Assembly: GCF_004293625.1 (NCBI RefSeq)
Contig: NZ_CP033040.1
Location: forward strand, 124,001-188,000
From: Thiomicrorhabdus indica
Lineage (GTDB): Bacteria > Pseudomonadota > Gammaproteobacteria > Thiomicrospirales > Thiomicrospiraceae
DNA: 64,000 nucleotides
Direction: 5' to 3'
Part shown: positions 1-64,000 of the stretch, in pieces
Layout: each line of letters starts with the position of its first letter
Position numbering within the stretch: position 1 is the stretch's first letter
Position numbers and translations under genes: made by a program
The notes under the pieces: model-generated
Database searches by the model: none
The model's input: the letters and a program-made list of their open reading frames with translations, nothing else
What the model was told of the DNA's origin: nothing

Positions 1-536
1 AGCAACAACAGCCGAAAGCCACGAAGTGGAGAAAATGGTTTATTTATGTTGGAGATGAACGGGTTTTACCGGCCGGTGATAATGAGCGAAACAGCCAGAT
101 GTTGGAATCGCACTGGCTAGAAAATAGTCGGATTCCCAAAAGTAATCGCTTTTATATGCCGACAGAGCTGGGGTTGCAGGCGGCGGCTGATTTTTATCGA
201 AAAGTGATTGCTGGTGTTGAATTTGATTTAGTTCTGCTTGGAATGGGTGAAGACGGACATACTGCCAGTTTATTTCCTGGTCATTCGAGTGTCAGTTTGG
301 GAGGAGTGGTTTGTGAAACTCAATCTCCAAAGCCGCCTCTAGAGCGTTTGAGCTTAAGTTATGAAACCTTAAGTTCTGCAAAAACGGTGATGAAAATTGT
401 TACCGGCCGGTCAAAATCTGAGGCTTTGCATGCTTGGTTGGATGATCAAGATTTGCCAATTACACGGGTCAAAGGGGTAACAGAAACTTTGGTTATGGTC
501 GATCAAGAAGCGATTGCTGATCTTACCGATAAATAA
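1..536 (+). CDS. pgl: 6-phosphogluconolactonase, 5' end missing
   Basis: Hydrolyses 6-phosphoglucono-1,5-lactone in the oxidative pentose phosphate pathway, in the cytoplasm. The reading frame is open from base 3, so the gene enters from outside the window and about 177 C-terminal residues are present. The family signature VGDERVLPAGDNERN (bases 45-89) and the later GMGEDGHTASLFPGH motif are both clear. The first ATG inside the window (99) lies after the first signature and cannot be the true start. The gene carries two copies of the ACCGGCCGGT palindrome, at 68 and 402, and a third lies 9 bases after the stop. An IS3 element begins 26 bases beyond the stop codon, so any native terminator or downstream gene has been displaced. 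Confidence 0.93.
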   Translation, partial: QQQPKATKWRKWFIYVGDERVLPAGDNERNSQMLESHWLENSRIPKSNRFYMPTELGLQAAADFYRKVIAGVEFDLVLLGMGEDGHTASLFPGHSSVSLGGVVCETQSPKPPLERLSLSYETLSSAKTVMKIVTGRSKSEALHAWLDDQDLPITRVKGVTETLVMVDQEAIADLTDK

Positions 537-593
537 GAATTCTTTACCGGCCGGTAAACTCTTGTCCCGTCCTGAAATAAGTTGACACTTTTT

Positions 594-1466
594 TCAGGTA
601 AAAAACGCTCGATGAACTTCATCGGGCGTTTTGTATTTTAACGCCAAGTGTGGACGTTGAGTATTGTAGATTTCAATCGACTCTTTCACCATTTGTCGAG
701 CCTGATCAACATCCTTTGGCTTGGTTAATAAAAACTCATTCTTCAGAATCCCGTTCACTCTCTCCGCCAAAGCGTTTTGATAGCAATCATAACCATCCGT
801 CATCGAACAGATAATGCCATGTTTTTCATGGAACACTTGATAAGGTTTTGAACAGTACTGAATCCCTCTATCCGAGTGATGAATGAGTGCCCCTTTTCCT
901 AATCTATTTTTCACTGCGTTCTTTAATGCCTGAAGGACTGGTTGAGCATGCAAAGTGTCGTGCACATGGTAGCCAACGATCTTACGAGAACAGGCATCGG
1001 TGACTAAGCTGAGATAGGCCTGGCCGTGTTGTACTGGTAAATAGGTAATGTCTGCAACCCAGAGTTTCTCTGGCGCTTTGGCTAAACGCCTTTGCCCCTG
1101 CTCTTTGATGAGATTGGGGTGCTTATAAAACCGATGATGACTGTGCGTGGTTTTATGATAGGCTCGCTTATTAGGCACTAATAAACGCTGCCAACGTAAC
1201 AAGTCAAACAACTTGTCTCGTCCAATCTTCAATCCTTCTTGGGCTTTAGCTAATAGCAAGTTGTGTAGCTTTCGGGTACCAATCCGCGGCTGGCTGATAC
1301 GTATCGCTTGTACAAAATCCAGAATCATCCGGTATTGCTTTTCTTTGAGCCGCTGCCTTTGTAATCCTTGGTAGTAAGCCTGACGGCTTATCTGTAAGAA
1401 TCGACAAGCATTGCTTATGTTGAGCCCTTGGATCTGTTTTTGATCGATAACTCGGCTAACCGCTTT
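594..1466 (-). CDS. IS3-family transposase OrfB, DDE integrase domain (copy 1)
   Basis: Catalytic part of the transposase, normally made as an OrfAB fusion. The frame is open from the slippery heptamer at 1463-1469; its first internal ATG is at 1328. An HTH_21-like N-terminal part precedes an rve catalytic core with the DDE triad visible as WVADITYLP, HHSDRGIQYCS and NALAERVNGILKNEF. No ribosome binding site precedes the ATG at 1328, which supports expression by frameshifting. The protein is the same as that from 11213-12085. Confidence 0.92.
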   Translation of the reverse strand, partial: KAVSRVIDQKQIQGLNISNACRFLQISRQAYYQGLQRQRLKEKQYRMILDFVQAIRISQPRIGTRKLHNLLLAKAQEGLKIGRDKLFDLLRWQRLLVPNKRAYHKTTHSHHRFYKHPNLIKEQGQRRLAKAPEKLWVADITYLPVQHGQAYLSLVTDACSRKIVGYHVHDTLHAQPVLQALKNAVKNRLGKGALIHHSDRGIQYCSKPYQVFHEKHGIICSMTDGYDCYQNALAERVNGILKNEFLLTKPKDVDQARQMVKESIEIYNTQRPHLALKYKTPDEVHRAFFT

Positions 1467-1825
1467 TTTGTCAAGCTAACTCCAAAGTCCTCTTTCATGA
1501 CTTTGACGACGCCTTCAAAGAATTGGGCTTTGAGTTTTTCTTCGGCGAGTTCTTGTTCAAGCTCTTTAATGCGCTGCTCTGGCGTCTTTTCAGCTTTAGT
1601 CGTCGGCATAATGATTCCTCGAAGATGTCGGTTAATGGCGTTGGCGTCAGACCAATTTAACTTACCATGCTTTCTAAGCCAAACTAAAACGGTAGATCGT
1701 CCTTGGATACCATAATGTGCTTGCGCTTGTTTATAAGTCATTTCGCCTTTTTCGACTTGGTCTACAACGGACAATTTAAAAGCGAGGGAATAATCGCGCT
1801 GTGTGCGCTTAGTGTTTGAAGACAT
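1415..1825 (-). CDS. IS3-family transposase OrfA, helix-turn-helix protein (copy 1)
   Basis: A 136-residue DNA-binding protein that recognises the IS ends. The N-terminal helix-turn-helix (YSLAFKLSVVDQVEKGEMTY, about residues 12-31, with the rest to about 55) resembles HTH_Tnp_1 / HTH_28. The C-terminal part (about 80-115) is a leucine-zipper-like coiled coil typical of IS3 OrfA proteins. The heptamer A AAA AAG on the coding strand (1469 to 1463) lies near the 3' end and would shift about -1 into orfB. AAAGGAAAAAG just upstream of the ATG serves as ribosome binding site. Confidence 0.92.
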   Translation of the reverse strand: MSSNTKRTQRDYSLAFKLSVVDQVEKGEMTYKQAQAHYGIQGRSTVLVWLRKHGKLNWSDANAINRHLRGIIMPTTKAEKTPEQRIKELEQELAEEKLKAQFFEGVVKVMKEDFGVSLTKKRLAELSIKNRSKGST

Positions 1826-1885
1826 TACTTTTTCCTTTTCGGTTCAGAAAAAGTGTCAATCTTATTTAGGACGGGTCATCTAAAT

Positions 1886-1916
1886 AAAAAAAGGCGCATA
1901 ATGGCGCCTTTTTTAT
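1886..1916. terminator. Rho-independent terminator
   Basis: A GC-rich stem (AAGGCGC / GCGCCTT around an ATAATG loop) is flanked by A and T runs on both sides, so it can work in both directions. It sits about 28 bases after the stop of the minus-strand rhodanese gene and ends that transcript. IS copy 1 inserted 8 bases beyond it. Confidence 0.8.
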
Positions 1917-1943
1917 TGCTAAGCTACTTAAAATTAAGTGAAA

Positions 1944-2567
1944 TTAGTATTTAAGTAGGTAAGCATTTTTCGTGTCGATTTTGTAAGTCCAAGAATCCGT
2001 TGGGTTATTTACTTTCCAACCTTTTGATAAACGCCAACCTTTGCGCTCACCCTCTTTCACTTTTCCACCTTCAAAACCGTCAGTCATAATATAGACATTT
2101 TTGTAGCCGTATTGATCAAGCATTTTTGCTGCTGGTTGAGCACGAGTTGCACCTGAACGACACATCAAGACAAACGCTGTATCTTTATCGGCACCAAGGT
2201 CAAACAATTTTTCTTCAAACTCAGAAACGAAGTTGTCATTAATTTTGCTGGCATATCGTGGTTTACCGCCGGCATCGATACCATCATAACGGAAGAAAAC
2301 AGATGGAATCATGACTTGTGCCATAGGCGTGTAGCCAACAAATTGCCACTCTTCTGGTGTGCGAACATCAACTAGAACGACGTTTTCATCTTCTTTCATC
2401 CACTTATAGGTATTTGCTGCATCAATATACAAACCTTGAGGAGAATGACGCTCTTTTTTAGAAGGGGCTTCTGTTGCATATTTGCTTGCTTCAACAGCAA
2501 TAGAAGCAGATGAAAAAGCCATAGTTGCTGCCAAGGCTGCACCAATAAGAAGACTATTTTTTTGCAT
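1944..2567 (-). CDS. Periplasmic rhodanese-like sulfurtransferase
   Basis: An exported single-domain rhodanese of 207 residues. An N-terminal signal peptide (about 1-25, SSASIAVEA before the mature part) is followed by the rhodanese fold with VVLVDVRTPEEWQFVGY and the active-site loop CRSGATRAQPA, whose Cys would carry the persulfide. The segment after the fold (about 165-207) is rich in Trp, Lys and Tyr. GGAG lies 7 bases before the ATG. The substrate is unknown; a role in periplasmic sulfane-sulfur transfer fits a sulfur oxidiser, but is inferred. It is divergent from the Na/Pi cotransporter and has its own terminator. Confidence 0.85.
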   Translation of the reverse strand: MQKNSLLIGAALAATMAFSSASIAVEASKYATEAPSKKERHSPQGLYIDAANTYKWMKEDENVVLVDVRTPEEWQFVGYTPMAQVMIPSVFFRYDGIDAGGKPRYASKINDNFVSEFEEKLFDLGADKDTAFVLMCRSGATRAQPAAKMLDQYGYKNVYIMTDGFEGGKVKEGERKGWRLSKGWKVNNPTDSWTYKIDTKNAYLLKY

Positions 2568-2754
2568 AAAAAAACTCCGAAATAATTTTTAAGTCATTGA
2601 AAAACTAAATTATATTAACAATTTATAATATATTTTTTTTGTATAAATTAATAAAAATTATTTATAAGAAATATAAATCATTTTAGGTGTTAAAAAACAT
2701 GAATTTTTAAAAGGGTATAAAATGTGAAGTTTATCGTAATGGAGAAAGTGCACA

Positions 2755-4572
2755 GTGAAAAGAGAACAAAGTTTCCTGCTGAATGATCAAAACTCCTCAT
2801 GGATTCGTGCTGTGAGTTTGTTCCTACTATTTATCAGCGGTGCCATTTTTCCAGTTTTTGCCTCAGATATGCAAGTTGAGTCTGGGATGGATTGGTTTCA
2901 AATGGCAATGTGGCTTGCTGGTGGTTTAGCGCTTTTCTTATTCGGCATGGATTTTATGGTCAAAGGGTTGTTAGTGGTTGCCGGTGAGAAAATGAAAACT
3001 CTGCTCGCTAAACTGACGACTAATCGGGTAATGGGAGCATTAACCGGAGCAGGAATTACTGCTGTGATTCAATCTTCGTCGGTCACGACCGTTTTAACGG
3101 TTGGCTTTGTGTCAGCCGGTTTAATTTCGGTGACCCAAGCGGCAGGAGTCGTCATGGGAGCGAATCTTGGTACGACCATTACCGCACAAATCGTTGCTTT
3201 TAAGGTCACAAATTTTGCGCTGCTCATGATAGCGGTTGGCTTTTTAGTTGATTTTGTGGGCAAGTTGCAAAAGACTAGAGCCATTGGACAGTTGATTTTA
3301 GGGCTTGGTTTAATCTTTTTTGGTATGAATACCATGAGTCAAGGAATGGCACCATTACGTGAGTATCAGCCGTTTTTAGATTTCATGATTGAAATGCAAA
3401 ACCCGCTGCTAGCCATTGCTATTGCGATGACTTTTACTGCTTTAGTGCAATCTTCTTCAGCGACGATTGGGATTATTATTGTGATGGCAAGCAATGGTTT
3501 TTTAACGTTGGAAGCTGGGATTGCTTTAGCAATGGGGGCGCATATTGGAACGACTATTACCGCACTTTTAGCCAGTATCGGTAAGTCGCGACCTGCTTTA
3601 AGAACGGCGCTTGTTCATACCTTATTTAATTTTTTAGTGACACTATTGTGGTTGCCTTTTATTCCAGAATTAGCACAGTGGGCCGTGTGGATTTCTGCAC
3701 ATGATGCCGCCGCAACGGTTGCTTCGATCAGTATGGGCGAGCATGTGCCACGTGAAATTGCGAATGCAAACTCTTTAATGGTTGCTATTGCACTGGTAGT
3801 GTTTCTGCCGTTCATCCCTGTTTTTGTGTGGACAGTCAATAAGATTGTTCCACCGGATGAAGATGAGAAGTCAGGTAATCAGTTAAAAGCAGAAAGCCTT
3901 GATCCTACTTTTGTTTCCACACCTGCAGTGGCATTTGATGCGATTGTCATGGAACTTGAGACCTATCAAAAGCGTCAGTCATTATTTTATAAACGAATGG
4001 TGGCACTGATTTCTGAACCTAAATTTGAAAAACTTTCAAAAGAAATGAGTAATATTCAAAAATTTCGCAGCTATCAACAAGAAATTCTGCGTTATCTTAG
4101 TCAAGTTGGTCAGGGAAAGTTAACCGACGCAGAACAGCAGACCTATACTGAATTGATGAATGTTCTTCACTCATTGGAATCGATGAATATTGCCATGCGT
4201 GATAGTGTGTTCGACGTGCTTTTGCAAATGATTGAGAACAAAATTCAACCAAGTGACACCATGTTGGAACTGGTGGGACAACTAACAAATGAAGTTGGCA
4301 AGGCGATGGAAAAGTCTTTGTTGAGTGTGATTCATAAAGATGCTGATATGGCTTATGAAGTTTTTGGTTCTAAAGAAACTATTGCACACTTAATTCAAGA
4401 GGCACTTAATCATCAGATGCGACATTTACATGCCAGTGAAAAACGATTAATGGTGTTTCGTTATGAAATGCGAATGGTTGAAGGATTCAAACAACTCTAC
4501 AGTATGTCGAAGCGAATTGCCCGAATGTACTTGAGTCACTCTCAAGCGAATGAAAATTCAACTCATGATTAA
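2755..4572 (+). CDS. Na+/phosphate cotransporter family protein with PhoU-like C-terminus
   Basis: Inner-membrane sodium-coupled phosphate carrier of the NptA/YjbB type, 605 residues. After a signal-like hydrophobic segment come two related Na/Pi-cotransporter repeats, each with a QSSS motif (AVIQSSSVTTVLTVGF near 105 and ALVQSSSATIGIIIV near 230), the family hallmark. The last 220 residues are soluble, helical and PhoU-like. The start is GTG, with GGAG 10 bases upstream; no better ATG exists before the first hydrophobic segment. It is a single gene, and no Pst or Pho genes lie nearby. Direction of transport (uptake or efflux) cannot be told from sequence. Confidence 0.88.
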   Translation: MKREQSFLLNDQNSSWIRAVSLFLLFISGAIFPVFASDMQVESGMDWFQMAMWLAGGLALFLFGMDFMVKGLLVVAGEKMKTLLAKLTTNRVMGALTGAGITAVIQSSSVTTVLTVGFVSAGLISVTQAAGVVMGANLGTTITAQIVAFKVTNFALLMIAVGFLVDFVGKLQKTRAIGQLILGLGLIFFGMNTMSQGMAPLREYQPFLDFMIEMQNPLLAIAIAMTFTALVQSSSATIGIIIVMASNGFLTLEAGIALAMGAHIGTTITALLASIGKSRPALRTALVHTLFNFLVTLLWLPFIPELAQWAVWISAHDAAATVASISMGEHVPREIANANSLMVAIALVVFLPFIPVFVWTVNKIVPPDEDEKSGNQLKAESLDPTFVSTPAVAFDAIVMELETYQKRQSLFYKRMVALISEPKFEKLSKEMSNIQKFRSYQQEILRYLSQVGQGKLTDAEQQTYTELMNVLHSLESMNIAMRDSVFDVLLQMIENKIQPSDTMLELVGQLTNEVGKAMEKSLLSVIHKDADMAYEVFGSKETIAHLIQEALNHQMRHLHASEKRLMVFRYEMRMVEGFKQLYSMSKRIARMYLSHSQANENSTHD

Positions 4573-4912
4573 ATACGTAAAAAACCGTATTTAATTTGCT
4601 TTAAATAAAGCCGTCTTAAAGCTGAGAACTCGATGTAATTAATGCATTGGCTTAAGTTTTGATCAAAAGCCTCTCAGATCGCTTTATTTTCATTATTTTT
4701 ACTTCTCTTAATAGAAATGAGATTTATATAAGCCGAACCTTAACCATCGGCAGGAATACCATAACTGACTTATACTAATTCTTATCAATCCTGAATAATT
4801 TAGACTATTAAAAATTTCTGCGACTAACATAGATTGAAAAAGTTAGTTTGCGCAATGATTAGCTGAACTTTTACAAAGAGTCTATTTTTAACATTTGATA
4901 AGGAGGTCAGTT
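4573..4912. other. Non-coding spacer with two hairpins
   Basis: A 340-bp spacer without a convincing gene. Just at the stop of the cotransporter, TAAATACG (4570-4577) pairs with CGTATTTA (4586-4593). A larger imperfect stem pairs TAAAGCTGAGA (4616-4626) with TCTCAGATCGCTTTA (4672-4686), followed by a TTTT run, and could end transcription. The rest is AT-rich and presumably holds the promoter of the next gene, but no clear -35/-10 pair stands out. Confidence 0.45.
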
Positions 4913-6055
4913 ATGGATTTTTTAATCTCTCTCAGAAGCCGTTTGCTTGGTATTGGTTATCGTTGGCTTGCAAAACCGCTTATTTTTCTCTGGCCACCAG
5001 AAATTGCCCACGACAAGATGAAAGCTGTTGGTAAGTTTCTTGGAAACTATGCATGGTCTCGTTTTTTTACTCGTCTATTGTTCCATTATCAAAATAAAAA
5101 ACTGAATATTGAGGTGGATGGTGTTCACTATAACAATCCTGTTGGTTTATCAGCAGGGTTCGATAAAGATGGTGAACTTACGCGAATCTATCCAGCAATT
5201 AGTTTTGGTTTTGCCGAACTGGGTTCTTTTACCGGTGAAATTTGTCCGGGAAATCCTGGAGTAGGCCGACGATTATTTCGTATGCCTAAATCGAAATCTA
5301 TCCTTGTTTGGTATGGATTGAATAACCAAGGCGCAGAAAAAATTTCCGAACGTTTGAAAGATCAAACTTTTCAATTACCTATTGGTATTAGTGCGGCCAA
5401 AACCAATATCAGTAGTGAGTTTGACTTGGAAGAAGCCATTGAAGACTATGTAAAAACCGTCGTGTTATTCGAGGAAATTGGCGACTATTACACCATCAAC
5501 ATTTCCTGTCCAAATACTCAAGAAGGCGAGCCGTTTGTCGACCAAGGGAATTTGGAAGCCTTATTAGAAAAGCTTTCTGAGGTAAGACCGGCCGGTAAAC
5601 CTATGTATGTGAAACTTGCAGCGGACTTGGAAGTTTCTGAAATCAACACGATTCTCGACGCTTGTCTGAAATTTGGAATTGAAGGTGTTGTGTTAAATAA
5701 CCTCGCAAAACCTGAATTTAATAAAGAGTATGTCAAAGAAGAGTTGCCATTTCATAAAGGTGCTATGTCGGGTCTGCCATTGCAAAGAATCAGCACTGAT
5801 ATGATTCGCCATGTGTATCGTTACACAGAAGGTAAATTAACCATTATTGGTGTGGGTGGTATTTTTAATGCGCAAGATGCTTATGAAAAAATTACCTCTG
5901 GTGCGAGCCTTTTAGAGATGATTACTGGAATGATTTATGAAGGCCCTCAAGTAATGGGTGAGATTAATCAAGGGCTAGTTAAGCTACTCGAGAAAGATGG
6001 TTTTTCGACCATAGAAGAAGCGATAGGAAGCCGGAATCCTTTACCTAAAAAGTAA
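4913..6055 (+). CDS. pyrD: Dihydroorotate dehydrogenase, class 2-like
   Basis: An FMN-dependent enzyme of pyrimidine synthesis that oxidises dihydroorotate to orotate, 380 residues. The N-terminal helices (about 1-35, IGYRWLAKPLIFLWPPEIAH) resemble the membrane-docking part of class 2, quinone-reducing enzymes. The barrel follows with NPVGLSAGFDKDGE, ELGSFTGEICPGNPG, INISCPNT and GVGGIFNAQDAYEKI. The start is ATG 4913 because a strong AGGAGG (4901-4906) sits 6 bases upstream; an in-frame TTG at 4895 is poorer. Odd point: the catalytic-base position reads SCPNT, with Cys199, whereas class 2 enzymes have Ser. It could therefore be a divergent or paralogous enzyme. It is a single gene. Confidence 0.85.
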   Translation: MDFLISLRSRLLGIGYRWLAKPLIFLWPPEIAHDKMKAVGKFLGNYAWSRFFTRLLFHYQNKKLNIEVDGVHYNNPVGLSAGFDKDGELTRIYPAISFGFAELGSFTGEICPGNPGVGRRLFRMPKSKSILVWYGLNNQGAEKISERLKDQTFQLPIGISAAKTNISSEFDLEEAIEDYVKTVVLFEEIGDYYTINISCPNTQEGEPFVDQGNLEALLEKLSEVRPAGKPMYVKLAADLEVSEINTILDACLKFGIEGVVLNNLAKPEFNKEYVKEELPFHKGAMSGLPLQRISTDMIRHVYRYTEGKLTIIGVGGIFNAQDAYEKITSGASLLEMITGMIYEGPQVMGEINQGLVKLLEKDGFSTIEEAIGSRNPLPKK

Positions 6056-6180
6056 GGTTATTTTGGCCTGTCCATGCGAATTTTCTGCAAACTTAATTAT
6101 AAATAGTCGACTAAATAGTGGCATTAGTAAAAAACTGGGACACTGAATGTTTTATGACTCGTAAGCTCAGAGGAGAAAAA

Positions 6181-7791
6181 ATGAAAGGTGCAGACTTGCT
6201 GGTGAAAGCGTTGGAAGCTGAAGGCGTTGAAATGATTTTTGGTATTCCCGGAGAAGAAAATCTAGATGTACTGGAGGCGCTGAAACACTCCTCAATACGT
6301 TTAATTGTTACTCGCCATGAGCAAGCCGCAGGATTTATGGCAGCTACTTATGGTCGATTGACGGGTAAACCGGGGGTTTGTTTGTCTACTCTTGGCCCTG
6401 GTGCAACCAACTTAGTTACAGCCGCTGCTTATGCACAATTAGGGGCCATGCCGATGGTGATGCTTACCGGTCAAAAGCCGATTAAAACTTCAAAACAGGG
6501 GTTGTTTCAGATTATTGATGTTGTCGATATGATGGGGCCAATTACCAAATCTGCAGCGCAGATTATGAGTGCGTACAATATTCCGGCACGAGTTCGGGAA
6601 GCATTTCGGCTGGCTGAAAGTGAACGTCCTGGAGCGACGCATTTGGAGTTGCCAGAGGATGTTGCTCGTGAAGAGACTCAAGCATTGGTGATTGAAAACA
6701 GTTATGATCGGCGACCCATTGCAGAATCTAAAGCGATTCAAAAAGCGATTGATTTAATTATCGATTCAAAGTTTCCTCTGATTTTAATTGGAGCGGGCGC
6801 CAATCGAAAACAGGTTGGCAGAATGCTTGATCAGTTTATTGAAAAAACCAAAATTCCATTCTTTACCACGCAAATGGGGAAAGGGGTGGTAGACGAACGC
6901 AGCCCTTACTTTCTTGGGACGGCTGCCTTATCTGATAATGATTTTCTCCATTCCGTTATTAAGCAAACCGATTTGATTATTAATATTGGTCACGATGTCA
7001 TTGAGAAGCCACCATTTTTTATGGAACCTGACAGTTTCAATGTGATTCATATTAATTTTTTAACTGCGCAAATTGATCCGGTCTACTTTCCCCAAGTCGA
7101 TGTGACGGGAGACATTGGGAATACTATTTTTCAATTGCTTCAAAAAATTGATATGGCTAATCCAGATATTCAATGGCAATTTGGTGGTTTTAAAGAGGCA
7201 AGACAACAGCTATTAAAAAGTTTTTCTGAAGGGGCAGAATGTAATGACTTTCCAATGGAAGCACCTCGGTTGGTTTCAGATTTACGCCAATTGATGCCAG
7301 AAGATGGCATTGTCGCTTTGGATAATGGAATGTATAAAATTTGGTTCTCTCGCAATTACCTTGCGTATCGTCATAATACTTTGTTATTGGATAATGCTTT
7401 GGCAACGATGGGAGCAGGATTGCCATCCGCGATTGCAGCGAAACTTGTTTACCCTGATAAAAAAGTGGTCGCGGTTTGTGGTGACGGTGGTTTCATGATG
7501 AATTCTCAAGAGCTTGCCACTGCCGTACGATTAAAAATTGACTTGGTGGTATTGGTATTAAATGACGAAGCCTTTGGGATGATTCAATGGAAGCAACAGC
7601 AGATGGGATTTGAATCGTATGGTTTGGAATTGAATAATCCAAACTTTATCAAATACGCGGAAAGTTATGGCGCAATGGGTCACCAACTGCAAACTACCGA
7701 ACAGTTTATTCCCTTGGTTGAACAATGTTTTGAAACGCCTGGCGTTCATTTGATTGAAGTGCCTGTTTCTTATCAAAATTGTAAAATCTAG
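6181..7791 (+). CDS. Acetolactate synthase-like ThDP-dependent enzyme, large subunit
   Basis: A 536-residue thiamine-diphosphate enzyme that condenses two pyruvates to acetolactate or performs a related decarboxylation. The N-terminal PYR domain shows IFGIPGEENLDVLEAL and RHEQAAGFMA (the activating Glu). A central FAD/regulatory-type domain follows. The C-terminal PP domain has the ThDP motif GDGGFMMNSQELA with NDEAFGMI. FQIIDVVDMMGPITK is typical of the stand-alone catabolic (AlsS-like) group. ATG 6181 is preferred over an upstream GTG at 6118 because AGAGGAG lies 5-6 bases before it. There is no ilvN or alsD neighbour, so the physiological role is uncertain. A parS-containing palindrome follows the stop. 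Confidence 0.85.
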   Translation: MKGADLLVKALEAEGVEMIFGIPGEENLDVLEALKHSSIRLIVTRHEQAAGFMAATYGRLTGKPGVCLSTLGPGATNLVTAAAYAQLGAMPMVMLTGQKPIKTSKQGLFQIIDVVDMMGPITKSAAQIMSAYNIPARVREAFRLAESERPGATHLELPEDVAREETQALVIENSYDRRPIAESKAIQKAIDLIIDSKFPLILIGAGANRKQVGRMLDQFIEKTKIPFFTTQMGKGVVDERSPYFLGTAALSDNDFLHSVIKQTDLIINIGHDVIEKPPFFMEPDSFNVIHINFLTAQIDPVYFPQVDVTGDIGNTIFQLLQKIDMANPDIQWQFGGFKEARQQLLKSFSEGAECNDFPMEAPRLVSDLRQLMPEDGIVALDNGMYKIWFSRNYLAYRHNTLLLDNALATMGAGLPSAIAAKLVYPDKKVVAVCGDGGFMMNSQELATAVRLKIDLVVLVLNDEAFGMIQWKQQQMGFESYGLELNNPNFIKYAESYGAMGHQLQTTEQFIPLVEQCFETPGVHLIEVPVSYQNCKI

Positions 7792-7799
7792 TTGTTTGG

Positions 7800-7823
7800 A
7801 AAAGGTTTCACGTGAAACCTTTT
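7800..7823. promoter_or_regulatory. parS-like site 1 within a 24-bp perfect palindrome
   Basis: A perfect palindrome whose centre reads GGTTTCACGTGAAACC (7804-7819), 14 of 16 bases identical to the bacterial parS consensus TGTTTCACGTGAAACA, the ParB binding site. Its outer AAAA/TTTT arms followed by GTATTTT may also make it a terminator for the upstream enzyme and for the convergent yjbQ. Confidence 0.65.
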
Positions 7824-7858
7824 GTATTTTCACATCTATACCAGTTATTCCTAGTCGA

Positions 7859-8278
7859 CTAATTACCTTGAATGGTTACGACAATTTCTCGGTTGTATCT
7901 ACCGGTGCGATGTTCATATAAAAATAATCCTTGCCAAATGCCTAAATTTAACCGGCCGGTAGAAACAGGAATGGTTTGATTCATTTGTGTAATCATGCAT
8001 CGAATATGGCCACTCATATCATCGTCGCCTTCGTAGTCATGTTGGTAATTAGGATCACCATCTTGAATCGTTTTTTGCATCCAGTATTCAATATCTTCCC
8101 TAACCGTAGGATCCGCATTTTCGGTGATGATCAAGCTGGCAGAAGTGTGTTTGATAAAAACATGCGCTACACCGGTTTCAATTTCTGACTGTTTTACGAT
8201 CTGGTTTATTTTTTCAGTGATATTAAAAGTGCCACGGCGCGGAGACTCAATTGTTAAGCTTTTTTGGAAAGTTTTCAT
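7859..8278 (-). CDS. yjbQ: YjbQ / UPF0047 family protein (secondary thiamine-phosphate synthase)
   Basis: A compact cytoplasmic protein of 139 residues spanning the whole UPF0047 fold. Conserved features are FIKHTSASLIITENADP (about 42-58), the acidic GDDDMSGHIRC stretch (about 83-93) and GLFLYEHRTG near the end; the His and acidic residues form the presumed active site. Weak thiamine-phosphate synthase activity has been described for this family, but the physiological function is unsettled. The ACCGGCCGGT palindrome at 7951 reads Thr-Gly-Arg here. It is divergent from the Fe-S protein gene at 8337, with a parS-like site between. Confidence 0.9.
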   Translation of the reverse strand: MKTFQKSLTIESPRRGTFNITEKINQIVKQSEIETGVAHVFIKHTSASLIITENADPTVREDIEYWMQKTIQDGDPNYQHDYEGDDDMSGHIRCMITQMNQTIPVSTGRLNLGIWQGLFLYEHRTGRYNREIVVTIQGN

Positions 8279-8302
8279 TGTGTATTCTCGACCTCATTAA
8301 AG

Positions 8303-8318
8303 TGTTTCACGTGAAACT
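8303..8318. promoter_or_regulatory. parS-like site 2
   Basis: TGTTTCACGTGAAACT matches 15 of 16 bases of the parS consensus; only the last base differs. It lies in the 58-bp gap between yjbQ and the divergent Fe-S protein gene and has no T run, so a terminator role is not a competing explanation. This is the cleanest of the four sites. Confidence 0.75.
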
Positions 8319-8336
8319 ATTATCCACATTGAAACC

Positions 8337-8654
8337 ATGAAATCAGAAATTCTCAATTTGGTAAAATTACCGGCCGGTAAAGATGAAACCAATGTTATGA
8401 ATGACACGCTAAACTTAAAACGTTTGCCTGCTGAACAGTGGGATTACGAGAAACAAAAAGGGCCAGATCGAAATCTGTGCACCTGTTATGACATTCCTAA
8501 AATCGATATGATGAAGGCGATTGAAAAGGGTGCTGACACAATTGATAAAATCACCTCAAAAACCTACGGTTGCCAAGGTTCACAATGTTGTGAACGTCAG
8601 GTGCAAAGACTGATTGATATTTACCAAGAAAAAATAAAAAGCGAGGATGTATGA
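8337..8654 (+). CDS. Small BFD-like [2Fe-2S] protein
   Basis: A 105-residue protein with a C-terminal BFD-like iron-sulfur domain. Cys48 and Cys50 (LCTCYD) and Cys79 and Cys84 (GCQGSQC) form a C-x-C...C-x4-C pattern like the Fe-S binding domains appended to GlpA-type oxidoreductases. A helix rich in Lys, Gln and Glu ends the protein. The start is uncertain: ATG 8337 has no good ribosome binding site, and ATG 8397 (85 residues, without the palindrome-encoded LPAGK) is possible. It overlaps prlC by 4 bases (ATGA), so the two are translationally coupled. Its partner is unknown; electron transfer or iron handling is inferred. Confidence 0.72.
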   Translation: MKSEILNLVKLPAGKDETNVMNDTLNLKRLPAEQWDYEKQKGPDRNLCTCYDIPKIDMMKAIEKGADTIDKITSKTYGCQGSQCCERQVQRLIDIYQEKIKSEDV

Positions 8655-10699
8655 ATCCACTACTACAAACACACGAGCTACCAAATTTTGAAGACTTAAA
8701 AGTTGAGCATATTCAGCCTGCGATGGAAACGTTGTTGCGTGAAAATCGTGCAAAAATTAAAGTGCTTGCTGAAATGAAAGAAGCACCAACTTGGGAAAAT
8801 TTTGTCGAAAAACTCGAAGAGCTTGATAATCGTTTTTCGCGAGTTTGGGGACCAATTGGTCATTTAGATGCAGTGAAAAATTCGGATGAATGGCACGAAG
8901 CCTATACTGCGTTTTTGAGTGAAGTGAGTCGGTACTATACGGAAATTGGTCAAAACCAAGGTTTGTATGAAAAGTTCAAAACCTTATCAGAATCTGAAGA
9001 GTTTGCAGACTACTCCATTGCACAGAAAAAGGTGATTGAGGATTCATTACGTAATTTCCAGTTAAGTGGAATAGCGCTGCCTAAAGACCAACAAGAAACT
9101 TATCAAAAGATTTCTCAAGAATTGTCACAACTGGGTAGCCAGTTTGGCAACAATGTATTAAAAGCAACACAGTCTTGGCATAAGCCGATTTCAGATGAAA
9201 AAGAGTTAGCTGGAATTCCTGAATCGTCGCAAGGCCTATTGGCGCAGTTGGCAGAACAAAAAGGGTTGGATACAGATAAAACTCCTTGGTGTGTGACCTT
9301 AGACTTTCCTTCCTATTTAGCGGTGATGACGCATGCGGATAATCGGGAATTGCGTCAAGAAGTATATAAAGCATTCGGTACCAGAGCTTCAGATCAATTT
9401 GAAAATACTGAGTTTGATAACACTGAAAATATTGCACGCATACGTGAATTACGACATCAAAAAGCGCAACTACTTGGGTTTGGTTCTTATGCGGATCTTT
9501 CCTTGGCGACGAAGATGGCAGAAAGTAGCGAGCAGGTTTTAGGTTTTCTGCGAGATCTTGCCAGAAAATCTAAGCCGCAAGCGGAACAAGAATTAGCAAC
9601 CTTAAAGCAATTTGCTCAGGATGAGCTCGATTTACCGGATGTGCAACCTTGGGATATTACCTATGTTTCAGAAAAGCTAAAAAACAAAACACTGTCGTTG
9701 TCGCAAGAAACATTACGTCCATACTTTCCAGTTGAGAAAACATTGAGTGGGTTGTTTGCAATTACTGAAAAATTGTTTGGAATTCGCTTACAAGAGAAAC
9801 AAGGTGTGTCTATCTGGCATAAAGATGTGCGTTTCTTTGAATTAATTGATGAAGCTGAGCAAGTCATTGGTCAGTTTTATTTGGATTTGTATGCACGTGA
9901 AGGTAAGCGTGGTGGTGCGTGGATGGACTCTGCTGTCACTCGTTGGAAACCAACCAAAGGTGATTTGCAAACGCCAGTGGCTTATTTGGTGTGTAATTTT
10001 ACACCGCCGGTCGGTGATAAACCGGCTTGCCTAACCCATGATGAAGTGACAACGCTCTTCCATGAATTTGGTCATGGTATCCATCATTTAATGACTAAGA
10101 TGATTCACTTGGATGTTTCTGGCATTTCCGGTGTGCCTTGGGATGCAGTTGAGTTGCCATCACAGTTTATGGAAAACTTTTGTTGGGAACGAGAGGGCAT
10201 TGATTTAATGTCTGCACATATCGAAACTGGAGAAGCCTTACCAGATGAATTATTGGTGTCTTTGCAAAAGAGTCGTGGCTTCCAGTCGGCAATGATGATG
10301 TTACGTCAAATTGAATTCGCTCTTGCTGATTTTGAGTTACATGCTTTTTATGATCCTGAAAATATTGAAGATCTATTGGATTTAAGTGCCCGTATTCGTG
10401 AGGAGGTCGCTGTAATTATGCCTCCGAGTTATAACCGTTTTATGCATAGCTTTAGCCATATTTTTGCCGGTGGTTATGCCGCTGGTTATTTCTCTTATAA
10501 ATGGGCAGAAGTGCTGTCAGCGGATGCGTTTAGTTTGTTTGAAGAACAAGGAATTTTAGATGAGCAAACCGGTATGAAGTTCCGCAATACCATTTTGTCA
10601 GCAGGTGGGTCTATTGACCCAATGGTGCTTTTTAAACAGTTCCGAGGCCGAGAACCTCGCATAGATGCATTATTACGTCACAGCGGAATTGCTGCATAA
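8651..10699 (+). CDS. prlC: Oligopeptidase A, M3 zinc metallopeptidase
   Basis: A cytoplasmic endopeptidase of 682 residues, the usual length for E. coli PrlC, that degrades short peptides including cleaved signal peptides. The HEXXH zinc site appears as FHEFGHGIHHLM with the downstream Glu in ELPSQFMENF. PSYNRFMHSFSHIFAGGYAAGY near the C-terminus is the conserved substrate-binding segment of the family (its first and last parts are the diagnostic ones). Translation is coupled to the upstream Fe-S gene through an ATGA overlap. Two palindromic hairpins follow the stop, and IS copy 2 has inserted just past them. Confidence 0.93.
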   Translation: MNPLLQTHELPNFEDLKVEHIQPAMETLLRENRAKIKVLAEMKEAPTWENFVEKLEELDNRFSRVWGPIGHLDAVKNSDEWHEAYTAFLSEVSRYYTEIGQNQGLYEKFKTLSESEEFADYSIAQKKVIEDSLRNFQLSGIALPKDQQETYQKISQELSQLGSQFGNNVLKATQSWHKPISDEKELAGIPESSQGLLAQLAEQKGLDTDKTPWCVTLDFPSYLAVMTHADNRELRQEVYKAFGTRASDQFENTEFDNTENIARIRELRHQKAQLLGFGSYADLSLATKMAESSEQVLGFLRDLARKSKPQAEQELATLKQFAQDELDLPDVQPWDITYVSEKLKNKTLSLSQETLRPYFPVEKTLSGLFAITEKLFGIRLQEKQGVSIWHKDVRFFELIDEAEQVIGQFYLDLYAREGKRGGAWMDSAVTRWKPTKGDLQTPVAYLVCNFTPPVGDKPACLTHDEVTTLFHEFGHGIHHLMTKMIHLDVSGISGVPWDAVELPSQFMENFCWEREGIDLMSAHIETGEALPDELLVSLQKSRGFQSAMMMLRQIEFALADFELHAFYDPENIEDLLDLSARIREEVAVIMPPSYNRFMHSFSHIFAGGYAAGYFSYKWAEVLSADAFSLFEEQGILDEQTGMKFRNTILSAGGSIDPMVLFKQFRGREPRIDALLRHSGIAA

Positions 10700-10707
10700 C
10701 CCTAAGG

Positions 10708-10730
10708 AACCTCTGATTAAATCAGAGGTT
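10708..10730. terminator. Hairpin after prlC
   Basis: AACCTCTGATT and AATCAGAGGTT pair perfectly around a single base. It lacks a long T run, so it may protect the 3' end of the transcript rather than terminate. Confidence 0.5.
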
Positions 10731-10754
10731 TCCTAAAGCATGAATTTAACGCGT

Positions 10755-10792
10755 AAAAAAGCCCGAGCTATATAACTAGCTCGGGCTTTTTT
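10755..10792 (+). terminator. Rho-independent terminator after prlC
   Basis: A 10-bp GC-rich stem (GCCCGAGCTA / TAGCTCGGGC) with A and T runs on its flanks. IS copy 2 starts 8 bases beyond it, leaving prlC transcription intact. Confidence 0.88.
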
Positions 10793-10853
10793 ATTGCAGT
10801 TGACCCGTCCTAAATAAGATTGACACTTTTTCTGAACCGAAAAGGAAAAAGTA

Positions 10854-11264
10854 ATGTCTTCAAACACTAAGCGCACACAGCGCGATTATTCCCTCGCTTT
10901 TAAATTGTCCGTTGTAGACCAAGTCGAAAAAGGCGAAATGACTTATAAACAAGCGCAAGCACATTATGGTATCCAAGGACGATCTACCGTTTTAGTTTGG
11001 CTTAGAAAGCATGGTAAGTTAAATTGGTCTGACGCCAACGCCATTAACCGACATCTTCGAGGAATCATTATGCCGACGACTAAAGCTGAAAAGACGCCAG
11101 AGCAGCGCATTAAAGAGCTTGAACAAGAACTCGCCGAAGAAAAACTCAAAGCCCAATTCTTTGAAGGCGTCGTCAAAGTCATGAAAGAGGACTTTGGAGT
11201 TAGCTTGACAAAAAAGCGGTTAGCCGAGTTATCGATCAAAAACAGATCCAAGGGCTCAACATAA
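10854..11264 (+). CDS. IS3-family transposase OrfA, helix-turn-helix protein (copy 2)
   Basis: The same 136-residue protein as at 1415-1825: N-terminal helix-turn-helix and C-terminal coiled coil. The slippery heptamer A AAA AAG lies at 11210-11216, read in this frame as ACA AAA AAG, and allows a -1 shift into orfB, giving the OrfAB transposase. AAAGGAAAAAG precedes the ATG. Confidence 0.92.
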   Translation: MSSNTKRTQRDYSLAFKLSVVDQVEKGEMTYKQAQAHYGIQGRSTVLVWLRKHGKLNWSDANAINRHLRGIIMPTTKAEKTPEQRIKELEQELAEEKLKAQFFEGVVKVMKEDFGVSLTKKRLAELSIKNRSKGST

Positions 11265-12085
11265 GCAATGCTTGTCGATTCTTACAGATAAGCCGTCAGG
11301 CTTACTACCAAGGATTACAAAGGCAGCGGCTCAAAGAAAAGCAATACCGGATGATTCTGGATTTTGTACAAGCGATACGTATCAGCCAGCCGCGGATTGG
11401 TACCCGAAAGCTACACAACTTGCTATTAGCTAAAGCCCAAGAAGGATTGAAGATTGGACGAGACAAGTTGTTTGACTTGTTACGTTGGCAGCGTTTATTA
11501 GTGCCTAATAAGCGAGCCTATCATAAAACCACGCACAGTCATCATCGGTTTTATAAGCACCCCAATCTCATCAAAGAGCAGGGGCAAAGGCGTTTAGCCA
11601 AAGCGCCAGAGAAACTCTGGGTTGCAGACATTACCTATTTACCAGTACAACACGGCCAGGCCTATCTCAGCTTAGTCACCGATGCCTGTTCTCGTAAGAT
11701 CGTTGGCTACCATGTGCACGACACTTTGCATGCTCAACCAGTCCTTCAGGCATTAAAGAACGCAGTGAAAAATAGATTAGGAAAAGGGGCACTCATTCAT
11801 CACTCGGATAGAGGGATTCAGTACTGTTCAAAACCTTATCAAGTGTTCCATGAAAAACATGGCATTATCTGTTCGATGACGGATGGTTATGATTGCTATC
11901 AAAACGCTTTGGCGGAGAGAGTGAACGGGATTCTGAAGAATGAGTTTTTATTAACCAAGCCAAAGGATGTTGATCAGGCTCGACAAATGGTGAAAGAGTC
12001 GATTGAAATCTACAATACTCAACGTCCACACTTGGCGTTAAAATACAAAACGCCCGATGAAGTTCATCGAGCGTTTTTTACCTGA
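11213..12085 (+). CDS. IS3-family transposase OrfB, DDE integrase domain (copy 2)
   Basis: Catalytic half of the transposase. The frame, one base back from orfA, is open without stops from the heptamer at 11210-11216 through to 12085; the first ATG is 11351. The DDE residues are visible in WVADITYLP, HHSDRGIQYCS and LAERVNGILKNEF. Production as an OrfAB fusion by frameshifting is the known mechanism for the family. Confidence 0.92.
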   Translation, partial: KAVSRVIDQKQIQGLNISNACRFLQISRQAYYQGLQRQRLKEKQYRMILDFVQAIRISQPRIGTRKLHNLLLAKAQEGLKIGRDKLFDLLRWQRLLVPNKRAYHKTTHSHHRFYKHPNLIKEQGQRRLAKAPEKLWVADITYLPVQHGQAYLSLVTDACSRKIVGYHVHDTLHAQPVLQALKNAVKNRLGKGALIHHSDRGIQYCSKPYQVFHEKHGIICSMTDGYDCYQNALAERVNGILKNEFLLTKPKDVDQARQMVKESIEIYNTQRPHLALKYKTPDEVHRAFFT

Positions 12086-12223
12086 AAAAAGTGTCAACTT
12101 ATTTCAGGACGGGACAAGTTTTTGCAATAATGAATTCCATTCTTATGTGTTTTTTAAATGGTTGTGTTTGATTAAACTAGGTTTACAGATTAAGCAAACA
12201 ACGAATTTTTAGGAGTTATGGAT

Positions 12224-12826
12224 ATGAAAAAATTATTGCGAATTGATGCGAGTGCTAATCAAGATAATTCAGTGAGTCGAGCGCTTGCAGAACAATTTGA
12301 ATTGAGTTGGAAGCAAAATAACCCGGCCGCTGAAGTTCTTCACCGTGATTTGTCGCAAATTCCTCCAGAACATTTATCCCCTGAAATGCTGGGAGCGATG
12401 TTTTCACCAGAACCAACGGCTGAACAGCAAGCTCTGCTTGCACACTCTGCCGAATTGATCAATGAATTGAAAGACGTTGATACGGTTCTGATTGCCACAC
12501 CGATGTATAACTTTGGAATCCCTTCAACCTTAAAGGCATATTTTGATCATATTGCACGAGCGGGTTTAACGTTTGAATATACCGAGCAAGGGCCTAAAGG
12601 CTTGATTAATGGAGTCAATGCTGTGGCTGTTATCAGTTCTGGCGGTGATTATCGTCAACCACCATTAGATAGCATGAATTTTGTTGATGGTTATTTGAAA
12701 ACAATCTTTGGTTTTATGGGAATTGAAGATGTGACTTTGATTCATGCAGCTGGTTTAGCGATGGGTGAAGAGCAAGCCGAAAAAGCCAAACAGGAAGCAT
12801 CTGAAGCGATCCAAAAATATTTTTAA
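12224..12826 (+). CDS. azoR: FMN-dependent NADH:quinone/azo reductase
   Basis: A flavodoxin-fold enzyme of 200 residues that reduces quinones and azo compounds with NADH, probably in quinone or electrophile detoxification. The N-terminal LLRIDASANQDNSVSR and the FMN-binding IATPMYNFGIPSTLKAYFDH (about 93-112) with VISSGGDY are typical of AzoR. ATG 12224 is preferred to ATG 12218 because AGGAG (12211-12215) is 8 bases before the first and only 2 before the second. It is followed 55 bases later by a pirin gene, a plausible two-gene stress operon. Confidence 0.9.
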   Translation: MKKLLRIDASANQDNSVSRALAEQFELSWKQNNPAAEVLHRDLSQIPPEHLSPEMLGAMFSPEPTAEQQALLAHSAELINELKDVDTVLIATPMYNFGIPSTLKAYFDHIARAGLTFEYTEQGPKGLINGVNAVAVISSGGDYRQPPLDSMNFVDGYLKTIFGFMGIEDVTLIHAAGLAMGEEQAEKAKQEASEAIQKYF

Positions 12827-12881
12827 AACCATTGAGGAAACTCTATTCAGAGTCGTCTATTTATTGGTAAAGGAGGTTGTG

Positions 12882-13724
12882 ATGTTACGGGAACCTAAGT
12901 TGATATCGGATGCAATACCAACGGTTGATGGAGATGGTGTTGATTTGAAACGAAACAGTTTTTTTGACGGACGTTTCGACCCATTTTTAATGCTGGATGA
13001 AATTAAGGCTAGTGCTGACGAAACTCCTAATGCATTTCCAGTGCATCCGCATAGAGGAATTCAAACGCTTACTTACTTGATTCATGGAAGCATGTCGCAT
13101 CAAGATTCTATGGGGAATAAGTCAAAAATACACGCGGGTGATTTACAGTGGATGCATACAGGTAAGGGGATCGAACATTCCGAAAAACCCGATGTAGATG
13201 CAAATGGTTTGTGGGGGTTTCAATTCTGGTTGAATGTTCCAAGGCAAGAGAAATTTGAGGAACCTAGGTATCAAGATGTTTCTGCCGATGACGTATTGTC
13301 TATTGAGTTAAATGGCATTGATGCGAAGTTTCTTGCTGGTGGTGTGAGAGTGAATGGGCAATCTTATTTATCTAATTTTCGATCGCTTGCAGGCAATGCA
13401 AGTTTATTGGATTTGCATTGGCAAGAGCGACAGTTAATTGATATTGAAAATTCTGATAAATCAGCAGGTATCTTTGTGATTAGCCAAGAGGTTAATGTTG
13501 TGTTGGCTGGAGGCGTTTTTAAAAAGTTACCGGCCGGTAAGTGTGTCTCTTTTTCACAGGGTGATCATATCCAAATTCATGCAGAATCTGGCGCACGTGT
13601 TTTATTTTTTAGTGGTGAGCCCATTGGTGAACCGATTGTGCATCATGGACCTTTTGTGATGACTTCGGAAGCCGAAATTCGTGACACAATTAAAGCTTAT
13701 CGAGACGGTACGCTGGTTGGCTAA
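12882..13724 (+). CDS. Pirin family protein
   Basis: A bicupin protein of 280 residues, slightly short of human pirin. The N-terminal cupin has the metal ligands in FPVHPHRGIQT and GIEHSE, and QWMHTGKG is typical of the family. Bacterial pirins such as YhhW act as quercetinases; others are regulators, so the substrate is open. ATG 12882 has AAAGGAGG about 5 bases upstream; the longer frame reaching into azoR is not used. The palindrome at 13529 encodes LPAGK in the C-terminal cupin. Confidence 0.9.
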   Translation: MLREPKLISDAIPTVDGDGVDLKRNSFFDGRFDPFLMLDEIKASADETPNAFPVHPHRGIQTLTYLIHGSMSHQDSMGNKSKIHAGDLQWMHTGKGIEHSEKPDVDANGLWGFQFWLNVPRQEKFEEPRYQDVSADDVLSIELNGIDAKFLAGGVRVNGQSYLSNFRSLAGNASLLDLHWQERQLIDIENSDKSAGIFVISQEVNVVLAGGVFKKLPAGKCVSFSQGDHIQIHAESGARVLFFSGEPIGEPIVHHGPFVMTSEAEIRDTIKAYRDGTLVG

Positions 13725-13882
13725 GTCAGGTGTGCCACGCCTAAAATAAGTGAGCTGTAAGTCGCGCAGAACTTCAATTTGATTCAATCCTAGGTTCCCT
13801 AATTCACTCACATCGATTCAATTCATTTCAATTTTTAAGTTAGGCGATAATATGGCAAGTACACAATTTTGGAACTTGTTTT

Positions 13883-14821
13883 ATGAATCGCTTAACCTTC
13901 TCTTCTTTCTTGAGCGTATTATGCGCGTTATTTTTTAGCTTAAATAGTTTTGCAGCTTCCTTTGATATTGAGGGCAAGTTGTCCATTGATAACCGAAATA
14001 TTAGTGGTTTGGTCATTACTGATTCTTTTGCCGCTATGGCGACCGATGAAGGCACCGCTATTCAAATTTTATCGAATAACAATGGTAAGTTTGTTGCGGA
14101 CTCTTCCGGTGTTATAAATTTAACGAGCGATAATCTAGAGCTGGATTTAGAAGGTTTGGCTTGGGAGGAACCTTATTTATATGCCATAGGGTCGCACTCC
14201 AAAAAGCGAAAAAAAATCAAAGATGATGCGTCGGAAAAGAAAAACCTGAAACGTCTTGCCCCAATTATTTCTGAACCTAGTCGACATAAACTCTTTCAAA
14301 TTGAACTTTCACCGGCCGGTAAAGTTTTAAATATTCAATCGAAAAGCCTAGATGAATTTATTTCAGAAAATGAAATTCTAGCGCCTTTTGTCGTTTTGCC
14401 AAGCAAAGAAAACGGTATTGATATTGAAGGGATTGCAGTCAAAGACAAACAACTTTGGATTGGGTTTCGTGGACCGGTATTGCGTGGCAACTACGCGACG
14501 ATTTTAGAACTGGAATTAAAACCGAAAAAATTCAAACTGAAAAAACTGGAGCTGAAATTAGTCAATCTGGGAGGACTAGGAATACGTGATATGGTTGCTA
14601 CCCCAAATGGTTTAAAAGTTCTTGCGGGGCCTGTAAATGAAATTCCTTCTCTTTATCAGGTGTTTGATTGGTTTGGTCAGAATCAGTTTAATGAACTAAA
14701 AGCAGATCGCACACTTCGGAACTTTAAGGGGAAACCGGAGTGTTTGACAATCGACCCTGTTGGTCGATTATGGCTAGGTGAAGATGGACCTAAAAATGGT
14801 GCCATTAGATTATTAGATTAA
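13883..14821 (+). CDS. Exported DUF3616-type beta-propeller-like protein
   Basis: A secreted protein of 312 residues with a signal peptide (1-24, ending SFA-ASFD). The body has the DUF3616 pattern: LEGLAWEEPYLYAIGSHS, GIDIEGIAVKDKQLWIGFR and GKPECLTIDPVGRLWLGEDG near the C-terminus, which look like blades of a propeller. A Lys-rich loop (about 107-125) is unusual. Function is unknown. It is a single gene; it converges on the RND pump and ends at a bidirectional hairpin holding a parS-like site. Confidence 0.75.
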   Translation: MNRLTFSSFLSVLCALFFSLNSFAASFDIEGKLSIDNRNISGLVITDSFAAMATDEGTAIQILSNNNGKFVADSSGVINLTSDNLELDLEGLAWEEPYLYAIGSHSKKRKKIKDDASEKKNLKRLAPIISEPSRHKLFQIELSPAGKVLNIQSKSLDEFISENEILAPFVVLPSKENGIDIEGIAVKDKQLWIGFRGPVLRGNYATILELELKPKKFKLKKLELKLVNLGGLGIRDMVATPNGLKVLAGPVNEIPSLYQVFDWFGQNQFNELKADRTLRNFKGKPECLTIDPVGRLWLGEDGPKNGAIRLLD

Positions 14822-14930
14822 GAACAAATGAGAAGCCAGTCATTGAAATAGGATCAGTTTGGATTTATCGTCAGATTTTCTAGAAGAAAGGCATAATTTA
14901 AGTTTTTGAAAATAATTCTACCAAAAAAAA

Positions 14931-14961
14931 TCGCCAAGGTTTCACGTGAAACACTTGGCGA
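14931..14961. terminator. Bidirectional terminator containing parS-like site 3
   Basis: TCGCCAAG and CTTGGCGA form the outer stem, and inside lies GGTTTCACGTGAAACA (14938-14953), 15 of 16 bases of the parS consensus. A run of A on the left reads as a T run for the minus-strand RND transcript. It sits between convergent genes and may serve as both terminator and ParB site. Confidence 0.7.
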
Positions 14962-15011
14962 TTCTTCTATAGAATTTGGATTAGGTTTCCCTAACCCATT
15001 GAAGCAAGATT

Positions 15012-18000
15012 CTACACTGATTTACCAGTCATCTTTTCAGTCAACCCCGCAATAAGCTTAAAGAACATCGGTACAAAGAGAGGCGCGAGTAGGGTAGCGG
15101 CAATCATTCCACCAACAAGGCCTGTTCCCACCGAAACCCTCGCAGCGGCACCAGCGCCTTCTGAGAGCATTAGAGGAATAGCAGCAATCGTAAAGGCTAA
15201 AGACGTCATGACAATCGGTCTAAAACGGATTTTTGCGGCTAATTCTGCGGCTTCTGCTAACGGCATCCCAGCACGATGTTTTTGCAGCGCGACCTCAACA
15301 ATCAATATTGCATTTTTCGCTGATAACCCAATCAGAGTCAAGAGCCCTAACTCAAAGTAAATATCGTTGGTTAGTCCACTTGAAAGCACCATTAAAGAGG
15401 CACCTAAAACCGCAAAAGGGACGGCAGTTAATACAGCAACAGGAATTGACCAGCGCTCATATTGGGCAGCTAAAATCAGGAAGACAAATAACAAACCAAA
15501 TAGAAAGGCTTGGTTTCCACTGTCTGCTGATTTTTTCTGTTGATAGGCTTCGCCCACCCAACCTAATGAGTATCCTTCTGGCAATACCTCTGCAGCGGCT
15601 TCCTCAAAGGCGGCTAGGGCCTGTCCGGATGAATAACCAGGAGCTGGATCTCCCATAACTTTTGCAGCAGGGAAAAGGTTGAAACGATCAACGGTATCAG
15701 CACCGGTGGTACGCTCGACTCTGACCAAAGCGCTCAGTGGAATCATCTCGCCTTGCGCTGAGCGCACAAAAACCTGTGATAATTTTTCTGGCGTATCGCG
15801 ATACTCGGCTTCGGCTTGCAGATTGACGCGGAACGTTCGACCGAACAATGTGAAGTCATTCACATACAAGCTACCAAAGGTCGCTTGCATCGCGGCAAAG
15901 ATTTCATAAGCCGAAACCTCAAGAATTTGAGCTTTTTCACGGTCAACAATTGCTTCGTATTGTGGAACACGAGTATTAAAGGTCGTACGCACTTGTTTAA
16001 GTTCGGGACGTGCCGAGGCATTTTCAATCAGTGCTTGTGTTACTTTATTGAGTTCATTTGAACCTGTGCCATTGCGGTTTTGCAAGTAGACCTCAAAACC
16101 GCCCGTCATACTCATGCCCATAATCGTTGGCATGCCAATTGGAATGCTAAAAGCGTCAGGAATCGCATTCAATTGACCAAACAGTTGTCCGACCACCGCG
16201 TCTGATGGCAAGTCTTGTTCGAGGCGTTCATCCCAGTGTTCGAGTTTAACGAAGGAGACACCCGAGTCCGTTCGGTTAGTAAAGGTTTGTAAATCAAAAC
16301 CAGCAAAGCTGACGGAATGTTTCACTCCAGGGTGGGCTAGCAGTGTTTCACTCACTTGATCACGTGTCTGTTCCATTTGGCTAAGAGAGGTCGCCGGAGG
16401 CATATAGCTCAATACAAACAATGTGCCTTTATCTTCCTGTGGAACTAAGCTTTTTGGCAATGATTGTAAAGTGTCGTAGGTCACATACACTAATCCACCA
16501 AACAGCAAAATACTTAACAGACTGTAACGCATAATCATGCGTACACCACTGGTAAATCCATTCGTGATACCGTTAAAACCGGCATTAAAACCTCGTGCAA
16601 GAATATTTTCTTTATCGTGGTGATGGTCTTTAATCATATTTGCACATAGAGCTGGCGTGAGCGTTAAAGCGACAATGCCCGAAATTGTGACGGAGATGAC
16701 AATTGTAATGGCGAACTGTTTGTACATTTCACCACTCAAGCCTTCGATAAACGCGACGGGAATAAATACCGCACCCAAAACTAAAACAATGGCAATAATC
16801 GGGCCGGTGATTTCTTGCATCGCCTGCACTGTGGCTTCATACGCTTTTTTTCCCTCGTCGCGCATAATTCGCTCGACATTTTCCACGACGATAATCGCAT
16901 CATCCACGACAATCCCGATGGCGAGAATCATGCCGAATAAGGTGAGTTGGTTTATCGAAAAGCCCAGCAGATACATACCGATAAAGGTTCCAATAATCGA
17001 TACTGGAATTGCTAAGACAGGGATCAAGGTCGCACGGAAATTCTGTAAGAAAATAAATACAACCAAGACCACTAATATCAGGGCTTCGACTAAGGTATAG
17101 ATGACTTTATCTATGGACAGTCTGACAAATTCAGAGGTGTCATAAGGTATTTTGTAGTTAAGCCCTTGAGGAAAATTTTTCGCTAGCTTTTCCATTTTTT
17201 CGTCAATGAGTTGAGCAGTTTCTAAGGCATTTGCCCCAGGTTGTAAAAATACCCCCATTGGTACGGTTGGCTTGCCATCAAAGGTGGCATTGAAGTTATA
17301 GGCTTGCGCACCGAGCTCAACACGAGCAACATCTTTTAAACGCAGTAGGGCGCCATTTTCTTCGGTGCGTAAAATGATATTTTCAAACTCTTCTGCCGAA
17401 TTTAATCGGCCAGATGTGGTCACCGTATATGTAAAGGCTTGGTTAGTGGTATTGGGTTCTGCACCGAATTTACCAGCGGCGAACTGCGAGTTTTGTTGGC
17501 GAATCGCAGTCGAAATATCAGCAGGGGTTAGATTGAATTGTTGTAATTTATTTGGATCAAGCCAGATACGCATGGAGTAGTCTTTGGAACCAAACTGGCG
17601 AGCTTCACCAACACCTGGAATCCGCGATAATTCATCCAAAACATTAATTAGGCCGTAGTTGGCGATAAAGACCGTATCTAAAGAGTTGTCTCCAGAGTAA
17701 AGTGCAATCACCTTTAAGATACTGGGTGAACGTTTATTAACGTTGACGCCAAGCTGTTGCACTTCAATCGGCAACTTATTCAGTGCTGACTGTACTCGGT
17801 TGTTCACATTGATATTGGCTTGGTCGATGTCAGTACCGATTTTAAAAGTCACTGTCATGGTTAGAACGCCAGAGGAAGAACCAACGCTATTGATATAAAG
17901 CATATCGTCGATACCGTTAATTGCTTGTTCCAATGGAGCTGCAACGGTCTCTGACAGTGTTTCGGCACTCGCACCAGGATAGGTGGCTTGTACCTGAACT

Positions 18001-18128
18001 TGTGGCGGTACGATTTGCGGATATTCCGCAATCGGCACTGACTTCATTGCCATGAAACCGGCAATGACGATAATCAGTGAAAAGACCGATGCAAACACCG
18101 GCCGATCTATAAAGAATTTCGATAACAT
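15012..18128 (-). CDS. RND multidrug efflux transporter, permease subunit (HAE-1/AcrB type)
   Basis: Inner-membrane proton-driven pump of 1038 residues, full length for the AcrB/MexB group. It begins MLSKFFIDRPVFASVFSLI, has the GAxxE-like periplasmic porter regions and twelve transmembrane helices. The proton-relay aspartates are visible in GIVVDDAIIVVENVE (TM4), and the second half ends with a Thr/Lys-rich tail. QATYPGASAETLSETV and GLSAKNAILIVEVA are family signatures. It is cotranscribed with the upstream adaptor (18358-19497), across a 230-bp spacer that can fold. No TolC-type channel gene is nearby, so a shared outer-membrane protein is likely. Confidence 0.95.
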   Translation of the reverse strand: MLSKFFIDRPVFASVFSLIIVIAGFMAMKSVPIAEYPQIVPPQVQVQATYPGASAETLSETVAAPLEQAINGIDDMLYINSVGSSSGVLTMTVTFKIGTDIDQANINVNNRVQSALNKLPIEVQQLGVNVNKRSPSILKVIALYSGDNSLDTVFIANYGLINVLDELSRIPGVGEARQFGSKDYSMRIWLDPNKLQQFNLTPADISTAIRQQNSQFAAGKFGAEPNTTNQAFTYTVTTSGRLNSAEEFENIILRTEENGALLRLKDVARVELGAQAYNFNATFDGKPTVPMGVFLQPGANALETAQLIDEKMEKLAKNFPQGLNYKIPYDTSEFVRLSIDKVIYTLVEALILVVLVVFIFLQNFRATLIPVLAIPVSIIGTFIGMYLLGFSINQLTLFGMILAIGIVVDDAIIVVENVERIMRDEGKKAYEATVQAMQEITGPIIAIVLVLGAVFIPVAFIEGLSGEMYKQFAITIVISVTISGIVALTLTPALCANMIKDHHHDKENILARGFNAGFNGITNGFTSGVRMIMRYSLLSILLFGGLVYVTYDTLQSLPKSLVPQEDKGTLFVLSYMPPATSLSQMEQTRDQVSETLLAHPGVKHSVSFAGFDLQTFTNRTDSGVSFVKLEHWDERLEQDLPSDAVVGQLFGQLNAIPDAFSIPIGMPTIMGMSMTGGFEVYLQNRNGTGSNELNKVTQALIENASARPELKQVRTTFNTRVPQYEAIVDREKAQILEVSAYEIFAAMQATFGSLYVNDFTLFGRTFRVNLQAEAEYRDTPEKLSQVFVRSAQGEMIPLSALVRVERTTGADTVDRFNLFPAAKVMGDPAPGYSSGQALAAFEEAAAEVLPEGYSLGWVGEAYQQKKSADSGNQAFLFGLLFVFLILAAQYERWSIPVAVLTAVPFAVLGASLMVLSSGLTNDIYFELGLLTLIGLSAKNAILIVEVALQKHRAGMPLAEAAELAAKIRFRPIVMTSLAFTIAAIPLMLSEGAGAAARVSVGTGLVGGMIAATLLAPLFVPMFFKLIAGLTEKMTGKSV

Positions 18129-18200
18129 AAGTGGGTCATCCGTTATGGTTACAGGCGCTTATAACGCCTAGTGAATTCTATCTGTCTGGGAATCCTAAGT

Positions 18201-18296
18201 TTATTTCAGAAGCCCCAATATGCGTGTTCTTGAGGAGGTTATGCCCTTTGAGTTTGGCTTGAAGACCATCTGTAGCCTTCAATGTTTCTGAAATAA
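18201..18296. repeat. 96-bp element with 11-bp inverted ends between the adaptor and RND genes
   Basis: TTATTTCAGAA (18201-18211) and TTCTGAAATAA (18286-18296) are perfectly complementary, and a smaller stem TTGAAG / CTTCAA lies inside. The element is in the unusually long 230-bp spacer of the pump operon. It may be a MITE-like insertion or an RNA structure that sets pump levels relative to the adaptor; nothing in the sequence decides between them. Confidence 0.45.
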
Positions 18297-18357
18297 CCTA
18301 TTAATTCCTAAGCATGATGGCTTCCTTCCTTTCGACGCTTAGTTGAGGACAGAAAGG

Positions 18358-19497
18358 TTATTCTTCACCGGCCGGTGAGTTTTTATCTAGCACTTGTACT
18401 GGTGAATTTGGCCGTAGTTTAATGATATTGCCAATAATCACCTGTTCACCTGCTTTTAGGCCTTTGCTGATCAGCCATTGATCTTGGTAGTTCCCTGCTA
18501 AAGTAACTGGACGCATTTGGGCTTTACCTTCTTCAATCACATAAACAAATGCTTGGCCTGAATTTTGAATCACGGCCTTCTGTGGTACGTTCATCACGTT
18601 CTGCCAAGTGCCATGTTCCACTTCTGCGCGAAGAAGTTGTCCTGGGAGCAATCGCTGATTTTTGTTATCGAAAATAGCACGATAGAACTGCGACGCAGTA
18701 TTCGCATCGACTTGGTTTGCTGTGAAATCTAACTCTCCGTCTGCAATGATTTGCGCTTGGTTGTTGAGCAAACGCACTTTTGGCGAGGAGTAAAGTGTGA
18801 GTAGTTGTTGATCTTGCAGGTTAAACAACGTTTGGCGATCTTGGTCAGATACTGAAAAGTGGCCGTAGAGCTGATCGATTTGTTGAATAGTATTCAGCAA
18901 GGTTTTACCAGACACTGGGTCCATTAAGTCCCCAACATCTTGTTGACGTTCACCAATGATTCCAGAAATTTCTGCCTCAATCGTAGTGTCATCCAGTTCG
19001 ATTTTGGCATTTTGCAGCTGTGCTTCCGCCGCTTGTAAACCACTTTTTGCCGCCTGCCACGCGGAGTAGGCATCATCGACGGCTTGCTGACTGACGGTGC
19101 GATTACTTAGCAGTTTTTGTGTGCGTTTGTAGGTGCGCTCTGTTTGTTCTAGGTTTGTCTTGGCGGTTTCTAAATTCGCTTTAGATATACCAAAAGCTGC
19201 CTTGGCACGACGGTCATCCAGTTGATAAAGCAATTGGCCTTTTTGAACTGTCTCACCTTCACGGTACAGTTGCTCTTCAATAATGGCAGTAATTCGTGCA
19301 TGGACTTCAACTTCTTGAAGCGCCGACAGACGGATCGGATAAGTTTTAGTGAAAGGGACAGAAGTGGTTTTTGCCTCAATGACCGGAACTGGCATTGGGG
19401 GGCGTTCTTCTTGAGAATATGCGATTTTGGAACCTATCATTAAGCTCAAAAATATACATAGATTCAAGAGTGAAAAACTGCGAATCAGACGAGTCAT
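18358..19497 (-). CDS. RND efflux periplasmic adaptor (membrane fusion protein)
   Basis: A 379-residue AcrA/MexA-type adaptor that links the inner-membrane pump to an outer-membrane channel. A signal peptide (about 1-28) is followed by the lipoyl-like half motif ARITAIIEEQLYREGETVQK and LLYQLDDR, a helical hairpin rich in Ala and Gln (about 95-165), the second lipoyl half, and beta-barrel domains. ATG 19497 is chosen because AGGTGA lies just upstream; the frame also offers GTG 19506. The palindrome at 18367 encodes SPAGEE at the extreme C-terminus. It is divergent from the TetR regulator. Confidence 0.93.
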   Translation of the reverse strand: MTRLIRSFSLLNLCIFLSLMIGSKIAYSQEERPPMPVPVIEAKTTSVPFTKTYPIRLSALQEVEVHARITAIIEEQLYREGETVQKGQLLYQLDDRRAKAAFGISKANLETAKTNLEQTERTYKRTQKLLSNRTVSQQAVDDAYSAWQAAKSGLQAAEAQLQNAKIELDDTTIEAEISGIIGERQQDVGDLMDPVSGKTLLNTIQQIDQLYGHFSVSDQDRQTLFNLQDQQLLTLYSSPKVRLLNNQAQIIADGELDFTANQVDANTASQFYRAIFDNKNQRLLPGQLLRAEVEHGTWQNVMNVPQKAVIQNSGQAFVYVIEEGKAQMRPVTLAGNYQDQWLISKGLKAGEQVIIGNIIKLRPNSPVQVLDKNSPAGEE

Positions 19498-19543
19498 AAA
19501 CTTCACCTAGTTAAATGAATAAAACAATTTTTCATTGTAAATA

Positions 19544-19569
19544 AAAAGTGTAATGGTTGCTACACTTTT
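19544..19569. promoter_or_regulatory. Inverted-repeat operator candidate for the TetR regulator
   Basis: AAAAGTGTA and TACACTTTT are perfect inverted repeats separated by 8 bases, centred in the 128-bp gap between the divergent pump and tetR operons. Position and size fit a TetR-family operator controlling both directions. Confidence 0.55.
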
Positions 19570-19625
19570 AAAACTCTTTTTTAAACCCGTTATAATAGAT
19601 GTTTTTTTAAAACGCTAAGCATCCT

Positions 19626-20270
19626 GTGAAACAACCAAGCAACGAAACACTTAATCCATCTCGTGGCGAATTACGGCGCCAAAAGTTTTTAGACGTCGCC
19701 GAAACGCTTTTTTTGCAAAAGGGGTATGCCGGTACCTCGGTGAATGAGGTGGTAAAGAATGCCGGCGGGTCTTTAAACACGCTTTATCGCTATTTCGAAA
19801 ACAAACTCGGTTTATTTGAGGCGGTCTTCCACAAAAAAACGGAAGAAATTTTTACGCCTTTTTTGAGCTGTGATTATTGGCAAGCTGATATTGAGACCAA
19901 TTTGAAAAACTTTGGTTCTGCCTTGCAAAAAGTTGCTCTTTCGGAAGAAGGTGTGGCAATGAATCGTTTGGTCGTGGCTGAGAACAATGATGAGCAGGCG
20001 CAAATTCATCGAATCTTTTTAGAAAATGGACCGCAAAAAGCCATTCAGATTTTGGCCAGTTATTTTGAATGTGAACAACAAAGGGGCACAATTCAACTGG
20101 AAAACCCACAACTGGCTGCTGCACAGTTTTTAGAAATGATTAAAGGGCCGTTTTATTACCGTTTAATGTTTGGCGAGCAAATTGATGAGAATGAGATGCA
20201 GCAGGCGCTTTTACAAGCTATTGACCTGTTTTTAACTGGGGCTCGAATTCAGCCAAAGGCTGAAAAATAA
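19626..20270 (+). CDS. TetR/AcrR family transcriptional regulator
   Basis: A 214-residue repressor. The N-terminal helix-turn-helix (about 20-60) shows ETLFLQKGYAGTSVNEVVKNAGGSLNTLYRYF (its parts LFLQKGYAGTSV and LNTLYRYF are diagnostic). The C-terminal ligand-binding part resembles the AcrR-like TetR_C domains. The start is GTG 19626 and no strong ribosome binding site is visible, so it may be weakly translated. Divergence from the RND operon suggests it represses the pump. It overlaps the lplT start by one base (TAATG), so it leads a three-gene operon with lplT and aas. Confidence 0.88.
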   Translation: MKQPSNETLNPSRGELRRQKFLDVAETLFLQKGYAGTSVNEVVKNAGGSLNTLYRYFENKLGLFEAVFHKKTEEIFTPFLSCDYWQADIETNLKNFGSALQKVALSEEGVAMNRLVVAENNDEQAQIHRIFLENGPQKAIQILASYFECEQQRGTIQLENPQLAAAQFLEMIKGPFYYRLMFGEQIDENEMQQALLQAIDLFLTGARIQPKAEK

Positions 20271-21538
20271 TGTTCTCGCCCTCTCTTTGGCGCTGTTCGA
20301 GCTGCTCATTTCCTACCTTGTTTTTCGTCCAATTCTTAGGTGCTTTTAACGACAATCTGTTTAAAAATGCGCTGGTTATCTGGTTTACCTTTAAATTGGC
20401 AACCAATGAAAGTGATGGGGGGTTATTGGTCACTCTGGCAGCCGGGTTGTTTATTTTACCGTTTGTGTTGTTTTCAGCTTTTGCTGGGCGCTTAGCGGAT
20501 ACGTATGACAAGATTGCGTTAATCAAGAAAATTAAACTGGCCGAAATTGGCATTATGGGTTTAGGTGCTCTCGCCTTGGTGAGTCAATCGGTCGAGTTAA
20601 TGTTGATTTCGCTGTTTTTTATGGGCGTTCAATCGGCATTTTTTGGGCCAATCAAATATTCTATTTTGCCGCAACTTTTAACCGGCCGGTTATTAATTAA
20701 GGCGAATGGCTGGTTTAGTGGCTCAACCTTTATTGCAATTTTATTGGGGACGATTTTTGGCGGTTTAGGGATTATGTTACCGGCCGGTGAAACATGGATG
20801 GCGGGGGCGGTTATTGCGACAGCCGTTTTGGGGTGGTTGGCTAGTTTAGGATTAAAAACGGATTTACCCGTTACCAAGATGCAAAGTCAGACATTTCGTC
20901 AAATGGTTGCGCAGGCAAAACAAGTGCCAATTGCATTTAAGTCGGTGTTGGCAATTTCGTGGTTTTGGTTTTTTGGCGCGGTTATTTTGAGTCAAATTCC
21001 CACACTGGTGAAGTTCCAAGTAGGAGGAAACGATTCGGTTGTGGTGCTGTTTCTCACACTGTTTTCAGTTGGTATTGCCGTCGGTTCAGGTTTGATTGCC
21101 AAGTTGATGCCGCCAAAAATACATTTAAATTGGCATTCTTTTTTGTTGGTGGGAATGGGACTGTCCTTAGCAGTTGGGATGATTTTGCTTGGACAATTGC
21201 CACCGGCCGGTGAGAATTTATTGAGTGTTCATGAACTAATCTCGAATGGTTTTTTTCAAGGGTTGTTGTTGAGCTTTGCTGCGATGGCTTTGTTCGGTGG
21301 CGCATACATAGTGCCACTCTATACGTTGATACAAATTGAAACGCCTGAACCTCAGAGAGCGCGAATGATTGCGCTTAACAATATTATTAATTCGCTTTTA
21401 ATGGTCTTATCGGCATTGTTGATTATGCTTGGTTACGCTTTAGGGTTAGAATTGCTGACAATGTTATTGATTGTGGCGCTGATGAACCTGCCGGTCGCGT
21501 TTTGGTTGAAAAGCCTTGGCAGAAACCTCAGCGGCTAA
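20270..21538 (+). CDS. lplT: Lysophospholipid transporter, MFS family
   Basis: Inner-membrane flippase-like carrier of 422 residues that brings lysophospholipids to the cytoplasmic side for reacylation. LGAFNDNLFKNALVIWFTF at the N-terminus and GVQSAFFGPIKYSILPQLL are typical of LplT; about twelve hydrophobic helices follow. It sits directly upstream of aas, 17 bases away, as in E. coli lplT-aas. Its ATG overlaps the tetR stop by one base. Three ACCGGCCGGT palindromes fall in this gene (20681, 20779, 21202). Confidence 0.92.
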   Translation: MFSPSLWRCSSCSFPTLFFVQFLGAFNDNLFKNALVIWFTFKLATNESDGGLLVTLAAGLFILPFVLFSAFAGRLADTYDKIALIKKIKLAEIGIMGLGALALVSQSVELMLISLFFMGVQSAFFGPIKYSILPQLLTGRLLIKANGWFSGSTFIAILLGTIFGGLGIMLPAGETWMAGAVIATAVLGWLASLGLKTDLPVTKMQSQTFRQMVAQAKQVPIAFKSVLAISWFWFFGAVILSQIPTLVKFQVGGNDSVVVLFLTLFSVGIAVGSGLIAKLMPPKIHLNWHSFLLVGMGLSLAVGMILLGQLPPAGENLLSVHELISNGFFQGLLLSFAAMALFGGAYIVPLYTLIQIETPEPQRARMIALNNIINSLLMVLSALLIMLGYALGLELLTMLLIVALMNLPVAFWLKSLGRNLSG

Positions 21539-21555
21539 AACCGGGTAATTAAAGC

Positions 21556-23730
21556 GTGTTTAAATGGATTTTTAAGTCAGTTGCTAAGTCTCTTGCAAAG
21601 GGGCTTTTTAAGGCCTTATATCGAGTTGAAGTCAAAGGACTCGAACATTATCAAAAAGCGGCTGAGGATGGTCGCCCAATCCTGATTATTGCTAATCATG
21701 TTTCTTTGTTAGATGGACCCTTGCTCGAACTGTTTATTCCGGGCAAAACGACCTTTATGGTCGATAAAGGCCATACGCACCGTTCTAGTGAACGTTTTAT
21801 TTTGAGCATGAGTGACTATTTTAGTGTCGATATGCACAGTCCTTACGCTGCTAAACATATGATTGAGCAGTTGCGTTCTGGAAAGCAATGTATGATTTTC
21901 CCTGAAGGGCGCATTACCACGACCGGCGGTTTAATGAAAATCTATGATGGTACGGGGATGGTGGCTTCCAAAGCCAATGCGTTGATCCTGCCAGTGCATA
22001 TTGATGGCGCAGTACTCTCGAAATTTTCTTACCTTGATGGAATGCATTTTGCGTTTATCAAACGCTTTTGTTTCCCCAAAATTCGTCTAACGATATCACC
22101 TCCCAGAAGCTTAAAGGTTCCGAACCATTTAAAAGGGCATGCTAAACACCAAGCATTGAGCCAGCAAGTGGCAAAAATTATGCGTCAGAGTGCTTACTTC
22201 GGGACGGTTGAACAGCAATCTCTCTACCGAATGTTGCAAGTGGCTAAAGCCACCTATCGTCCAAAAGAAGTCTGTGTTAAAGATATCAACGACCAAGAAC
22301 TTAGTCTGAAACAAATCGATTTGGCTGCGAAAATTTTAGGAAAGCAGCTAGCGAAAGCACTAGGTGATGAAAAACGCGTCGGCCTGATGTTGCCGAATGT
22401 CGCTGGTATGCCTGCGAGTTTTTTTGCACTGCAGGCCTATGGTTATGTGCCAGCTATGATCAATTTTACGTCTGGGGTCGCTGCCATTCGTTCAGCTTGC
22501 GAGACGGCAGAACTTAAAACGATTATTACCTCTCAGCGATTTGTCGATGCATTTGAGCTTCAGCCATTGATTGATGAACTATCCCCAAATGTCCGTTTTT
22601 TAATGCTTGAAGGGGTGAGGCAGAAGATTGGCTTGCCGCAAAAGCTGGCGGGTTTGTTACAAAGCTCTAAATCTTTGGCGGGTTACTCTTTACCGGCCGG
22701 TAAAGAAGCCGTGGTTCTGTTTACTTCTGGGTCGGAGGGAGCACCGAAAGGGGTGGTCTTGTCGCATCAGAACTTGGTGAGCAATATTGAGCAAATCAGT
22801 GCCATGCTGACGCTGTTGCCACAAGAAAAACTGTTTAACGCTTTACCAACGTTCCACTGTTTTGGATTAACCGCAGGTATGTTGTGGCCAATTTTGAAAG
22901 GTGCACGCGTGTTCATGTACCCATCCCCCGTTCATTATCAGGTTGTGCCTGAGATGGTTTATCAAACGAACGCTCGTCTGATTTTTGGTACGGATACTTT
23001 TTTTGCCGGTTATGCGCGAAAAGCCAATCCTTATGACTTTTATAGCCTTCGAGCTTTGGTTGCTGGTGCTGAGCGCCTGAGACCGGAAACACGTCAATTG
23101 TACGCAGAGAAGTTTCATCAACCGATTTACGAAGGTTATGGTGTCACGGAAACGACTCCCGTATTGTCGGTGAATTTGCCGACCGGCTATAAACATGGTT
23201 CGGTTGGGCAGTTTGTACCAGAAGTGGAGTATCGACTTGAGCCCGTACCCGGTATTGAAGAGGGTGGTCGTCTGTTTGTACGTGGGCCAAATATTATGTT
23301 GGGCTATGTGATGCCAGACCGGCCAGGAAAAATTCAGCCTCCAATGGATGGGTGGCATGATACCGGTGATATTGTAGAGGTTGATGAGGATGGTTATGTT
23401 TGGATTAAAGGCCGTGCAAAACGCTTTGCAAAAATCGGTGGTGAAATGGTGTCTTTGACTGCGGTTGAGGCTTACATTAATGAAGCTTGCCCTGATGGCC
23501 ATCATGTTGTCGTGGCTGTGCCGGACTCTCGAAAAGGTGAGCAATTGGTATTGGTGACCGATGATGCGACCTTGAACCGAAAAGTTGTGTTGGAAGCGGC
23601 TAAAGCACGACAATTTTCAGAGTTGATGATTCCTAAAACCGTGATTCTGTTAGAAGAAATTCCAGTGTTGGGCACTGGAAAAACTAATTACCCAGAAGTG
23701 CAAAAAATTGCTGAAAAGCAACTTGGATAA
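21556..23730 (+). CDS. aas: Bifunctional 2-acylglycerophosphoethanolamine acyltransferase / acyl-ACP synthetase
   Basis: A two-domain membrane enzyme of 724 residues that reacylates lysophosphatidylethanolamine. Residues about 15-200 form the PlsC acyltransferase with NHVSLLDGP (HX4D-like site) and FPEGRITTTGG. Residues about 230-715 form the AMP-binding synthetase with LFTSGSEGAPKGVVLSHQN, YEGYGVTETTP and GWHDTGDI. The start is GTG 21556, as no ATG lies before the N-terminal amphipathic helix. It closes the tetR-lplT-aas operon and converges with the histidine kinase gene. The palindrome at 22692 encodes LPAGKE. Confidence 0.93.
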   Translation: MFKWIFKSVAKSLAKGLFKALYRVEVKGLEHYQKAAEDGRPILIIANHVSLLDGPLLELFIPGKTTFMVDKGHTHRSSERFILSMSDYFSVDMHSPYAAKHMIEQLRSGKQCMIFPEGRITTTGGLMKIYDGTGMVASKANALILPVHIDGAVLSKFSYLDGMHFAFIKRFCFPKIRLTISPPRSLKVPNHLKGHAKHQALSQQVAKIMRQSAYFGTVEQQSLYRMLQVAKATYRPKEVCVKDINDQELSLKQIDLAAKILGKQLAKALGDEKRVGLMLPNVAGMPASFFALQAYGYVPAMINFTSGVAAIRSACETAELKTIITSQRFVDAFELQPLIDELSPNVRFLMLEGVRQKIGLPQKLAGLLQSSKSLAGYSLPAGKEAVVLFTSGSEGAPKGVVLSHQNLVSNIEQISAMLTLLPQEKLFNALPTFHCFGLTAGMLWPILKGARVFMYPSPVHYQVVPEMVYQTNARLIFGTDTFFAGYARKANPYDFYSLRALVAGAERLRPETRQLYAEKFHQPIYEGYGVTETTPVLSVNLPTGYKHGSVGQFVPEVEYRLEPVPGIEEGGRLFVRGPNIMLGYVMPDRPGKIQPPMDGWHDTGDIVEVDEDGYVWIKGRAKRFAKIGGEMVSLTAVEAYINEACPDGHHVVVAVPDSRKGEQLVLVTDDATLNRKVVLEAAKARQFSELMIPKTVILLEEIPVLGTGKTNYPEVQKIAEKQLG

Positions 23731-23780
23731 GGCGCATTTCTCAAGGCTAAAATTCAATCACAATATTTTTGTTGGGAATC

Positions 23781-26075
23781 TTAATCATGCGGTACTCGTA
23801 GTAATGTGCGAGCGCCTTTTTGATTAGGAATTGGATACAAATCAACTCGTCCGTTAAAGTATTTTTTAATAATCGTGCGGGTCATGTAAAGCCCGATGCC
23901 AATACCTTCATCCTTAGTGGTGAAATACGGCTCAAATGCTTTCTTTTCTGACTCTTTGGATAGCCCAATGCCGTTGTCAATCAGCTCAACCGAATAAAAC
24001 TCTTTGTGGTTTTTCAATGTGATAGAGATCAGCGCTTTAAATTCAGAGCCTTCTTGTTGACGACGCTCTTTGATGGCATCTATTGCATTGGTAATCAGAT
24101 TTGCCAGTGATTGCTGCATATGATTGGCATTGCCGTGCAACGGGTAACTCTTGGCTTGATCTGTCGTCAGATTAATTGTGATATCGTTGTCTTCGAATTG
24201 TGCTTCAAATAGATTTAGAGTGTGCTTAATCAGTTCATTTAAATCCAGATCAGTATCTTCTGAATCTGGGTTAAAGAAGGTATGGAAGTCATCAATCGTT
24301 TTGGATATGAACTTAATTTTTTTGCGGCTTTTGGTGACATTGTCTTCTAATAATTGCTTCGTTAATTGGTCGTGACTTTGGGCACTCAATAAGTCTTGAA
24401 GATACAGCGAGACTTCATGTAGAGGTTGTCGCCATTGACGAGAAATAGCATTAATCATTTCCCCCATGGCGGCAAGTTTGGATTGCTGAATTAGTACTTG
24501 TTCTTGTTCTTGTTGAGTGGCTAACTCTGCTTTGACTCGTTTTTCTAGATGGTGTCTAAGCTGTTCAAATTCAGTGATGTCATAGTTAACCCCAATGGTG
24601 TGAATGGCGTCGCCGGTATCGTCATAAAGAGTGATAGCATAGGCTTTAATGTAGCGTTCTTCACCATTTGGCCAGACAATTCGGAAGACGGTATCAAAGT
24701 TTTTATTATGTTGGGTCGATTCGGTTAACAGCTCTTCGGTGGCGATGCGGTCATCAGGATGCAATGCTTGGCTCCAAGCCTCGTAATGGGAGCTGAAATC
24801 TTCTGGATGAAGGTGATAAATCTTAAACATCATTTCATCCCAAAACAGCTCGTTGGTTTTTAAATTCCAGTCCCAGACTCCGATTTGAGCACTGGTGGTT
24901 GCAATGGTTAAACGCTCTTGTACGGAGAGTAGTTTTTGACTGAGCTGCTCACTTTCTGAGAGTAGATGCTGCGTTTCAATATTTTTATTTTGGAATTCTT
25001 TGGCAGAGAGTGTCAATTGGCCGATTTCATCATGAATGTTGTAATCAGGGATTTTGGCATCTGTATCACCGCGAGCAAGCGATTGAAAGGCTTGATTCAA
25101 TGATGCGATGGGACGCACGACAGATTTAACATTCAAGATAGCCAAGATTAAAGCCAATCCCATTAAAATCAAAGACCCTATAATGCTGGTTTGAATAACT
25201 TGCTCATATTGCATTTCGAGGGCTTGCTTGATTTGCTTGACAGATTTTTGGGCGTTTTGGTTGATTTGGTTGGCGTGATAAAGGACTTCAAAAGCCTCTG
25301 CAGCCATCACCACATTGACTAATGATAGATAACCTCGTGTATGTTGAATTGAGCGCGTAAAAGTTTTTTCGGTAAGCGCTATTTGCTCTTCTAACGTTTT
25401 TAACATGGATTGCTGAGGAGGCGTTTGTGGGAGCGATTTTAGTTGCTTAAATTCTCTCCACATCGTTTTAAAGGATTGTTTGGCAAGTTTGGCAAAACGA
25501 TTATCAAGTGATTCAAAATAACGAAAGGCTCCTTTTTCGACTTGATAAGACCGGATATAGAGCTGTTGAGCTAATTTGATTTGTTCTGGACTGTTAGAGC
25601 TAGCCAAATAGTTTTGGAAACCTTTCTCGATTTGTTCACCATATTGACGAATGTTATCGCGTAGTTGCTGTTGTGTGCCGCGTTGTAGAATTAGCTCATT
25701 AAACTTTGCATAGTAGCGTTCTAAGTGAAGTCGCATACTGTCATAATTAGTTTGGCTGGTTTCGGAAGACTGCGTGGTCGATTGGACTAAGCGTTTAAAG
25801 AGTGTGTGATACAACTTACGCGCGGCATCGGCAGAGTCCAGATAGCCAGTATAGGTATAGTTTTGTACATGACGCTGTAACTTTTCGATTTCACCGGTAA
25901 TCTGTATGGATTGTTGAATATTAAGGTTGGCTTGGTCACTGGCTTTGTAGTCGTTGAATATATGGTTTATCTGCATAAAAAACAGAACGTTCAAAGCAAT
26001 AAAAAATACAACCAGTAGCAAAACAAATCCGTAGATTTTGCTCTGCAATCGAAGGTTAAAGGTGGGGAGTTTCAT
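23781..26075 (-). CDS. Membrane sensor histidine kinase with PAS domain, H-box His replaced by Arg
   Basis: A 764-residue inner-membrane sensor. TM1 (about 14-34) and TM2 (about 294-314) enclose a helical periplasmic domain; a HAMP domain (about 315-365) and a PAS_3 domain (about 390-510) follow, then a HATPase domain with NLITNAIDAI, DNGIGLSKES and TTKDEGIGIGLYMTR. The dimerisation motif reads LAAMGEMINAISRQWRQPL: the usual phospho-acceptor His is Arg546 (codon CGT at 24440-24438, one base from CAT). It is therefore either a phosphorylation-deficient pseudokinase, a kinase using another His, or a mutated copy. It lies 26 bases after a solute-binding protein gene in the same direction, and no response regulator is adjacent. 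Confidence 0.85.
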   Translation of the reverse strand: MKLPTFNLRLQSKIYGFVLLLVVFFIALNVLFFMQINHIFNDYKASDQANLNIQQSIQITGEIEKLQRHVQNYTYTGYLDSADAARKLYHTLFKRLVQSTTQSSETSQTNYDSMRLHLERYYAKFNELILQRGTQQQLRDNIRQYGEQIEKGFQNYLASSNSPEQIKLAQQLYIRSYQVEKGAFRYFESLDNRFAKLAKQSFKTMWREFKQLKSLPQTPPQQSMLKTLEEQIALTEKTFTRSIQHTRGYLSLVNVVMAAEAFEVLYHANQINQNAQKSVKQIKQALEMQYEQVIQTSIIGSLILMGLALILAILNVKSVVRPIASLNQAFQSLARGDTDAKIPDYNIHDEIGQLTLSAKEFQNKNIETQHLLSESEQLSQKLLSVQERLTIATTSAQIGVWDWNLKTNELFWDEMMFKIYHLHPEDFSSHYEAWSQALHPDDRIATEELLTESTQHNKNFDTVFRIVWPNGEERYIKAYAITLYDDTGDAIHTIGVNYDITEFEQLRHHLEKRVKAELATQQEQEQVLIQQSKLAAMGEMINAISRQWRQPLHEVSLYLQDLLSAQSHDQLTKQLLEDNVTKSRKKIKFISKTIDDFHTFFNPDSEDTDLDLNELIKHTLNLFEAQFEDNDITINLTTDQAKSYPLHGNANHMQQSLANLITNAIDAIKERRQQEGSEFKALISITLKNHKEFYSVELIDNGIGLSKESEKKAFEPYFTTKDEGIGIGLYMTRTIIKKYFNGRVDLYPIPNQKGARTLLRVPHD

Positions 26076-26101
26076 AGTTCAGCCATGTACACAATTAGGC
26101 G

Positions 26102-27370
26102 TTAAACGCCTGCTAAGACAAATTCATTCCATTTTCGCAATGAATACTCGTAATTTGGGATGACTGTGTTCCAGACAGCAATATTTTCAAATCGACGATG
26201 GTAAGAGCCTCCAGTACGAATTTCGCCTGCTTTAATTGAGTTTTTGCCATCGGTGCCTTGTAGCATCTCGCTGGCTGGTTTGCCTAGATACCAATAATCC
26301 CATTCAGCTTGGCTCATAAATTGTCGAGAACGTTCAGGATTCGAGATGTAATAACCTTGTCGGGCAATAAAGGCACCAGCATAGCCGGACAACCACCAAT
26401 TCATGTATTCATAAGCCGCATCTTTTGATTCTCCTCGGGATTCGCTGGAAAGTGACATAACTCCATGCCAAGCACGATAACCTTCTTTGGGGGCGGCATA
26501 AATACAAGGAACTCCCATTCCGTTGAGTGAGGCGACTGCCGGTGAAAACATACTTTGAATATCCACTTGATGCGTGGCCATAAGCTTAATTGAATGAGGA
26601 ACGGATGACCAAACCCCTCGGAATTGGCCTTGGCTTTTTAAATCAGTCAGAATCGTAAACATCTGATCCAGTTCGTCGCGGCTGAAATTCCCAATATCCT
26701 TAAATGACATGAAACCTTGAGCTTGGATGGCCAGTGCCGCATCAAACAAACCAATAGTGGGGTCGTTGACGAGCGCAACTCGCCCTTGATATTTGTTGTC
26801 TAAAAGCCATCCCCAACTTTCGGTTTCATAAGGAATACCGGCCGGTATTTTTTGCGTGTTATAGCCGAAGGAATCTACGTTATGAACATAAGGCATAAAA
26901 GTGATTTGATCGGTTGGATTTGGGCCAAGGGTGCCATTTGGTTGGATAAACAGAATTTTATTTGGGGAATCACCGGCACCAATTTTTGCCTTTTCAGTGA
27001 GTTTTCCCGTTTTCGCTAAAGGTGATATTTCATTCCAGTATTTGAGCCGAGAGGTTTCGATTGGCTGAATTGCGTCGGCTTGCCAAAGTGGACGTACACT
27101 ATTAGACCATTGTTCATAGAGGTCAAACGATGTGGGATCTGTGGTGGCCTTTAATAGGACTTCTGCACTCCCACCGGGATAAAATTCTAGGTTTATTCCG
27201 AGTTCTTTTTCGGCACGCGCTTTGAGGTGAGGCTGCAAAGTGACATGAGTACCGACAACTTTAACCGTCGGGCGTTTATTTTGCGCATGCAAAATTCCAG
27301 GAAAGCCTGCGCTTGAAATACTGGCCGCGGCCAAGAGTCCTTTGTAGATAAATTCTCTTCGGCTGGTCAT
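26102..27370 (-). CDS. Tat-exported extracellular solute-binding protein (family 1 / PotD-like)
   Basis: A 422-residue periplasmic ligand-binding protein. The N-terminus TSRREFIYKGLLAAASIS is a twin-arginine signal, cleaved near FPGILHAQ. The mature part has the two-lobed type 2 pattern (YPGGSAEVLLKATTDPTSFDL, then FMPYVHNVDSFGYN; AYEYMNWWLSGYAGAFIARQ near the C-terminus). ATG 27370 has GAGG 6 bases upstream. No ABC permease or ATPase gene is present. The only operon partner is the histidine kinase downstream, so it may present a ligand to the kinase instead of feeding a transporter (inference). The ligand could be a polyamine or similar, but cannot be read off. Confidence 0.85.
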   Translation of the reverse strand: MTSRREFIYKGLLAAASISSAGFPGILHAQNKRPTVKVVGTHVTLQPHLKARAEKELGINLEFYPGGSAEVLLKATTDPTSFDLYEQWSNSVRPLWQADAIQPIETSRLKYWNEISPLAKTGKLTEKAKIGAGDSPNKILFIQPNGTLGPNPTDQITFMPYVHNVDSFGYNTQKIPAGIPYETESWGWLLDNKYQGRVALVNDPTIGLFDAALAIQAQGFMSFKDIGNFSRDELDQMFTILTDLKSQGQFRGVWSSVPHSIKLMATHQVDIQSMFSPAVASLNGMGVPCIYAAPKEGYRAWHGVMSLSSESRGESKDAAYEYMNWWLSGYAGAFIARQGYYISNPERSRQFMSQAEWDYWYLGKPASEMLQGTDGKNSIKAGEIRTGGSYHRRFENIAVWNTVIPNYEYSLRKWNEFVLAGV

Positions 27371-27508
27371 CTTATACCTCAAAGTCGAGTGGGGACTTGG
27401 TTAGGGTGCGATTAAATTATTGCATTTGTCTACCTATCTTATACCTACTTTCTAAGGAAGTCTCCAAACTCGTCAGCTTTATGTACAGAGAATTGATATA
27501 GATTATTA

Positions 27509-29056
27509 CTAATTTCTCTTTTTAAGATAGCGCTCCCAGTAACGATGTTGTTCAGTCAGTTTGGCTGACATTTCACGCGATTCAGCCGCTTTGTCAAAGT
27601 GGTTATCCATTAAGCGAGTTTGATCTTTGATTAAACTGGATAGATTGGCAGTATTTGAACGAATATCAGCGAGTTTGCGATCAATGCGATTCATGACTCG
27701 TTTGAAATCTTTGTAAAAACTCTTGAATTCTTCAGATTCCAAATAGCGTAATGTCGCCTCTTCGGCAGGAAATTCATCTTGTAACAGCTCATTCATACGA
27801 TTAACCACCAACATATAGCCAGTACGTTGGTCACTATTAACATCACGCGCTTTGCGTTCTAATTGTTTGGAGCGGACTAAAAGGGCTCTTGAGAGTTTTT
27901 CATCACTGGTAAAGTAACTGGAGTATTCTTTTTGTTCCAAAGCATGAGCTTCATTATTTGCCTGCTGGACTTGTTCTGCGAAAGGGTAGGCAATCACAAA
28001 ATCGTTATAGGCATCAATTGTTCCAATGTCGTCTGCTATTTGGAATGCACGTTTATGCAGGCTTTTTAAAGCATCGCGTGATTGTTCAGAATTTGGATAC
28101 GTTTTTAAAAACCACTGATAACCGGCGATGTTGTTTTCATTTTCAGTTAACTGGTAAATTTTAGCGATGGCCTCTTTGGCTTGAGTAGACTCTGGAAATT
28201 CTGCAATAAAATCAGAATAGCTTTTTATGGTGTTTTGTTTACTTGCCAATGCAAATAGGTTGTTGAACACATTACTATCACGACTTTTATCGTAGGGAGA
28301 GACCTCTTTAAGGTATTTTAGATAGGCGGTTGTTGTATTTTGTGCTTTTGCCGTGTTGTAGGCTTTATCAACCAAAACAGTCAAAGCTTTATGAGCGTCT
28401 TCTTTAAAACTAGAGTCCCCATAAGACCGAATAAAGTGGTCATATGCTTGTAGGGTATTTTTTTGTTTTGCCTGCTCAAACAGTGCTTTGTCTTTCTGGC
28501 GAATTTTTTGTGCTTTGATTTGGTTGGCTTTTTTATTGATTGCAATCACACTATCAAAAGTAGGTCCCGCCACACAGCGGACGGGTGCGGTATGGTGCAT
28601 AGCGCCCGAAGAGCGTTCACCAGTATTATGCCAACGTTTAACAAAGCCATCTTCACTGGGTCTATTAACTCGGTAAGAGATTGTGGTGGGCGTTGATGTC
28701 CAATAAGCGAGTGACGATGGATTCGAAAATTGGCGTCTAAAGTCAAAGATGCTTCTTAATTCTGCATCGTTCGGGACTCTAAAATTTTTATATTTACCAA
28801 TGTGTAAATTTTTACAATAGTCCTGTGCTTCTGAAAATTTCAACTGTTCGTTTGGCGCGCTTATCCAAGCACGAGGGCCATCTTGTGTATGTTTCGTGTT
28901 TTCCCAAATCAAGCCGGTCCAAGTATCCACCACAAAACCTTTTAAAAGGTCACGTTCAACTCGCTCGTTTTCAACTGTTGATTGAATTCCTGCTTGAACT
29001 TGAGTTGCAAGAAGCGTTAGCAGTGAAATATATGTAGCTGTATTCATCGAAATCAT
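27509..29056 (-). CDS. Exported DUF1566 protein with helical repeats
   Basis: A 515-residue exported protein. After a signal peptide (about 1-22) comes a DUF1566 / Lcl-type lectin-like domain (about 40-165) with the usual DTWTGLIWE, FRVPNDAELRSIFDF and AYWTST motifs. Then there are several ~35-residue repeats of the form Y..F...YP.S..A..A (about 190-370), resembling TPR-like tol-pal repeats, and a charged coiled coil at the C-terminus (about 385-515). Function is unknown. It lies 30 bases after the exported gene at 29087-30619, so the two probably form an operon and act together in the envelope. Confidence 0.75.
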   Translation of the reverse strand: MISMNTATYISLLTLLATQVQAGIQSTVENERVERDLLKGFVVDTWTGLIWENTKHTQDGPRAWISAPNEQLKFSEAQDYCKNLHIGKYKNFRVPNDAELRSIFDFRRQFSNPSSLAYWTSTPTTISYRVNRPSEDGFVKRWHNTGERSSGAMHHTAPVRCVAGPTFDSVIAINKKANQIKAQKIRQKDKALFEQAKQKNTLQAYDHFIRSYGDSSFKEDAHKALTVLVDKAYNTAKAQNTTTAYLKYLKEVSPYDKSRDSNVFNNLFALASKQNTIKSYSDFIAEFPESTQAKEAIAKIYQLTENENNIAGYQWFLKTYPNSEQSRDALKSLHKRAFQIADDIGTIDAYNDFVIAYPFAEQVQQANNEAHALEQKEYSSYFTSDEKLSRALLVRSKQLERKARDVNSDQRTGYMLVVNRMNELLQDEFPAEEATLRYLESEEFKSFYKDFKRVMNRIDRKLADIRSNTANLSSLIKDQTRLMDNHFDKAAESREMSAKLTEQHRYWERYLKKRN

Positions 29057-29086
29057 TGTCAGTCCCTTAGATCGCGTTTGAATTTT

Positions 29087-30619
29087 TTATTGTGGTTTTA
29101 AATTTTGGTAGTAATTTTTTTGGTCAATGCCTATCGAGCCAAAAATGTTAACCGCAGACTTAAAAGCGGTAGAGTTGATGCCGTATTTATTAAATAAAGT
29201 TTCAAAAATGAGATCCGCGTTCAGTCCATTTAGTTTATGGATCTTTTTGGCGGTGTCTAAATCTTTCTTTTCAAGCGCTAGAATTAAGGTATTTTCAAGC
29301 CTTTGAGCATTAGGTAAGTTCTTAAGAGCGATAGCTGAAATCGTCGGATTTTGTTGTTCTATTCCAATTAGCAATAGCTTTCTATATTCACTGCTATTTA
29401 GTTGCTTTTGCTGAATATCTCTCAGAACTATATCCGAAATGCTTGTATTCTTTTGTTTGATACCTATTTGAAGCAGTTTTGCATGTTCAATGTCTTTTGG
29501 TTGCTTTTGCAACATTGTTTGAACAGCCTTAATCATTCCAGCTTGTGTTACACGATAAATGTCATCTGATGAAATTTTCGCACCTCTCGAAATATAAAAT
29601 AAAACACGACGTTCATTTTTTGCTTTTATTGCTTCGCGTAGTTGGTTTTTCAGGTCGTCATTTGCTTGCTTGGCTGCTAAATTCTGACCGCCTATGTTGG
29701 CAAAAACAGCGGCTGTTTTTGTGTATTTTTCTTTTAGGTGAGGTCTTCGTTTACCATAGCGTTCAGCTTGAGTTTTAACTTCACGCAATGCGTGGTCTAT
29801 GTTTTTATCAATGGTTTTTAAGTTGGTTACCGCTACTTCCAAGAATCTGGCGTAACCATCAATTTCTCTGGGGCTTGATTCTATAAGATAGGACTTTAAT
29901 ACATCGGAATGTGGCTTAGCACCAGCATCAACTAAAACTTGTGCTGCTTTTGTGCGCGCCTCAAACCCTTTTTTCATATCTTGCATGCCGTTTAAAACTT
30001 CATTTAATATCATTGAAGCATCTACCCCAGATGCTAATAGAATTTTTAAGCCATCAAGAGAAATGCTATGAGTCTGATATCTTCCAGCTAAATCAGCATA
30101 AGTTTTGACCAAGTCCTTACTACAGTCCTTAAAATTGATTTTGTCTTTTAAAAACAGCATGGTTTCTGTAGTCGATTTAATCTCTTTTTCAAGAGATTGA
30201 TTTGTATTGTAGTACTGAACCTTGAAGGCATTTCTAAGAACATCACATTTGGGAACAGAGCGCCCGTAACGATGTTCTAGAAATATCGCTTTATCAAAGC
30301 CACCATATTCATAAAGTAATTGAAATGACCGGTAGTCTTTAACATGTCGTGTTAGGGTTCCAAATAAGGCTTTTTCCGTTGGGAAGGCCCCTTGCCGAAG
30401 AAGTTTAAGTGCAGTTTGGTATTCATCTTTCGATGTTTTGGGGCTAAATAGATTTTCAAGTTCATTATCAAGTTCTTTCTGACTTTTTGTCGTTGGCAAG
30501 TCAATTTTAATTTGAGGGGGAAAAAACTCTTTGACTGGTAGCTGGCTGGCAAATGCATAACTGTTGGAAAGTATCAGGGTAAATAAAACGGCTTTGATGG
30601 AGTTTAATTTCATGTTCAT
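29087..30619 (-). CDS. Exported helical-repeat protein of unknown function
   Basis: A 510-residue protein with a signal peptide (about 1-25, NSYAFA-SQ). The rest is almost wholly alpha-helical. Sections such as GLKILLASGVDASMILNEVL and AAQVLVDAGAKPHSDVLKSY look like degenerate ankyrin-like repeats, and paired repeats near 385-440 both contain the pattern LL.IGI.Q.N..IS. I do not recognise a family. It is first in an operon with the DUF1566 gene. Neither gene contains the ACCGGCCGGT palindrome, within a 7-kb stretch lacking it (26.8-33.9 kb). Confidence 0.6.
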   Translation of the reverse strand: MNMKLNSIKAVLFTLILSNSYAFASQLPVKEFFPPQIKIDLPTTKSQKELDNELENLFSPKTSKDEYQTALKLLRQGAFPTEKALFGTLTRHVKDYRSFQLLYEYGGFDKAIFLEHRYGRSVPKCDVLRNAFKVQYYNTNQSLEKEIKSTTETMLFLKDKINFKDCSKDLVKTYADLAGRYQTHSISLDGLKILLASGVDASMILNEVLNGMQDMKKGFEARTKAAQVLVDAGAKPHSDVLKSYLIESSPREIDGYARFLEVAVTNLKTIDKNIDHALREVKTQAERYGKRRPHLKEKYTKTAAVFANIGGQNLAAKQANDDLKNQLREAIKAKNERRVLFYISRGAKISSDDIYRVTQAGMIKAVQTMLQKQPKDIEHAKLLQIGIKQKNTSISDIVLRDIQQKQLNSSEYRKLLLIGIEQQNPTISAIALKNLPNAQRLENTLILALEKKDLDTAKKIHKLNGLNADLIFETLFNKYGINSTAFKSAVNIFGSIGIDQKNYYQNLKPQ

Positions 30620-30804
30620 TATCCGATTCTCAATAGTTTTAATTTAATTATGGACCGAGTTAGTAAGGCTTTTGTTGCTGGGAAATTGTATTGACAATTG
30701 AAGTTGTGAATTGATAGCTCATATATCAGATCTTTGATCTAAAATTTTTAGAAGAATGTGAAACGATTTTTAAGCTGATTTTATACAAAATAATAATATA
30801 AAGT

Positions 30805-31575
30805 TTATATTTTTATGTATTTCCAACCACTATTCATGCGTTCAGCCATTGCATCAACAGCTGGCTTTTCTGAATTGACTTGATCAATGATTTTTAAATA
30901 GGGTGAACTACTTTGACGAGCTCGGTATAACGATCGTTGGCAGGCGTATAAGTTCAGTGAGGGGTATTGTTCGGCGAGAGCTTTCAATTGACTACTATAT
31001 GGGTTGTTAATATCGTACATATAAACCCCCTTGTAGTTAGTGATTACATCGACTTCGATTAACTCATTGGATTCATTCTCAGAGTAGATTTGCATAATTT
31101 TTTCAATCGCTGCCATATGCTTAATTGGATCATCGGAATCTACGTGAATCATAAATTTAGAGCGATTTTGGTTAAGCGAAAAGGCATCTGTTGTCTCAGG
31201 CAGAAATTGTGTTGTAGGCGTTAAAACTTGGTTGTGCCAAACCTGGCTGGCACCGAAAACACCAATAATGGCACCAAAGAAAATTCCTGTTACGCCGGCC
31301 GCAATTATAGGAATAGGTTTCCAATAAGAAGCTTTTCTGTAGTTTGAATATTGTTTTTTGGCAGAAAAAGCTGGCTCAGGAATGTTTAATGTGTCGTAAG
31401 CATGAGGCACAAGCTGTTTCAGATATTTGTAATCGTGCAGCTTATTCCTTAGTTCAAGGTTTGAGGAGATTTTTTCTTCGAATGCTCTCTTCTCTTCTTC
31501 ACTGAGCTGGTCATCCAAATAAGGATGAATTAACCATTCGTCTGAATTCGATAAGGTGGTTTGTTTTGTCTCCAT
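30805..31575 (-). CDS. Transmembrane anti-sigma factor with C-terminal DsrE-like domain
   Basis: A 256-residue membrane protein. Residues about 1-85 are an anti-sigma-type cytoplasmic part (WLIHPYLDDQLSEEEKRAFE, then ELRNKLHDYKYLKQLVP) without the HX3CX2C zinc site. One transmembrane helix follows (about 93-118, IPIIAAGVTGIFFGAIIGVF). The periplasmic part (about 135-256) aligns by eye with DsrE-family proteins: FMIHVDSDDPIKHMAAIEKI, a NPYSSQLKALAEQYP segment, ACQRSLYRARQ and a final GWKYIKI, as in COG1416. ATG 31575 is chosen over TTG 31599. It follows the ECF sigma gene by 42 bases. A fused DsrE sensor on an anti-sigma factor is unusual; the fusion is my reading. Confidence 0.75.
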   Translation of the reverse strand: METKQTTLSNSDEWLIHPYLDDQLSEEEKRAFEEKISSNLELRNKLHDYKYLKQLVPHAYDTLNIPEPAFSAKKQYSNYRKASYWKPIPIIAAGVTGIFFGAIIGVFGASQVWHNQVLTPTTQFLPETTDAFSLNQNRSKFMIHVDSDDPIKHMAAIEKIMQIYSENESNELIEVDVITNYKGVYMYDINNPYSSQLKALAEQYPSLNLYACQRSLYRARQSSSPYLKIIDQVNSEKPAVDAMAERMNSGWKYIKI

Positions 31576-31617
31576 TTTTGAATTCCACTCGACTTTCAAT
31601 TTCTAACAGTGATTAGC

Positions 31618-32205
31618 TTAAGCATGATTTTGCTTAAAAGGAATGATTTTCTGTTGTTTTTGTGAGCTTGGATGAATCGAGTTTTGTAATAAACGTTCTC
31701 TTAATTTTTCCCTTGCCCGTGATAGTCGGCTCATCACTGTTCCGATAGGTGTATCAGTAATATTACTAATTTCTTGGTAGCTAAATCCTTCTAAGTCGGC
31801 AAGTAACAAGGTTTCTTTTTGTTCAAAAGGTAACTTTTGAATGGCAATTTGCAGTTGATCGTTTTTTTGTTGTTCGATGACTAACTGTTCACTGCTTTGT
31901 GTTGAAAATAGCATGGTATCCAATGCACTTTCATCGGTTATTTGCCAGCGTTTTTTGTATCTCATATCATCTAAATAACAATTTCGCATAATCACAATTA
32001 ACCATTGTTTGCTTTTTTCAGGCTCTTTTAATGAATCAAATCGCTCAAGTGCCTTTAAAAAAGTTTCTTGAACTAAATCTTGTGATTCATGGCAATTCCC
32101 ACTCCATGCAAACGCAATTCTATAGAGTGACGAATAGTGTTCGGTCATTGCTATTTGAATGGTTTCAGCTGTGGTTTTTTTTGATTTTGAAAACAAAAAA
32201 CTCAT
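31618..32205 (-). CDS. ECF-type RNA polymerase sigma factor
   Basis: A 195-residue sigma-70 family factor with only regions 2 and 4. Region 2 shows LYRIAFAWSGNCHESQDLVQETFLKAL and the RYKKRW end (parts DLVQETFLKAL and WLIVIMRNCYLD are diagnostic). Region 4 has LPFEQKETLLLADLEGFSYQ and GTVMSRLSRAREKLRERL. ATG 32205 has AAGGAAG upstream; the longer frame to 32250 lacks one. It is first in the sigma/anti-sigma operon and divergent from the secreted DsrE gene, the most likely target along with itself. Confidence 0.9.
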   Translation of the reverse strand: MSFLFSKSKKTTAETIQIAMTEHYSSLYRIAFAWSGNCHESQDLVQETFLKALERFDSLKEPEKSKQWLIVIMRNCYLDDMRYKKRWQITDESALDTMLFSTQSSEQLVIEQQKNDQLQIAIQKLPFEQKETLLLADLEGFSYQEISNITDTPIGTVMSRLSRAREKLRERLLQNSIHPSSQKQQKIIPFKQNHA

Positions 32206-32695
32206 AAAACTTCCTTGCTTGATAAACGCTGATAGTGCCAAGTCTTTCATTCAGTACGACGTTTATTGAGGCGGCGATTTTATCGCACCTTTTTTAAAGA
32301 GCAAGTGATGATAAGGTATTGAAGTTAAGTTAAGTACTTTTTTGTGTTTACTAAATGCATCATATACAAGTAACCTATTTTTCTAAAAATCTCCCGTGAA
32401 ATAAAGGGTTGAATAGCTTTTGAACTAGGCTTGAAAATCCATGTAAATTAAAAGGCTATTCAAATTAATTATTTAACAATCAATTTATTTAGTGCGAGTT
32501 TATGGAATAAAAACAGTGAGTAATTCGTTTTTATAATAGAGTCTGTTTAAATTTGCTTGCAAAAAGTAATGAAGCCATGAGTTGGACGATTTGGGATAAT
32601 TTTGCACTGATTTGGATAGGCTCGTTTCACTTCGTACAGTTAAAGGGTTTGTTTTTACGACCTTTACTGAGATTTTTTACTTAAGGAGTATTTCT
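32206..32695. promoter_or_regulatory. Divergent regulatory region between the sigma operon and the DsrE gene
   Basis: 490 bp without a credible gene. A TATAAT (32532-32537) could be a -10 element for the DsrE gene, but no good -35 is seen. A short hairpin GCGAT/ATCGC followed by CTTTTTT lies near 32272-32297. AAGGAG (32683-32688) is the ribosome binding site of the DsrE gene. I could not identify a shared ECF promoter motif by eye. Confidence 0.4.
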
Positions 32696-33178
32696 ATGGG
32701 TGGATTGATGAAATACCAAGATCATTTAACGCAGGTGTGGATGATTTTAGTATTAACCCTGTCTCTAATGTTTACAAACTCTGCTCTTGCAGCTCAAGCA
32801 GAACTTCCATTGCCGGATACGTTTGCGGATCATAAAGTTGTTTTGCAAATTAGTGATCCAGATCCATTTAAACAACGATTGGTGTTGAATGTTGCAACAA
32901 ATTTACAGCGTTATTATGGCGCGAGTAATGTTGATATTGAGGTAGTTGCTTTTGGGCCTGGATTGCGTTTGATGATGGAAGGTAATCCTTACTCGGATCG
33001 AATTAAAAATTTGGCGACTTTGGGAGTGCGCTTCAGTGGTTGCGAAAATACACTCGCGCACATGACAAAAATTTTAGGAAGAACTCCTGAATTACAAGAA
33101 GTCGTGACCAAGGCTCCTGCAGGTGCGGGGCGTATTCTGCAATTAAATGCCGCTGGTTGGCAAATTTTGAAACCTTAG
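32696..33178 (+). CDS. Secreted DsrE-family protein
   Basis: A 160-residue protein with a signal peptide (about 1-35, ending NSALA-AQAE) and one DsrE-like domain: HKVVLQISDPDPFKQRLVLN, IEVVAFGPGLRLMMEGNPYS, FSGCENTLAHMTK and a C-terminal LQLNAAGWQILKP. DsrE-family proteins handle protein-bound persulfides or related small sulfur species; the Cys in SGCENT is the conserved one. ATG 32696 has AAGGAG 7 bases upstream; the frame extends earlier to 32612 without a ribosome site. It is divergent from the sigma factor whose anti-sigma partner has a similar domain, and is followed by a porin. Confidence 0.85.
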   Translation: MGGLMKYQDHLTQVWMILVLTLSLMFTNSALAAQAELPLPDTFADHKVVLQISDPDPFKQRLVLNVATNLQRYYGASNVDIEVVAFGPGLRLMMEGNPYSDRIKNLATLGVRFSGCENTLAHMTKILGRTPELQEVVTKAPAGAGRILQLNAAGWQILKP

Positions 33179-33344
33179 AGTGGTATTGCTCGTGATGTTG
33201 GTAGCTCTTAGCTCTGAGCGCTTTTGATTACGACATTGTTAAGCCACAACAGAGTGAAATTTGAATTTTAAACGCGTTTTATTACAAATCATTTTATAAA
33301 AAATCATAAGAAAAAATAGCGCATAAATCTTTTAGAGGAAAAAA

Positions 33345-34616
33345 ATGAAAAAGAGATTCAACCTTAGTTTGATTGTTCCTGTCTCCTTATCCGCAGTGTT
33401 CATGGCTTCGAATGCTATGGCTGCTAACTGGTTGATGCTACAAGGCACAGAGCCAGAGCATCAGGCACCTGCAACAAAATTGTGGGGGTTTGTACAGGCG
33501 GAATATATTAAAACTGACGACACCAAACTACCCAATGGTAATTCGGCTGCCTTTAATCAGATTGCACCGCAACTGGATACCGCTGATAGCTTCAATGTTA
33601 AGCGTGCTCGAATTGGGGTGCGCGGAAATAACTTACTGCTAGATTCAAAGGTAAATTATTTCTTATTGGCCGAGTTTGGGAATAACGGCCTGACCACAGG
33701 CGGTAACGCATCAAGAGGACAATTAACCGATGCGAGTGTAACTCTTAACCATATTCCTGGTGCCAGAGTTCGAGTGGGTCTATTTAAAACCCCAGGAAGC
33801 GAAGAGGGAATGCAAGCCGTTGCCGTGGCGAATTACATTAATTTTAGTAATGTTACAGACCGCATTTTAAACGAACGCTATTTTGAAAATTCGGTGGGTA
33901 ACACTGGGCGTTCTGCACCGGCCGGTGCATTCCGAGATACAGGTGTGCAGGTGTTTGATACGTTTAATTATGGTGATTGGTCTCATACCTACGCGTTAAT
34001 GTATGGGAATGGCTATGGCGTTGAGATGAGTGATAACGATAGCCATAAGGATGTTTATGCGTATTTATCGACTGAAAAACATTTCAGCAAAAACCGTGGT
34101 GGTCGCAGCGACAGTATGAAGTTTTATGTTTGGCACCAAAATGGTAAGCGAACTCTCAATGATGTCGGAACGGTCGACCGCAAAAGAACGGGGTTAGGTG
34201 CGACTTATTTTGACGGAACTTTCCGTTTAGGCGCGGAATATGTCACAGCAGACGGAATGATTTATGGTGGTACCAGTGGTGCGGGTGTTCCGGATGACGG
34301 CGCAACCTTTAGTGTGTTACCTGACGAAAAAGCGAAAGGATATTATCTGGATCTTGGTTATAGAGTGATTCCAAGCTTAGAACTGAATGTTCGCTATGAC
34401 ATGCTTGATAGTGCGACAGAAACGGCAAGTTTGCATCGCGAGTTTCAAACGACCACGCTTGGTATGCAGTATTTTGTCAATAAAAAAACAACGCTGCGTT
34501 TGAATTATGAGTTGCGTGATATTGATGCGCCAGATTTACCTAGCACAGCACCTGTTCATAAAGTTTTAGAATCGATCGATGATCGAATCTCTGCGCAGGT
34601 GAGTGTGCATTTTTAA
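33345..34616 (+). CDS. Outer-membrane porin, OprO/OprP-like
   Basis: A 423-residue beta-barrel porin. The signal peptide ends SNAMA-ANWL. FNVKRARIGVRGNNLLLDSK and ARVRVGLFKTPGSEEGMQA match the phosphate-selective porin O/P pattern; alternating amphipathic strands continue to the C-terminal AQVSVHF, ending in the Phe needed for barrel assembly. AGAGGAAAAAA precedes the ATG. Anion specificity is suggested by family, not proven. It lies 166 bases after the DsrE gene and ends at a rho-independent terminator. The palindrome at 33917 encodes APAGA. Confidence 0.85.
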   Translation: MKKRFNLSLIVPVSLSAVFMASNAMAANWLMLQGTEPEHQAPATKLWGFVQAEYIKTDDTKLPNGNSAAFNQIAPQLDTADSFNVKRARIGVRGNNLLLDSKVNYFLLAEFGNNGLTTGGNASRGQLTDASVTLNHIPGARVRVGLFKTPGSEEGMQAVAVANYINFSNVTDRILNERYFENSVGNTGRSAPAGAFRDTGVQVFDTFNYGDWSHTYALMYGNGYGVEMSDNDSHKDVYAYLSTEKHFSKNRGGRSDSMKFYVWHQNGKRTLNDVGTVDRKRTGLGATYFDGTFRLGAEYVTADGMIYGGTSGAGVPDDGATFSVLPDEKAKGYYLDLGYRVIPSLELNVRYDMLDSATETASLHREFQTTTLGMQYFVNKKTTLRLNYELRDIDAPDLPSTAPVHKVLESIDDRISAQVSVHF

Positions 34617-34669
34617 TGGATAAAACGCGGCTAGTGTCTTCTTGATTCTAACGCGTGTATTTTTCGAAG

Positions 34670-34700
34670 CCTCCGCATGCAAGTTTGTGCGGGGGTTTTT
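34670..34700 (+). terminator. Rho-independent terminator after the porin
   Basis: CCTCCGCA (34670-34677) pairs with TGCGGGGG (34688-34695) with one G-U pair, followed directly by TTTTTG. It overlaps the upstream open frame of the chemoreceptor and so argues that the latter starts further down. Confidence 0.85.
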
Positions 34701-34732
34701 GTTTTTGTGATTTGCGTTTTTTAATCCGTCAC

Positions 34733-37189
34733 ATGAACGTATTTTTGGGAGTGACTATTTTGAAAAGTATTTCTGCAAAACTATTAATCAGAATGTTGAT
34801 TGTCAGTATGACGGGAATGGTGATTGGTTTGTTTGTGATTATGCAGGCAAGTTCCAAGTTGCATTATTCAACCGCCCAGAACTTGGTCAATCAAAAAAAA
34901 GAGTGGGCGGAATCTTTGATTGATTCTAAAGTTCAAAATACTTTGAGTATTTTATTGAGCTCCATCAGCACGAACCCAGAATGGGGGGAATATTTTGTTA
35001 ATAAAGATGTTAAAGGTATGCACCAACTTGCCAACAAGCTAAGTGATTCCTTTGCAAGTAAAACCACAGCAAAAGGTTTGAATTTTGTTGCTTTTGATAA
35101 TGAAAATCGAATTTTTATGCGTAGTTTTAAACCTTTGCCAGATGCCGCTTTAGGAAAGAAAGCCCCCAGAAACTTTAGTGACCTACTTTCTGGAAAGCAA
35201 CCACTTCAAGCCAAAATTGATTTGTCTGGGGTGGGGTTATTTATTACCGCAAGTGTGCCGGTCTCTTCTCCAACAGATGACACAAAGATTGTCGGAGTTT
35301 TAGATATTCGTTCAGGGTTAGAATCGGTTGTTGAGGAGCTTTCTGCCAATGGCACCTATTTTTTAGCGGTCATTAATGAAAAAGGACTAGAGCGTTGGAA
35401 AAAAGGCAGTGAAAGTGACAAATTAGGCAGTTACTATCTTGCCAATAAGAAGTGGTTTTCCAGCAGTCAGGAGTGGTTTAAATCCGTTGATATTGACCAA
35501 TTGGTTCATGAAAAATTTATTAATTTAGATGATCGGTCAATGGTTTCTAAACCCATTTTGAATGGTCAGGGTGAAGTGGTTGGCCACTATCTAATTGGTT
35601 TAGATGAATCTCACCCAGATATGCTGAATGCCATGCAAGGGGTGAATCAAATCATTCTTCTTATGGTTATTTTGGTTGTTGTTCTGGTTGTTTTGCTATT
35701 AATCCTTTTAGCCTACAGTACACGAGTGATTGTGCAGCAGCCGATACAATCAATTTTGCAGGCGATTCGCAGTGTTCATGAATCCGGCCATTTTACAACC
35801 AATCTTCACAGTGATTCTAAAGATGAAGTGGGTGAAATGTTGCGAGCATTCAATGCATTGATGCAAAGAACAAACTCTGCTTTGCAAGAAGCGAACGCGA
35901 CAGTGGGTGCGATTGCGAAAGGAAACTTTACCAAGCGTATGGAGCAAGACTATATCGGTGACCTTCTGACTCTAAAAGAGGGGGTAAACCAGAGTGCGCA
36001 TAGCGTTGAATTTGTGATGACTGAATTGCAAAAAGTGATGCAAGGCTTAGTTGATGGTCAGTTTGATATTCGGATGAGTGATCAGGTTGCACAGAATTTT
36101 AGGGATGATGTGGATAAAGCGATGCATTCGATTCAAACAGTGATTCAGCAAGTGAACCAAGCGATGCAAGCAATGAATTTAGGCGACTTCAGCTCACGAG
36201 TAGAATGTGAGGCTCGTGGTGAATTACGTCGATTAGTGAACCATGTGAATGATTCGGTAAAAGCGATTGATTCTGCGATTTATGAAATCTTAGATGTCGC
36301 CTCTGCACAGTCACAAGGAGATTTAACACGCTCGGTCAATGGTGATTATAAAGGCCAATTAAATGAGCTTAAATTAGTGATTAATGCGTCAAACTCTCAG
36401 CTTAATGAGATTGTTATGAGTGCCATGCAAATTGCCAATCAGGTGAGTGGCGCTGCTGAAGAGGTGTCTTTGGGTGCAAATGATTTGAGTGATCAGGTTC
36501 AACAGCAAGCCGCTTCGGTGGAGCAAACTTCTGCGACTATGACACAAATGAATGTTGCGGTGCAAAACAACCGTGAGCATGTTGAAAAAGCCTCTGAAGA
36601 AGCCCAAAAGGTGAAAGAAAAAGTTGTGCATGGCAGTGAGGTTATGCAGCAGAACATTAACGCAATCAATGCTATTCAAGAGTCCAGTCATAAGATTAAT
36701 GATATTGTCGGCTTGATAGATAGTATTGCGTTCCAAACCAATTTGCTGGCTTTGAATGCAGCCGTTGAAGCGGCCAGAGCAGGGGAGCATGGTCGAGGAT
36801 TTGCGGTGGTTGCGAGTGAAGTTCGAGCACTGGCGCAAAAGTCTGCAGACGCTGCGAAAGAGATTACAGCTTTAGTGAATGAAAATACAGTGAGTATTGA
36901 ACAAGGTACGGAACTGACTCAACAATCAGGTGAGGTTTTACAACAGATTCATGCGTCTGTTGAATTGGTTTCTGACATGATTCAGCAGATTGATGATGCG
37001 ACTGCTGAGCAGGCGACAGGCATTGAACAAGTCCATAAAGCCATCGATTTGATTGATTCAGGGGCTCAGCAAAATGCGGCTTTGGTTGAGCAAACCAGTG
37101 CAGCGTCCGAAAGCCTTACAGAGCAAGCACAATCGCTCCGAGCTGATATGGGCAAATTCAAGACAAAAAACCTCCTGCCTTCATCTTAG
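34733..37189 (+). CDS. Methyl-accepting chemotaxis protein with Cache-like sensor and multiple HAMP domains
   Basis: An 818-residue transmembrane chemoreceptor. TM1 (about 20-40) and TM2 (about 305-330, [20 protein letters not shown]) enclose a large periplasmic sensor with a Cache-like pattern. Several HAMP-type units follow (about 330-560, marked by repeats such as [16 protein letters not shown] and LGDFSSRV). The signalling hairpin [20 protein letters not shown] leads into [23 protein letters not shown] 34733 has no ribosome site; TTG 34760 has GGGAG 8 bases upstream and is a real alternative. No CheA/CheW genes are nearby, so it feeds a system encoded elsewhere. Confidence 0.92.
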
Positions 37190-37279
37190 GCAAAGGGCTT
37201 GAGTGGTTGGACTTGAATGGGTTTGATTTTTAATTTTGGTCAAGCCCAACCAAAACCAAAACCAAGTTTTTGGTTAGTT

Positions 37280-38938
37280 CTAGTTTTTATAAAGCGCTTG
37301 CAACTGTGTTTTGCGAGTGCTTCTTTGTTTCTCGACAACCGGTTGTAGATTTTTAATGGCTTGACAAAGTTGGTTTTGTTGCACATTTGACCATTCCCCT
37401 TGATAGTACAAGTGTTGCTCTAGGGAAATCAATAAGGATTTAGTTTCGCTATCGAGCGGTAAATCTGACAATGAAATTTGCAGCTGTTTTTGGGCATGTT
37501 CTCGAAGTGCTTGATAAAATTCACCGGCCGGTTTCTCACACCAGTTAACAGCAGTTACTTTGGCAAGGGTCTCGGTGTTTTCAGTCGTTTGAACCGTGTG
37601 TTTAGTCTGTTTGTACGTTCTATACCACAAGCTAAGAGTGATCAACCACAGCGCTCCAAGTGCAAAACTCAACCACATCCAGAAATCACTAGCGCTAGAG
37701 TTGGCGACTTTAAGGGGTGGCGCAACTGAAACAACATCTGCTTGAACGTCATCTGCACGGCTGAAGTCTGGCGGCTGCATTCCCGGTTCGATATTAAAAC
37801 TTCGACTGTCTAAGTACAGCGTTTCTAAATGATTATTATGTGTGTTCCACCAGTAAATCTCCTGTTCGGGAAGTTCCAGTTTTCCGGTTTCGGTCGGCAC
37901 AATGGTTTGGATAATCTCCACTTGACTAATGATGCCATCGTTGAGCTTCTCTTCTTGAGTCAGAGGTTGCTGTTTGTAGATTTTGTAACCTTTACCGGCC
38001 GGTGTTGAAATGGCAGGTAGTTGATTGGCTTTTAATCCGAATACCTGCAAAGTAATCACACGAGTTAAACTGTCGCCAACCCGAATTTTTTCAGGAAGAT
38101 TTTTCCATTCTTGTTTAAGGAAAACCGATTTCGCTGGCATCCAGTTGTTGGGTTCTGGGAAGTTATCAGGAACCGGCAGAACCTTTAGCTTGAGGTTTTT
38201 TGCAGATTCGCGAATCGCTTTTTGTTTGCTATTTAGATAAACCACACCATTAAATTCAGGCGCTTGAATTTCCATCTCACCACTTGCTTGCGGATAGAAG
38301 ACATACACCCATTCATAGACGGTGTAGTAGTTGCCATCAATTACTTTGTCGTAGATGTTTTCTTCTTTCAGGTTATCGACTAAGGCGTTACTGAAACTGG
38401 GTGGACGGATGTTGCTAGGTGCGACCAATTTACCTTGATGATAGAAACGCAAGGTATAAAGCGTTTCTTGTTGCAGGTAAACCTGTTCTTGATTGAGTTC
38501 AACTTGCAGAAAATACGCTGGTGTTCCACCGGCCGGTTGAGGTTTGCTTTCGGTGACAACCAGTTTATAGGGCTCACTTTTAATATCTCCTAATAAAATC
38601 GGCGGAATAACAAGTTCGCCGGTTTTTTTCGGCAGTAGTCGCAAATGCCAGCGAGTGCGAGCTTTCTGTTGACCATTGGTGACTTCATAGAAATTACTGC
38701 GTTGGCGACTCAGCACCTCAAAGTCCTTTCGAAGCGTTTCGTAATTCAGTGTGTTGCCAAGCGTTTGAAAATCGGCATTGACATACAGCGAAATAATATC
38801 GCCCTCTTCAACCGTTTGGCGCTCTGTGGAGAGTGTTAAGCTGTCAGCATTCGCATGGTTAAACAGGCCGGAAAAAGCCATTAACCAAATCGAAATGAGC
38901 GTTGAATGTATGAGGTTTTCTAAGCGATTTTGTTTCAT
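37280..38938 (-). CDS. BatD-like protein of the aerotolerance operon
   Basis: A 552-residue envelope protein with a signal peptide (about 1-32) and a BatD/oxygen-tolerance domain of beta-sandwich modules (about 33-440; SLTLSTERQTVEEGDIISLY opens it), one transmembrane helix (about 420-445, WMWLSFALGALWLITLSLWY) and a cytoplasmic helical tail. ATG 38938 follows the stop of the upstream gene by 4 bases, and the longer frame upstream is not used. It is last in the moxR-bat operon. The operon is linked in other bacteria to stress tolerance and to metalloprotein or chaperone-like roles, with an unclear mechanism. Three palindromes lie in this gene (37523, 37994, 38528). Confidence 0.85.
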   Translation of the reverse strand: MKQNRLENLIHSTLISIWLMAFSGLFNHANADSLTLSTERQTVEEGDIISLYVNADFQTLGNTLNYETLRKDFEVLSRQRSNFYEVTNGQQKARTRWHLRLLPKKTGELVIPPILLGDIKSEPYKLVVTESKPQPAGGTPAYFLQVELNQEQVYLQQETLYTLRFYHQGKLVAPSNIRPPSFSNALVDNLKEENIYDKVIDGNYYTVYEWVYVFYPQASGEMEIQAPEFNGVVYLNSKQKAIRESAKNLKLKVLPVPDNFPEPNNWMPAKSVFLKQEWKNLPEKIRVGDSLTRVITLQVFGLKANQLPAISTPAGKGYKIYKQQPLTQEEKLNDGIISQVEIIQTIVPTETGKLELPEQEIYWWNTHNNHLETLYLDSRSFNIEPGMQPPDFSRADDVQADVVSVAPPLKVANSSASDFWMWLSFALGALWLITLSLWYRTYKQTKHTVQTTENTETLAKVTAVNWCEKPAGEFYQALREHAQKQLQISLSDLPLDSETKSLLISLEQHLYYQGEWSNVQQNQLCQAIKNLQPVVEKQRSTRKTQLQALYKN

Positions 38939-38942
38939 GGTT

Positions 38943-41210
38943 CTACCAGGTCTTCGCAGGTTGTGAGGTTTCATCAGCTGGACGGTTGGTTTGACGCTGA
39001 TTGTACTGATATTCAAATTTTCGTTTTAAGAACAAGCTCGGAGAGTCGGGAATTTGTTGAATCCAATTATCGGTTGCCAATTGTGTTTCCAGTTCTGGCG
39101 CTTGTTCGTTTCCGGCTTTGTTGTTTTCAGATTGTTTACCGGCCGGTGACAATTGATTGGGTAGGTTATTTGCTGTTGCAGGTTGCTCGCCATCAAGTGT
39201 CTCATTGGAATCTTCTTCGACCAGTTGGGTTTGGTCAATGTTTTCATTGTCGGAGGTTTCTGTATTCGCATCGGGATTGCCAATATTTGTTTTACCCGTT
39301 GAGTTTTCAGTATCAGATTCAGAGTTATTCGAATTACCCACCATTGAACCTTGCGCATCTTCTGGGTTATTTTGTGTTTCTGGTTCACTTTGGTTGCTAG
39401 CTTGCTGAGTGCTGGAATCTTCAGCCTGTTTGTCGTTATTTGGGTCGTTATCTTTTTGACGCTGGGCGTTTAATTTTTGGTCGATTGCATCGGTTAGAGA
39501 ATCTTGTAAATGGCTGGCTTGTGATTGTGAATTTTTACCGGCCGGTGAAGTATTCGCCGATGCCGCATTGTTTTGGCTACCGGAATTGTTCGAATCCCCA
39601 TTGTTGGTATTGGGCTGGCTTCTTTGGGTGTTGTTTTGTTCATCATCTGAGCGGTTGTCTGAGCTTTGCTGTGAACGTTCAGACTCTGACTGATTTGATT
39701 GTGTTTCATTGGAGGAGGAATCCTGACCTTGTTGTTGGTCACCGGATTTCTTGTCCGTTTCAGGCGTGTTTTGTGCTTCTAAAAGCTTTTCAACAATCGC
39801 TAAGTTTTTTTGTGCCTCTGCAAAATCAGGCTGGATTCTTAAAGCATTTTGATAGGCTTTTTGTGCGCCTTTTAAGTGACCGGATTTTGCCAAAGCATTG
39901 CCGTAGTTATAGAAGCCTTTTGGGGTTTTGTCTCGCGCAAATAATTTGGCGGCTTCTTCATATCGGCCTAAGCGATATAGAGCACTGGCTTGCCATTGTG
40001 GTGTTTCAAACAGCGCTTCGGCTGCGGCGTAGTTTTGTTTGTTCCATGCTTTAAAAGCTTGTTGGTCATGCGTTTGAAACATACTGCCTAATTCATCCCA
40101 TTGCTCGAACCATTTTGATTTATCCGATTCTGCAAAGCTCTGAGGGCTGTAGCTGGCAAGCGGTAAAAAACCAATGACTAAAAAGCTAAATAGCCAGCCT
40201 CGGCGATAGATCAGGGCAATTAAAGGTACTAATAAAATCAGCAATGCACTGCCTTGATCAAGCGGATAAAGGACTGGTTTTTTTTCAAGCTTCGATTCAT
40301 CTTGGTTGTCCGTCGTTGCCCCTTTAGGCGTTTGGCTTAGTAGCTTGTCAAATTGATTGTTTTCAATTCTTAGAGCTTCGATAGGGGCTTGTAAGGATTG
40401 ACTGAGTTTGAGTAAACGCTCCGCTGGGAGACCTGCCAAGACAACCGAATCGTTGTCATCTTTAAGTACACCGTAGTTCGGAATTTGAATCAAACCGCCT
40501 GCTTCTGTTCCAGCTGTCAAAATACTCAAACTATAGTTATTTTTTTGAAAAAAGTCGTAAACAGCGGTTAACTGGTTTTCTTCAATATCGTCAGTAATCC
40601 ATAGAATATGGCCTTCTGTAATGTGTGCTCCCGTAAATAATTCGTTGGCTTTTTCTAACCCAAGAATTGGGTTGGAGCCATATTCAGGCATGATGAGAGG
40701 GTTCAGCGAAGGTAATAGTGTGAGAAGTGTTTGGTTGTCCTCCGAAATCGGCGTGATGGTGTGTGCGGTTCCTGCATAAGCGACCATGCCGATGGATTCT
40801 TGAGGATTGGCTTTTATTAAGTCGGTGAGTTTGTATTTGACTTGCGTTAAGCGGTTGGGCGCTAGATCATCTGCTAACATGGATAAAGATAAATCCAATA
40901 CGATAACCGTGCCTTGCTGACTTTTTTGTGCAGGGATCTCGACCGCTTTAAAGGTTGGCCCGGCTAGAATTAGAGTGAGCAAACTCCAAATCACGGCAAG
41001 GCTCATCAAGCTCAATTTGTGAGTGAGAGTGAATTGTTGGTTATTTCCTTCACCTAGAAGCAAGCTTTGAAACTTGGGATCAATGACTGTATGCCAAGCT
41101 CCTTGCTTTGCCTTGGTTTGCCATGCCATCCACACCAAAATGGCCACAGGAATAAATGCCAGAAGCCACCAAGGGCGTAACCATTCTAGTCCGATTTCTG
41201 TCGCTAACAT
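38943..41210 (-). CDS. VWA-TPR protein (BatB-BatC fusion)
   Basis: A 755-residue membrane protein combining two Bat functions. N-terminal helices (about 10-70) precede a von Willebrand A domain (about 95-270) with the MIDAS start VLDLSLSM; a helix follows (about 310-335), then TPR repeats (about 370-470, FYNYGNALAKSGHLKGAQKA) and a long low-complexity tail rich in Gln, Asn, Ser, Asp and Glu (about 480-720). ATG 41210 has AGGAGGG 8 bases upstream. It is coupled to BatA (stop 41216) and BatD (4 bases). Two palindromes encode SPAGK within the low-complexity tail, where constraint is weakest. Confidence 0.88.
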   Translation of the reverse strand: MLATEIGLEWLRPWWLLAFIPVAILVWMAWQTKAKQGAWHTVIDPKFQSLLLGEGNNQQFTLTHKLSLMSLAVIWSLLTLILAGPTFKAVEIPAQKSQQGTVIVLDLSLSMLADDLAPNRLTQVKYKLTDLIKANPQESIGMVAYAGTAHTITPISEDNQTLLTLLPSLNPLIMPEYGSNPILGLEKANELFTGAHITEGHILWITDDIEENQLTAVYDFFQKNNYSLSILTAGTEAGGLIQIPNYGVLKDDNDSVVLAGLPAERLLKLSQSLQAPIEALRIENNQFDKLLSQTPKGATTDNQDESKLEKKPVLYPLDQGSALLILLVPLIALIYRRGWLFSFLVIGFLPLASYSPQSFAESDKSKWFEQWDELGSMFQTHDQQAFKAWNKQNYAAAEALFETPQWQASALYRLGRYEEAAKLFARDKTPKGFYNYGNALAKSGHLKGAQKAYQNALRIQPDFAEAQKNLAIVEKLLEAQNTPETDKKSGDQQQGQDSSSNETQSNQSESERSQQSSDNRSDDEQNNTQRSQPNTNNGDSNNSGSQNNAASANTSPAGKNSQSQASHLQDSLTDAIDQKLNAQRQKDNDPNNDKQAEDSSTQQASNQSEPETQNNPEDAQGSMVGNSNNSESDTENSTGKTNIGNPDANTETSDNENIDQTQLVEEDSNETLDGEQPATANNLPNQLSPAGKQSENNKAGNEQAPELETQLATDNWIQQIPDSPSLFLKRKFEYQYNQRQTNRPADETSQPAKTW

Positions 41211-41215
41211 TCGTG

Positions 41216-42214
41216 TTACCCTCCTGCTCGACGAATGAGACGAAATGCGAGCCAAAAACTCAGTAATAAAGCCGTTCCTAATGGCCAAATGTAAAGTTCA
41301 CTGCGCAAACGGTAACTAAACACTTGGTGTTCAACCGCTTCTAACTGATCGATTTGTTGGTAGATAAGTTCTAGTTCAGCGGTGTTATTGGCACGAAAAA
41401 ATTGCCCACCGGTTAATTCTGCGATTTTGCTTAAGGTTGCTTCATCCATATCGCTTCGACTTAACCCAAATAGACCGGAGCTGGGCTGTCCAACTCCAAT
41501 CGTGTAAATTTTGACATTCATCTGTAGTGCTAATTTGGCAGCTTCTATTGGGCTTACTCCGCCGGTGTTTGACCCGTCGGTTAATAAAATTAAAACAGCA
41601 TGCGTCTGGTTTTGTTGCTTTAGGTGTTTCAGGGTTAAGCCAATGGCATCTCCAATAGCGGTATTATTACCAGCCATGCCGATTTCACTTTCATAGAGTA
41701 AATTTTGCACGGTTTTTAAGTCGTAGCTTAAGGGGCTTTGCAAAAAAGCTTGGCTGCCGAAAACAACTAATCCCATGCGATCCCCTTGACGACGGCTGAT
41801 AAAGTCGGCAATCACCGCTTTCACTGCGCTTAATCGATCTACCTCGCGTCCACCTAGTCTCATATCGGCTTTTCGCATACTGCCTGATAAATCCACTGCA
41901 AGCATCATCTCTTTGCCACTGACTTGAAAAGGTGTTTCATCCAAAAACCAAACAGGACGCATGGCGGCAAACACCAATAATATCCAAAGAACAATAAACC
42001 CGAATGGAATGCGATATTGGCTTTTTTTTGCCTCAAAAAGAGGCTCATTCTCAATCTGAGACTCGACCCTCGACAAAATCACGGGGGCAAGAAGAGGAGA
42101 AACCTGTTGAGTTTGGGTTTTAATCATTAAGCGGATTAACCATGGCAACGGCAAGATGGCAAGCATCCATGGCCAGATAAAATCTAGGTGTTGAAGTTGC
42201 GACAGCCACTGCAT
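41216..42214 (-). CDS. VWA domain membrane protein (BatA)
   Basis: A 332-residue protein: N-terminal helices (about 10-75), a VWA domain (about 85-290) with the MIDAS motif AVDLSGSM and a later LLTDGSNTGGVSP, and a C-terminal helix (about 300-322). The chosen ATG 42214 overlaps the stop of the upstream gene (TAATG); an in-frame ATG at 42238 would overlap by 25 bases and has no ribosome site. VWA domains bind metal and partner proteins; here the partner is presumably BatB in the membrane under MoxR control. Confidence 0.9.
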   Translation of the reverse strand: MQWLSQLQHLDFIWPWMLAILPLPWLIRLMIKTQTQQVSPLLAPVILSRVESQIENEPLFEAKKSQYRIPFGFIVLWILLVFAAMRPVWFLDETPFQVSGKEMMLAVDLSGSMRKADMRLGGREVDRLSAVKAVIADFISRRQGDRMGLVVFGSQAFLQSPLSYDLKTVQNLLYESEIGMAGNNTAIGDAIGLTLKHLKQQNQTHAVLILLTDGSNTGGVSPIEAAKLALQMNVKIYTIGVGQPSSGLFGLSRSDMDEATLSKIAELTGGQFFRANNTAELELIYQQIDQLEAVEHQVFSYRLRSELYIWPLGTALLLSFWLAFRLIRRAGG

Positions 42215-42771
42215 TATTGGTGATGTCCTTTTATCCATTTACGTGCATAGTCATGGCACGTTGTTAATTCTTCTTTGAGATTCTTTTGGTTGCTGTAGCC
42301 AAGTAGCAAAAATTGGTTGAGACTTTTGGGTTGCTGAATGTAGTTGGCATTTTCGGCTAAAAATTTGACCCATTCGTCTTGCTTGAGTGAAGCGACTCTT
42401 TGTCGACCATAGGCGGTTAAAGCGACTTGTTTTAATAATCGATTTATCTGCTGAATTTTATGTGCATCTATTTCATCATTCTGCATAATTTCCGAGAGTT
42501 GGTCCTGTGCTTGTTTGCGATAGACGTTACGTCGTTTAAGGTCGAGGAAATACCAGGTAATCCCAATTAGAATAGACGTCACACTCAGGAGCAGAATCCA
42601 CCATGAGAAAGCTAAAGGCCACCAACCAATTGGGTCGGGGAGTGCAATGTCGTTCAGTTGCTCCAAAGCCTGCATTGCCTGTGGGGAAAGCTGGTTTTCA
42701 GCGGCCCAAAGATTCGGAGAAATGCCGGCTAGGATGAAGAAGTTTAGCAGTGTGAATAATCGAGCCATCAT
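42214..42771 (-). CDS. DUF4381 membrane protein of the moxR operon
   Basis: A 185-residue protein with a hydrophobic leader (about 1-24), the family pattern LNDIALPDPIGWWPLAFSWW leading into one transmembrane helix (about 50-78), and a cytoplasmic helical tail. DUF4381 genes regularly stand between DUF58 and VWA genes in such operons. It overlaps BatA by one base (TAATG) and starts 2 bases after the DUF58 stop, so all are translated together. Molecular function is unknown. Confidence 0.88.
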   Translation of the reverse strand: MMARLFTLLNFFILAGISPNLWAAENQLSPQAMQALEQLNDIALPDPIGWWPLAFSWWILLLSVTSILIGITWYFLDLKRRNVYRKQAQDQLSEIMQNDEIDAHKIQQINRLLKQVALTAYGRQRVASLKQDEWVKFLAENANYIQQPKSLNQFLLLGYSNQKNLKEELTTCHDYARKWIKGHHQ

Positions 42772-42772
42772 C

Positions 42773-43786
42773 TTAAATAATAATCCGGTGCGCCACTAAC
42801 TGAGCAATGACATCTTGTTGGTTGTTAATTTCAAACAGTGGGATTTGTTGCTGATTCAACAGTTCTTTTGTCATAAGCCATGACGTTTCATAAGCTTGTT
42901 GATATTTTTTTTGGGTTTGGCGACGAAAACTGTCTAGATGAACCGGGTCGTCTCCAAAGGTGCGAGACAGGCTTAACCAACCTAATTCAGGTAACTGTTT
43001 TTCTAAAGGATCGACTAGATGAAGTGCCACAATATCCAAATGATGTTTGAGCATTTGTAAACTGGGCATTGCAGTTTGCACCATATTCATCATGTCGCCA
43101 ATTAAAAAGATTTTTGCACCTGGTCGGGCAGTTTTCGCAAGTTGCTGAAGCGTTTTCGGCCAATGGTGCGCTTGATTCGTTGCCGGCCGGTAAAGTTTGT
43201 GCTGCAAGTTGAGGGTTTGCTGTAAATAATTTAGCACTGACTTTTGTGATCGTTTCGGTGATACCCAAATGGTTTGTTGATGATTAAAACCAATGCCGCC
43301 AACACGTTCATTTTGGTTGAGTGAACACCATGCTAGTGCTGCGGCAAGATTCATGGCTTGAGAGGTTTTCAGCCGAACTTTAGAGCCAAAAAAAAGTGCG
43401 GGTGTCTGTTCTGTGACCAAAAAGGTTGGGCGTTCATGCTCCTCGACAAATACTTTGGTGTGGGTCTTCTGAGTTCGTGCAGTGACGCGCCAGTCGATAT
43501 GGCGAATGTCATCGCCAGGTTGATATTGACGGACCTCACTAAAGGTCATGCCACGACCTTTTCGTGTTGCATGGTGATTACCCAAATTTGATGCTAGCAA
43601 TTGCTGTTGCTGATTGAGTTTTCTCTGTTTGAGCAAATATCTCAACTCTACTAAGTCAATGAGTTCTGTATAAAGTTGTGCTTTAGAAGTCTCAGGAGTT
43701 TTCCCGTTTGCATCAGATGACCGATCCTCAGTCTTTTCAGAGGTTGAATGCTTGGGGGAATTGGCGCTTGAGAAGAGTTTCCACAT
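42773..43786 (-). CDS. DUF58 domain protein
   Basis: A 337-residue cytoplasmic protein. The DUF58 core is clear: GRGMTFSEVRQYQPGDDIR and HIDWRVTARTQ (about 77-108), then a degenerate VWA-like fold. It is the usual companion of MoxR ATPases and is thought to be an adaptor or client in the complex. It starts 21 bases after the moxR stop. A near copy of the palindrome (one mismatch, core 43183-43190) falls here in a frame that reads RPA, unlike the others. Confidence 0.88.
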   Translation of the reverse strand: MWKLFSSANSPKHSTSEKTEDRSSDANGKTPETSKAQLYTELIDLVELRYLLKQRKLNQQQQLLASNLGNHHATRKGRGMTFSEVRQYQPGDDIRHIDWRVTARTQKTHTKVFVEEHERPTFLVTEQTPALFFGSKVRLKTSQAMNLAAALAWCSLNQNERVGGIGFNHQQTIWVSPKRSQKSVLNYLQQTLNLQHKLYRPATNQAHHWPKTLQQLAKTARPGAKIFLIGDMMNMVQTAMPSLQMLKHHLDIVALHLVDPLEKQLPELGWLSLSRTFGDDPVHLDSFRRQTQKKYQQAYETSWLMTKELLNQQQIPLFEINNQQDVIAQLVAHRIII

Positions 43787-43807
43787 GTTCGAATCTCAAA
43801 GTATTCG

Positions 43808-44785
43808 CTAGGTAACAGGAACCAGCTGCAGAATTCGATCCGTGATTTGGTCGGCATCAATCCCCTGTGCATCGGCTTCAAAGTTTAAAATCAGTCGATG
43901 ACGGAATACGTCATGAATCACTGCTTGCACATTGTCAGGCGTGACGAACTCTTGACCAGCAATCCATGCATGAGCTTTAGCGCAGGCAGATAAGGCAATC
44001 GTTGCGCGAGGACTGACTCCGACCGCAATGAGTTTGGCCAATTCTGGATCATAGTTTTCTGGTTGTCTGGTGGCAACTACCAGTTGCACCATATAGTCCT
44101 TAATGGCATCGGCTAGATGTAAAGATAGCACCGATTTTCTGGCGGAAAACAGATCGTCTTGGCTTAAGGTTGGGTGAGCTAAAGGAGGGGCAGAAATCGC
44201 TTCACATTCGACAAGTTCAAGGATTTGCTTTTCATGTTCGGCTTGTGGGTAGTCGACACTGACATGCAGCATAAAACGGTCTAACTGAGCTTCAGGAAGC
44301 GGATAGGTGCCTTCTTGTTCCAGAGGGTTTTGCGTTGCCATAACCATAAACAAGGGTTCCATTGGCAAACTGCGTTGTCCGACACTCACTTGACCCTCTG
44401 CCATAGCTTCAAGCAGAGCGGCCTGAACTTTGGCTGGTGCACGGTTGATTTCATCCGCCAACAATAAATTATGAAAAATAGGCCCAGATTGAAAGGTGAA
44501 TTCACCGGTTTCTGGTCGGTAAATGTCGGTGCCGGTAATATCTGAAGGCAACAAGTCTGGTGTGAATTGGATGCGGTGGAAAGACCCTTCGATTAGTTCT
44601 GCCAAGGTTTTAATGGCTTTGGTTTTTGCAAGACCTGGAGGTCCTTCAACCAAAATATGACCATTAGCTAACAAGACCAATAACATTCGTTCAACCAGTT
44701 GCGGTTGTCCAAGAATTTGTTTATTGATGGCGGTTTGTAATGCTTTGAATTTGTGTAAAAGTGAATCTTCAGAATCTTTTGCCAC
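43808..44785 (-). CDS. MoxR-family AAA+ ATPase
   Basis: A 325-residue ATPase and first gene of the aerotolerance operon. Walker A reads GPPGLAKTKAIKTLAE (about 39-54), Walker B LLADEINRAPAKVQAALLEA, with TQNPLEQEGTYPLPEAQLD as sensor/MoxR signature and a C-terminal lid with PRATIALSACAKAHA. MoxR proteins act as chaperone-like ATPases that assemble or activate partner complexes, often metal-dependent, with VWA proteins. It is divergent from the DUF423 gene; the promoter lies within 44786-45047. Confidence 0.93.
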   Translation of the reverse strand: MAKDSEDSLLHKFKALQTAINKQILGQPQLVERMLLVLLANGHILVEGPPGLAKTKAIKTLAELIEGSFHRIQFTPDLLPSDITGTDIYRPETGEFTFQSGPIFHNLLLADEINRAPAKVQAALLEAMAEGQVSVGQRSLPMEPLFMVMATQNPLEQEGTYPLPEAQLDRFMLHVSVDYPQAEHEKQILELVECEAISAPPLAHPTLSQDDLFSARKSVLSLHLADAIKDYMVQLVVATRQPENYDPELAKLIAVGVSPRATIALSACAKAHAWIAGQEFVTPDNVQAVIHDVFRHRLILNFEADAQGIDADQITDRILQLVPVT

Positions 44786-45047
44786 GCTGCTACCTGTGTA
44801 TGCTTGAGAGTTACCAGTAATACTTGTCGTGCATTATACGTCAGGGTTTGGAGTTAGTGCATGCATTCAAGACAATGTGTAGAGTAATTCCAAGATTACT
44901 CAAGTTTTATTTTTGCTTATCTTGTGGAAAATAGTCTGAAAAAGTCAGATGAATGGTTTTGATCAACCCGTTAAATTTTATTTAATAATGAATCAATGAA
45001 ACTCACCAAAAAACGATGATATTCGAACGAATGAATTAGGAAGTGAT

Positions 45048-45482
45048 ATGAACACTGAACAACAATTTAAGACTCAAGCCTTGCAGTGGATTAGGGTTAG
45101 CGCTGTCTTACTGTTTTTAGCCGTTGCGTTTGGAGCCTTTGGTGCGCATGGGCTTGAAAAAAGTTTTTCGTTAAAGCAACTCAGTGTTTGGGAAAAAGGT
45201 GTTGATTATTTGTTCATTCATGGATTAGCAATGTTCATGGTAAGTTTTTTGTTTCGATTGTTTCCTAAGCAAATTTCCCATTGGCAAAGAGTAAATTGGA
45301 GTTTTTTAGCTGGGGTTTCATTGTTTAGTGGCAGTTTATTTGCCTGGTGTTTAACGGACATTCATAGTTTGGTTTTTTTGACTCCGCTAGGAGGTTTGTT
45401 ATTTTTAGCCGCTTGGCTTCAGCTAGCTTTGGGGGTGAGTTCTGAGATCAATCAAAACAAAGAAAAAGAAATAATGAAATAG
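45048..45482 (+). CDS. DUF423 membrane protein
   Basis: A 144-residue inner-membrane protein with four hydrophobic helices. The family motif AFGAFGAHGLEKSFS (about 26-40) and the later FLTPLGGLLFLAAWLQLAL are clear. YwdK/YgdD-type proteins of this family have no settled function. AGGAAGTGAT lies just before the ATG. It is probably monocistronic; a small inverted repeat, TTTGCAT / ATGCAAA (45552-45571), lies downstream. Confidence 0.88.
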   Translation: MNTEQQFKTQALQWIRVSAVLLFLAVAFGAFGAHGLEKSFSLKQLSVWEKGVDYLFIHGLAMFMVSFLFRLFPKQISHWQRVNWSFLAGVSLFSGSLFAWCLTDIHSLVFLTPLGGLLFLAAWLQLALGVSSEINQNKEKEIMK

Positions 45483-45608
45483 GTGCTCATAAACGAATTT
45501 TTATGCTTCTTGATAAGTTTTATTTATTGAATAAAAAAATTAATGATTTGCTTTGCATGTTCAAATGCAAAAGAATCGACTTTTCGATGGTAATTAAGGA
45601 ACAAAAAA

Positions 45609-46523
45609 ATGCAATTAAACCCTTTTAGTTTTCACAAATGGTGTGTCAGTTCTGTAGCGAGTGCTTTTGTCGCAGGTTCTCTGATTTTAGGTAGTGCAGC
45701 AGTTCAGGCCGCAGAAGTTAAAGAAATTAAGCAAACCATTGAACAGAATGGAACCAACTTATCTGTCAGAGCGAATTTGATGATGGCGGACGGCAAAACG
45801 ATGCAAGATGACATGGTGTTGCTGACACACGGGACTCTGACGCATATGGAGCGCTCGACTTATGCGGCTTTGCAAAAAAACTTAGCAGCGCTGGGCGTCA
45901 GTTCTTTGGCAATAAACTTATCTTTGGGTGTTGATAACCGTCAGGGTGAATATGATTGTGCCGTGCCACACAAGCATCGACATACCGATGCTTTGCAAGA
46001 AATCGGCGTTTGGCTCGACTGGCTACAAAAACAAGGTGCAAACCAAGTTACTTTAGCAGGCCATTCTCGGGGTGGAAATCAAACCGCTTGGTTTGTGTCT
46101 GAAAATGATTCGGATGCATTTGAAAAGGTGGTTTTAATTGCTCCTGCATTTGAAGGGCCGAAACCGGCTGAATTTTTAGCAAAGGCTCAAGAGATGCAGA
46201 AAAAAGGTGAAGGTCAGTCAATGATCAATGGGATTGATTTCATTTACTGCAAAGATGCTCAGGCGACTGCCGATGCGGTTGTGTCTTACTATCAAGACCA
46301 GTCAGGCTATCACACCGTTGAGTTGCTAAAATCGGCGAAAAAACCAACATTGGTTGCTATTGGTTCGGATGATGATGTCGTTGCAGAATTAGCAGAGGCG
46401 GTTGAACCTTTGGTGGCAAGCGGTAAAGTCAGTGCGGTTACGATTGAAGATGCCGACCACTTCTTTTTAGACTTTGCCAATGAAGATTTAGCGGCAGCGA
46501 TAGCTGAATTTGTCGCGGAGTAA
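45609..46523 (+). CDS. Exported alpha/beta hydrolase
   Basis: A 304-residue periplasmic hydrolase-fold protein. The signal peptide ends AAVQA-AEVK. The nucleophile elbow GHSRGGNQ (about 157-164), with Ser159 as nucleophile, and a catalytic-triad-like DADHFFLDF near the C-terminus support an esterase or lipase-like enzyme. The motif LLTHGTLTHMERSTY carries the oxyanion-hole loop. Substrate unknown. It ends 24 bases before a parS-like site and then a terminator. Confidence 0.8.
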   Translation: MQLNPFSFHKWCVSSVASAFVAGSLILGSAAVQAAEVKEIKQTIEQNGTNLSVRANLMMADGKTMQDDMVLLTHGTLTHMERSTYAALQKNLAALGVSSLAINLSLGVDNRQGEYDCAVPHKHRHTDALQEIGVWLDWLQKQGANQVTLAGHSRGGNQTAWFVSENDSDAFEKVVLIAPAFEGPKPAEFLAKAQEMQKKGEGQSMINGIDFIYCKDAQATADAVVSYYQDQSGYHTVELLKSAKKPTLVAIGSDDDVVAELAEAVEPLVASGKVSAVTIEDADHFFLDFANEDLAAAIAEFVAE

Positions 46524-46546
46524 TTCATTGAGTTAATGAAGATATA

Positions 46547-46562
46547 GGTTTCACGTGAAACC
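46547..46562. promoter_or_regulatory. parS-like site 4
   Basis: GGTTTCACGTGAAACC matches 14 of 16 bases of the parS consensus and is identical to the core of site 1. It lies between the hydrolase stop and its terminator and is separate from the terminator stem. Confidence 0.65.
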
Positions 46563-46579
46563 AATTACCTAGTCTGATA

Positions 46580-46615
46580 AACGCCAACTGAATGTTTTTT
46601 AGTTGGCGTTTTTTT
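46580..46615 (+). terminator. Rho-independent terminator
   Basis: AACGCCAACT (46580-46589) pairs with AGTTGGCGTT (46601-46610) and is followed by a T run. It ends the hydrolase transcript. Confidence 0.88.
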
Positions 46616-46648
46616 ATGCCTGCTTGTGTTGACTTATTCAGTGTTGAG

Positions 46649-46840
46649 TTAACTTCCCCAATCATCTTCTAGGGTACGAGTCCCATTCATCCAGTCGTAG
46701 AAAAAGTTTTCTAAGGATTGTCTATGTTGTTGGTCAATGGCTTTAAACTGCGCGAGTGTTTGTTCTCTGGAAATGCCAATTTTTTCATTGCCGGTAATGA
46801 TTGCTTCACGACTAATGAGATTTAAGTCGTTGCGAGTCAT
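46649..46840 (-). CDS. Small hypothetical protein
   Basis: A 63-residue, soluble, mostly helical sequence with an acidic C-terminus (TRTLEDDWGS). It has no signal peptide or known motif, and no clear ribosome binding site precedes the ATG, but composition is protein-like and no other gene explains the interval. It could be a real small cytoplasmic protein or chance. Confidence 0.4.
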   Translation of the reverse strand: MTRNDLNLISREAIITGNEKIGISREQTLAQFKAIDQQHRQSLENFFYDWMNGTRTLEDDWGS

Positions 46841-46911
46841 CTAAAAGAAGTGTCAGAGGTTGCCGTAGTGTTTAAAGCTGCATGTGGGGTGGGAATCGAA
46901 TTGAGCATAAT

Positions 46912-46950
46912 TTGCACCTTCTACGTGTAAAAACGTAGAAAATAGTGCAA
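46912..46950. other. Nested hairpin in intergenic DNA
   Basis: TTGCAC (46912-46917) pairs with GTGCAA (46945-46950), and within it TTCTACGT (46919-46926) pairs with ACGTAGAA (46933-46940). There is no T run in either direction. It could be a protein-binding dyad or an RNA structure in the leader of the small gene at 46649. Confidence 0.35.
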
Positions 46951-47011
46951 GTTTTATTCCAAAAAGGAATTTTAAGGCCTTTAAAAAGGATGGAATTAGT
47001 TATTTAGTGAT

Positions 47012-47365
47012 TTATTTTATTGTTTTAGGTGCGTCGTAGTGATTGGGTTCGTCACTAAATACGCGGACATTCCACTCAGCGGCAAGCCCATCGTCAGCCA
47101 AACAGACGGTTTGGAAGAAATTAACAATTTCTTGTCGTTGGCAATGCGCTTCAAATGCATCCATATCTTCCCAGATTTCATTAAACACAATCGGAAAGCC
47201 TTTGCCTTCGGCAAAGGGGCTTTGAATTTGGCGGGTAACGCGGTATTGAATACAACCATCTTCTCGAAGTGTGTTTGGTTCTAAGGCTTGAAGACGCTGG
47301 AAAAGGGAATCAAACTTTCCTTCTTTAGGTAAAAATTCTGCAACGCAATAAACTCTCTTTGACAT
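47012..47365 (-). CDS. Antibiotic biosynthesis monooxygenase (ABM) domain protein
   Basis: A 117-residue ferredoxin-like ABM-fold protein. EFLPKEGKFDSLFQRLQALE, DGCIQYRVTRQ and NEIWEDMDAFEAHCQRQE are family features; members include YgiN-type quinol monooxygenases and heme-degrading enzymes. The substrate is not known. AGGAG precedes the ATG by 6 bases. It is a single gene with no obvious partner. Confidence 0.82.
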   Translation of the reverse strand: MSKRVYCVAEFLPKEGKFDSLFQRLQALEPNTLREDGCIQYRVTRQIQSPFAEGKGFPIVFNEIWEDMDAFEAHCQRQEIVNFFQTVCLADDGLAAEWNVRVFSDEPNHYDAPKTIK

Positions 47366-47452
47366 GGAATTCTCCTCATTTCAATGGTCGTTAGATTACC
47401 ATTCAGAGTGTGACTTGAGAAGTGGCATGTAAGAGTTGATGAGCTAGGAAAT

Positions 47453-47481
47453 AAAAAAGCCGGTCAATTTGACCGGCCGGT
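47453..47481 (-). terminator. Rho-independent terminator that embeds the ACCGGCCGGT palindrome
   Basis: GCCGGTCAA (47459-47467) pairs with TTGACCGGC (47469-47477), and the A run to its left reads as a T run for the minus strand. The palindrome at 47472-47481 supplies half the stem. It ends the DUF2189 transcript. Confidence 0.85.
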
Positions 47482-47505
47482 AACAACTTAGGAGAGGGTT
47501 GTTAG

Positions 47506-48330
47506 CTATTTAATTTCAGTTTTAGGATCGATTTCAATCAAATCATTAAATGCGTGCCATGAGGCGTATCCAAGTAACGGCATAATCACCAACATTGCTA
47601 TACCGAAAGTAACAATCCCAATAGAGATCAACGCCCCGATAATCAATGCCCAAACGGCCATAACCGCTTTGTTGTGCATCACAACTTTAAAACTCAGAAT
47701 CATCGCTTGAATCACACCAATATTTCGGTCTCTAAGTAGCAATGGAATAGTGACAACACTTAATGCAAACACTACCGCAGAAACTGCTGCACCGGAAATC
47801 ATGAAATAGGTCATAAATGTTAGACCAACATCCGATGTTAAAAAGCTCATAATGCCGGCGTTCGGATCAACGATGAGTAGTGAACTTGAATTAACAATTG
47901 CGGCGATTAACGGAACCACACGACTCCAAATGGCAATAATGATACCGAGTGCTAGAGCAAATAAAGCAAACTCAGTCAGGTTATGCCGCCATGAAACCAT
48001 TGATTTTAATAAATGCGGTTTTTCTCCTTTGTGCAATTGGATGGAAACAGCATAGAGCCCAGTCGCGAGAAACGGAGATAGCATGACAAAGAAGGTCGCG
48101 ACCTTAAACATCATAATGGGTTGTTCTTGAAAACTATTGAATACCAGTAATACTGAAAAAGCCATAATGCTGCCGTAGAAGAAAGATGCAAGTGGCGCAT
48201 GTGCCATGTCCATCCAGCCTTTTTTCAGCCAGTGCCCAATATGTGAAAACTGAACGTCTTTTGATACGATATGTTCACCTTTTTCAGTGACATGATCGTG
48301 AATCGCGGGTGAAGAATAAGTGCTTGTCAT
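47506..48330 (-). CDS. DUF2189 membrane protein
   Basis: A 274-residue integral membrane protein with six predicted helices between about 55 and 260, starting after HWLKKGWMDMAHAPLASFFY, the DUF2189 signature. The N-terminal 40 residues are polar and cytoplasmic. ATG 48330 has CAGGAGG 6 bases upstream; a longer frame to 48399 is not needed. Function is unknown. Confidence 0.85.
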   Translation of the reverse strand: MTSTYSSPAIHDHVTEKGEHIVSKDVQFSHIGHWLKKGWMDMAHAPLASFFYGSIMAFSVLLVFNSFQEQPIMMFKVATFFVMLSPFLATGLYAVSIQLHKGEKPHLLKSMVSWRHNLTEFALFALALGIIIAIWSRVVPLIAAIVNSSSLLIVDPNAGIMSFLTSDVGLTFMTYFMISGAAVSAVVFALSVVTIPLLLRDRNIGVIQAMILSFKVVMHNKAVMAVWALIIGALISIGIVTFGIAMLVIMPLLGYASWHAFNDLIEIDPKTEIK

Positions 48331-48676
48331 AATTTCCTCCTGTTCGAAAACTTCGGTAATGACAAAAGGCGAGATTGAACGTTTAAGCCAACGAATCAAA
48401 AGAGATTATTTGTTGGTCGTGCCTCAAATCTGCCTGAAAATGAAAAAATCTACTCTACTTTTTATAAAGAATAATCCTTTGTAAACGGCTGAAAATTTCA
48501 GCAAATTAGGTTAAAAAAATCTTTTCGAGTTTTATTTATACCTTATTTGATACCGGAAACGCTAATTAAAATTACGTAAGTAATTGATTTATAAAATTAA
48601 TATAAGAATCTAATAATATTTTATGGGCTTGAGTAAAACGGATGGTTTGAAGGGCTGTAAATCAGTGGAAATAGGA

Positions 48677-49468
48677 ATGGCAGATCAAATTAAAAACGCC
48701 CAAGGCAAAGTTGTCCAAGATAGAAATTTCGATAAATTAGTGGATAAGTTTGAAAAAAAAGTCTATGACACTGTTAAGGGTGAGTGGCGCCTGAAGTTGC
48801 TGAAAGAAGATTTGGAAACCTTAAGAAACCAATCGCAAATGAGTATTTGGGATGCAGGTTGTGGGTTTGCGCAAATCAGTCAATGGTTCGCTCAAGTTGG
48901 GCACGATGTGACTTTGTGTGATTTATCTCATCAGATGTTGATTCGTGCACGTGAAAATTTTGCCCGTCAAAACCTTACCGGCCGGTTTATTGAAGGGGCT
49001 GCCCAAGAGGTTGCTGAGACGTTAGAATCGTTTGACTTGGTCTTGTTTCATGCGGTTTTAGAATGGTTGGCAGAGCCTAAACAGACATTAAAGGCTGTAG
49101 CCGATAAAGTGTCACCGGCCGGTTACTTTTCGCTACTGTTTTACAATCGAAATTCGGTCGTGATCCGTAATACGTTAAAAGGCGGCTGGCGTCTGCCTTA
49201 TTTAATGAATGATGAGTATTTGGGCAAAGGTAAAAAACTCACGCCGCCAAATCCGCAAATTCCGGAAGAGGTCTGTTCGTGGTTAGAAGAATGGGGTTTC
49301 GAAATTCAGGTTCATACAGGTATTCGAGTGTTTCATGATTACATGACCCCAGAAGTGATAGAACAAAGTAGTATTGATGAGCTGTTAGACTTGGAATATC
49401 GTTATTGCCGAGAGCCGACCTATCGTAATATGGCGCGTTATATTCATATTTTGGCCAAAAAACCATAG
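48677..49468 (+). CDS. cmoM: tRNA 5-carboxymethoxyuridine methyltransferase
   Basis: A SAM-dependent methyltransferase of 263 residues that methylates cmo5U at the tRNA wobble position. It matches E. coli CmoM in order: RNFDKLVDKFEKKVYDTVKG, motif I IWDAGCGFAQISQWFA, VTLCDLSHQMLIRARE, LVLFHAVLEWLAEP, TGIRVFHDYM and the C-terminal YRNMARYIHILAKKP. ATG 48677 is favoured, as homology begins shortly after; ATG 48623 would add 18 residues and has no ribosome site either. Two palindromes (48977 and 49114) are inside. Confidence 0.9.
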   Translation: MADQIKNAQGKVVQDRNFDKLVDKFEKKVYDTVKGEWRLKLLKEDLETLRNQSQMSIWDAGCGFAQISQWFAQVGHDVTLCDLSHQMLIRARENFARQNLTGRFIEGAAQEVAETLESFDLVLFHAVLEWLAEPKQTLKAVADKVSPAGYFSLLFYNRNSVVIRNTLKGGWRLPYLMNDEYLGKGKKLTPPNPQIPEEVCSWLEEWGFEIQVHTGIRVFHDYMTPEVIEQSSIDELLDLEYRYCREPTYRNMARYIHILAKKP

Positions 49469-49476
49469 ACCTGCGT

Positions 49477-49578
49477 ATGAAAATTGCTAGCAAAAAGATC
49501 GACTGCCGTGACAATATGCAAAAAATTCTCACCGCCGAGCAGTTTGAAAAACTCGCTTCAATCTACCCAATGATGTAA
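49477..49578 (+). CDS. Possible 33-residue small protein or gene remnant
   Basis: Starts 8 bases after cmoM. The short frame contains QKILTAEQFEKLASIYPMM, which resembles the end of a longer protein. It may be a coupled small protein or a leftover of a decayed gene. No ribosome binding site is visible. Low confidence. Confidence 0.25.
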   Translation: MKIASKKIDCRDNMQKILTAEQFEKLASIYPMM

Positions 49579-49601
49579 TTTTTTATCCCTCGAAAAACAA
49601 A

Positions 49602-49634
49602 AACGCCGCAAAGATGTTCTCTGCGGCGTTTTTT
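49602..49634. terminator. Bidirectional rho-independent terminator
   Basis: AACGCCGCA (49602-49610) pairs with TGCGGCGTT (49622-49630), with A and T runs outside. It serves the convergent cmoM and cytochrome operons. Confidence 0.9.
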
Positions 49635-49652
49635 ATTGCTTTTGGAAAGTGC

Positions 49653-49985
49653 TTATTTCAGCGAACCAAAATAGGCGCTAATATTGGCAATATCTTGATC
49701 GCTTAAAACTTTTGCCATAGGTGCCATCATTAGATCGTTACGACTACCGTTTTTGTAGGCTTTGAGTGCAATTTCCAAGTATTGTGCACTTTGACCATTT
49801 AGATTTGGGTAGGTTGGCAAAATCGCTTGGCCATTTTCACCATGACAGGAAAAACACATTTTGGCTTTTTCTTTTCCCATTTGAATGTCTGCCGCATTGG
49901 CAACTTGCCCGACAGCTAAGGCGGCATAGACTCCCGCACCTAAAACAACACTCGATAAACGTAAGTTCATTCGGTTCATATTCAT
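49653..49985 (-). CDS. Class I c-type cytochrome, c553-like
   Basis: A 110-residue periplasmic monoheme cytochrome: signal peptide (about 1-31, QVANA-ADI), heme site CFSCHGENG, and axial Met in the MMAPMAK segment. QDIANISAYFGSLK ends the fold. It lies 19 bases after the CydB-like gene, the last of three, and is likely the soluble electron donor or acceptor of that membrane complex. Confidence 0.88.
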   Translation of the reverse strand: MNMNRMNLRLSSVVLGAGVYAALAVGQVANAADIQMGKEKAKMCFSCHGENGQAILPTYPNLNGQSAQYLEIALKAYKNGSRNDLMMAPMAKVLSDQDIANISAYFGSLK

Positions 49986-50004
49986 TCCTTTATTTTCAAT
50001 TTAT

Positions 50005-51237
50005 TTACAGTGCGTGGCGCAACCATGTCCAGATGCCGACGAGGAAGAAAACGGCAATCCAAGCAATCATGACTGCGACTGCGGAATCGGCTAATTTAGC
50101 CACTTGCAGCGAGGCGGTGTACATGCCTTTGGTGCGCCCGGCTTTATAGAGTGCGGTTAAGAAGAATCCGCCAACCAAGCCACCGACACCAAGTAAAGTC
50201 AGGAAGAACAAGATGGTACTCGGAATATCTTCCATCACTTTGTAGTCCATAATGGTGTAGTCAAACGGCAGCATATATTGCACACGAAGTACTTCGCGGA
50301 AAATCGCGATCAGTAGCCCCATGATGATGGCCATCATCAAGGTTTTATAGCCGGTTTTCGTATCGCCTTTACCATAGAAAAGCATTGCCGCAAATCCCAC
50401 CATAAAAGCAAATAACAACCATGTCATCGGATTTAGCCAAGTGAGCATGTCGTGGGGCATATCCAATATCCACCAAGTAAAGGTGAGAATTTGCAGAATA
50501 ATCCCGACCAGTGCGACCTTATCTCCAACACCTTTAACAAACAGACTGTATTCCAGTGAGTAGTCTTCACGCACCTTGTAATAGTGCGCATAAGCTTGTA
50601 AAAAGATACCGACTACGGTCACGCTCATTGCCATAAAGAAGAGAAAACGACTCAGTTGCCAAGCGTGTAAGGCGCTGCCGCTCATATCAACTTGTCCGTT
50701 TGGCGCGTACCAATCCATCCACTGCTCAGGAAGCAAAGATTGATATGAAAGCACGTGCATAATAAAACCATCCAGCAGCAACATAGCTAAGCCAAAATAG
50801 CCCCACCAAACTACACCGCCACCCGCATTCGGTTTATTTTTGTAGTAGAAAATAAACCAAGCCGAATAGCCAAGAATCAAGGTAAAGATAAAGCCAATCG
50901 CCCAAGAGGCCGATAGAATATTGGAGACATACCACAGCGGATCATAAATGACCTGTGTAAACAGTAACGGCGCGACGCCTAATACAATCAGCATACTAAC
51001 GCTGACTTTGGCCGCCTTGGTCATGCCTATCGACAGTCTTTGCCAAAATGGATTATCACGTTTGCTAAAGCCGTAAAGTGCTATACCGGCACTGCCCAAA
51101 GTGATATTGACGAATAAAATATGACTGACCCATGTCAGCACCATTAAAAATTGAAACACCACCGGATGCGCCGGAATCCCAGCCGGATCACGTAACACCT
51201 GCAAAGTGGTGGCAATGCTATGAGAATCCATTTCCAT
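50005..51237 (-). CDS. CydB-like polytopic membrane protein of a cytochrome bd-like complex
   Basis: A 410-residue inner-membrane protein with about nine to ten hydrophobic helices and little polar loop. FLMVLTWVSHILFVNITLGS with a helix His, and SRFLFFMAMSVTVVGIFLQA, suggest a heme- or quinone-associated subunit. It overlaps the upstream CydA-like gene by one base (TAATG), so they are made together. Similarity to true CydB is distant; it is assigned mainly from context, helix pattern and its partner. Confidence 0.6.
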   Translation of the reverse strand: MEMDSHSIATTLQVLRDPAGIPAHPVVFQFLMVLTWVSHILFVNITLGSAGIALYGFSKRDNPFWQRLSIGMTKAAKVSVSMLIVLGVAPLLFTQVIYDPLWYVSNILSASWAIGFIFTLILGYSAWFIFYYKNKPNAGGGVVWWGYFGLAMLLLDGFIMHVLSYQSLLPEQWMDWYAPNGQVDMSGSALHAWQLSRFLFFMAMSVTVVGIFLQAYAHYYKVREDYSLEYSLFVKGVGDKVALVGIILQILTFTWWILDMPHDMLTWLNPMTWLLFAFMVGFAAMLFYGKGDTKTGYKTLMMAIIMGLLIAIFREVLRVQYMLPFDYTIMDYKVMEDIPSTILFFLTLLGVGGLVGGFFLTALYKAGRTKGMYTASLQVAKLADSAVAVMIAWIAVFFLVGIWTWLRHAL

Positions 51238-52640
51238 TACTGTTCTCCTTTGGCAACAATATAGTCTGAACCAAACTTGGTACTCGCTGTTTGCGTATTC
51301 TCTTTGGATAAAGAAGCAAGATATTCGGCAACCAACTGCTGCTCATGTTCCGGTAATGGAATCCGCGGCATATAAGGCACCAGACCGTGATAAAGCGCGC
51401 CGCCCAAATAAGCTTTAATTTGCGCCACATCGGTCGAACCATGCAGCTTTTTGACCATTGGTCGTAACCCTGTATCTTCCATACTATGACAGTTCGCACA
51501 CATTGCCTTAGCGACAAACTCGCCTGCTTGCAAACGATTGGCATCGGTGTAGTTTTTTAATTCTTCCGGCACAAAGGGATGAGTTGCCAGAATGCCTTTC
51601 TGCGCCACCATTGGTAAGTTCGATTCAATCTGTTTCCCCGGCACATCACGAGAAATAAGCTGATTGGAGTAAACATATTGCCCTGCGACATAAGGTTTAC
51701 GAATTGACTCACGCGAACGCTCTTCCGGCCATAGACCGGCAATCGCGATTACCGCTGTCATTGCCCAAGCAAAGCTTTGTTTTAGATAGAGCGGCTTCCA
51801 AGCGGTTAGGGCAAAATACAGAATAGTTGCCCCCAATACCGCAAATAATGTTGGGGCGATATAGCCTGGTAGCTGGGTCTGCATAATAATTTTGGCATTT
51901 TCAGGTAGCGTTTGGATGTACCACATCCACATAATCATCCCTAAGAAAACGCCTGCCAACCCCATCTTAGAAAGGAAACGTGTGATTTCAATACGAACCG
52001 CTTCGTTTTTCATTGTGGATGCCAAAATACCGCCCACAGCACCGGCAATCGCAAACATAAAGGCGGTTCTCAGCCCTAAATGCGCAAAAAAGTTTAGGTT
52101 AAAAAACGCATCCATGGTAGACCCCGTTTGATACCAAGAATCATTACCCGGCCACATCATGAAAGACAAAATGCCAACAATCAGCAACATGGTCGCCCAT
52201 GAAGCCAATGCAAAAACCCACGTTAATTTTAAATGCGTTTTCGGATCGACCTTGCCAATCAAATAAACCAGTGCATAAACACCGATCACTTCCACAGTAA
52301 AATAGACCCATTCAGCCGCCCAAACCCAAACAAAGTTATGAATTAAGCCACCCACACCTTTGGGTGAAGCAACGGTAATGGCGTACCAAATACCCGGCCC
52401 GGTAATCGAACCGATAATGTAGGAAAACACTAATAAGAAAACACCGTACTTTTTGATGTATTCCATCAGCTCTGGTTTATTTTCCCGAACCGCTTTGGTT
52501 TCCAGTAAGGCAAACAGCCAAGAGGCACCAACCGATGTGTGCGATGAGAGCACATGGATGGTACCGATTATCCCCATTACCCAAGCGGAACCGATCACCG
52601 GCACATACCAACTTGGATAAAGCCCAAGGGTTTCTAACAT
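51237..52640 (-). CDS. CydA-like membrane protein fused to a C-terminal cytochrome c domain
   Basis: A 467-residue protein. Residues about 1-315 have eight to nine helices with a CydA-like layout: HVLSSHTSVGASWLFALLE (helix His and Glu), GSITGPGIWYAITV and WAAEWVYFTVEVIGVYAL. The CydA Q-loop and GRQPW motif are not seen. Residues about 375-450 are a periplasmic cytochrome c with CANCHSMED and a downstream Met (VPYMPRIP). First gene of a three-gene operon. It is probably a quinol- or cytochrome-c-linked oxidoreductase; a true terminal oxidase role is unproven. Opposite is the RegB/RegA pair. Confidence 0.65.
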   Translation of the reverse strand: MLETLGLYPSWYVPVIGSAWVMGIIGTIHVLSSHTSVGASWLFALLETKAVRENKPELMEYIKKYGVFLLVFSYIIGSITGPGIWYAITVASPKGVGGLIHNFVWVWAAEWVYFTVEVIGVYALVYLIGKVDPKTHLKLTWVFALASWATMLLIVGILSFMMWPGNDSWYQTGSTMDAFFNLNFFAHLGLRTAFMFAIAGAVGGILASTMKNEAVRIEITRFLSKMGLAGVFLGMIMWMWYIQTLPENAKIIMQTQLPGYIAPTLFAVLGATILYFALTAWKPLYLKQSFAWAMTAVIAIAGLWPEERSRESIRKPYVAGQYVYSNQLISRDVPGKQIESNLPMVAQKGILATHPFVPEELKNYTDANRLQAGEFVAKAMCANCHSMEDTGLRPMVKKLHGSTDVAQIKAYLGGALYHGLVPYMPRIPLPEHEQQLVAEYLASLSKENTQTASTKFGSDYIVAKGEQ

Positions 52641-52941
52641 GCTTTTTTACTCCTATATAAGATTTTTCTTATTGATATAAAATGAACTTATATCTAGTTG
52701 TTTTTATTGAACTTTTTCAGCTCGCGAAAAATCATAGAACAAAAAAACAGGTCAAATATGCGGCAAAATGTCACATGTGGCAAAATGCCGCAGAATTAAT
52801 GAAGAAAACTTGAATTAATTATTTAGAAAATATGAATCTGTTTAATTCATATAATCATTTTCATGAATTTTTAAGTAATATTAATTTGCAAAAAAGTCGC
52901 AAAAAAGTACTTTCACCCACAAACCACATAAACGGCAAGCT
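52641..52941. promoter_or_regulatory. Divergent promoter region with two RegA/PrrA-type boxes
   Basis: The 301-bp gap between the oxidase-like operon and regB. At 52760-52774 the minus strand reads GTGACATTTTGCCGC, which fits the RegA consensus GNGRCRTTNNGNCGC at every defined base. At 52777-52791 the minus strand reads GCGGCATTTTGCCAC, one mismatch. The two are direct repeats 17 bases apart, and together have dyad ends (TGCGGCA / TGCCGCA at 52759-52792). The rest is AT-rich. Consensus quoted from memory of RegA literature. Confidence 0.6.
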
Positions 52942-54348
52942 ATGCTCAAATTCCCCCTCCCACAACGAGAACACCTTCGTTACTACTCCAGCATGCTTAT
53001 GTTCTTAGGTCTTATCTGGACAGTTACGCTAGGTTGGTTTATCGGGCATTTGAAAATGCAGTTTTCAATCGGCTGGGTATTGTTTTGGTTTTCAACACTT
53101 TTATTAACACTTTTAGTAAGCCTATTTCTAAGCAAAACCAATAGCAAAAAACCAAAACAAGAAGGTCGGCGAGATAGCTGGCTCTGGATGTTATTACTGA
53201 TGTGGGTAATGTTGTTGAATAGCGCTTTACTATATGAAACCGGCGGCACGATAAATCCCCTGATTCACCTGTTATTGCTACCGCTAGCTCTTGGAATGTT
53301 ACTACTTCCTTCACCGTATTTTATGATTTTAGCGGTCTTTTCAGGGCTCTTATACCTCGTATTAAATTTTTACTACGTACCGATAATGTCCTTGAAAGTA
53401 CATAGCTTACAAGCTTTTTTCGCGTGGCATTTACACGGTTCTATGCTGGTTTTTATGTTGCTAGTGTTATTTTTAGCACTTTTTATTCTGCCCATGAAAA
53501 TGCGATTAGATAAACAACAGAGCATATTGCAACAACATCAACGTAATGCACTCGAAAGCGAATACCTTCTTTCAGTGGCTAGTATTGCCTCAGCTTCAGC
53601 ACATCAATTGAGTACCCCCTTAAATACACTGACACTGCTACAAGATTTACTAAAACAAGAAGTTCACAGTGTAACTGGCCGAGATTATTTAAAAACCATG
53701 CAAGAACAATTGAATGTCTGTACTCAAGCACTACAAAACTTGCAAATTCGTGCTGACTACGCGAATAAAAAAACTGCGCAAAGCATTCCTTTTTCGCGTT
53801 TTCTCAAAGAATTGAAACAAGAATTTGCACTACTCAACCCACAAAGCTCTCTAAAGTTAACTCCTGAAAATGTCAACCTTGCCCAAGGTTGCATCCTTGC
53901 TGATCCAAGTTTGAAACTGGCACTGATGAACTTGCTGGACAATGCCGCACGCCACAGTCCTCATTTTATAGGGCTAGATTGGCAAGTCTTACCGAAAGCC
54001 AATCATGGTAACAAGCGCTATACGCAGCTGGTTTTAATTGTGCGCGATCAAGGTGGCGGAATACCGCCCGAACAACTGGATTATTTAGGAAAAGAACCTG
54101 TTAAATCCAGTTATGGTCTGGGAATGGGAATATTTTTAACGCGAATGATTGTGCAGCGATTTCAGGGAAAGATTACGTTCAAAAACTATGATTCTCAGCA
54201 AATTCCTATTGAAAACCATATTGAAAGCCAAAACGACTTAGACGCTTCAAACAGCGCCTCACCGGTTCTAAACCCATGCGGCTTGTACATCGAGATTCAA
54301 TTTTCCAATATCATTGTCTCTGAGGAAACTAACCAATGCGAAAACTAG
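52942..54348 (+). CDS. regB: Redox-sensing histidine kinase, RegB/PrrB/ActS family
   Basis: A 468-residue inner-membrane kinase with about six helices (18-185). ETGGTINPLIHLL (about 99-111) matches the RegB quinone-sensing GGXXNP motif. The H-box is SASAHQLSTPLNTLTLL with His221, and Cys260 (QLNVCTQAL) stands 39 residues later, like the redox Cys265 of Rhodobacter RegB. The HATPase part has NLLDNAARHSP and DQGGGIPPEQ, then GLGMGIFLTRMI. It overlaps regA by 13 bases. It probably senses quinone or oxygen state and controls the divergent oxidase-like operon. Confidence 0.9.
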   Translation: MLKFPLPQREHLRYYSSMLMFLGLIWTVTLGWFIGHLKMQFSIGWVLFWFSTLLLTLLVSLFLSKTNSKKPKQEGRRDSWLWMLLLMWVMLLNSALLYETGGTINPLIHLLLLPLALGMLLLPSPYFMILAVFSGLLYLVLNFYYVPIMSLKVHSLQAFFAWHLHGSMLVFMLLVLFLALFILPMKMRLDKQQSILQQHQRNALESEYLLSVASIASASAHQLSTPLNTLTLLQDLLKQEVHSVTGRDYLKTMQEQLNVCTQALQNLQIRADYANKKTAQSIPFSRFLKELKQEFALLNPQSSLKLTPENVNLAQGCILADPSLKLALMNLLDNAARHSPHFIGLDWQVLPKANHGNKRYTQLVLIVRDQGGGIPPEQLDYLGKEPVKSSYGLGMGIFLTRMIVQRFQGKITFKNYDSQQIPIENHIESQNDLDASNSASPVLNPCGLYIEIQFSNIIVSEETNQCEN

Positions 54349-54962
54349 ACACGTCCATTTTAGTGGTCGATGATGATGCGACTTTTCTAAGAATTCTTGG
54401 TAATGCACTTAAGCAGCAGAAATGTCAAACGGTTTTAGGGGAGTCTCCTGAGCAAGCTAAGAAGATTTACACGTCTCAGCCCATTGAGTATGCGATTTTG
54501 GATTTAAACATAGATGGCCAAAGTGGGTTAAACGTTTTACAAGACTTACTGACCCACCAGCCCGATTGCCAAGCTCTGATTCTCACAGGCTATGCCAGCA
54601 TTACCACAGCGGTAGAAGCCATGCGCTTGGGCGCGATTGACTATTTATGCAAACCTGCTTCAGTGACAGAGATTTTAACTAAACTCAATACTTTCACTCC
54701 TGTCGCAGCTATGCATGCTAAAGCACAACCACCTGAAGAACCTCATAAAACCTCAAACACCTCTCAGAGTCAAGGCACTGCGCCAACCAAGCAGACTGAA
54801 GTGCCTGAATTTCAAGCCATGTCAGTCAAACGCATGGAATGGGAGCACATTCAGAAAGTTTTAGCAGAACATGAGGGCAATATTAGTGCCACGGCAAAAG
54901 CCTTGAATATGCACCGGCGCACCTTACAGAGAAAATTACAAAAGCGACCAAGTCTCAAATAA
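54336..54962 (+). CDS. regA: Redox response regulator, RegA/PrrA/ActR family
   Basis: A 208-residue regulator. The receiver (about 1-125) has VVDDDATFLRIL, the phospho-Asp in AILDLNIDGQSG and the near invariant LTGYASITTAVEAMRLGAID followed by YLCKP. An extended linker of about 40 residues rich in Ser, Thr, Gln and Pro follows; RegA proteins usually have a shorter Pro-rich one. The C-terminal Fis-type helix-turn-helix is RMEWEHIQKVLAEHEGN then ISATAKALNMHRRTLQRKLQ, the DNA-binding signature of the family. Coupled to regB by a 13-base overlap. Confidence 0.92.
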   Translation: MRKLDTSILVVDDDATFLRILGNALKQQKCQTVLGESPEQAKKIYTSQPIEYAILDLNIDGQSGLNVLQDLLTHQPDCQALILTGYASITTAVEAMRLGAIDYLCKPASVTEILTKLNTFTPVAAMHAKAQPPEEPHKTSNTSQSQGTAPTKQTEVPEFQAMSVKRMEWEHIQKVLAEHEGNISATAKALNMHRRTLQRKLQKRPSLK

Positions 54963-55103
54963 CTACAACATTAAAGAACCTCTGACTGAAGCAAAAGTAT
55001 TAACTGAAATGGCGCCTATTGCAGATTCTTTCTCAGTTTTAGGCGTGTATTCAAAAATACACCCTTACTTTTTACTTCAATATCCTGTTTTTAGAGAGAT
55101 TAA

Positions 55104-55497
55104 TCACTTATAGCCAACCTTGCGATAACCGAACTGACATTTGATCATGCGAAATAGGTGTTCAACTCGTGCTCATACATTTGATTGTTTCACTTACGTT
55201 GTTTTCCACTTAAGTTGTCATGTTTGGGTTTACGCTTGTCTTTGACTTTCCAGTGCATCGCAAAGGCGCTTGCGCCCCGTTTGTAGCTGTCACTGTTATA
55301 GCTCGCATCCCCCAACAACCACTTCATCACTTTCTCGAAGTAGTTCGTGCAGTTGATTGATTTCTGCTTCATCAAGAACCTGTTTTCCTTCAGCGTTCTT
55401 GGTGGAAATTAATGCGGCAGTTAGTGTTGCATCAATCAAATTCCTAATAACAGTGACTTTGTATGTTTCTACTTGATATCGAGTGGTTCGATCAGAG
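55104..55497 (-). pseudogene. Decayed IS5-family transposase fragment
   Basis: Three minus-strand frames hold consecutive pieces of an IS5-type transposase: NLIDATLTAALISTKNAEGK (to about 55370), then GDASYNSDSYKRGASAF (about 55310-55260) and KVKDKRKPKHDNLSGKQRK to a stop, then ARVEHLFRMIKCQFGYRK ending at 55104. At least two frameshifts separate them, one at a G run near 55315. The N-terminal part and the IS ends are missing. It marks past insertion at the edge of the copper operon. Confidence 0.8.
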
Positions 55498-55502
55498 ATT
55501 CC

Positions 55503-56735
55503 TTATAAAATGTTGTAATTTAAGTGGTAACGTACCAATAAAACTCGGTTTTGATAATCATCCATTTTTTCAACATGGGTTTCTGCAGAAACAAAATGTG
55601 CTTTACCTGCTTGATAAGCGAAGGCAACGCCGATAGCGCTTAGAGGATTGTCCGAGTCTATAATTTTCGCTTGCTCAGAAATCAATTGTGCGTTGGTTCC
55701 GTTGATCTGGTGATTGGTTTGGTTATATTGCAGACGTAACAATGTCGACAAACGCGAGTTGATCTGCCAGCCAAAATCTAACCAAGAGCCAAAATATTCG
55801 CTTTGATAATCCGGTACACCATAAAAGCTGTCAAGCTCCCCTTGCTCTTTTTTGTAGAAAACCTCACTACTTAGCCAGTAATCTCCTCGTTTCCATTTGG
55901 CAGAGCCTGTTACTAAATGCACTTCTCCGGCAAAACAAACCCGGTTTTCATCAATCGTTTCACAGGAGGGTAAACTGTGAGTATGACGTTCCGCGCCTAT
56001 GGTTGAAAGGGCTCGACCCAGCACATCCAAATTGGCATAACCGATTTCATATTGGCTCGCCAATGCCCCTTGCCGCCCTTGCCATCCGAGCTTTGCCGTA
56101 TAAGTATTTATGGCGGTTTGCGGAATCTCTCCGCCCGGTACAAAACGGTTTGCCCATGCACCTACGCCGAAATACCAAGGTGAATCACTGTCAAAATGCA
56201 GATTTATACCGTCACTACGCCAAGAGTCATTGAGCACCGCTCGCATTGCAATCGGCGCAACCCCCATCAACCAAGCGTGTTTTTCTTGCTGGTTTAAAAG
56301 TCCAATCGGAACTTGCTGGCGTCCTAATTGAACATCCAAGCGAAAATCTTTTAAGTCGATGCCTTGATACTCAACATAAGCCGCCTCGATTTCCGGTTTT
56401 AATCTTAAATCGTGCTTGGCAATGTTAAACACCGCTTTTGCCTGCGGATTAAACACATAACTGGCACCGAGCTCAATATAGGAAAAACGTAAGGTGCGCT
56501 CATCTTCACGTTCGCTGCCGGCTTCCAATACACCTGGCAAGCGCGCGATCGGCCAAGGCTTATCTGCGGTCACCCACTGCAAACCGATACCAAAATCAAG
56601 ATGAAAACCAGTTTTCGAAGGGTGATGATGCTCATGCGTACCATCGGCGAATGCGCTAGTGCCGATACACAGGCTAGCCATCAATGTCAGTGGTAGGGTA
56701 GAACTACTCGGCAAAAGGGTTGGAAAAACGTTCAT
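55503..56735 (-). CDS. Outer-membrane beta-barrel protein of the MbnP/MbnH operon
   Basis: A 410-residue exported protein with a signal peptide (about 1-30, SAFA-DGTH) followed by His-rich HEHHHP, a possible metal-binding tip, and then alternating amphipathic strands typical of a porin (LDFGIGLQWVTA; LRLQYNQTNHQ; VRYHLNYNIL at the end). No TonB plug is seen. The ATG overlaps the upstream di-heme gene by 32 bases. It is last in the operon and could be the outer-membrane route for the copper system (inference). Exact family not recognised. Confidence 0.65.
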   Translation of the reverse strand: MNVFPTLLPSSSTLPLTLMASLCIGTSAFADGTHEHHHPSKTGFHLDFGIGLQWVTADKPWPIARLPGVLEAGSEREDERTLRFSYIELGASYVFNPQAKAVFNIAKHDLRLKPEIEAAYVEYQGIDLKDFRLDVQLGRQQVPIGLLNQQEKHAWLMGVAPIAMRAVLNDSWRSDGINLHFDSDSPWYFGVGAWANRFVPGGEIPQTAINTYTAKLGWQGRQGALASQYEIGYANLDVLGRALSTIGAERHTHSLPSCETIDENRVCFAGEVHLVTGSAKWKRGDYWLSSEVFYKKEQGELDSFYGVPDYQSEYFGSWLDFGWQINSRLSTLLRLQYNQTNHQINGTNAQLISEQAKIIDSDNPLSAIGVAFAYQAGKAHFVSAETHVEKMDDYQNRVLLVRYHLNYNIL

Positions 56736-57885
56736 CGCTTAATAATCTCTCGTCAGTTAAGGTGCGTAAAAAAGCGACTAAATCGGCTTTGTCTTGCTCA
56801 CTTAAATTAATCAAACCAATCAAATCACTCTTGTAAGGGTTCTTGCGACCATCGCCTGCGTACTCACCCTCGGTGATATTTCGGCCTCCGTCGGCATAAA
56901 AATCCAAAACCTCTTCCAAGGTAGCAATCGAGCCGTCATGCATATAAGGCGCAGTCACCCCTACATTCCATAAGCTCTGCGCACGAAACAATCCTTTATC
57001 GGTTTCTAGCTCGGTAAATGCAAATAACCCCTGATTATCGGGCGGAAAATCACCATGATCGCCGATGTTATAAAGACCAGTGTTATGGAAAAAATTGGGT
57101 TCAACTCGAGAGCCGGCAAAAGTTACTTGGTCGTTGAAGTTAAAACTGCCATGACAGTGGAAACACTCTGCTTGCTCGGAATTAAACAACACCCTCCCTC
57201 TATCCTCCGAAGGCGACAGTCGAACAATACCCTGCTGATATTGCTCAAACTTAGAATGCCCGGTTAATAACGCCCGTTGAAAAGTCGCGATTGCCTTAAT
57301 TATCAATTCAAAGTCAATCGCATCTCCGGCCCCGGGAAAGGCGGTGGTAAACATCCGTTGATAGTCTTCGTCTTGACGAAAACGCAACAAAACTTCTTCA
57401 CGATTAGTATCGTTAATACCCATTTCTACCGTTTTGGTTGCAAACAGTGGCGTTAACATTTGTGCTTCGAGAGTCATTAAATTTGGGTCAACCCAAGTAT
57501 AGGTACTGTGGTATGCGCTGTTCACCAACGAAGGTGAATTTCGGGTTAAAACATCGCCAGTCGAGCCGATAGAAAAGGCCTTGCCGTCGGTAAAAGCCTT
57601 ATCTTGGTGATGGCAACTGGCGCAGGAAAAAGTCTGATTACCGGAGAGCCGCTTATCGTAAAACAGGTGACGACCAAGCTGAAACTTAGCCTCACTCATC
57701 GGATTATCCTCGGGAACTGCCGGGGTCGGAAAATTCGGCGGCAGCTCCCAACGCCATTCGGCTGTCGCGACATCGGTATCGGTTACCTCGGTACCACCGC
57801 CTACACAACCCTGCATGAGCGGAATGCTTAGCGCCAAAAAAGCCATCGGGGAAGCAAAAATCGCTTTAAATGAAAATTTACTCAT
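56704..57885 (-). CDS. MbnH-family di-heme enzyme, second copy
   Basis: A 393-residue exported lipoprotein (lipobox PLMQGC) of the MauG / di-heme cytochrome c peroxidase superfamily. The two heme sites are CASCHHQDKAF (about 85) and CFHCHGSF (about 235); LGRHLFYDKRLSGNQTFSC precedes the first and VTAPYMHDGSIATLEEVLDF is the usual C-terminal motif. MbnH enzymes oxidise a Trp of their MbnP partner to kynurenine to make a copper site. ATG 57885 overlaps the upstream paralog by 8 bases; the longer frame upstream is an artefact. Close relative of the preceding gene. Confidence 0.85.
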   Translation of the reverse strand: MSKFSFKAIFASPMAFLALSIPLMQGCVGGGTEVTDTDVATAEWRWELPPNFPTPAVPEDNPMSEAKFQLGRHLFYDKRLSGNQTFSCASCHHQDKAFTDGKAFSIGSTGDVLTRNSPSLVNSAYHSTYTWVDPNLMTLEAQMLTPLFATKTVEMGINDTNREEVLLRFRQDEDYQRMFTTAFPGAGDAIDFELIIKAIATFQRALLTGHSKFEQYQQGIVRLSPSEDRGRVLFNSEQAECFHCHGSFNFNDQVTFAGSRVEPNFFHNTGLYNIGDHGDFPPDNQGLFAFTELETDKGLFRAQSLWNVGVTAPYMHDGSIATLEEVLDFYADGGRNITEGEYAGDGRKNPYKSDLIGLINLSEQDKADLVAFLRTLTDERLLSDERFSNPFAE

Positions 57886-59116
57886 AAAAATCTGCTTTTG
57901 ATGAAGTGAAGTCAAGGTGCGTCGTCTCGGTCTGAAAAGGGTTGCTAAAGCGTGCATTCGTGGCAATCGTCGGATCGGTTAAGGTATGTAAAAAGGCCAG
58001 CAAATCTTGCTGTTCTGCTGCAGTCAGGTCAATGCGGTTCAATAATGGGTCTTTAAATGGGTTTTCTCGACCATCTCCGGCGAGTTTACCAGCGCTAATT
58101 TCCCGTCCACCGGCGGTATAATGGGCAATCACTTCTTCTAAAGTGGCCACCGAACCGTCATGCATATAGGGCGCGGTTAAGGCGATATTACGCAAAGTCG
58201 GCACGCGGAATTTACCCATATTGGATTTTTGCGGCATGACTTCAATCAATCCTTGCTGATGCTCGGGATAAGCGCCTTGTCCGTCTAGGTTATATAAACC
58301 GGTATTGTGATAACTGCGCTTCACTCGATGGCTGTTGGCATTAAAACTATGGTTGCTAAAGTGAAAACCGCTGTGGCACTGAACGCACTGTGCTTTACCG
58401 TAAAACAATTGCTTGCCGCGTTGCTCGGTTGGACTAAACAGCTCCTCGCCGCGCTCGACTCGATCAAACTTGCTGTTAACCGACAACAGACCGCGTTGGA
58501 ATGCTGCTAAAGCCTTTACCACCGTATCGAAATTAATCGCCTGTGGATAATCAGGAAAAACTGAGGGAAACGCCTGCACATAATAGGCGTCCTCCTGCAA
58601 ACGAGCCAAGACTTGCGTTTTATTGTTCTCGTTCACCCCCATTTCTACTCCGACATCTTCCACAAATAGGGGCACCATCGCTTGACGCTCTAGGGACGAC
58701 AGCGCTGGGTTTGCCCAAGTTAAACTGGCGTAATAGGCAACATTCACCAAGCTTTGCGCACTTCGCGCAGTCAGTTCGCCGGTGGAACCGACCGCTTTGG
58801 AGCGCCCGTCGCTAAATGCCAAATGTTGAAAATGGCAAGATGCGCAGGCTTGCGTGCCGTTGCCGGAAAGGCGCTTGTCGTAAAAAAGATGCCGACCCAA
58901 CTGGAATTTGGCTTCTGACATCGGATTATCTGCAGGAACAAACGGTTCAGGAAAACCCATCGGTAAATACGCAGACCAGTCCCAGGTCTCTGCAACAGGC
59001 AAGGACGGTTTGGCGGAATCTACAGAATTTGCATCAGAACAACCGCCAAGCATGAAAAACGGAAAAACCGCCCATAAGGCGGCTGAGTTTTTGAAGCTTA
59101 AAACTCGTCTAATCAT
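57878..59116 (-). CDS. MbnH-family di-heme enzyme, first copy
   Basis: A 412-residue lipoprotein (lipobox MLGGC) with two heme sites, CASCHFQHLAF (about 90) and CVQCHSGFHF (about 245), and the C-terminal ALTAPYMHDGSVATLEEVIA. Layout matches MbnH enzymes, which perform hole-hopping oxidation of MbnP tryptophan. It starts 14 bases after the MbnP-like gene and overlaps the second copy. Two different MbnH paralogs beside one MbnP is unusual; one could act on another residue or protein. Confidence 0.85.
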   Translation of the reverse strand: MIRRVLSFKNSAALWAVFPFFMLGGCSDANSVDSAKPSLPVAETWDWSAYLPMGFPEPFVPADNPMSEAKFQLGRHLFYDKRLSGNGTQACASCHFQHLAFSDGRSKAVGSTGELTARSAQSLVNVAYYASLTWANPALSSLERQAMVPLFVEDVGVEMGVNENNKTQVLARLQEDAYYVQAFPSVFPDYPQAINFDTVVKALAAFQRGLLSVNSKFDRVERGEELFSPTEQRGKQLFYGKAQCVQCHSGFHFSNHSFNANSHRVKRSYHNTGLYNLDGQGAYPEHQQGLIEVMPQKSNMGKFRVPTLRNIALTAPYMHDGSVATLEEVIAHYTAGGREISAGKLAGDGRENPFKDPLLNRIDLTAAEQQDLLAFLHTLTDPTIATNARFSNPFQTETTHLDFTSSKADFYE

Positions 59117-59130
59117 AGGGGCGATCAGAC

Positions 59131-60756
59131 TTATTTAGCGATAACGCTAAATACGGATTGCGCTTGGTCACCCGTTAAGGATTGACCTTTTTCTAGGCTC
59201 AAACCAAACTGCTGGAAAATAGCTGGACACTCCGGATCGTTGGTGGCGGACATACAGCCGACTGCACCGCCGCCTTCATAAGTCACATCCGACTTGGCAA
59301 ACAAAGTGCCTACGTCAAACGCGACTTTCTGTGTTTGCGAGTCAAACTCGGAAAAATTCAAATCCAAACGGTTAGCATTCGTACAGGTCGTCTCATTACC
59401 GGCAATGGTCGGATCACCGATGCAACCGGTTGAACCGATATGCACATTCCATTTTGGTGTCGTTGAACCGTCTGGTTTTTCAATTGGATCATTAGGCATA
59501 AACTCAACTTTCACAAACTTACGTCCACCTTGCCACGACCAATTCATACCAGAAGCCGTAATGGCGGCGCGGTCTGCATCAAAGGTGCGGTCTGTATGGT
59601 TTAATTTTGTCGCCAAATCCGCGCTGCGAATCGGCACACCAACAGTCATTTGCACACCAGTGTATTGTCCTGGGGCAACCATACCGTTGATGTTCATATT
59701 GTAGGTCGTTGTACATTCAACCCCACTAGAAGCTGTGTTATAGCCAAAATCCAACAAGGCAACGTTTTGGTACTGGTTGGCATTTGGGGTCAAATAGACT
59801 GGAGTCGCGGAACCGTCGGCCTTTGTTAACATCAGGTTACTGACAAAGAATCGTGCATCCACTAACTGACCAGTCGTATCTTGAGAATCACTCGGATCAA
59901 CTTGGTTGTCGGTATTGATAAGGTTGATCGCTTCTCCACAACGAACCGAAGCACCGTTATGCATCAAATCAAACTGAACATTGACCGCTTGAGTCGCCGC
60001 ACCGGTACTATTTACAACCGATGCTACGGTCGCCTCTAGCGTGTTAGGCGTTTCAATTCCATAATTTCCGTCCAGCATGGTTTGACTCGCGGCAACGGTT
60101 TGTCGTGCCATCGTCACCAACTGCTGCATCACTGCGGCTTTTTGCTCGGCGGCAATTGCGCCCAACGAAGCTAAGTTGGCTTGCATATTACGCACCATTG
60201 CCTGAGCCGCACTGTGTGCCGCTTGATACTCAAGCTGAGCATCGCCGGTAGTAGTTTGTGCCATCGCAATGTAGTCTTGGGTTAAATCAACCGTTAAATT
60301 CAGTTGCTGCTGGATAGATTGCATTGCCGTCGCCATGTCTTCACCGCTGTTTTGCATCTGCTGTTGCAACATGGTGGTTAGAGGACTGACAAACGCATGT
60401 ATCCCCGCCGGAGCACTTAGCATATAAGCTTGGCCGACTGCTGACATGGTATCCTCATCAATCGCTGTCTCCGGTACTTCGACCAATATCGGCAAACTGT
60501 CTGCATCATCAAGATTCACATCGTCTAAGGTGTAGCGGCCATTTTCACCGGTCACCGCACTGGGTTCATTAACATCGCATACGCTGTTAAGATTCAAATC
60601 TAAACAGACCGTCGCGCCTTGTAGATAACCATCAGCGACTTGACCTGAAACACTCGTCGTATTTGTGTTAGATGATGTTTCCGAACTACCTCCACCGCAG
60701 GCGGAAAGCAAACCAATGCTCAAAGCACTCAGCGCAAATCTCAATGTATGTTTCAT
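59131..60756 (-). CDS. MbnP-family copper-binding lipoprotein with extra N-terminal domain
   Basis: A 541-residue lipoprotein (lipobox LLSAC, then GGGSSETSS). Residues about 30-240 resemble a carboxypeptidase-regulatory-like opening (VSGQVADGYLQGATVCLDLN) and a helical region. Residues about 265-541 are MbnP-like: FDLMHNGASVRCGE, DARFFVSNLMLTKADG, and MNWSWQGGRKFVKVEF, the Trp-containing motif; MbnH converts a Trp of MbnP to kynurenine for Cu(I) binding. ATG 60756 has AAGGAG 7 bases upstream. First gene of a four-gene operon; a RegA-like box lies upstream. Confidence 0.8.
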   Translation of the reverse strand: MKHTLRFALSALSIGLLSACGGGSSETSSNTNTTSVSGQVADGYLQGATVCLDLNLNSVCDVNEPSAVTGENGRYTLDDVNLDDADSLPILVEVPETAIDEDTMSAVGQAYMLSAPAGIHAFVSPLTTMLQQQMQNSGEDMATAMQSIQQQLNLTVDLTQDYIAMAQTTTGDAQLEYQAAHSAAQAMVRNMQANLASLGAIAAEQKAAVMQQLVTMARQTVAASQTMLDGNYGIETPNTLEATVASVVNSTGAATQAVNVQFDLMHNGASVRCGEAINLINTDNQVDPSDSQDTTGQLVDARFFVSNLMLTKADGSATPVYLTPNANQYQNVALLDFGYNTASSGVECTTTYNMNINGMVAPGQYTGVQMTVGVPIRSADLATKLNHTDRTFDADRAAITASGMNWSWQGGRKFVKVEFMPNDPIEKPDGSTTPKWNVHIGSTGCIGDPTIAGNETTCTNANRLDLNFSEFDSQTQKVAFDVGTLFAKSDVTYEGGGAVGCMSATNDPECPAIFQQFGLSLEKGQSLTGDQAQSVFSVIAK

Positions 60757-60816
60757 CACTCAACTCCTTTTTGTGTTAAGTCAAGGATTTTATGCCAGAC
60801 TATAGCGCTTGAACAT

Positions 60817-60831
60817 GTGACAAATTGTCGC
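60817..60831. promoter_or_regulatory. RegA/PrrA-like box upstream of the MbnP operon
   Basis: GTGACAAATTGTCGC has the dyad GYGAC-N5-GTCGC. It agrees with 13 of 15 positions of GNGRCRTTNNGNCGC. It lies 61 bases upstream of the MbnP start and about 110 bases before the PCuAC remnant. It resembles the boxes at 52760-52791, linking the copper operon to RegA control (inference). Confidence 0.45.
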
Positions 60832-60940
60832 GCAAACAGATTTTATGTATACAAAGAATTTATCTATCGTGATAAGTATTGCTTAATGGATTATGATTTA
60901 AGGTGTTTCTCACCCACTTTTCATAACATGGGAGAGTCTT

Positions 60941-61523
60941 ATGAAAGTATCTGTTCTCAGCGCCCTAATGTTATGCAGTTTAATTAGGTTGGCAGGCAGC
61001 TTTTGCAGCAACCGTGGCCGAATCTATTGAAGTCGAAAATCCGTATGTGCGCATGAGAACGCCCGGCGCACCAGCCACTGCCGCATTTATGACCATTAAC
61101 AACACCGACGGTAAAGACACCGCTCTACAGCCGGGCGGATTGCACGTGATGCTAATCAACCTAAATGAGCCGATTAAAGAAGGTGAAAAATACCGTGTTG
61201 ATCTCACTTTTGGTGACGGTTCAACCAAACTGATTGAGCCGATGGGAATGGGGATGAAAAGTGGCAATATGGGCAATGGCCGCAATGTCAACCCAATGCA
61301 ACTGGTGATGCACGCTAACCCAGCTTTTCCAAACTTAACTAGCATTGCAGTCAAAAACGCCGCCGAACTTAGGCTTAGCGCCGAGCAAGTTAAAAGTCTA
61401 AAAGCGTGGGCGGCAAGGTTTCTCCAGTTAAATGTGCTTGTGATGGATAACGATGTTCAAGCTAATTTGAGTCCGATGTTGATTGGAAATGAGCTAATGA
61501 AGTCCGAGCAATCGGGCAATTGA
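60941..61523 (+). pseudogene. Degenerate PCu(A)C-type copper chaperone
   Basis: A broken periplasmic Cu(I) chaperone. GGGAGAG and ATG 60941 start a signal peptide (MKVSVLSALMLCSL), but the mature frame (AAFAATVAESIEVENPYVRM) is shifted by +1; dropping one base near 60982-60986 rejoins them as CSLLGWQAAFAATVAE. The domain core then jumps from FMTINNTDGKD straight to LQPGGLHVMLINL, lacking the usual middle segment with a His and Met copper ligand. The C-terminus from about MGMGMKSGNM on (HANPAFPNLTSIAVKNAAEL) resembles an unrelated protein. Overall a frameshifted chimera, unless the frameshift is a sequencing error. Confidence 0.7.
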
Positions 61524-61538
61524 ACAGGGTATGGAGAT

Positions 61539-61727
61539 TTATGTGCCTAAAACCAAAACGGGCGATTCACTCATACCACACCAAAGTGGATCTGATAGGT
61601 TTGGGTCTTGGCGTTCGTTTAGATTGAAATAGAGACCACGGATATCAAGTGGTTGACCATTTTTAGTTGATTCCAAGTCCAGTTCGAAAAATAAGTCGCC
61701 GTTAATTTCGGTAACGGTTATGTTCAT
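61539..61727 (-). CDS. Small protein, possible fragment of a secreted protein
   Basis: A 62-residue sequence, MNITVTEINGDLFFELDLES then LDIRGLYFNLNE. This looks like the N-terminal strand pattern of a larger extracellular or calcium-associated protein truncated after the first module. No signal peptide and no neighbour completes it. A stretch of ordinary spacer (61728-61915) follows. Confidence 0.4.
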   Translation of the reverse strand: MNITVTEINGDLFFELDLESTKNGQPLDIRGLYFNLNERQDPNLSDPLWCGMSESPVLVLGT

Positions 61728-61915
61728 TTGTGGTGACTTGCCTAAAGGAGGGATGACAAAGGATATAGAGCGGACAAAGGGGAATGATATAACAAATACT
61801 CCTTTTAAAGTAGGGTTTTTAGATTCCTCCTCTTATTAAAAGTATGTCAAGCATAAATTTTGGTATAAGTGTAAAAATTACTTATTTAAGTGCATTAAGG
61901 TGCTAGCTGATTTAT

Positions 61916-64000
61916 TTATTGGGCTTTCCTGTTTTGAAGGAAGGTTTCTAAATCTTGCAAAGTCAAAGGTTTTGAAAAGTAATACCCTTGGAATATTTCG
62001 CAGCCTAATTGCTTGAGCAAGTTAAATTGTTCCTCTGTTTCCACGCCTTCAGCAAGTGGGTTAGCGTCGATTTTTTTAGCAATGTTAATGATAGAAGCAG
62101 CTAAGCCTTGGTCTTTTTCATCTTCGTTAATGTGATTGACAAAGCTTTTGTCAATTTTCAATTCACTCAGTGGCAGGTTTCTTAGGAGGCTCAATGAAGA
62201 ATAACCTGTGCCAAAGTCATCTAACGAAATGGAGACGCCGGTTGATTTTAACTCTTCAAGTAATGGTAGCAACACTTCGATTTCTTCAATAAAAACGGTT
62301 TCAGTTACTTCAAGAGTCAAGCGTTTAGGGTTAATCTGGCAGTGAGCTAGGTTGTTTTTAAAGTCAGATAAAAATTCAGGGTCGAGGAGTTGTTTAACAG
62401 AAATATTAATCCCTAACTGGAATTCAAAAGAGAGTTTTTGCTGAAGTTTTTCAACTTCTAACAAGGTGTTTTGGAGAATCATTTTTCCAAGTTCTGGCAT
62501 CATTCCTATGTCTTCAGCAACTTGTATGAACTCATCGGGAGGAACAAAACCAAGTGTTGGATTCATCCACCTTGCAAGTGCTTCTACACCGTGGACTGAA
62601 CCGTTTGCAAGCATTTGAGGTTGATAGACGAAAAAGATTTCATTGTTAGGTAGTGCCGTTCTGAGCTGTTGTTCCACTGCCATTCTGCGAAGGCTTTTTT
62701 GATACAGTTCATCTGAAAAATATTCGAATACGTTTTTTCGGTTTTTTGCAGCGTACATGGCCAAATCTGCTTGTGATAGCCGAGTAGCAAGAGACTGTTG
62801 TGAACCTATTGGCACTGAAATACCAATACTAGCTCCTAAAATAAATTCTTTGCCTTCGATAAGGTAGTGCTTAGAGAGTGCGGCAATGATGTTTGCTGCT
62901 TTTTCTTTCTCATCGTGTGTTTCATCAACGAATAACAAGAACTCGTCTCCCCCAAAGCGAATTAATCGTTCTTTATTTTCTACAAAATTCGACAATCTTT
63001 CGGCAACGATTTGTAAGAGCTTGTCGCCAATCTGGTGACCAAAATTATCATTGATGGCTTTGAAGTTATCCAAGTCGATGAATAAGAGGGTTGATGACAT
63101 TAAGTTAGAGGATTGTTCATATTCTTTTTCGAGAAAGTTGCGATTCAATAACCCCGTTAGTGAGTCATGGTTTGCTTGGAACATTAAACGTTTTCGGGTG
63201 TTTTTTTCTGAGTCAGCGATTATTTTAAATAACCAGAAAATGATTAAATTGGTGACCAATATCATCAAAAAATATTGTAGAACGCTATTAGAAAGTTTTT
63301 TATTGAGCGTCGTAGAGGATTCCAAAAGAATGGTCCAAACTTGGTGTTGAGGGTCATAAACAGCGACTGAATCACTGACTTCTTGTAAGAGTTCAGATGG
63401 ATAACGATAATTGATAGTGACACTTTTATTGTTGTCTCTTATCTCTTTTAAGCTTGTGGAATAGCTGTCTTTTAGAATTTGATTAAAGTCGTTAAGTACT
63501 TCATTTTTAAGGGGAGCTGAATATAAACGTGAATAGTCCAATGAATCTTTGCCTGCGGTGTAGATTCGATACTGGTTGATATCATTAATTAGCGCAAATT
63601 GTCTATTTTTAGAAAAATTGTTATTGCCCAAGAAACTCCCATTTTCAATTTTTATGCCGGTGGTTATGACTGCAACGACCTTGCCATTTCCATCTCGGAG
63701 TGCTTTGCGTAATGGAATGACCCATGATTTAGAAGGGGGGAAATAATATGTTCTTCCTAACTCCATCTTATTGGAGGTTAAAGTTCTTAAAAATGAGTTT
63801 CGAGACTCTTCCTGTTCCATGAGGTTTGGGAAGTTAACAGAGGTATCGAAGTTATCACTGGTGGTTATAAAATCTCCATCTGGAGAAAATAACCCAAAAC
63901 CGAGTAAAGTCGGCTTTCCTTTTAGCATCTGTTTGAGCAGTTTTTGTGTTTGTTCAATATTTTTGTAACGTTGATTTTCTAGCAAACTGTTGCCGAGAAT
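61916..64000 (-). CDS. Diguanylate cyclase/phosphodiesterase with periplasmic Cache sensor, 5' end outside window
   Basis: Membrane c-di-GMP enzyme; about 695 residues are present and the frame stays open to the window edge, so the N-terminus (TM1) is missing. A Cache-type sensor (GFGLFSPDGDFITTSDNF region) is followed by TM2 (about 234-252, YFLMILVTNLIIFWLF), a GGDEF domain with intact RFGGDEFLLFV, and an EAL domain with HGVEALARW, NISVKQLLDPEF and LDDFGTGYSS. The catalytic motifs of both domains look intact, so either activity is possible. Neighbours give no hint of the ligand. Single gene, ending after AT-rich spacer. Confidence 0.92.
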   Translation of the reverse strand: MLGNSLLENQRYKNIEQTQKLLKQMLKGKPTLLGFGLFSPDGDFITTSDNFDTSVNFPNLMEQEESRNSFLRTLTSNKMELGRTYYFPPSKSWVIPLRKALRDGNGKVVAVITTGIKIENGSFLGNNNFSKNRQFALINDINQYRIYTAGKDSLDYSRLYSAPLKNEVLNDFNQILKDSYSTSLKEIRDNNKSVTINYRYPSELLQEVSDSVAVYDPQHQVWTILLESSTTLNKKLSNSVLQYFLMILVTNLIIFWLFKIIADSEKNTRKRLMFQANHDSLTGLLNRNFLEKEYEQSSNLMSSTLLFIDLDNFKAINDNFGHQIGDKLLQIVAERLSNFVENKERLIRFGGDEFLLFVDETHDEKEKAANIIAALSKHYLIEGKEFILGASIGISVPIGSQQSLATRLSQADLAMYAAKNRKNVFEYFSDELYQKSLRRMAVEQQLRTALPNNEIFFVYQPQMLANGSVHGVEALARWMNPTLGFVPPDEFIQVAEDIGMMPELGKMILQNTLLEVEKLQQKLSFEFQLGINISVKQLLDPEFLSDFKNNLAHCQINPKRLTLEVTETVFIEEIEVLLPLLEELKSTGVSISLDDFGTGYSSLSLLRNLPLSELKIDKSFVNHINEDEKDQGLAASIINIAKKIDANPLAEGVETEEQFNLLKQLGCEIFQGYYFSKPLTLQDLETFLQNRKAQ

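What the first reader, a model, noticed from the sequence alone, without database searches (positions are those of the whole stretch)
30805..33178. ECF sigma factor controlled by an anti-sigma factor with a periplasmic DsrE-like domain, beside a secreted DsrE protein
The anti-sigma protein has a cytoplasmic part without zinc ligands, one membrane helix and a C-terminal domain resembling DsrE proteins. The divergent gene encodes a secreted DsrE protein of the same type, then a porin. This suggests a sulfur- or redox-sensing trans-envelope switch in which a sulfur-handling fold is the sensor. I know of no described system of this form.
Basis: partly seen in the sequence, partly recalled or inferred. 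Interest (0 to 1): 0.75.

Follow-up and report, generated by a model that had tools for sequence, protein, structure and literature searches.

The report
Sulfur-protein sensor controlling a sigma factor
Sulfur-oxidising bacteria carry a gene switch in which a membrane protein probably holds a transcription factor inactive and wears, outside the inner membrane, a sulfur-carrier fold with one strongly conserved cysteine; it sits beside a secreted protein of the same fold and a porin, and may be how these bacteria feel sulfur compounds arriving from outside.

Summary
Window 30805-34616 holds an ECF sigma gene, an anti-sigma gene (N-terminal anti-sigma part, one membrane helix, C-terminal DsrE fold), and divergently a secreted DsrE protein and a porin. 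AlphaFold plus structure comparison puts the C-terminal domain beside MTH1491 (Z 17.7) and the DsrE/TusD chains. Full-length fused anti-sigma proteins occur in at least 65 of 369 sampled genomes of the class; 64 of these have SoxB, one as a cut-short match. Starting from the secreted protein, 57 of 63 loci with enough flank also carry sigma and fused anti-sigma, and 75 of 75 a porin. One cysteine, aligned with that of MTH1491, is the only one in the last 125 residues in 141 of 141 fused proteins. A shared ECF-type motif often precedes the divergent gene and sigma; the window has it before the secreted DsrE gene. Best reading: a trans-envelope switch sensing a periplasmic sulfur species through that cysteine and turning on a secreted sulfur carrier and a porin. 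Anatomy, motif and sulfur-oxidiser association are shown; ligand and chemistry are inferred. No description was found in the open-access papers searched.

The parts
30805..31575 (-). Anti-sigma factor with DsrE-type C-terminal domain (256 aa, METK start; ORF as listed starts at 31599)
31390..31542 (-). N-terminal cytoplasmic anti-sigma part (helices, residues about 12-62), no zinc ligands
   Evidence: AlphaFold helices H12-20, H26-38, H40-62; zf-HC2 in 20 of 28 and RseA_N in 2 of 28 members at E 0.01 or better; Hx3Cx2C 0 of 105
31258..31314 (-). Single membrane helix (residues about 88-106)
   Evidence: mean hydropathy 2.24 over 19 residues; 90 of 105 relatives reach 1.6; position checked
30808..31164 (-). 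Periplasmic DsrE-fold domain (residues about 138-256)
   Evidence: AlphaFold, ten-residue block means 87-98 from residue 141 on; 1l1s Z 17.7, 2d1p_A Z 13.6, 2hy5_A Z 13.4; profile to 1l1s E 9.6e-16
30940..30942 (-). Codon of the invariant cysteine C212
   Evidence: 28 of 28 and 141 of 141; only Cys in the last 125 residues in 141 of 141; codon checked
31618..32250 (-). ECF sigma factor (likely start at an internal Met, about 32208)
   Evidence: Pfam regions 2 and 4; a sigma ORF lies next to the fused anti-sigma ORF in 191 of 197 cases by rule and overlaps it in the other 6
32504..32530 (+). Predicted ECF promoter GGAATAAA-N14-CGTTT ahead of the secreted DsrE gene
   Evidence: only match of GGAATA-N16-CGT in the window, 0.30 expected, but 26 of 100 shuffles also have one; the two genome patterns agree only at this site and at the second module; conserved across loci
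32708..33178 (+). Secreted DsrE protein (156 aa, signal peptide by eye; ORF 32612-33178)
33041..33043 (+). Codon of the conserved cysteine C112 of the secreted DsrE
   Evidence: 23 of 23; 158 of 159; codon checked
33345..34616 (+). Porin, distantly Porin_O_P-like family
   Evidence: porin within 900 bp of the secreted DsrE gene in 75 of 75 loci with 1 kb downstream; Porin_O_P in 8 of 14 relatives at E 0.1 or better
34666..34699 (+). Terminator-like hairpin after the porin
   Evidence: 3 such sites found in the region, 3.9 expected from shuffles, so weak

Best explanation
It is a trans-envelope ECF sigma switch of sulfur-oxidising Gammaproteobacteria. The anti-sigma protein holds the sigma factor at the inner membrane with its cytoplasmic part. 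Its periplasmic DsrE-fold domain carries one invariant cysteine at the place where DsrE-type proteins hold theirs. When a reduced sulfur compound from outside (sulfane sulfur, polysulfide, tetrathionate or sulfite, produced or used by the periplasmic Sox route) modifies this cysteine, directly or through the secreted DsrE protein, the sigma factor is released. It then transcribes from GGAATA-N16-CGTY promoters the secreted DsrE gene and the porin (suggested to admit thiosulfate or polythionates), and in many relatives its own operon. Shown: domain anatomy, fold, conserved gene set, cysteine, promoter-like motif, SoxB association. Inferred: topology from the single helix, sigma binding, ligand, cysteine chemistry, way of release, porin substrate.
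For: Fold. Cysteine present and the sole one in the last 125 residues in 141 of 141 unique proteins, in one column with the cysteine of MTH1491, as is that of the secreted DsrE. Gene set: 57 of 63 loci starting from the secreted DsrE; a sigma ORF next to or overlapping the fused anti-sigma ORF in 197 of 197. SoxB in 64 of 65 fusion-bearing genomes against 86 of 304 others. sox genes near the pair in L175, L199, L200, L234. Motif: strict form toward the secreted DsrE gene in 38 of 71 unique intergenic stretches, toward sigma in 18 of 71, looser form in either direction in 52 of 71, 0 in the reversed control; it stands before the porin in four loci without a DsrE gene there (L037, L042, L166, L224) and before a SoxB-like gene in two (L165, L236); not found at the six loci that have DsrE and porin but no sigma pair. 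Distances of sigma and DsrE domain correlate, r 0.73, in 90 of 136 pairs. Precedent: a cytoplasmic DsrE (DsrE3A) takes thiosulfate from tetrathionate on its cysteines (PMC4175335, passages).
Against: No ligand or expression datum was found for this pair. A DsrE fold need not mean sulfur transfer (MTH1491 is titled 'unknown function'). [quoted passage not shown] 86 of 150 SoxB genomes have no full-length fusion listed, so it is not needed for thiosulfate oxidation. In 40 further loci, many of them second copies, a DsrE gene was found in 18 and a porin in 12. In the window no motif faces the sigma gene, and 19 of 71 stretches have none in either direction. The SoxB association is not corrected for relatedness, and with the curated cut-off one of the 64 (G134, match cut short) drops out.
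Confidence: 0.58

Rival explanations
1. The DsrE domain is a docking module, not a chemical sensor: the secreted DsrE protein binds it (DsrE-type proteins form mixed oligomers such as DsrEFH and TusBCD) and the amount or state of the secreted protein sets sigma activity, as RseB does on RseA (recalled), giving feedback control of the porin.
For: Sensor domain and the neighbouring gene's product share fold and cysteine; they are neighbours in 57 of 63 loci. DsrEFH and TusBCD are titled as complexes.
Against: Some loci have sigma, fused anti-sigma and porin but no DsrE gene nearby (L037, L042; L166; L224); the cysteine is kept in them (L037 and L166 seen through their duplicates L032 and L062), which docking alone does not demand.
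Confidence: 0.2
2. An envelope-stress switch of the sigma-E type that happens to use a DsrE fold; the signal is porin or outer-membrane state, released by proteolysis, and sulfur is incidental.
For: Single-helix anti-sigma; porin near the DsrE gene (75 of 75); weak RseA_N matches in 2 of 28.
Against: 64 of 65 genomes have SoxB; sox genes as neighbours and SoxB-like genes behind the motif; invariant cysteine.
Confidence: 0.12
3. An anion or phosphate-limitation switch: the porin family resembles phosphate-selective porins and the DsrE domain binds an oxyanion without covalent chemistry.
For: Porin_O_P in 8 of 14 porins at E 0.1 or better.
Against: SoxB association; no neighbour family outside the module in more than 15 loci, most neighbours not annotated; the invariant cysteine is not explained.
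Confidence: 0.06

Closest known systems
ECF26 sigma / anti-sigma systems of Sinorhizobium meliloti (RpoE1, RpoE4), sulfite response (PMC3511301, passages)
   Same: ECF sigma with adjacent anti-sigma, linked to inorganic sulfur oxidation; -35 with GAA and -10 with GT motifs
   Different: No DsrE domain is described there (the single 'dsre' text match lies in the reference list, in the word DsRed); the target is a sulfite oxidase, here a secreted DsrE protein and a porin; the ECF group of the present sigma was not determined
Class I anti-sigma factors (RseA, RskA; PMC7406223, passages)
   Same: N-terminal anti-sigma part, cognate sigma next door; membrane helix in about 65% and zinc motif in about 56% of the class by that paper
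   Different: C-terminal DsrE fold; the paper's main text holds no mention of DsrE
DsrE / TusD / YchN / MTH1491 fold (PF02635)
   Same: Fold and, for MTH1491, the conserved cysteine
   Different: DsrE and TusD are soluble cytoplasmic sulfur-transfer proteins (recalled; sulfur binding by a DsrE cysteine in a passage); here one copy is fused to an anti-sigma factor and one is exported
Sulfane-sulfur repressors SoxR / sHdrR with SoxT importers (PMC11582611, abstract and passages; PMC10451225 and PMC12423496, search listing only)
   Same: Control of sulfur oxidation by a sulfur signal
   Different: Those are transcriptional repressors that depend on SoxT1B for the signal; this would sense sulfur outside the inner membrane

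Membership tests
ECF sigma factor | Sigma regions 2 and 4 | tested here: met
   PF04542 45.4 bits (cut-off 24), PF08281 56.9 bits (cut-off 25.7)
ECF sigma factor | Adjacent anti-sigma gene | tested here: met
   191 of 197 full-length fused anti-sigma ORFs (136 unique pairs) have a sigma ORF within 400 bases, the other 6 an overlapping one
Class I anti-sigma factor | N-terminal helical anti-sigma domain | tested here: inconclusive
   helices predicted; window copy below zf-HC2 cut-off (17.1 vs 22.2), 20 of 28 members match at E 0.01 or better; the structure search did not test this part
Class I anti-sigma factor | Hx3Cx2C zinc motif (optional in the family) | tested here: not met
   0 of 105; about 44% of the class lack it (PMC7406223)
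Class I anti-sigma factor | Binds and inhibits the cognate sigma | not testable with these tools
   needs experiment
DsrE/DsrF-like (PF02635) | DsrE fold | tested here: met
   Z 17.7 to 1l1s, 13.4 to 2hy5_A of DsrEFH; profile E 9.6e-16; relative L030 over the Pfam cut-off; the window copy alone has no Pfam hit
DsrE/DsrF-like (PF02635) | Conserved cysteine | tested here: met
   aligned with the MTH1491 cysteine; 141 of 141; coincidence with the active cysteine of DsrE or TusD themselves was not checked residue by residue
DsrE/DsrF-like (PF02635) | Sulfur transfer activity | not testable with these tools
   needs biochemistry
ECF26 sulfite-response system | Sigma of group ECF26 | not tested
   no ECF group models at hand
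ECF26 sulfite-response system | Sulfite oxidase genes next to the pair | tested here: not met
   in the window the neighbours are the DsrE protein and porin

The most novel reading that the evidence does not exclude
A sulfur-relay receptor: the secreted DsrE protein picks up a sulfur group in the periplasm and hands it, cysteine to cysteine, to the DsrE domain of the anti-sigma factor, so that a sulfur-trafficking reaction itself is the signal that crosses the membrane and sets transcription.
Probability: 0.28. Interest if true: 0.88.

Novelty: new variant of a known kind. Interest (0 to 1): 0.74.

Why it matters
How regulators sense external sulfur in sulfur oxidisers is called poorly understood in a 2024 paper (PMC11582611, abstract). 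A sensor made of a sulfur-carrier fold on an anti-sigma factor, with one invariant cysteine and a readable promoter motif, would make that question directly testable in cultivated relatives (Thiomicrorhabdus, Hydrogenovibrio) or in a two-plasmid E. coli reporter, and could give a sulfur-responsive genetic part.

Tried and rejected
Pfam and NCBIfam on the window proteins alone do not give the DsrE domain in either protein (a weak TusC match to the anti-sigma protein, E 0.076). phmmer of the window anti-sigma against the secreted protein gave no hit, so the resemblance inside the window alone would not carry the claim.

Regulon search in the own genome: GGAATAAA-N13..14-CGT gave 6 sites (reversed control 5) and GGAATA-N16-CGTYT 6 sites (control 2), so neither pattern alone beats its control clearly; only two sites meet both, those before the secreted DsrE genes of the two modules. 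The four other sites were read and lie in coding sequence or at a gene start; the four others were not read. No further regulon member is claimed.

The porin profile found no solved structure at E 1. The VIA list shows no anti-sigma chain for the N-terminal part, which that list did not test. The N-terminal part has a frequent single cysteine (65 of 105), absent from the window protein; no role is claimed. At the six loci with DsrE and porin but no sigma pair no motif was found in the 500 bases upstream; at the random rate of 84 in 1200 stretches about 0.4 would be expected, so this says only that they lack what 47 of 71 loci with the pair have. Arsenite transcriptomes of Thioalkalivibrio report DsrE/F-like genes and a porin changing (PMC6620896, passages), and the commonest protein of the Riftia symbiont is a porin (PMC7787665, passages); neither was tied to this gene set. 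Allochromatium (PMC11267869, passages): the DsrE named there is that of the dsr operon.

Papers: of the 15 listed four were opened for their DsrE matches: PMC3511301 and PMC2729926 (DsRed), PMC10512742 and PMC12563154 (separate, unrelated mentions); the rest were judged by title and start of abstract. One search lists 15 of 34 papers and 15 of 17. One search (a wide search for transcriptomes of a relative) gave nothing of use.

Counting limits: gene calling by greedy ORFs lost the anti-sigma in 5 of 20 loci (L161, L164, L173, L176, L178); profile labels were used instead. The 84 stretches include duplicate genomes; one search gives 71 unique. The 66 loci include one contig twice (L163, L223). 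Profiles used for counting were built from relatives that partly overlap the loci counted. In one search the DsrE gene taken was, where there was a choice, one followed by a porin, and the porin may lie behind a second DsrE gene. One search kept the best 79 loci of 211 relatives. Full-length matches (profile positions from 10 or less to 227 or more) were read from a list cut at weak E-values, so 65 is a lower bound. The 197 ORFs include duplicate fetches of the same places (141 unique).
Full report
What is in the window. Between 30805 and 34616 lie four genes: on the minus strand an ECF sigma factor (31618-32250) followed by an anti-sigma gene (30805-31575), and on the plus strand, divergent from sigma, a small exported protein (32708-33178) and a porin-type protein (33345-34616). 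The sigma factor passes Pfam cut-offs for regions 2 and 4. The anti-sigma protein has a helical N-terminal part, one hydrophobic stretch and a C-terminal domain. Pfam and NCBIfam give no DsrE match above their cut-offs for either window protein. The nearest named records to the exported protein are mostly Thiomicrorhabdus and Hydrogenovibrio (best identities 63-71%), so the organism is probably of that group; no call names it.

The C-terminal domain is a DsrE fold. An alignment of 28 proteins (A2) gave a model with ten-residue mean pLDDT of 87-98 from residue 141 on. Foldseek's eight matches at E 0.001 or better are DsrE-type proteins or a design based on one. The VIA second look gives MTH1491 Z 17.7 (rmsd 2.1 over 111 residues), YchN 14.4, chain A of TusBCD 13.6, chain A of DsrEFH 13.4 (which I take to be TusD and DsrE, from recall), with the first row outside this group at 6.7. 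The sequence profile alone finds MTH1491 at E 9.6e-16 with the conserved cysteines in one column. One distant relative passes the Pfam DsrE cut-off. The exported protein has the same fold.

One cysteine. Of 141 unique full-length fused anti-sigma proteins, 141 have the cysteine (C212 here) and 141 have no other cysteine in the last 125 residues; a tryptophan near the end is also 141 of 141. In the exported proteins the matching cysteine is kept in 158 of 159. C212 is the only cysteine of the window protein. A disulfide inside the sensor domain is therefore excluded; an intermolecular bond or a modified thiol is not. The Hx3Cx2C zinc motif was found in 0 of 105.

Spread. Of 58 genomes searched among relatives, this one included, 31 have a match to the anti-sigma protein, and this genome has a second module near 2.78 Mb with its own sigma, fused anti-sigma and exported DsrE. 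In a class-wide sample 122 of 369 genomes match the profile at 1e-5, which includes plain DsrE proteins; listed full-length matches are 87 places in 65 genomes, by my reading of the table in 39 families. A phylum sample of 398 gave 3 genomes at 1e-22, this one included, all of the same class. Starting instead from the exported protein in named genomes, 211 relatives were found and the best 79 loci kept: Thiomicrorhabdus, Hydrogenovibrio, Thiomicrospira, Sulfurivirga, Guyparkeria, Halothiobacillus, Thiohalobacter, Sedimenticola, many metagenome-derived Gammaproteobacteria, and one record titled Phycisphaerales. With at least 3 kb upstream, 57 of 63 have both sigma and fused anti-sigma; with at least 1 kb downstream, 75 of 75 have a porin within 900 bp. 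Clustering neighbours showed no further family in more than 15 loci, against 83-105 for the module's own clusters.

Link to sulfur oxidation. SoxB, taken as present at E below 1e-110 (150 of 369 genomes; 148 by the curated cut-off), is found in 64 of the 65 genomes with a full-length fusion and in 86 of the 304 without (Fisher p 1.9e-28). This is not corrected for relatedness. One of the 64 (G134) has only a cut-short SoxB match below the cut-off; the exception (G090) is 93% complete. In four loci sox genes lie within a few kb of the pair: L175 (SoxB, SoxA-like, and a TsuA-like transporter below its cut-off), L199 and L200 (SoxB, SoxA or SoxA-like), L234 (SoxB-like by similarity, SoxA-like, a cytochrome c that I take for SoxX, a sulfur-transport protein of PF04143) (the SoxB genes of L175, L199 and L200 also). 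In L165 and L236 the divergent gene is SoxB-like: L165 scores 100.9 bits against SoxB's cut-off of 550, L236 was found by similarity to a SoxB and has Pfam 5'-nucleotidase domains.

Promoter. The sigma-to-DsrE intergenic stretches share GGAATA-N16-CGTY: toward the DsrE gene in 49 of 84 stretches against 0.03 expected per strand; after removal of duplicates 38 of 71, with 18 of 71 toward sigma, and a looser form in either direction in 52 of 71; the reversed control gave 0. In 66 loci (849 kb) a similar pattern occurs 62 times: 28 before sigma, 11 before DsrE genes, 4 before porins, 2 before SoxB-like genes, 1 before an anti-sigma ORF, 16 elsewhere. In the window it stands at 32504 before the exported DsrE gene, the only match in 64 kb; 0.30 are expected and 26 of 100 shuffles have one, so the weight comes from conservation and position. 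The second module has it too. The window has no match facing sigma. The six loci lacking the sigma pair lack the motif as well.

Mechanism. From these facts I infer that the periplasmic DsrE domain senses a sulfur species through its cysteine and frees the sigma factor, which raises the exported DsrE protein and the porin. The porins are distantly related to Porin_O_P (8 of 14 at E 0.1 or better), which would fit uptake of anions such as thiosulfate or polythionates; that is inference. DsrE3A of Metallosphaera takes thiosulfate groups from tetrathionate on its cysteines, but was not modified by polysulfide, thiosulfate or sulfite (PMC4175335, passages), a chemical precedent that favours tetrathionate. 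Whether the exported DsrE protein is the donor, a competitor or only a target cannot be told; loci without it (L037, L042, L166, L224) argue that a neighbouring copy is not always needed. Sigma and DsrE-domain distances correlate (r 0.73, permutation p 0.001, 90 of 136 pairs), as expected of cognate pairs, though shared ancestry alone gives correlation too.

Known or new. ECF sigma with a membrane anti-sigma is a known kind; sulfur-linked ECF systems are known in sulfite responses (PMC3511301, passages; PMC6527743, one passage). I found no account of a DsrE domain as the sensor: the open-access searches show none among the papers listed, and two ECF papers hold no mention of DsrE in their main text (PMC7406223, PMC8103513). 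Subscription journals, preprints and the supplements of ECF classifications were not searched, so an unnamed entry in such a classification is possible. I file it as a new variant of a known kind.

Noticed in passing
G000:C1:2779718-2781797 (L035 5719-7798): Second module in the same genome: sigma, fused anti-sigma, exported DsrE of another subtype (passes Pfam DsrE), with the motif but without a porin beside it.
   Followed up: partly
L204 3713-5383, L210 3721-5337, L231 4636-6267: Related proteins of 538-556 aa with apparent signal peptides (L204 and L210 without a Pfam hit, L231 not scanned) lie next to copies of the sigma/anti-sigma pair in three genomes; possible further outputs.
   Followed up: partly
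L206 7109-8266, L213 7451-8722, L214 8211-9485, L215 8157-9431, L222 1857-3104: A second unnamed family (about 385-424 aa, apparently exported; no Pfam hit in the two scanned, L213 and L215) directly downstream of the fused anti-sigma gene in five loci.
   Followed up: partly
L166, L179, L203, L209, L235: GroEL-like genes (recognised by eye) lie beside copies of the pair in several genomes; probably synteny, not examined.
   Followed up: no
L165 1-1362, L236 3286-5460: SoxB-like 5'-nucleotidase-family genes take the place of the divergent DsrE gene and carry the motif.
   Followed up: partly
L092, L111, L123, L127, L136, L152: Exported DsrE plus porin pairs without sigma and anti-sigma in the fetched flanks and without the motif, so the pair also exists under other control.
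   Followed up: partly
L130: One locus with the whole gene set comes from a record titled Phycisphaerales; misbinning or transfer, not examined.
   Followed up: no
window 34655-37189: A methyl-accepting chemotaxis protein gene follows the porin on the same strand; a terminator-like hairpin (34666-34699) lies at the start of its longest ORF, so its true start is probably later.
   Followed up: no
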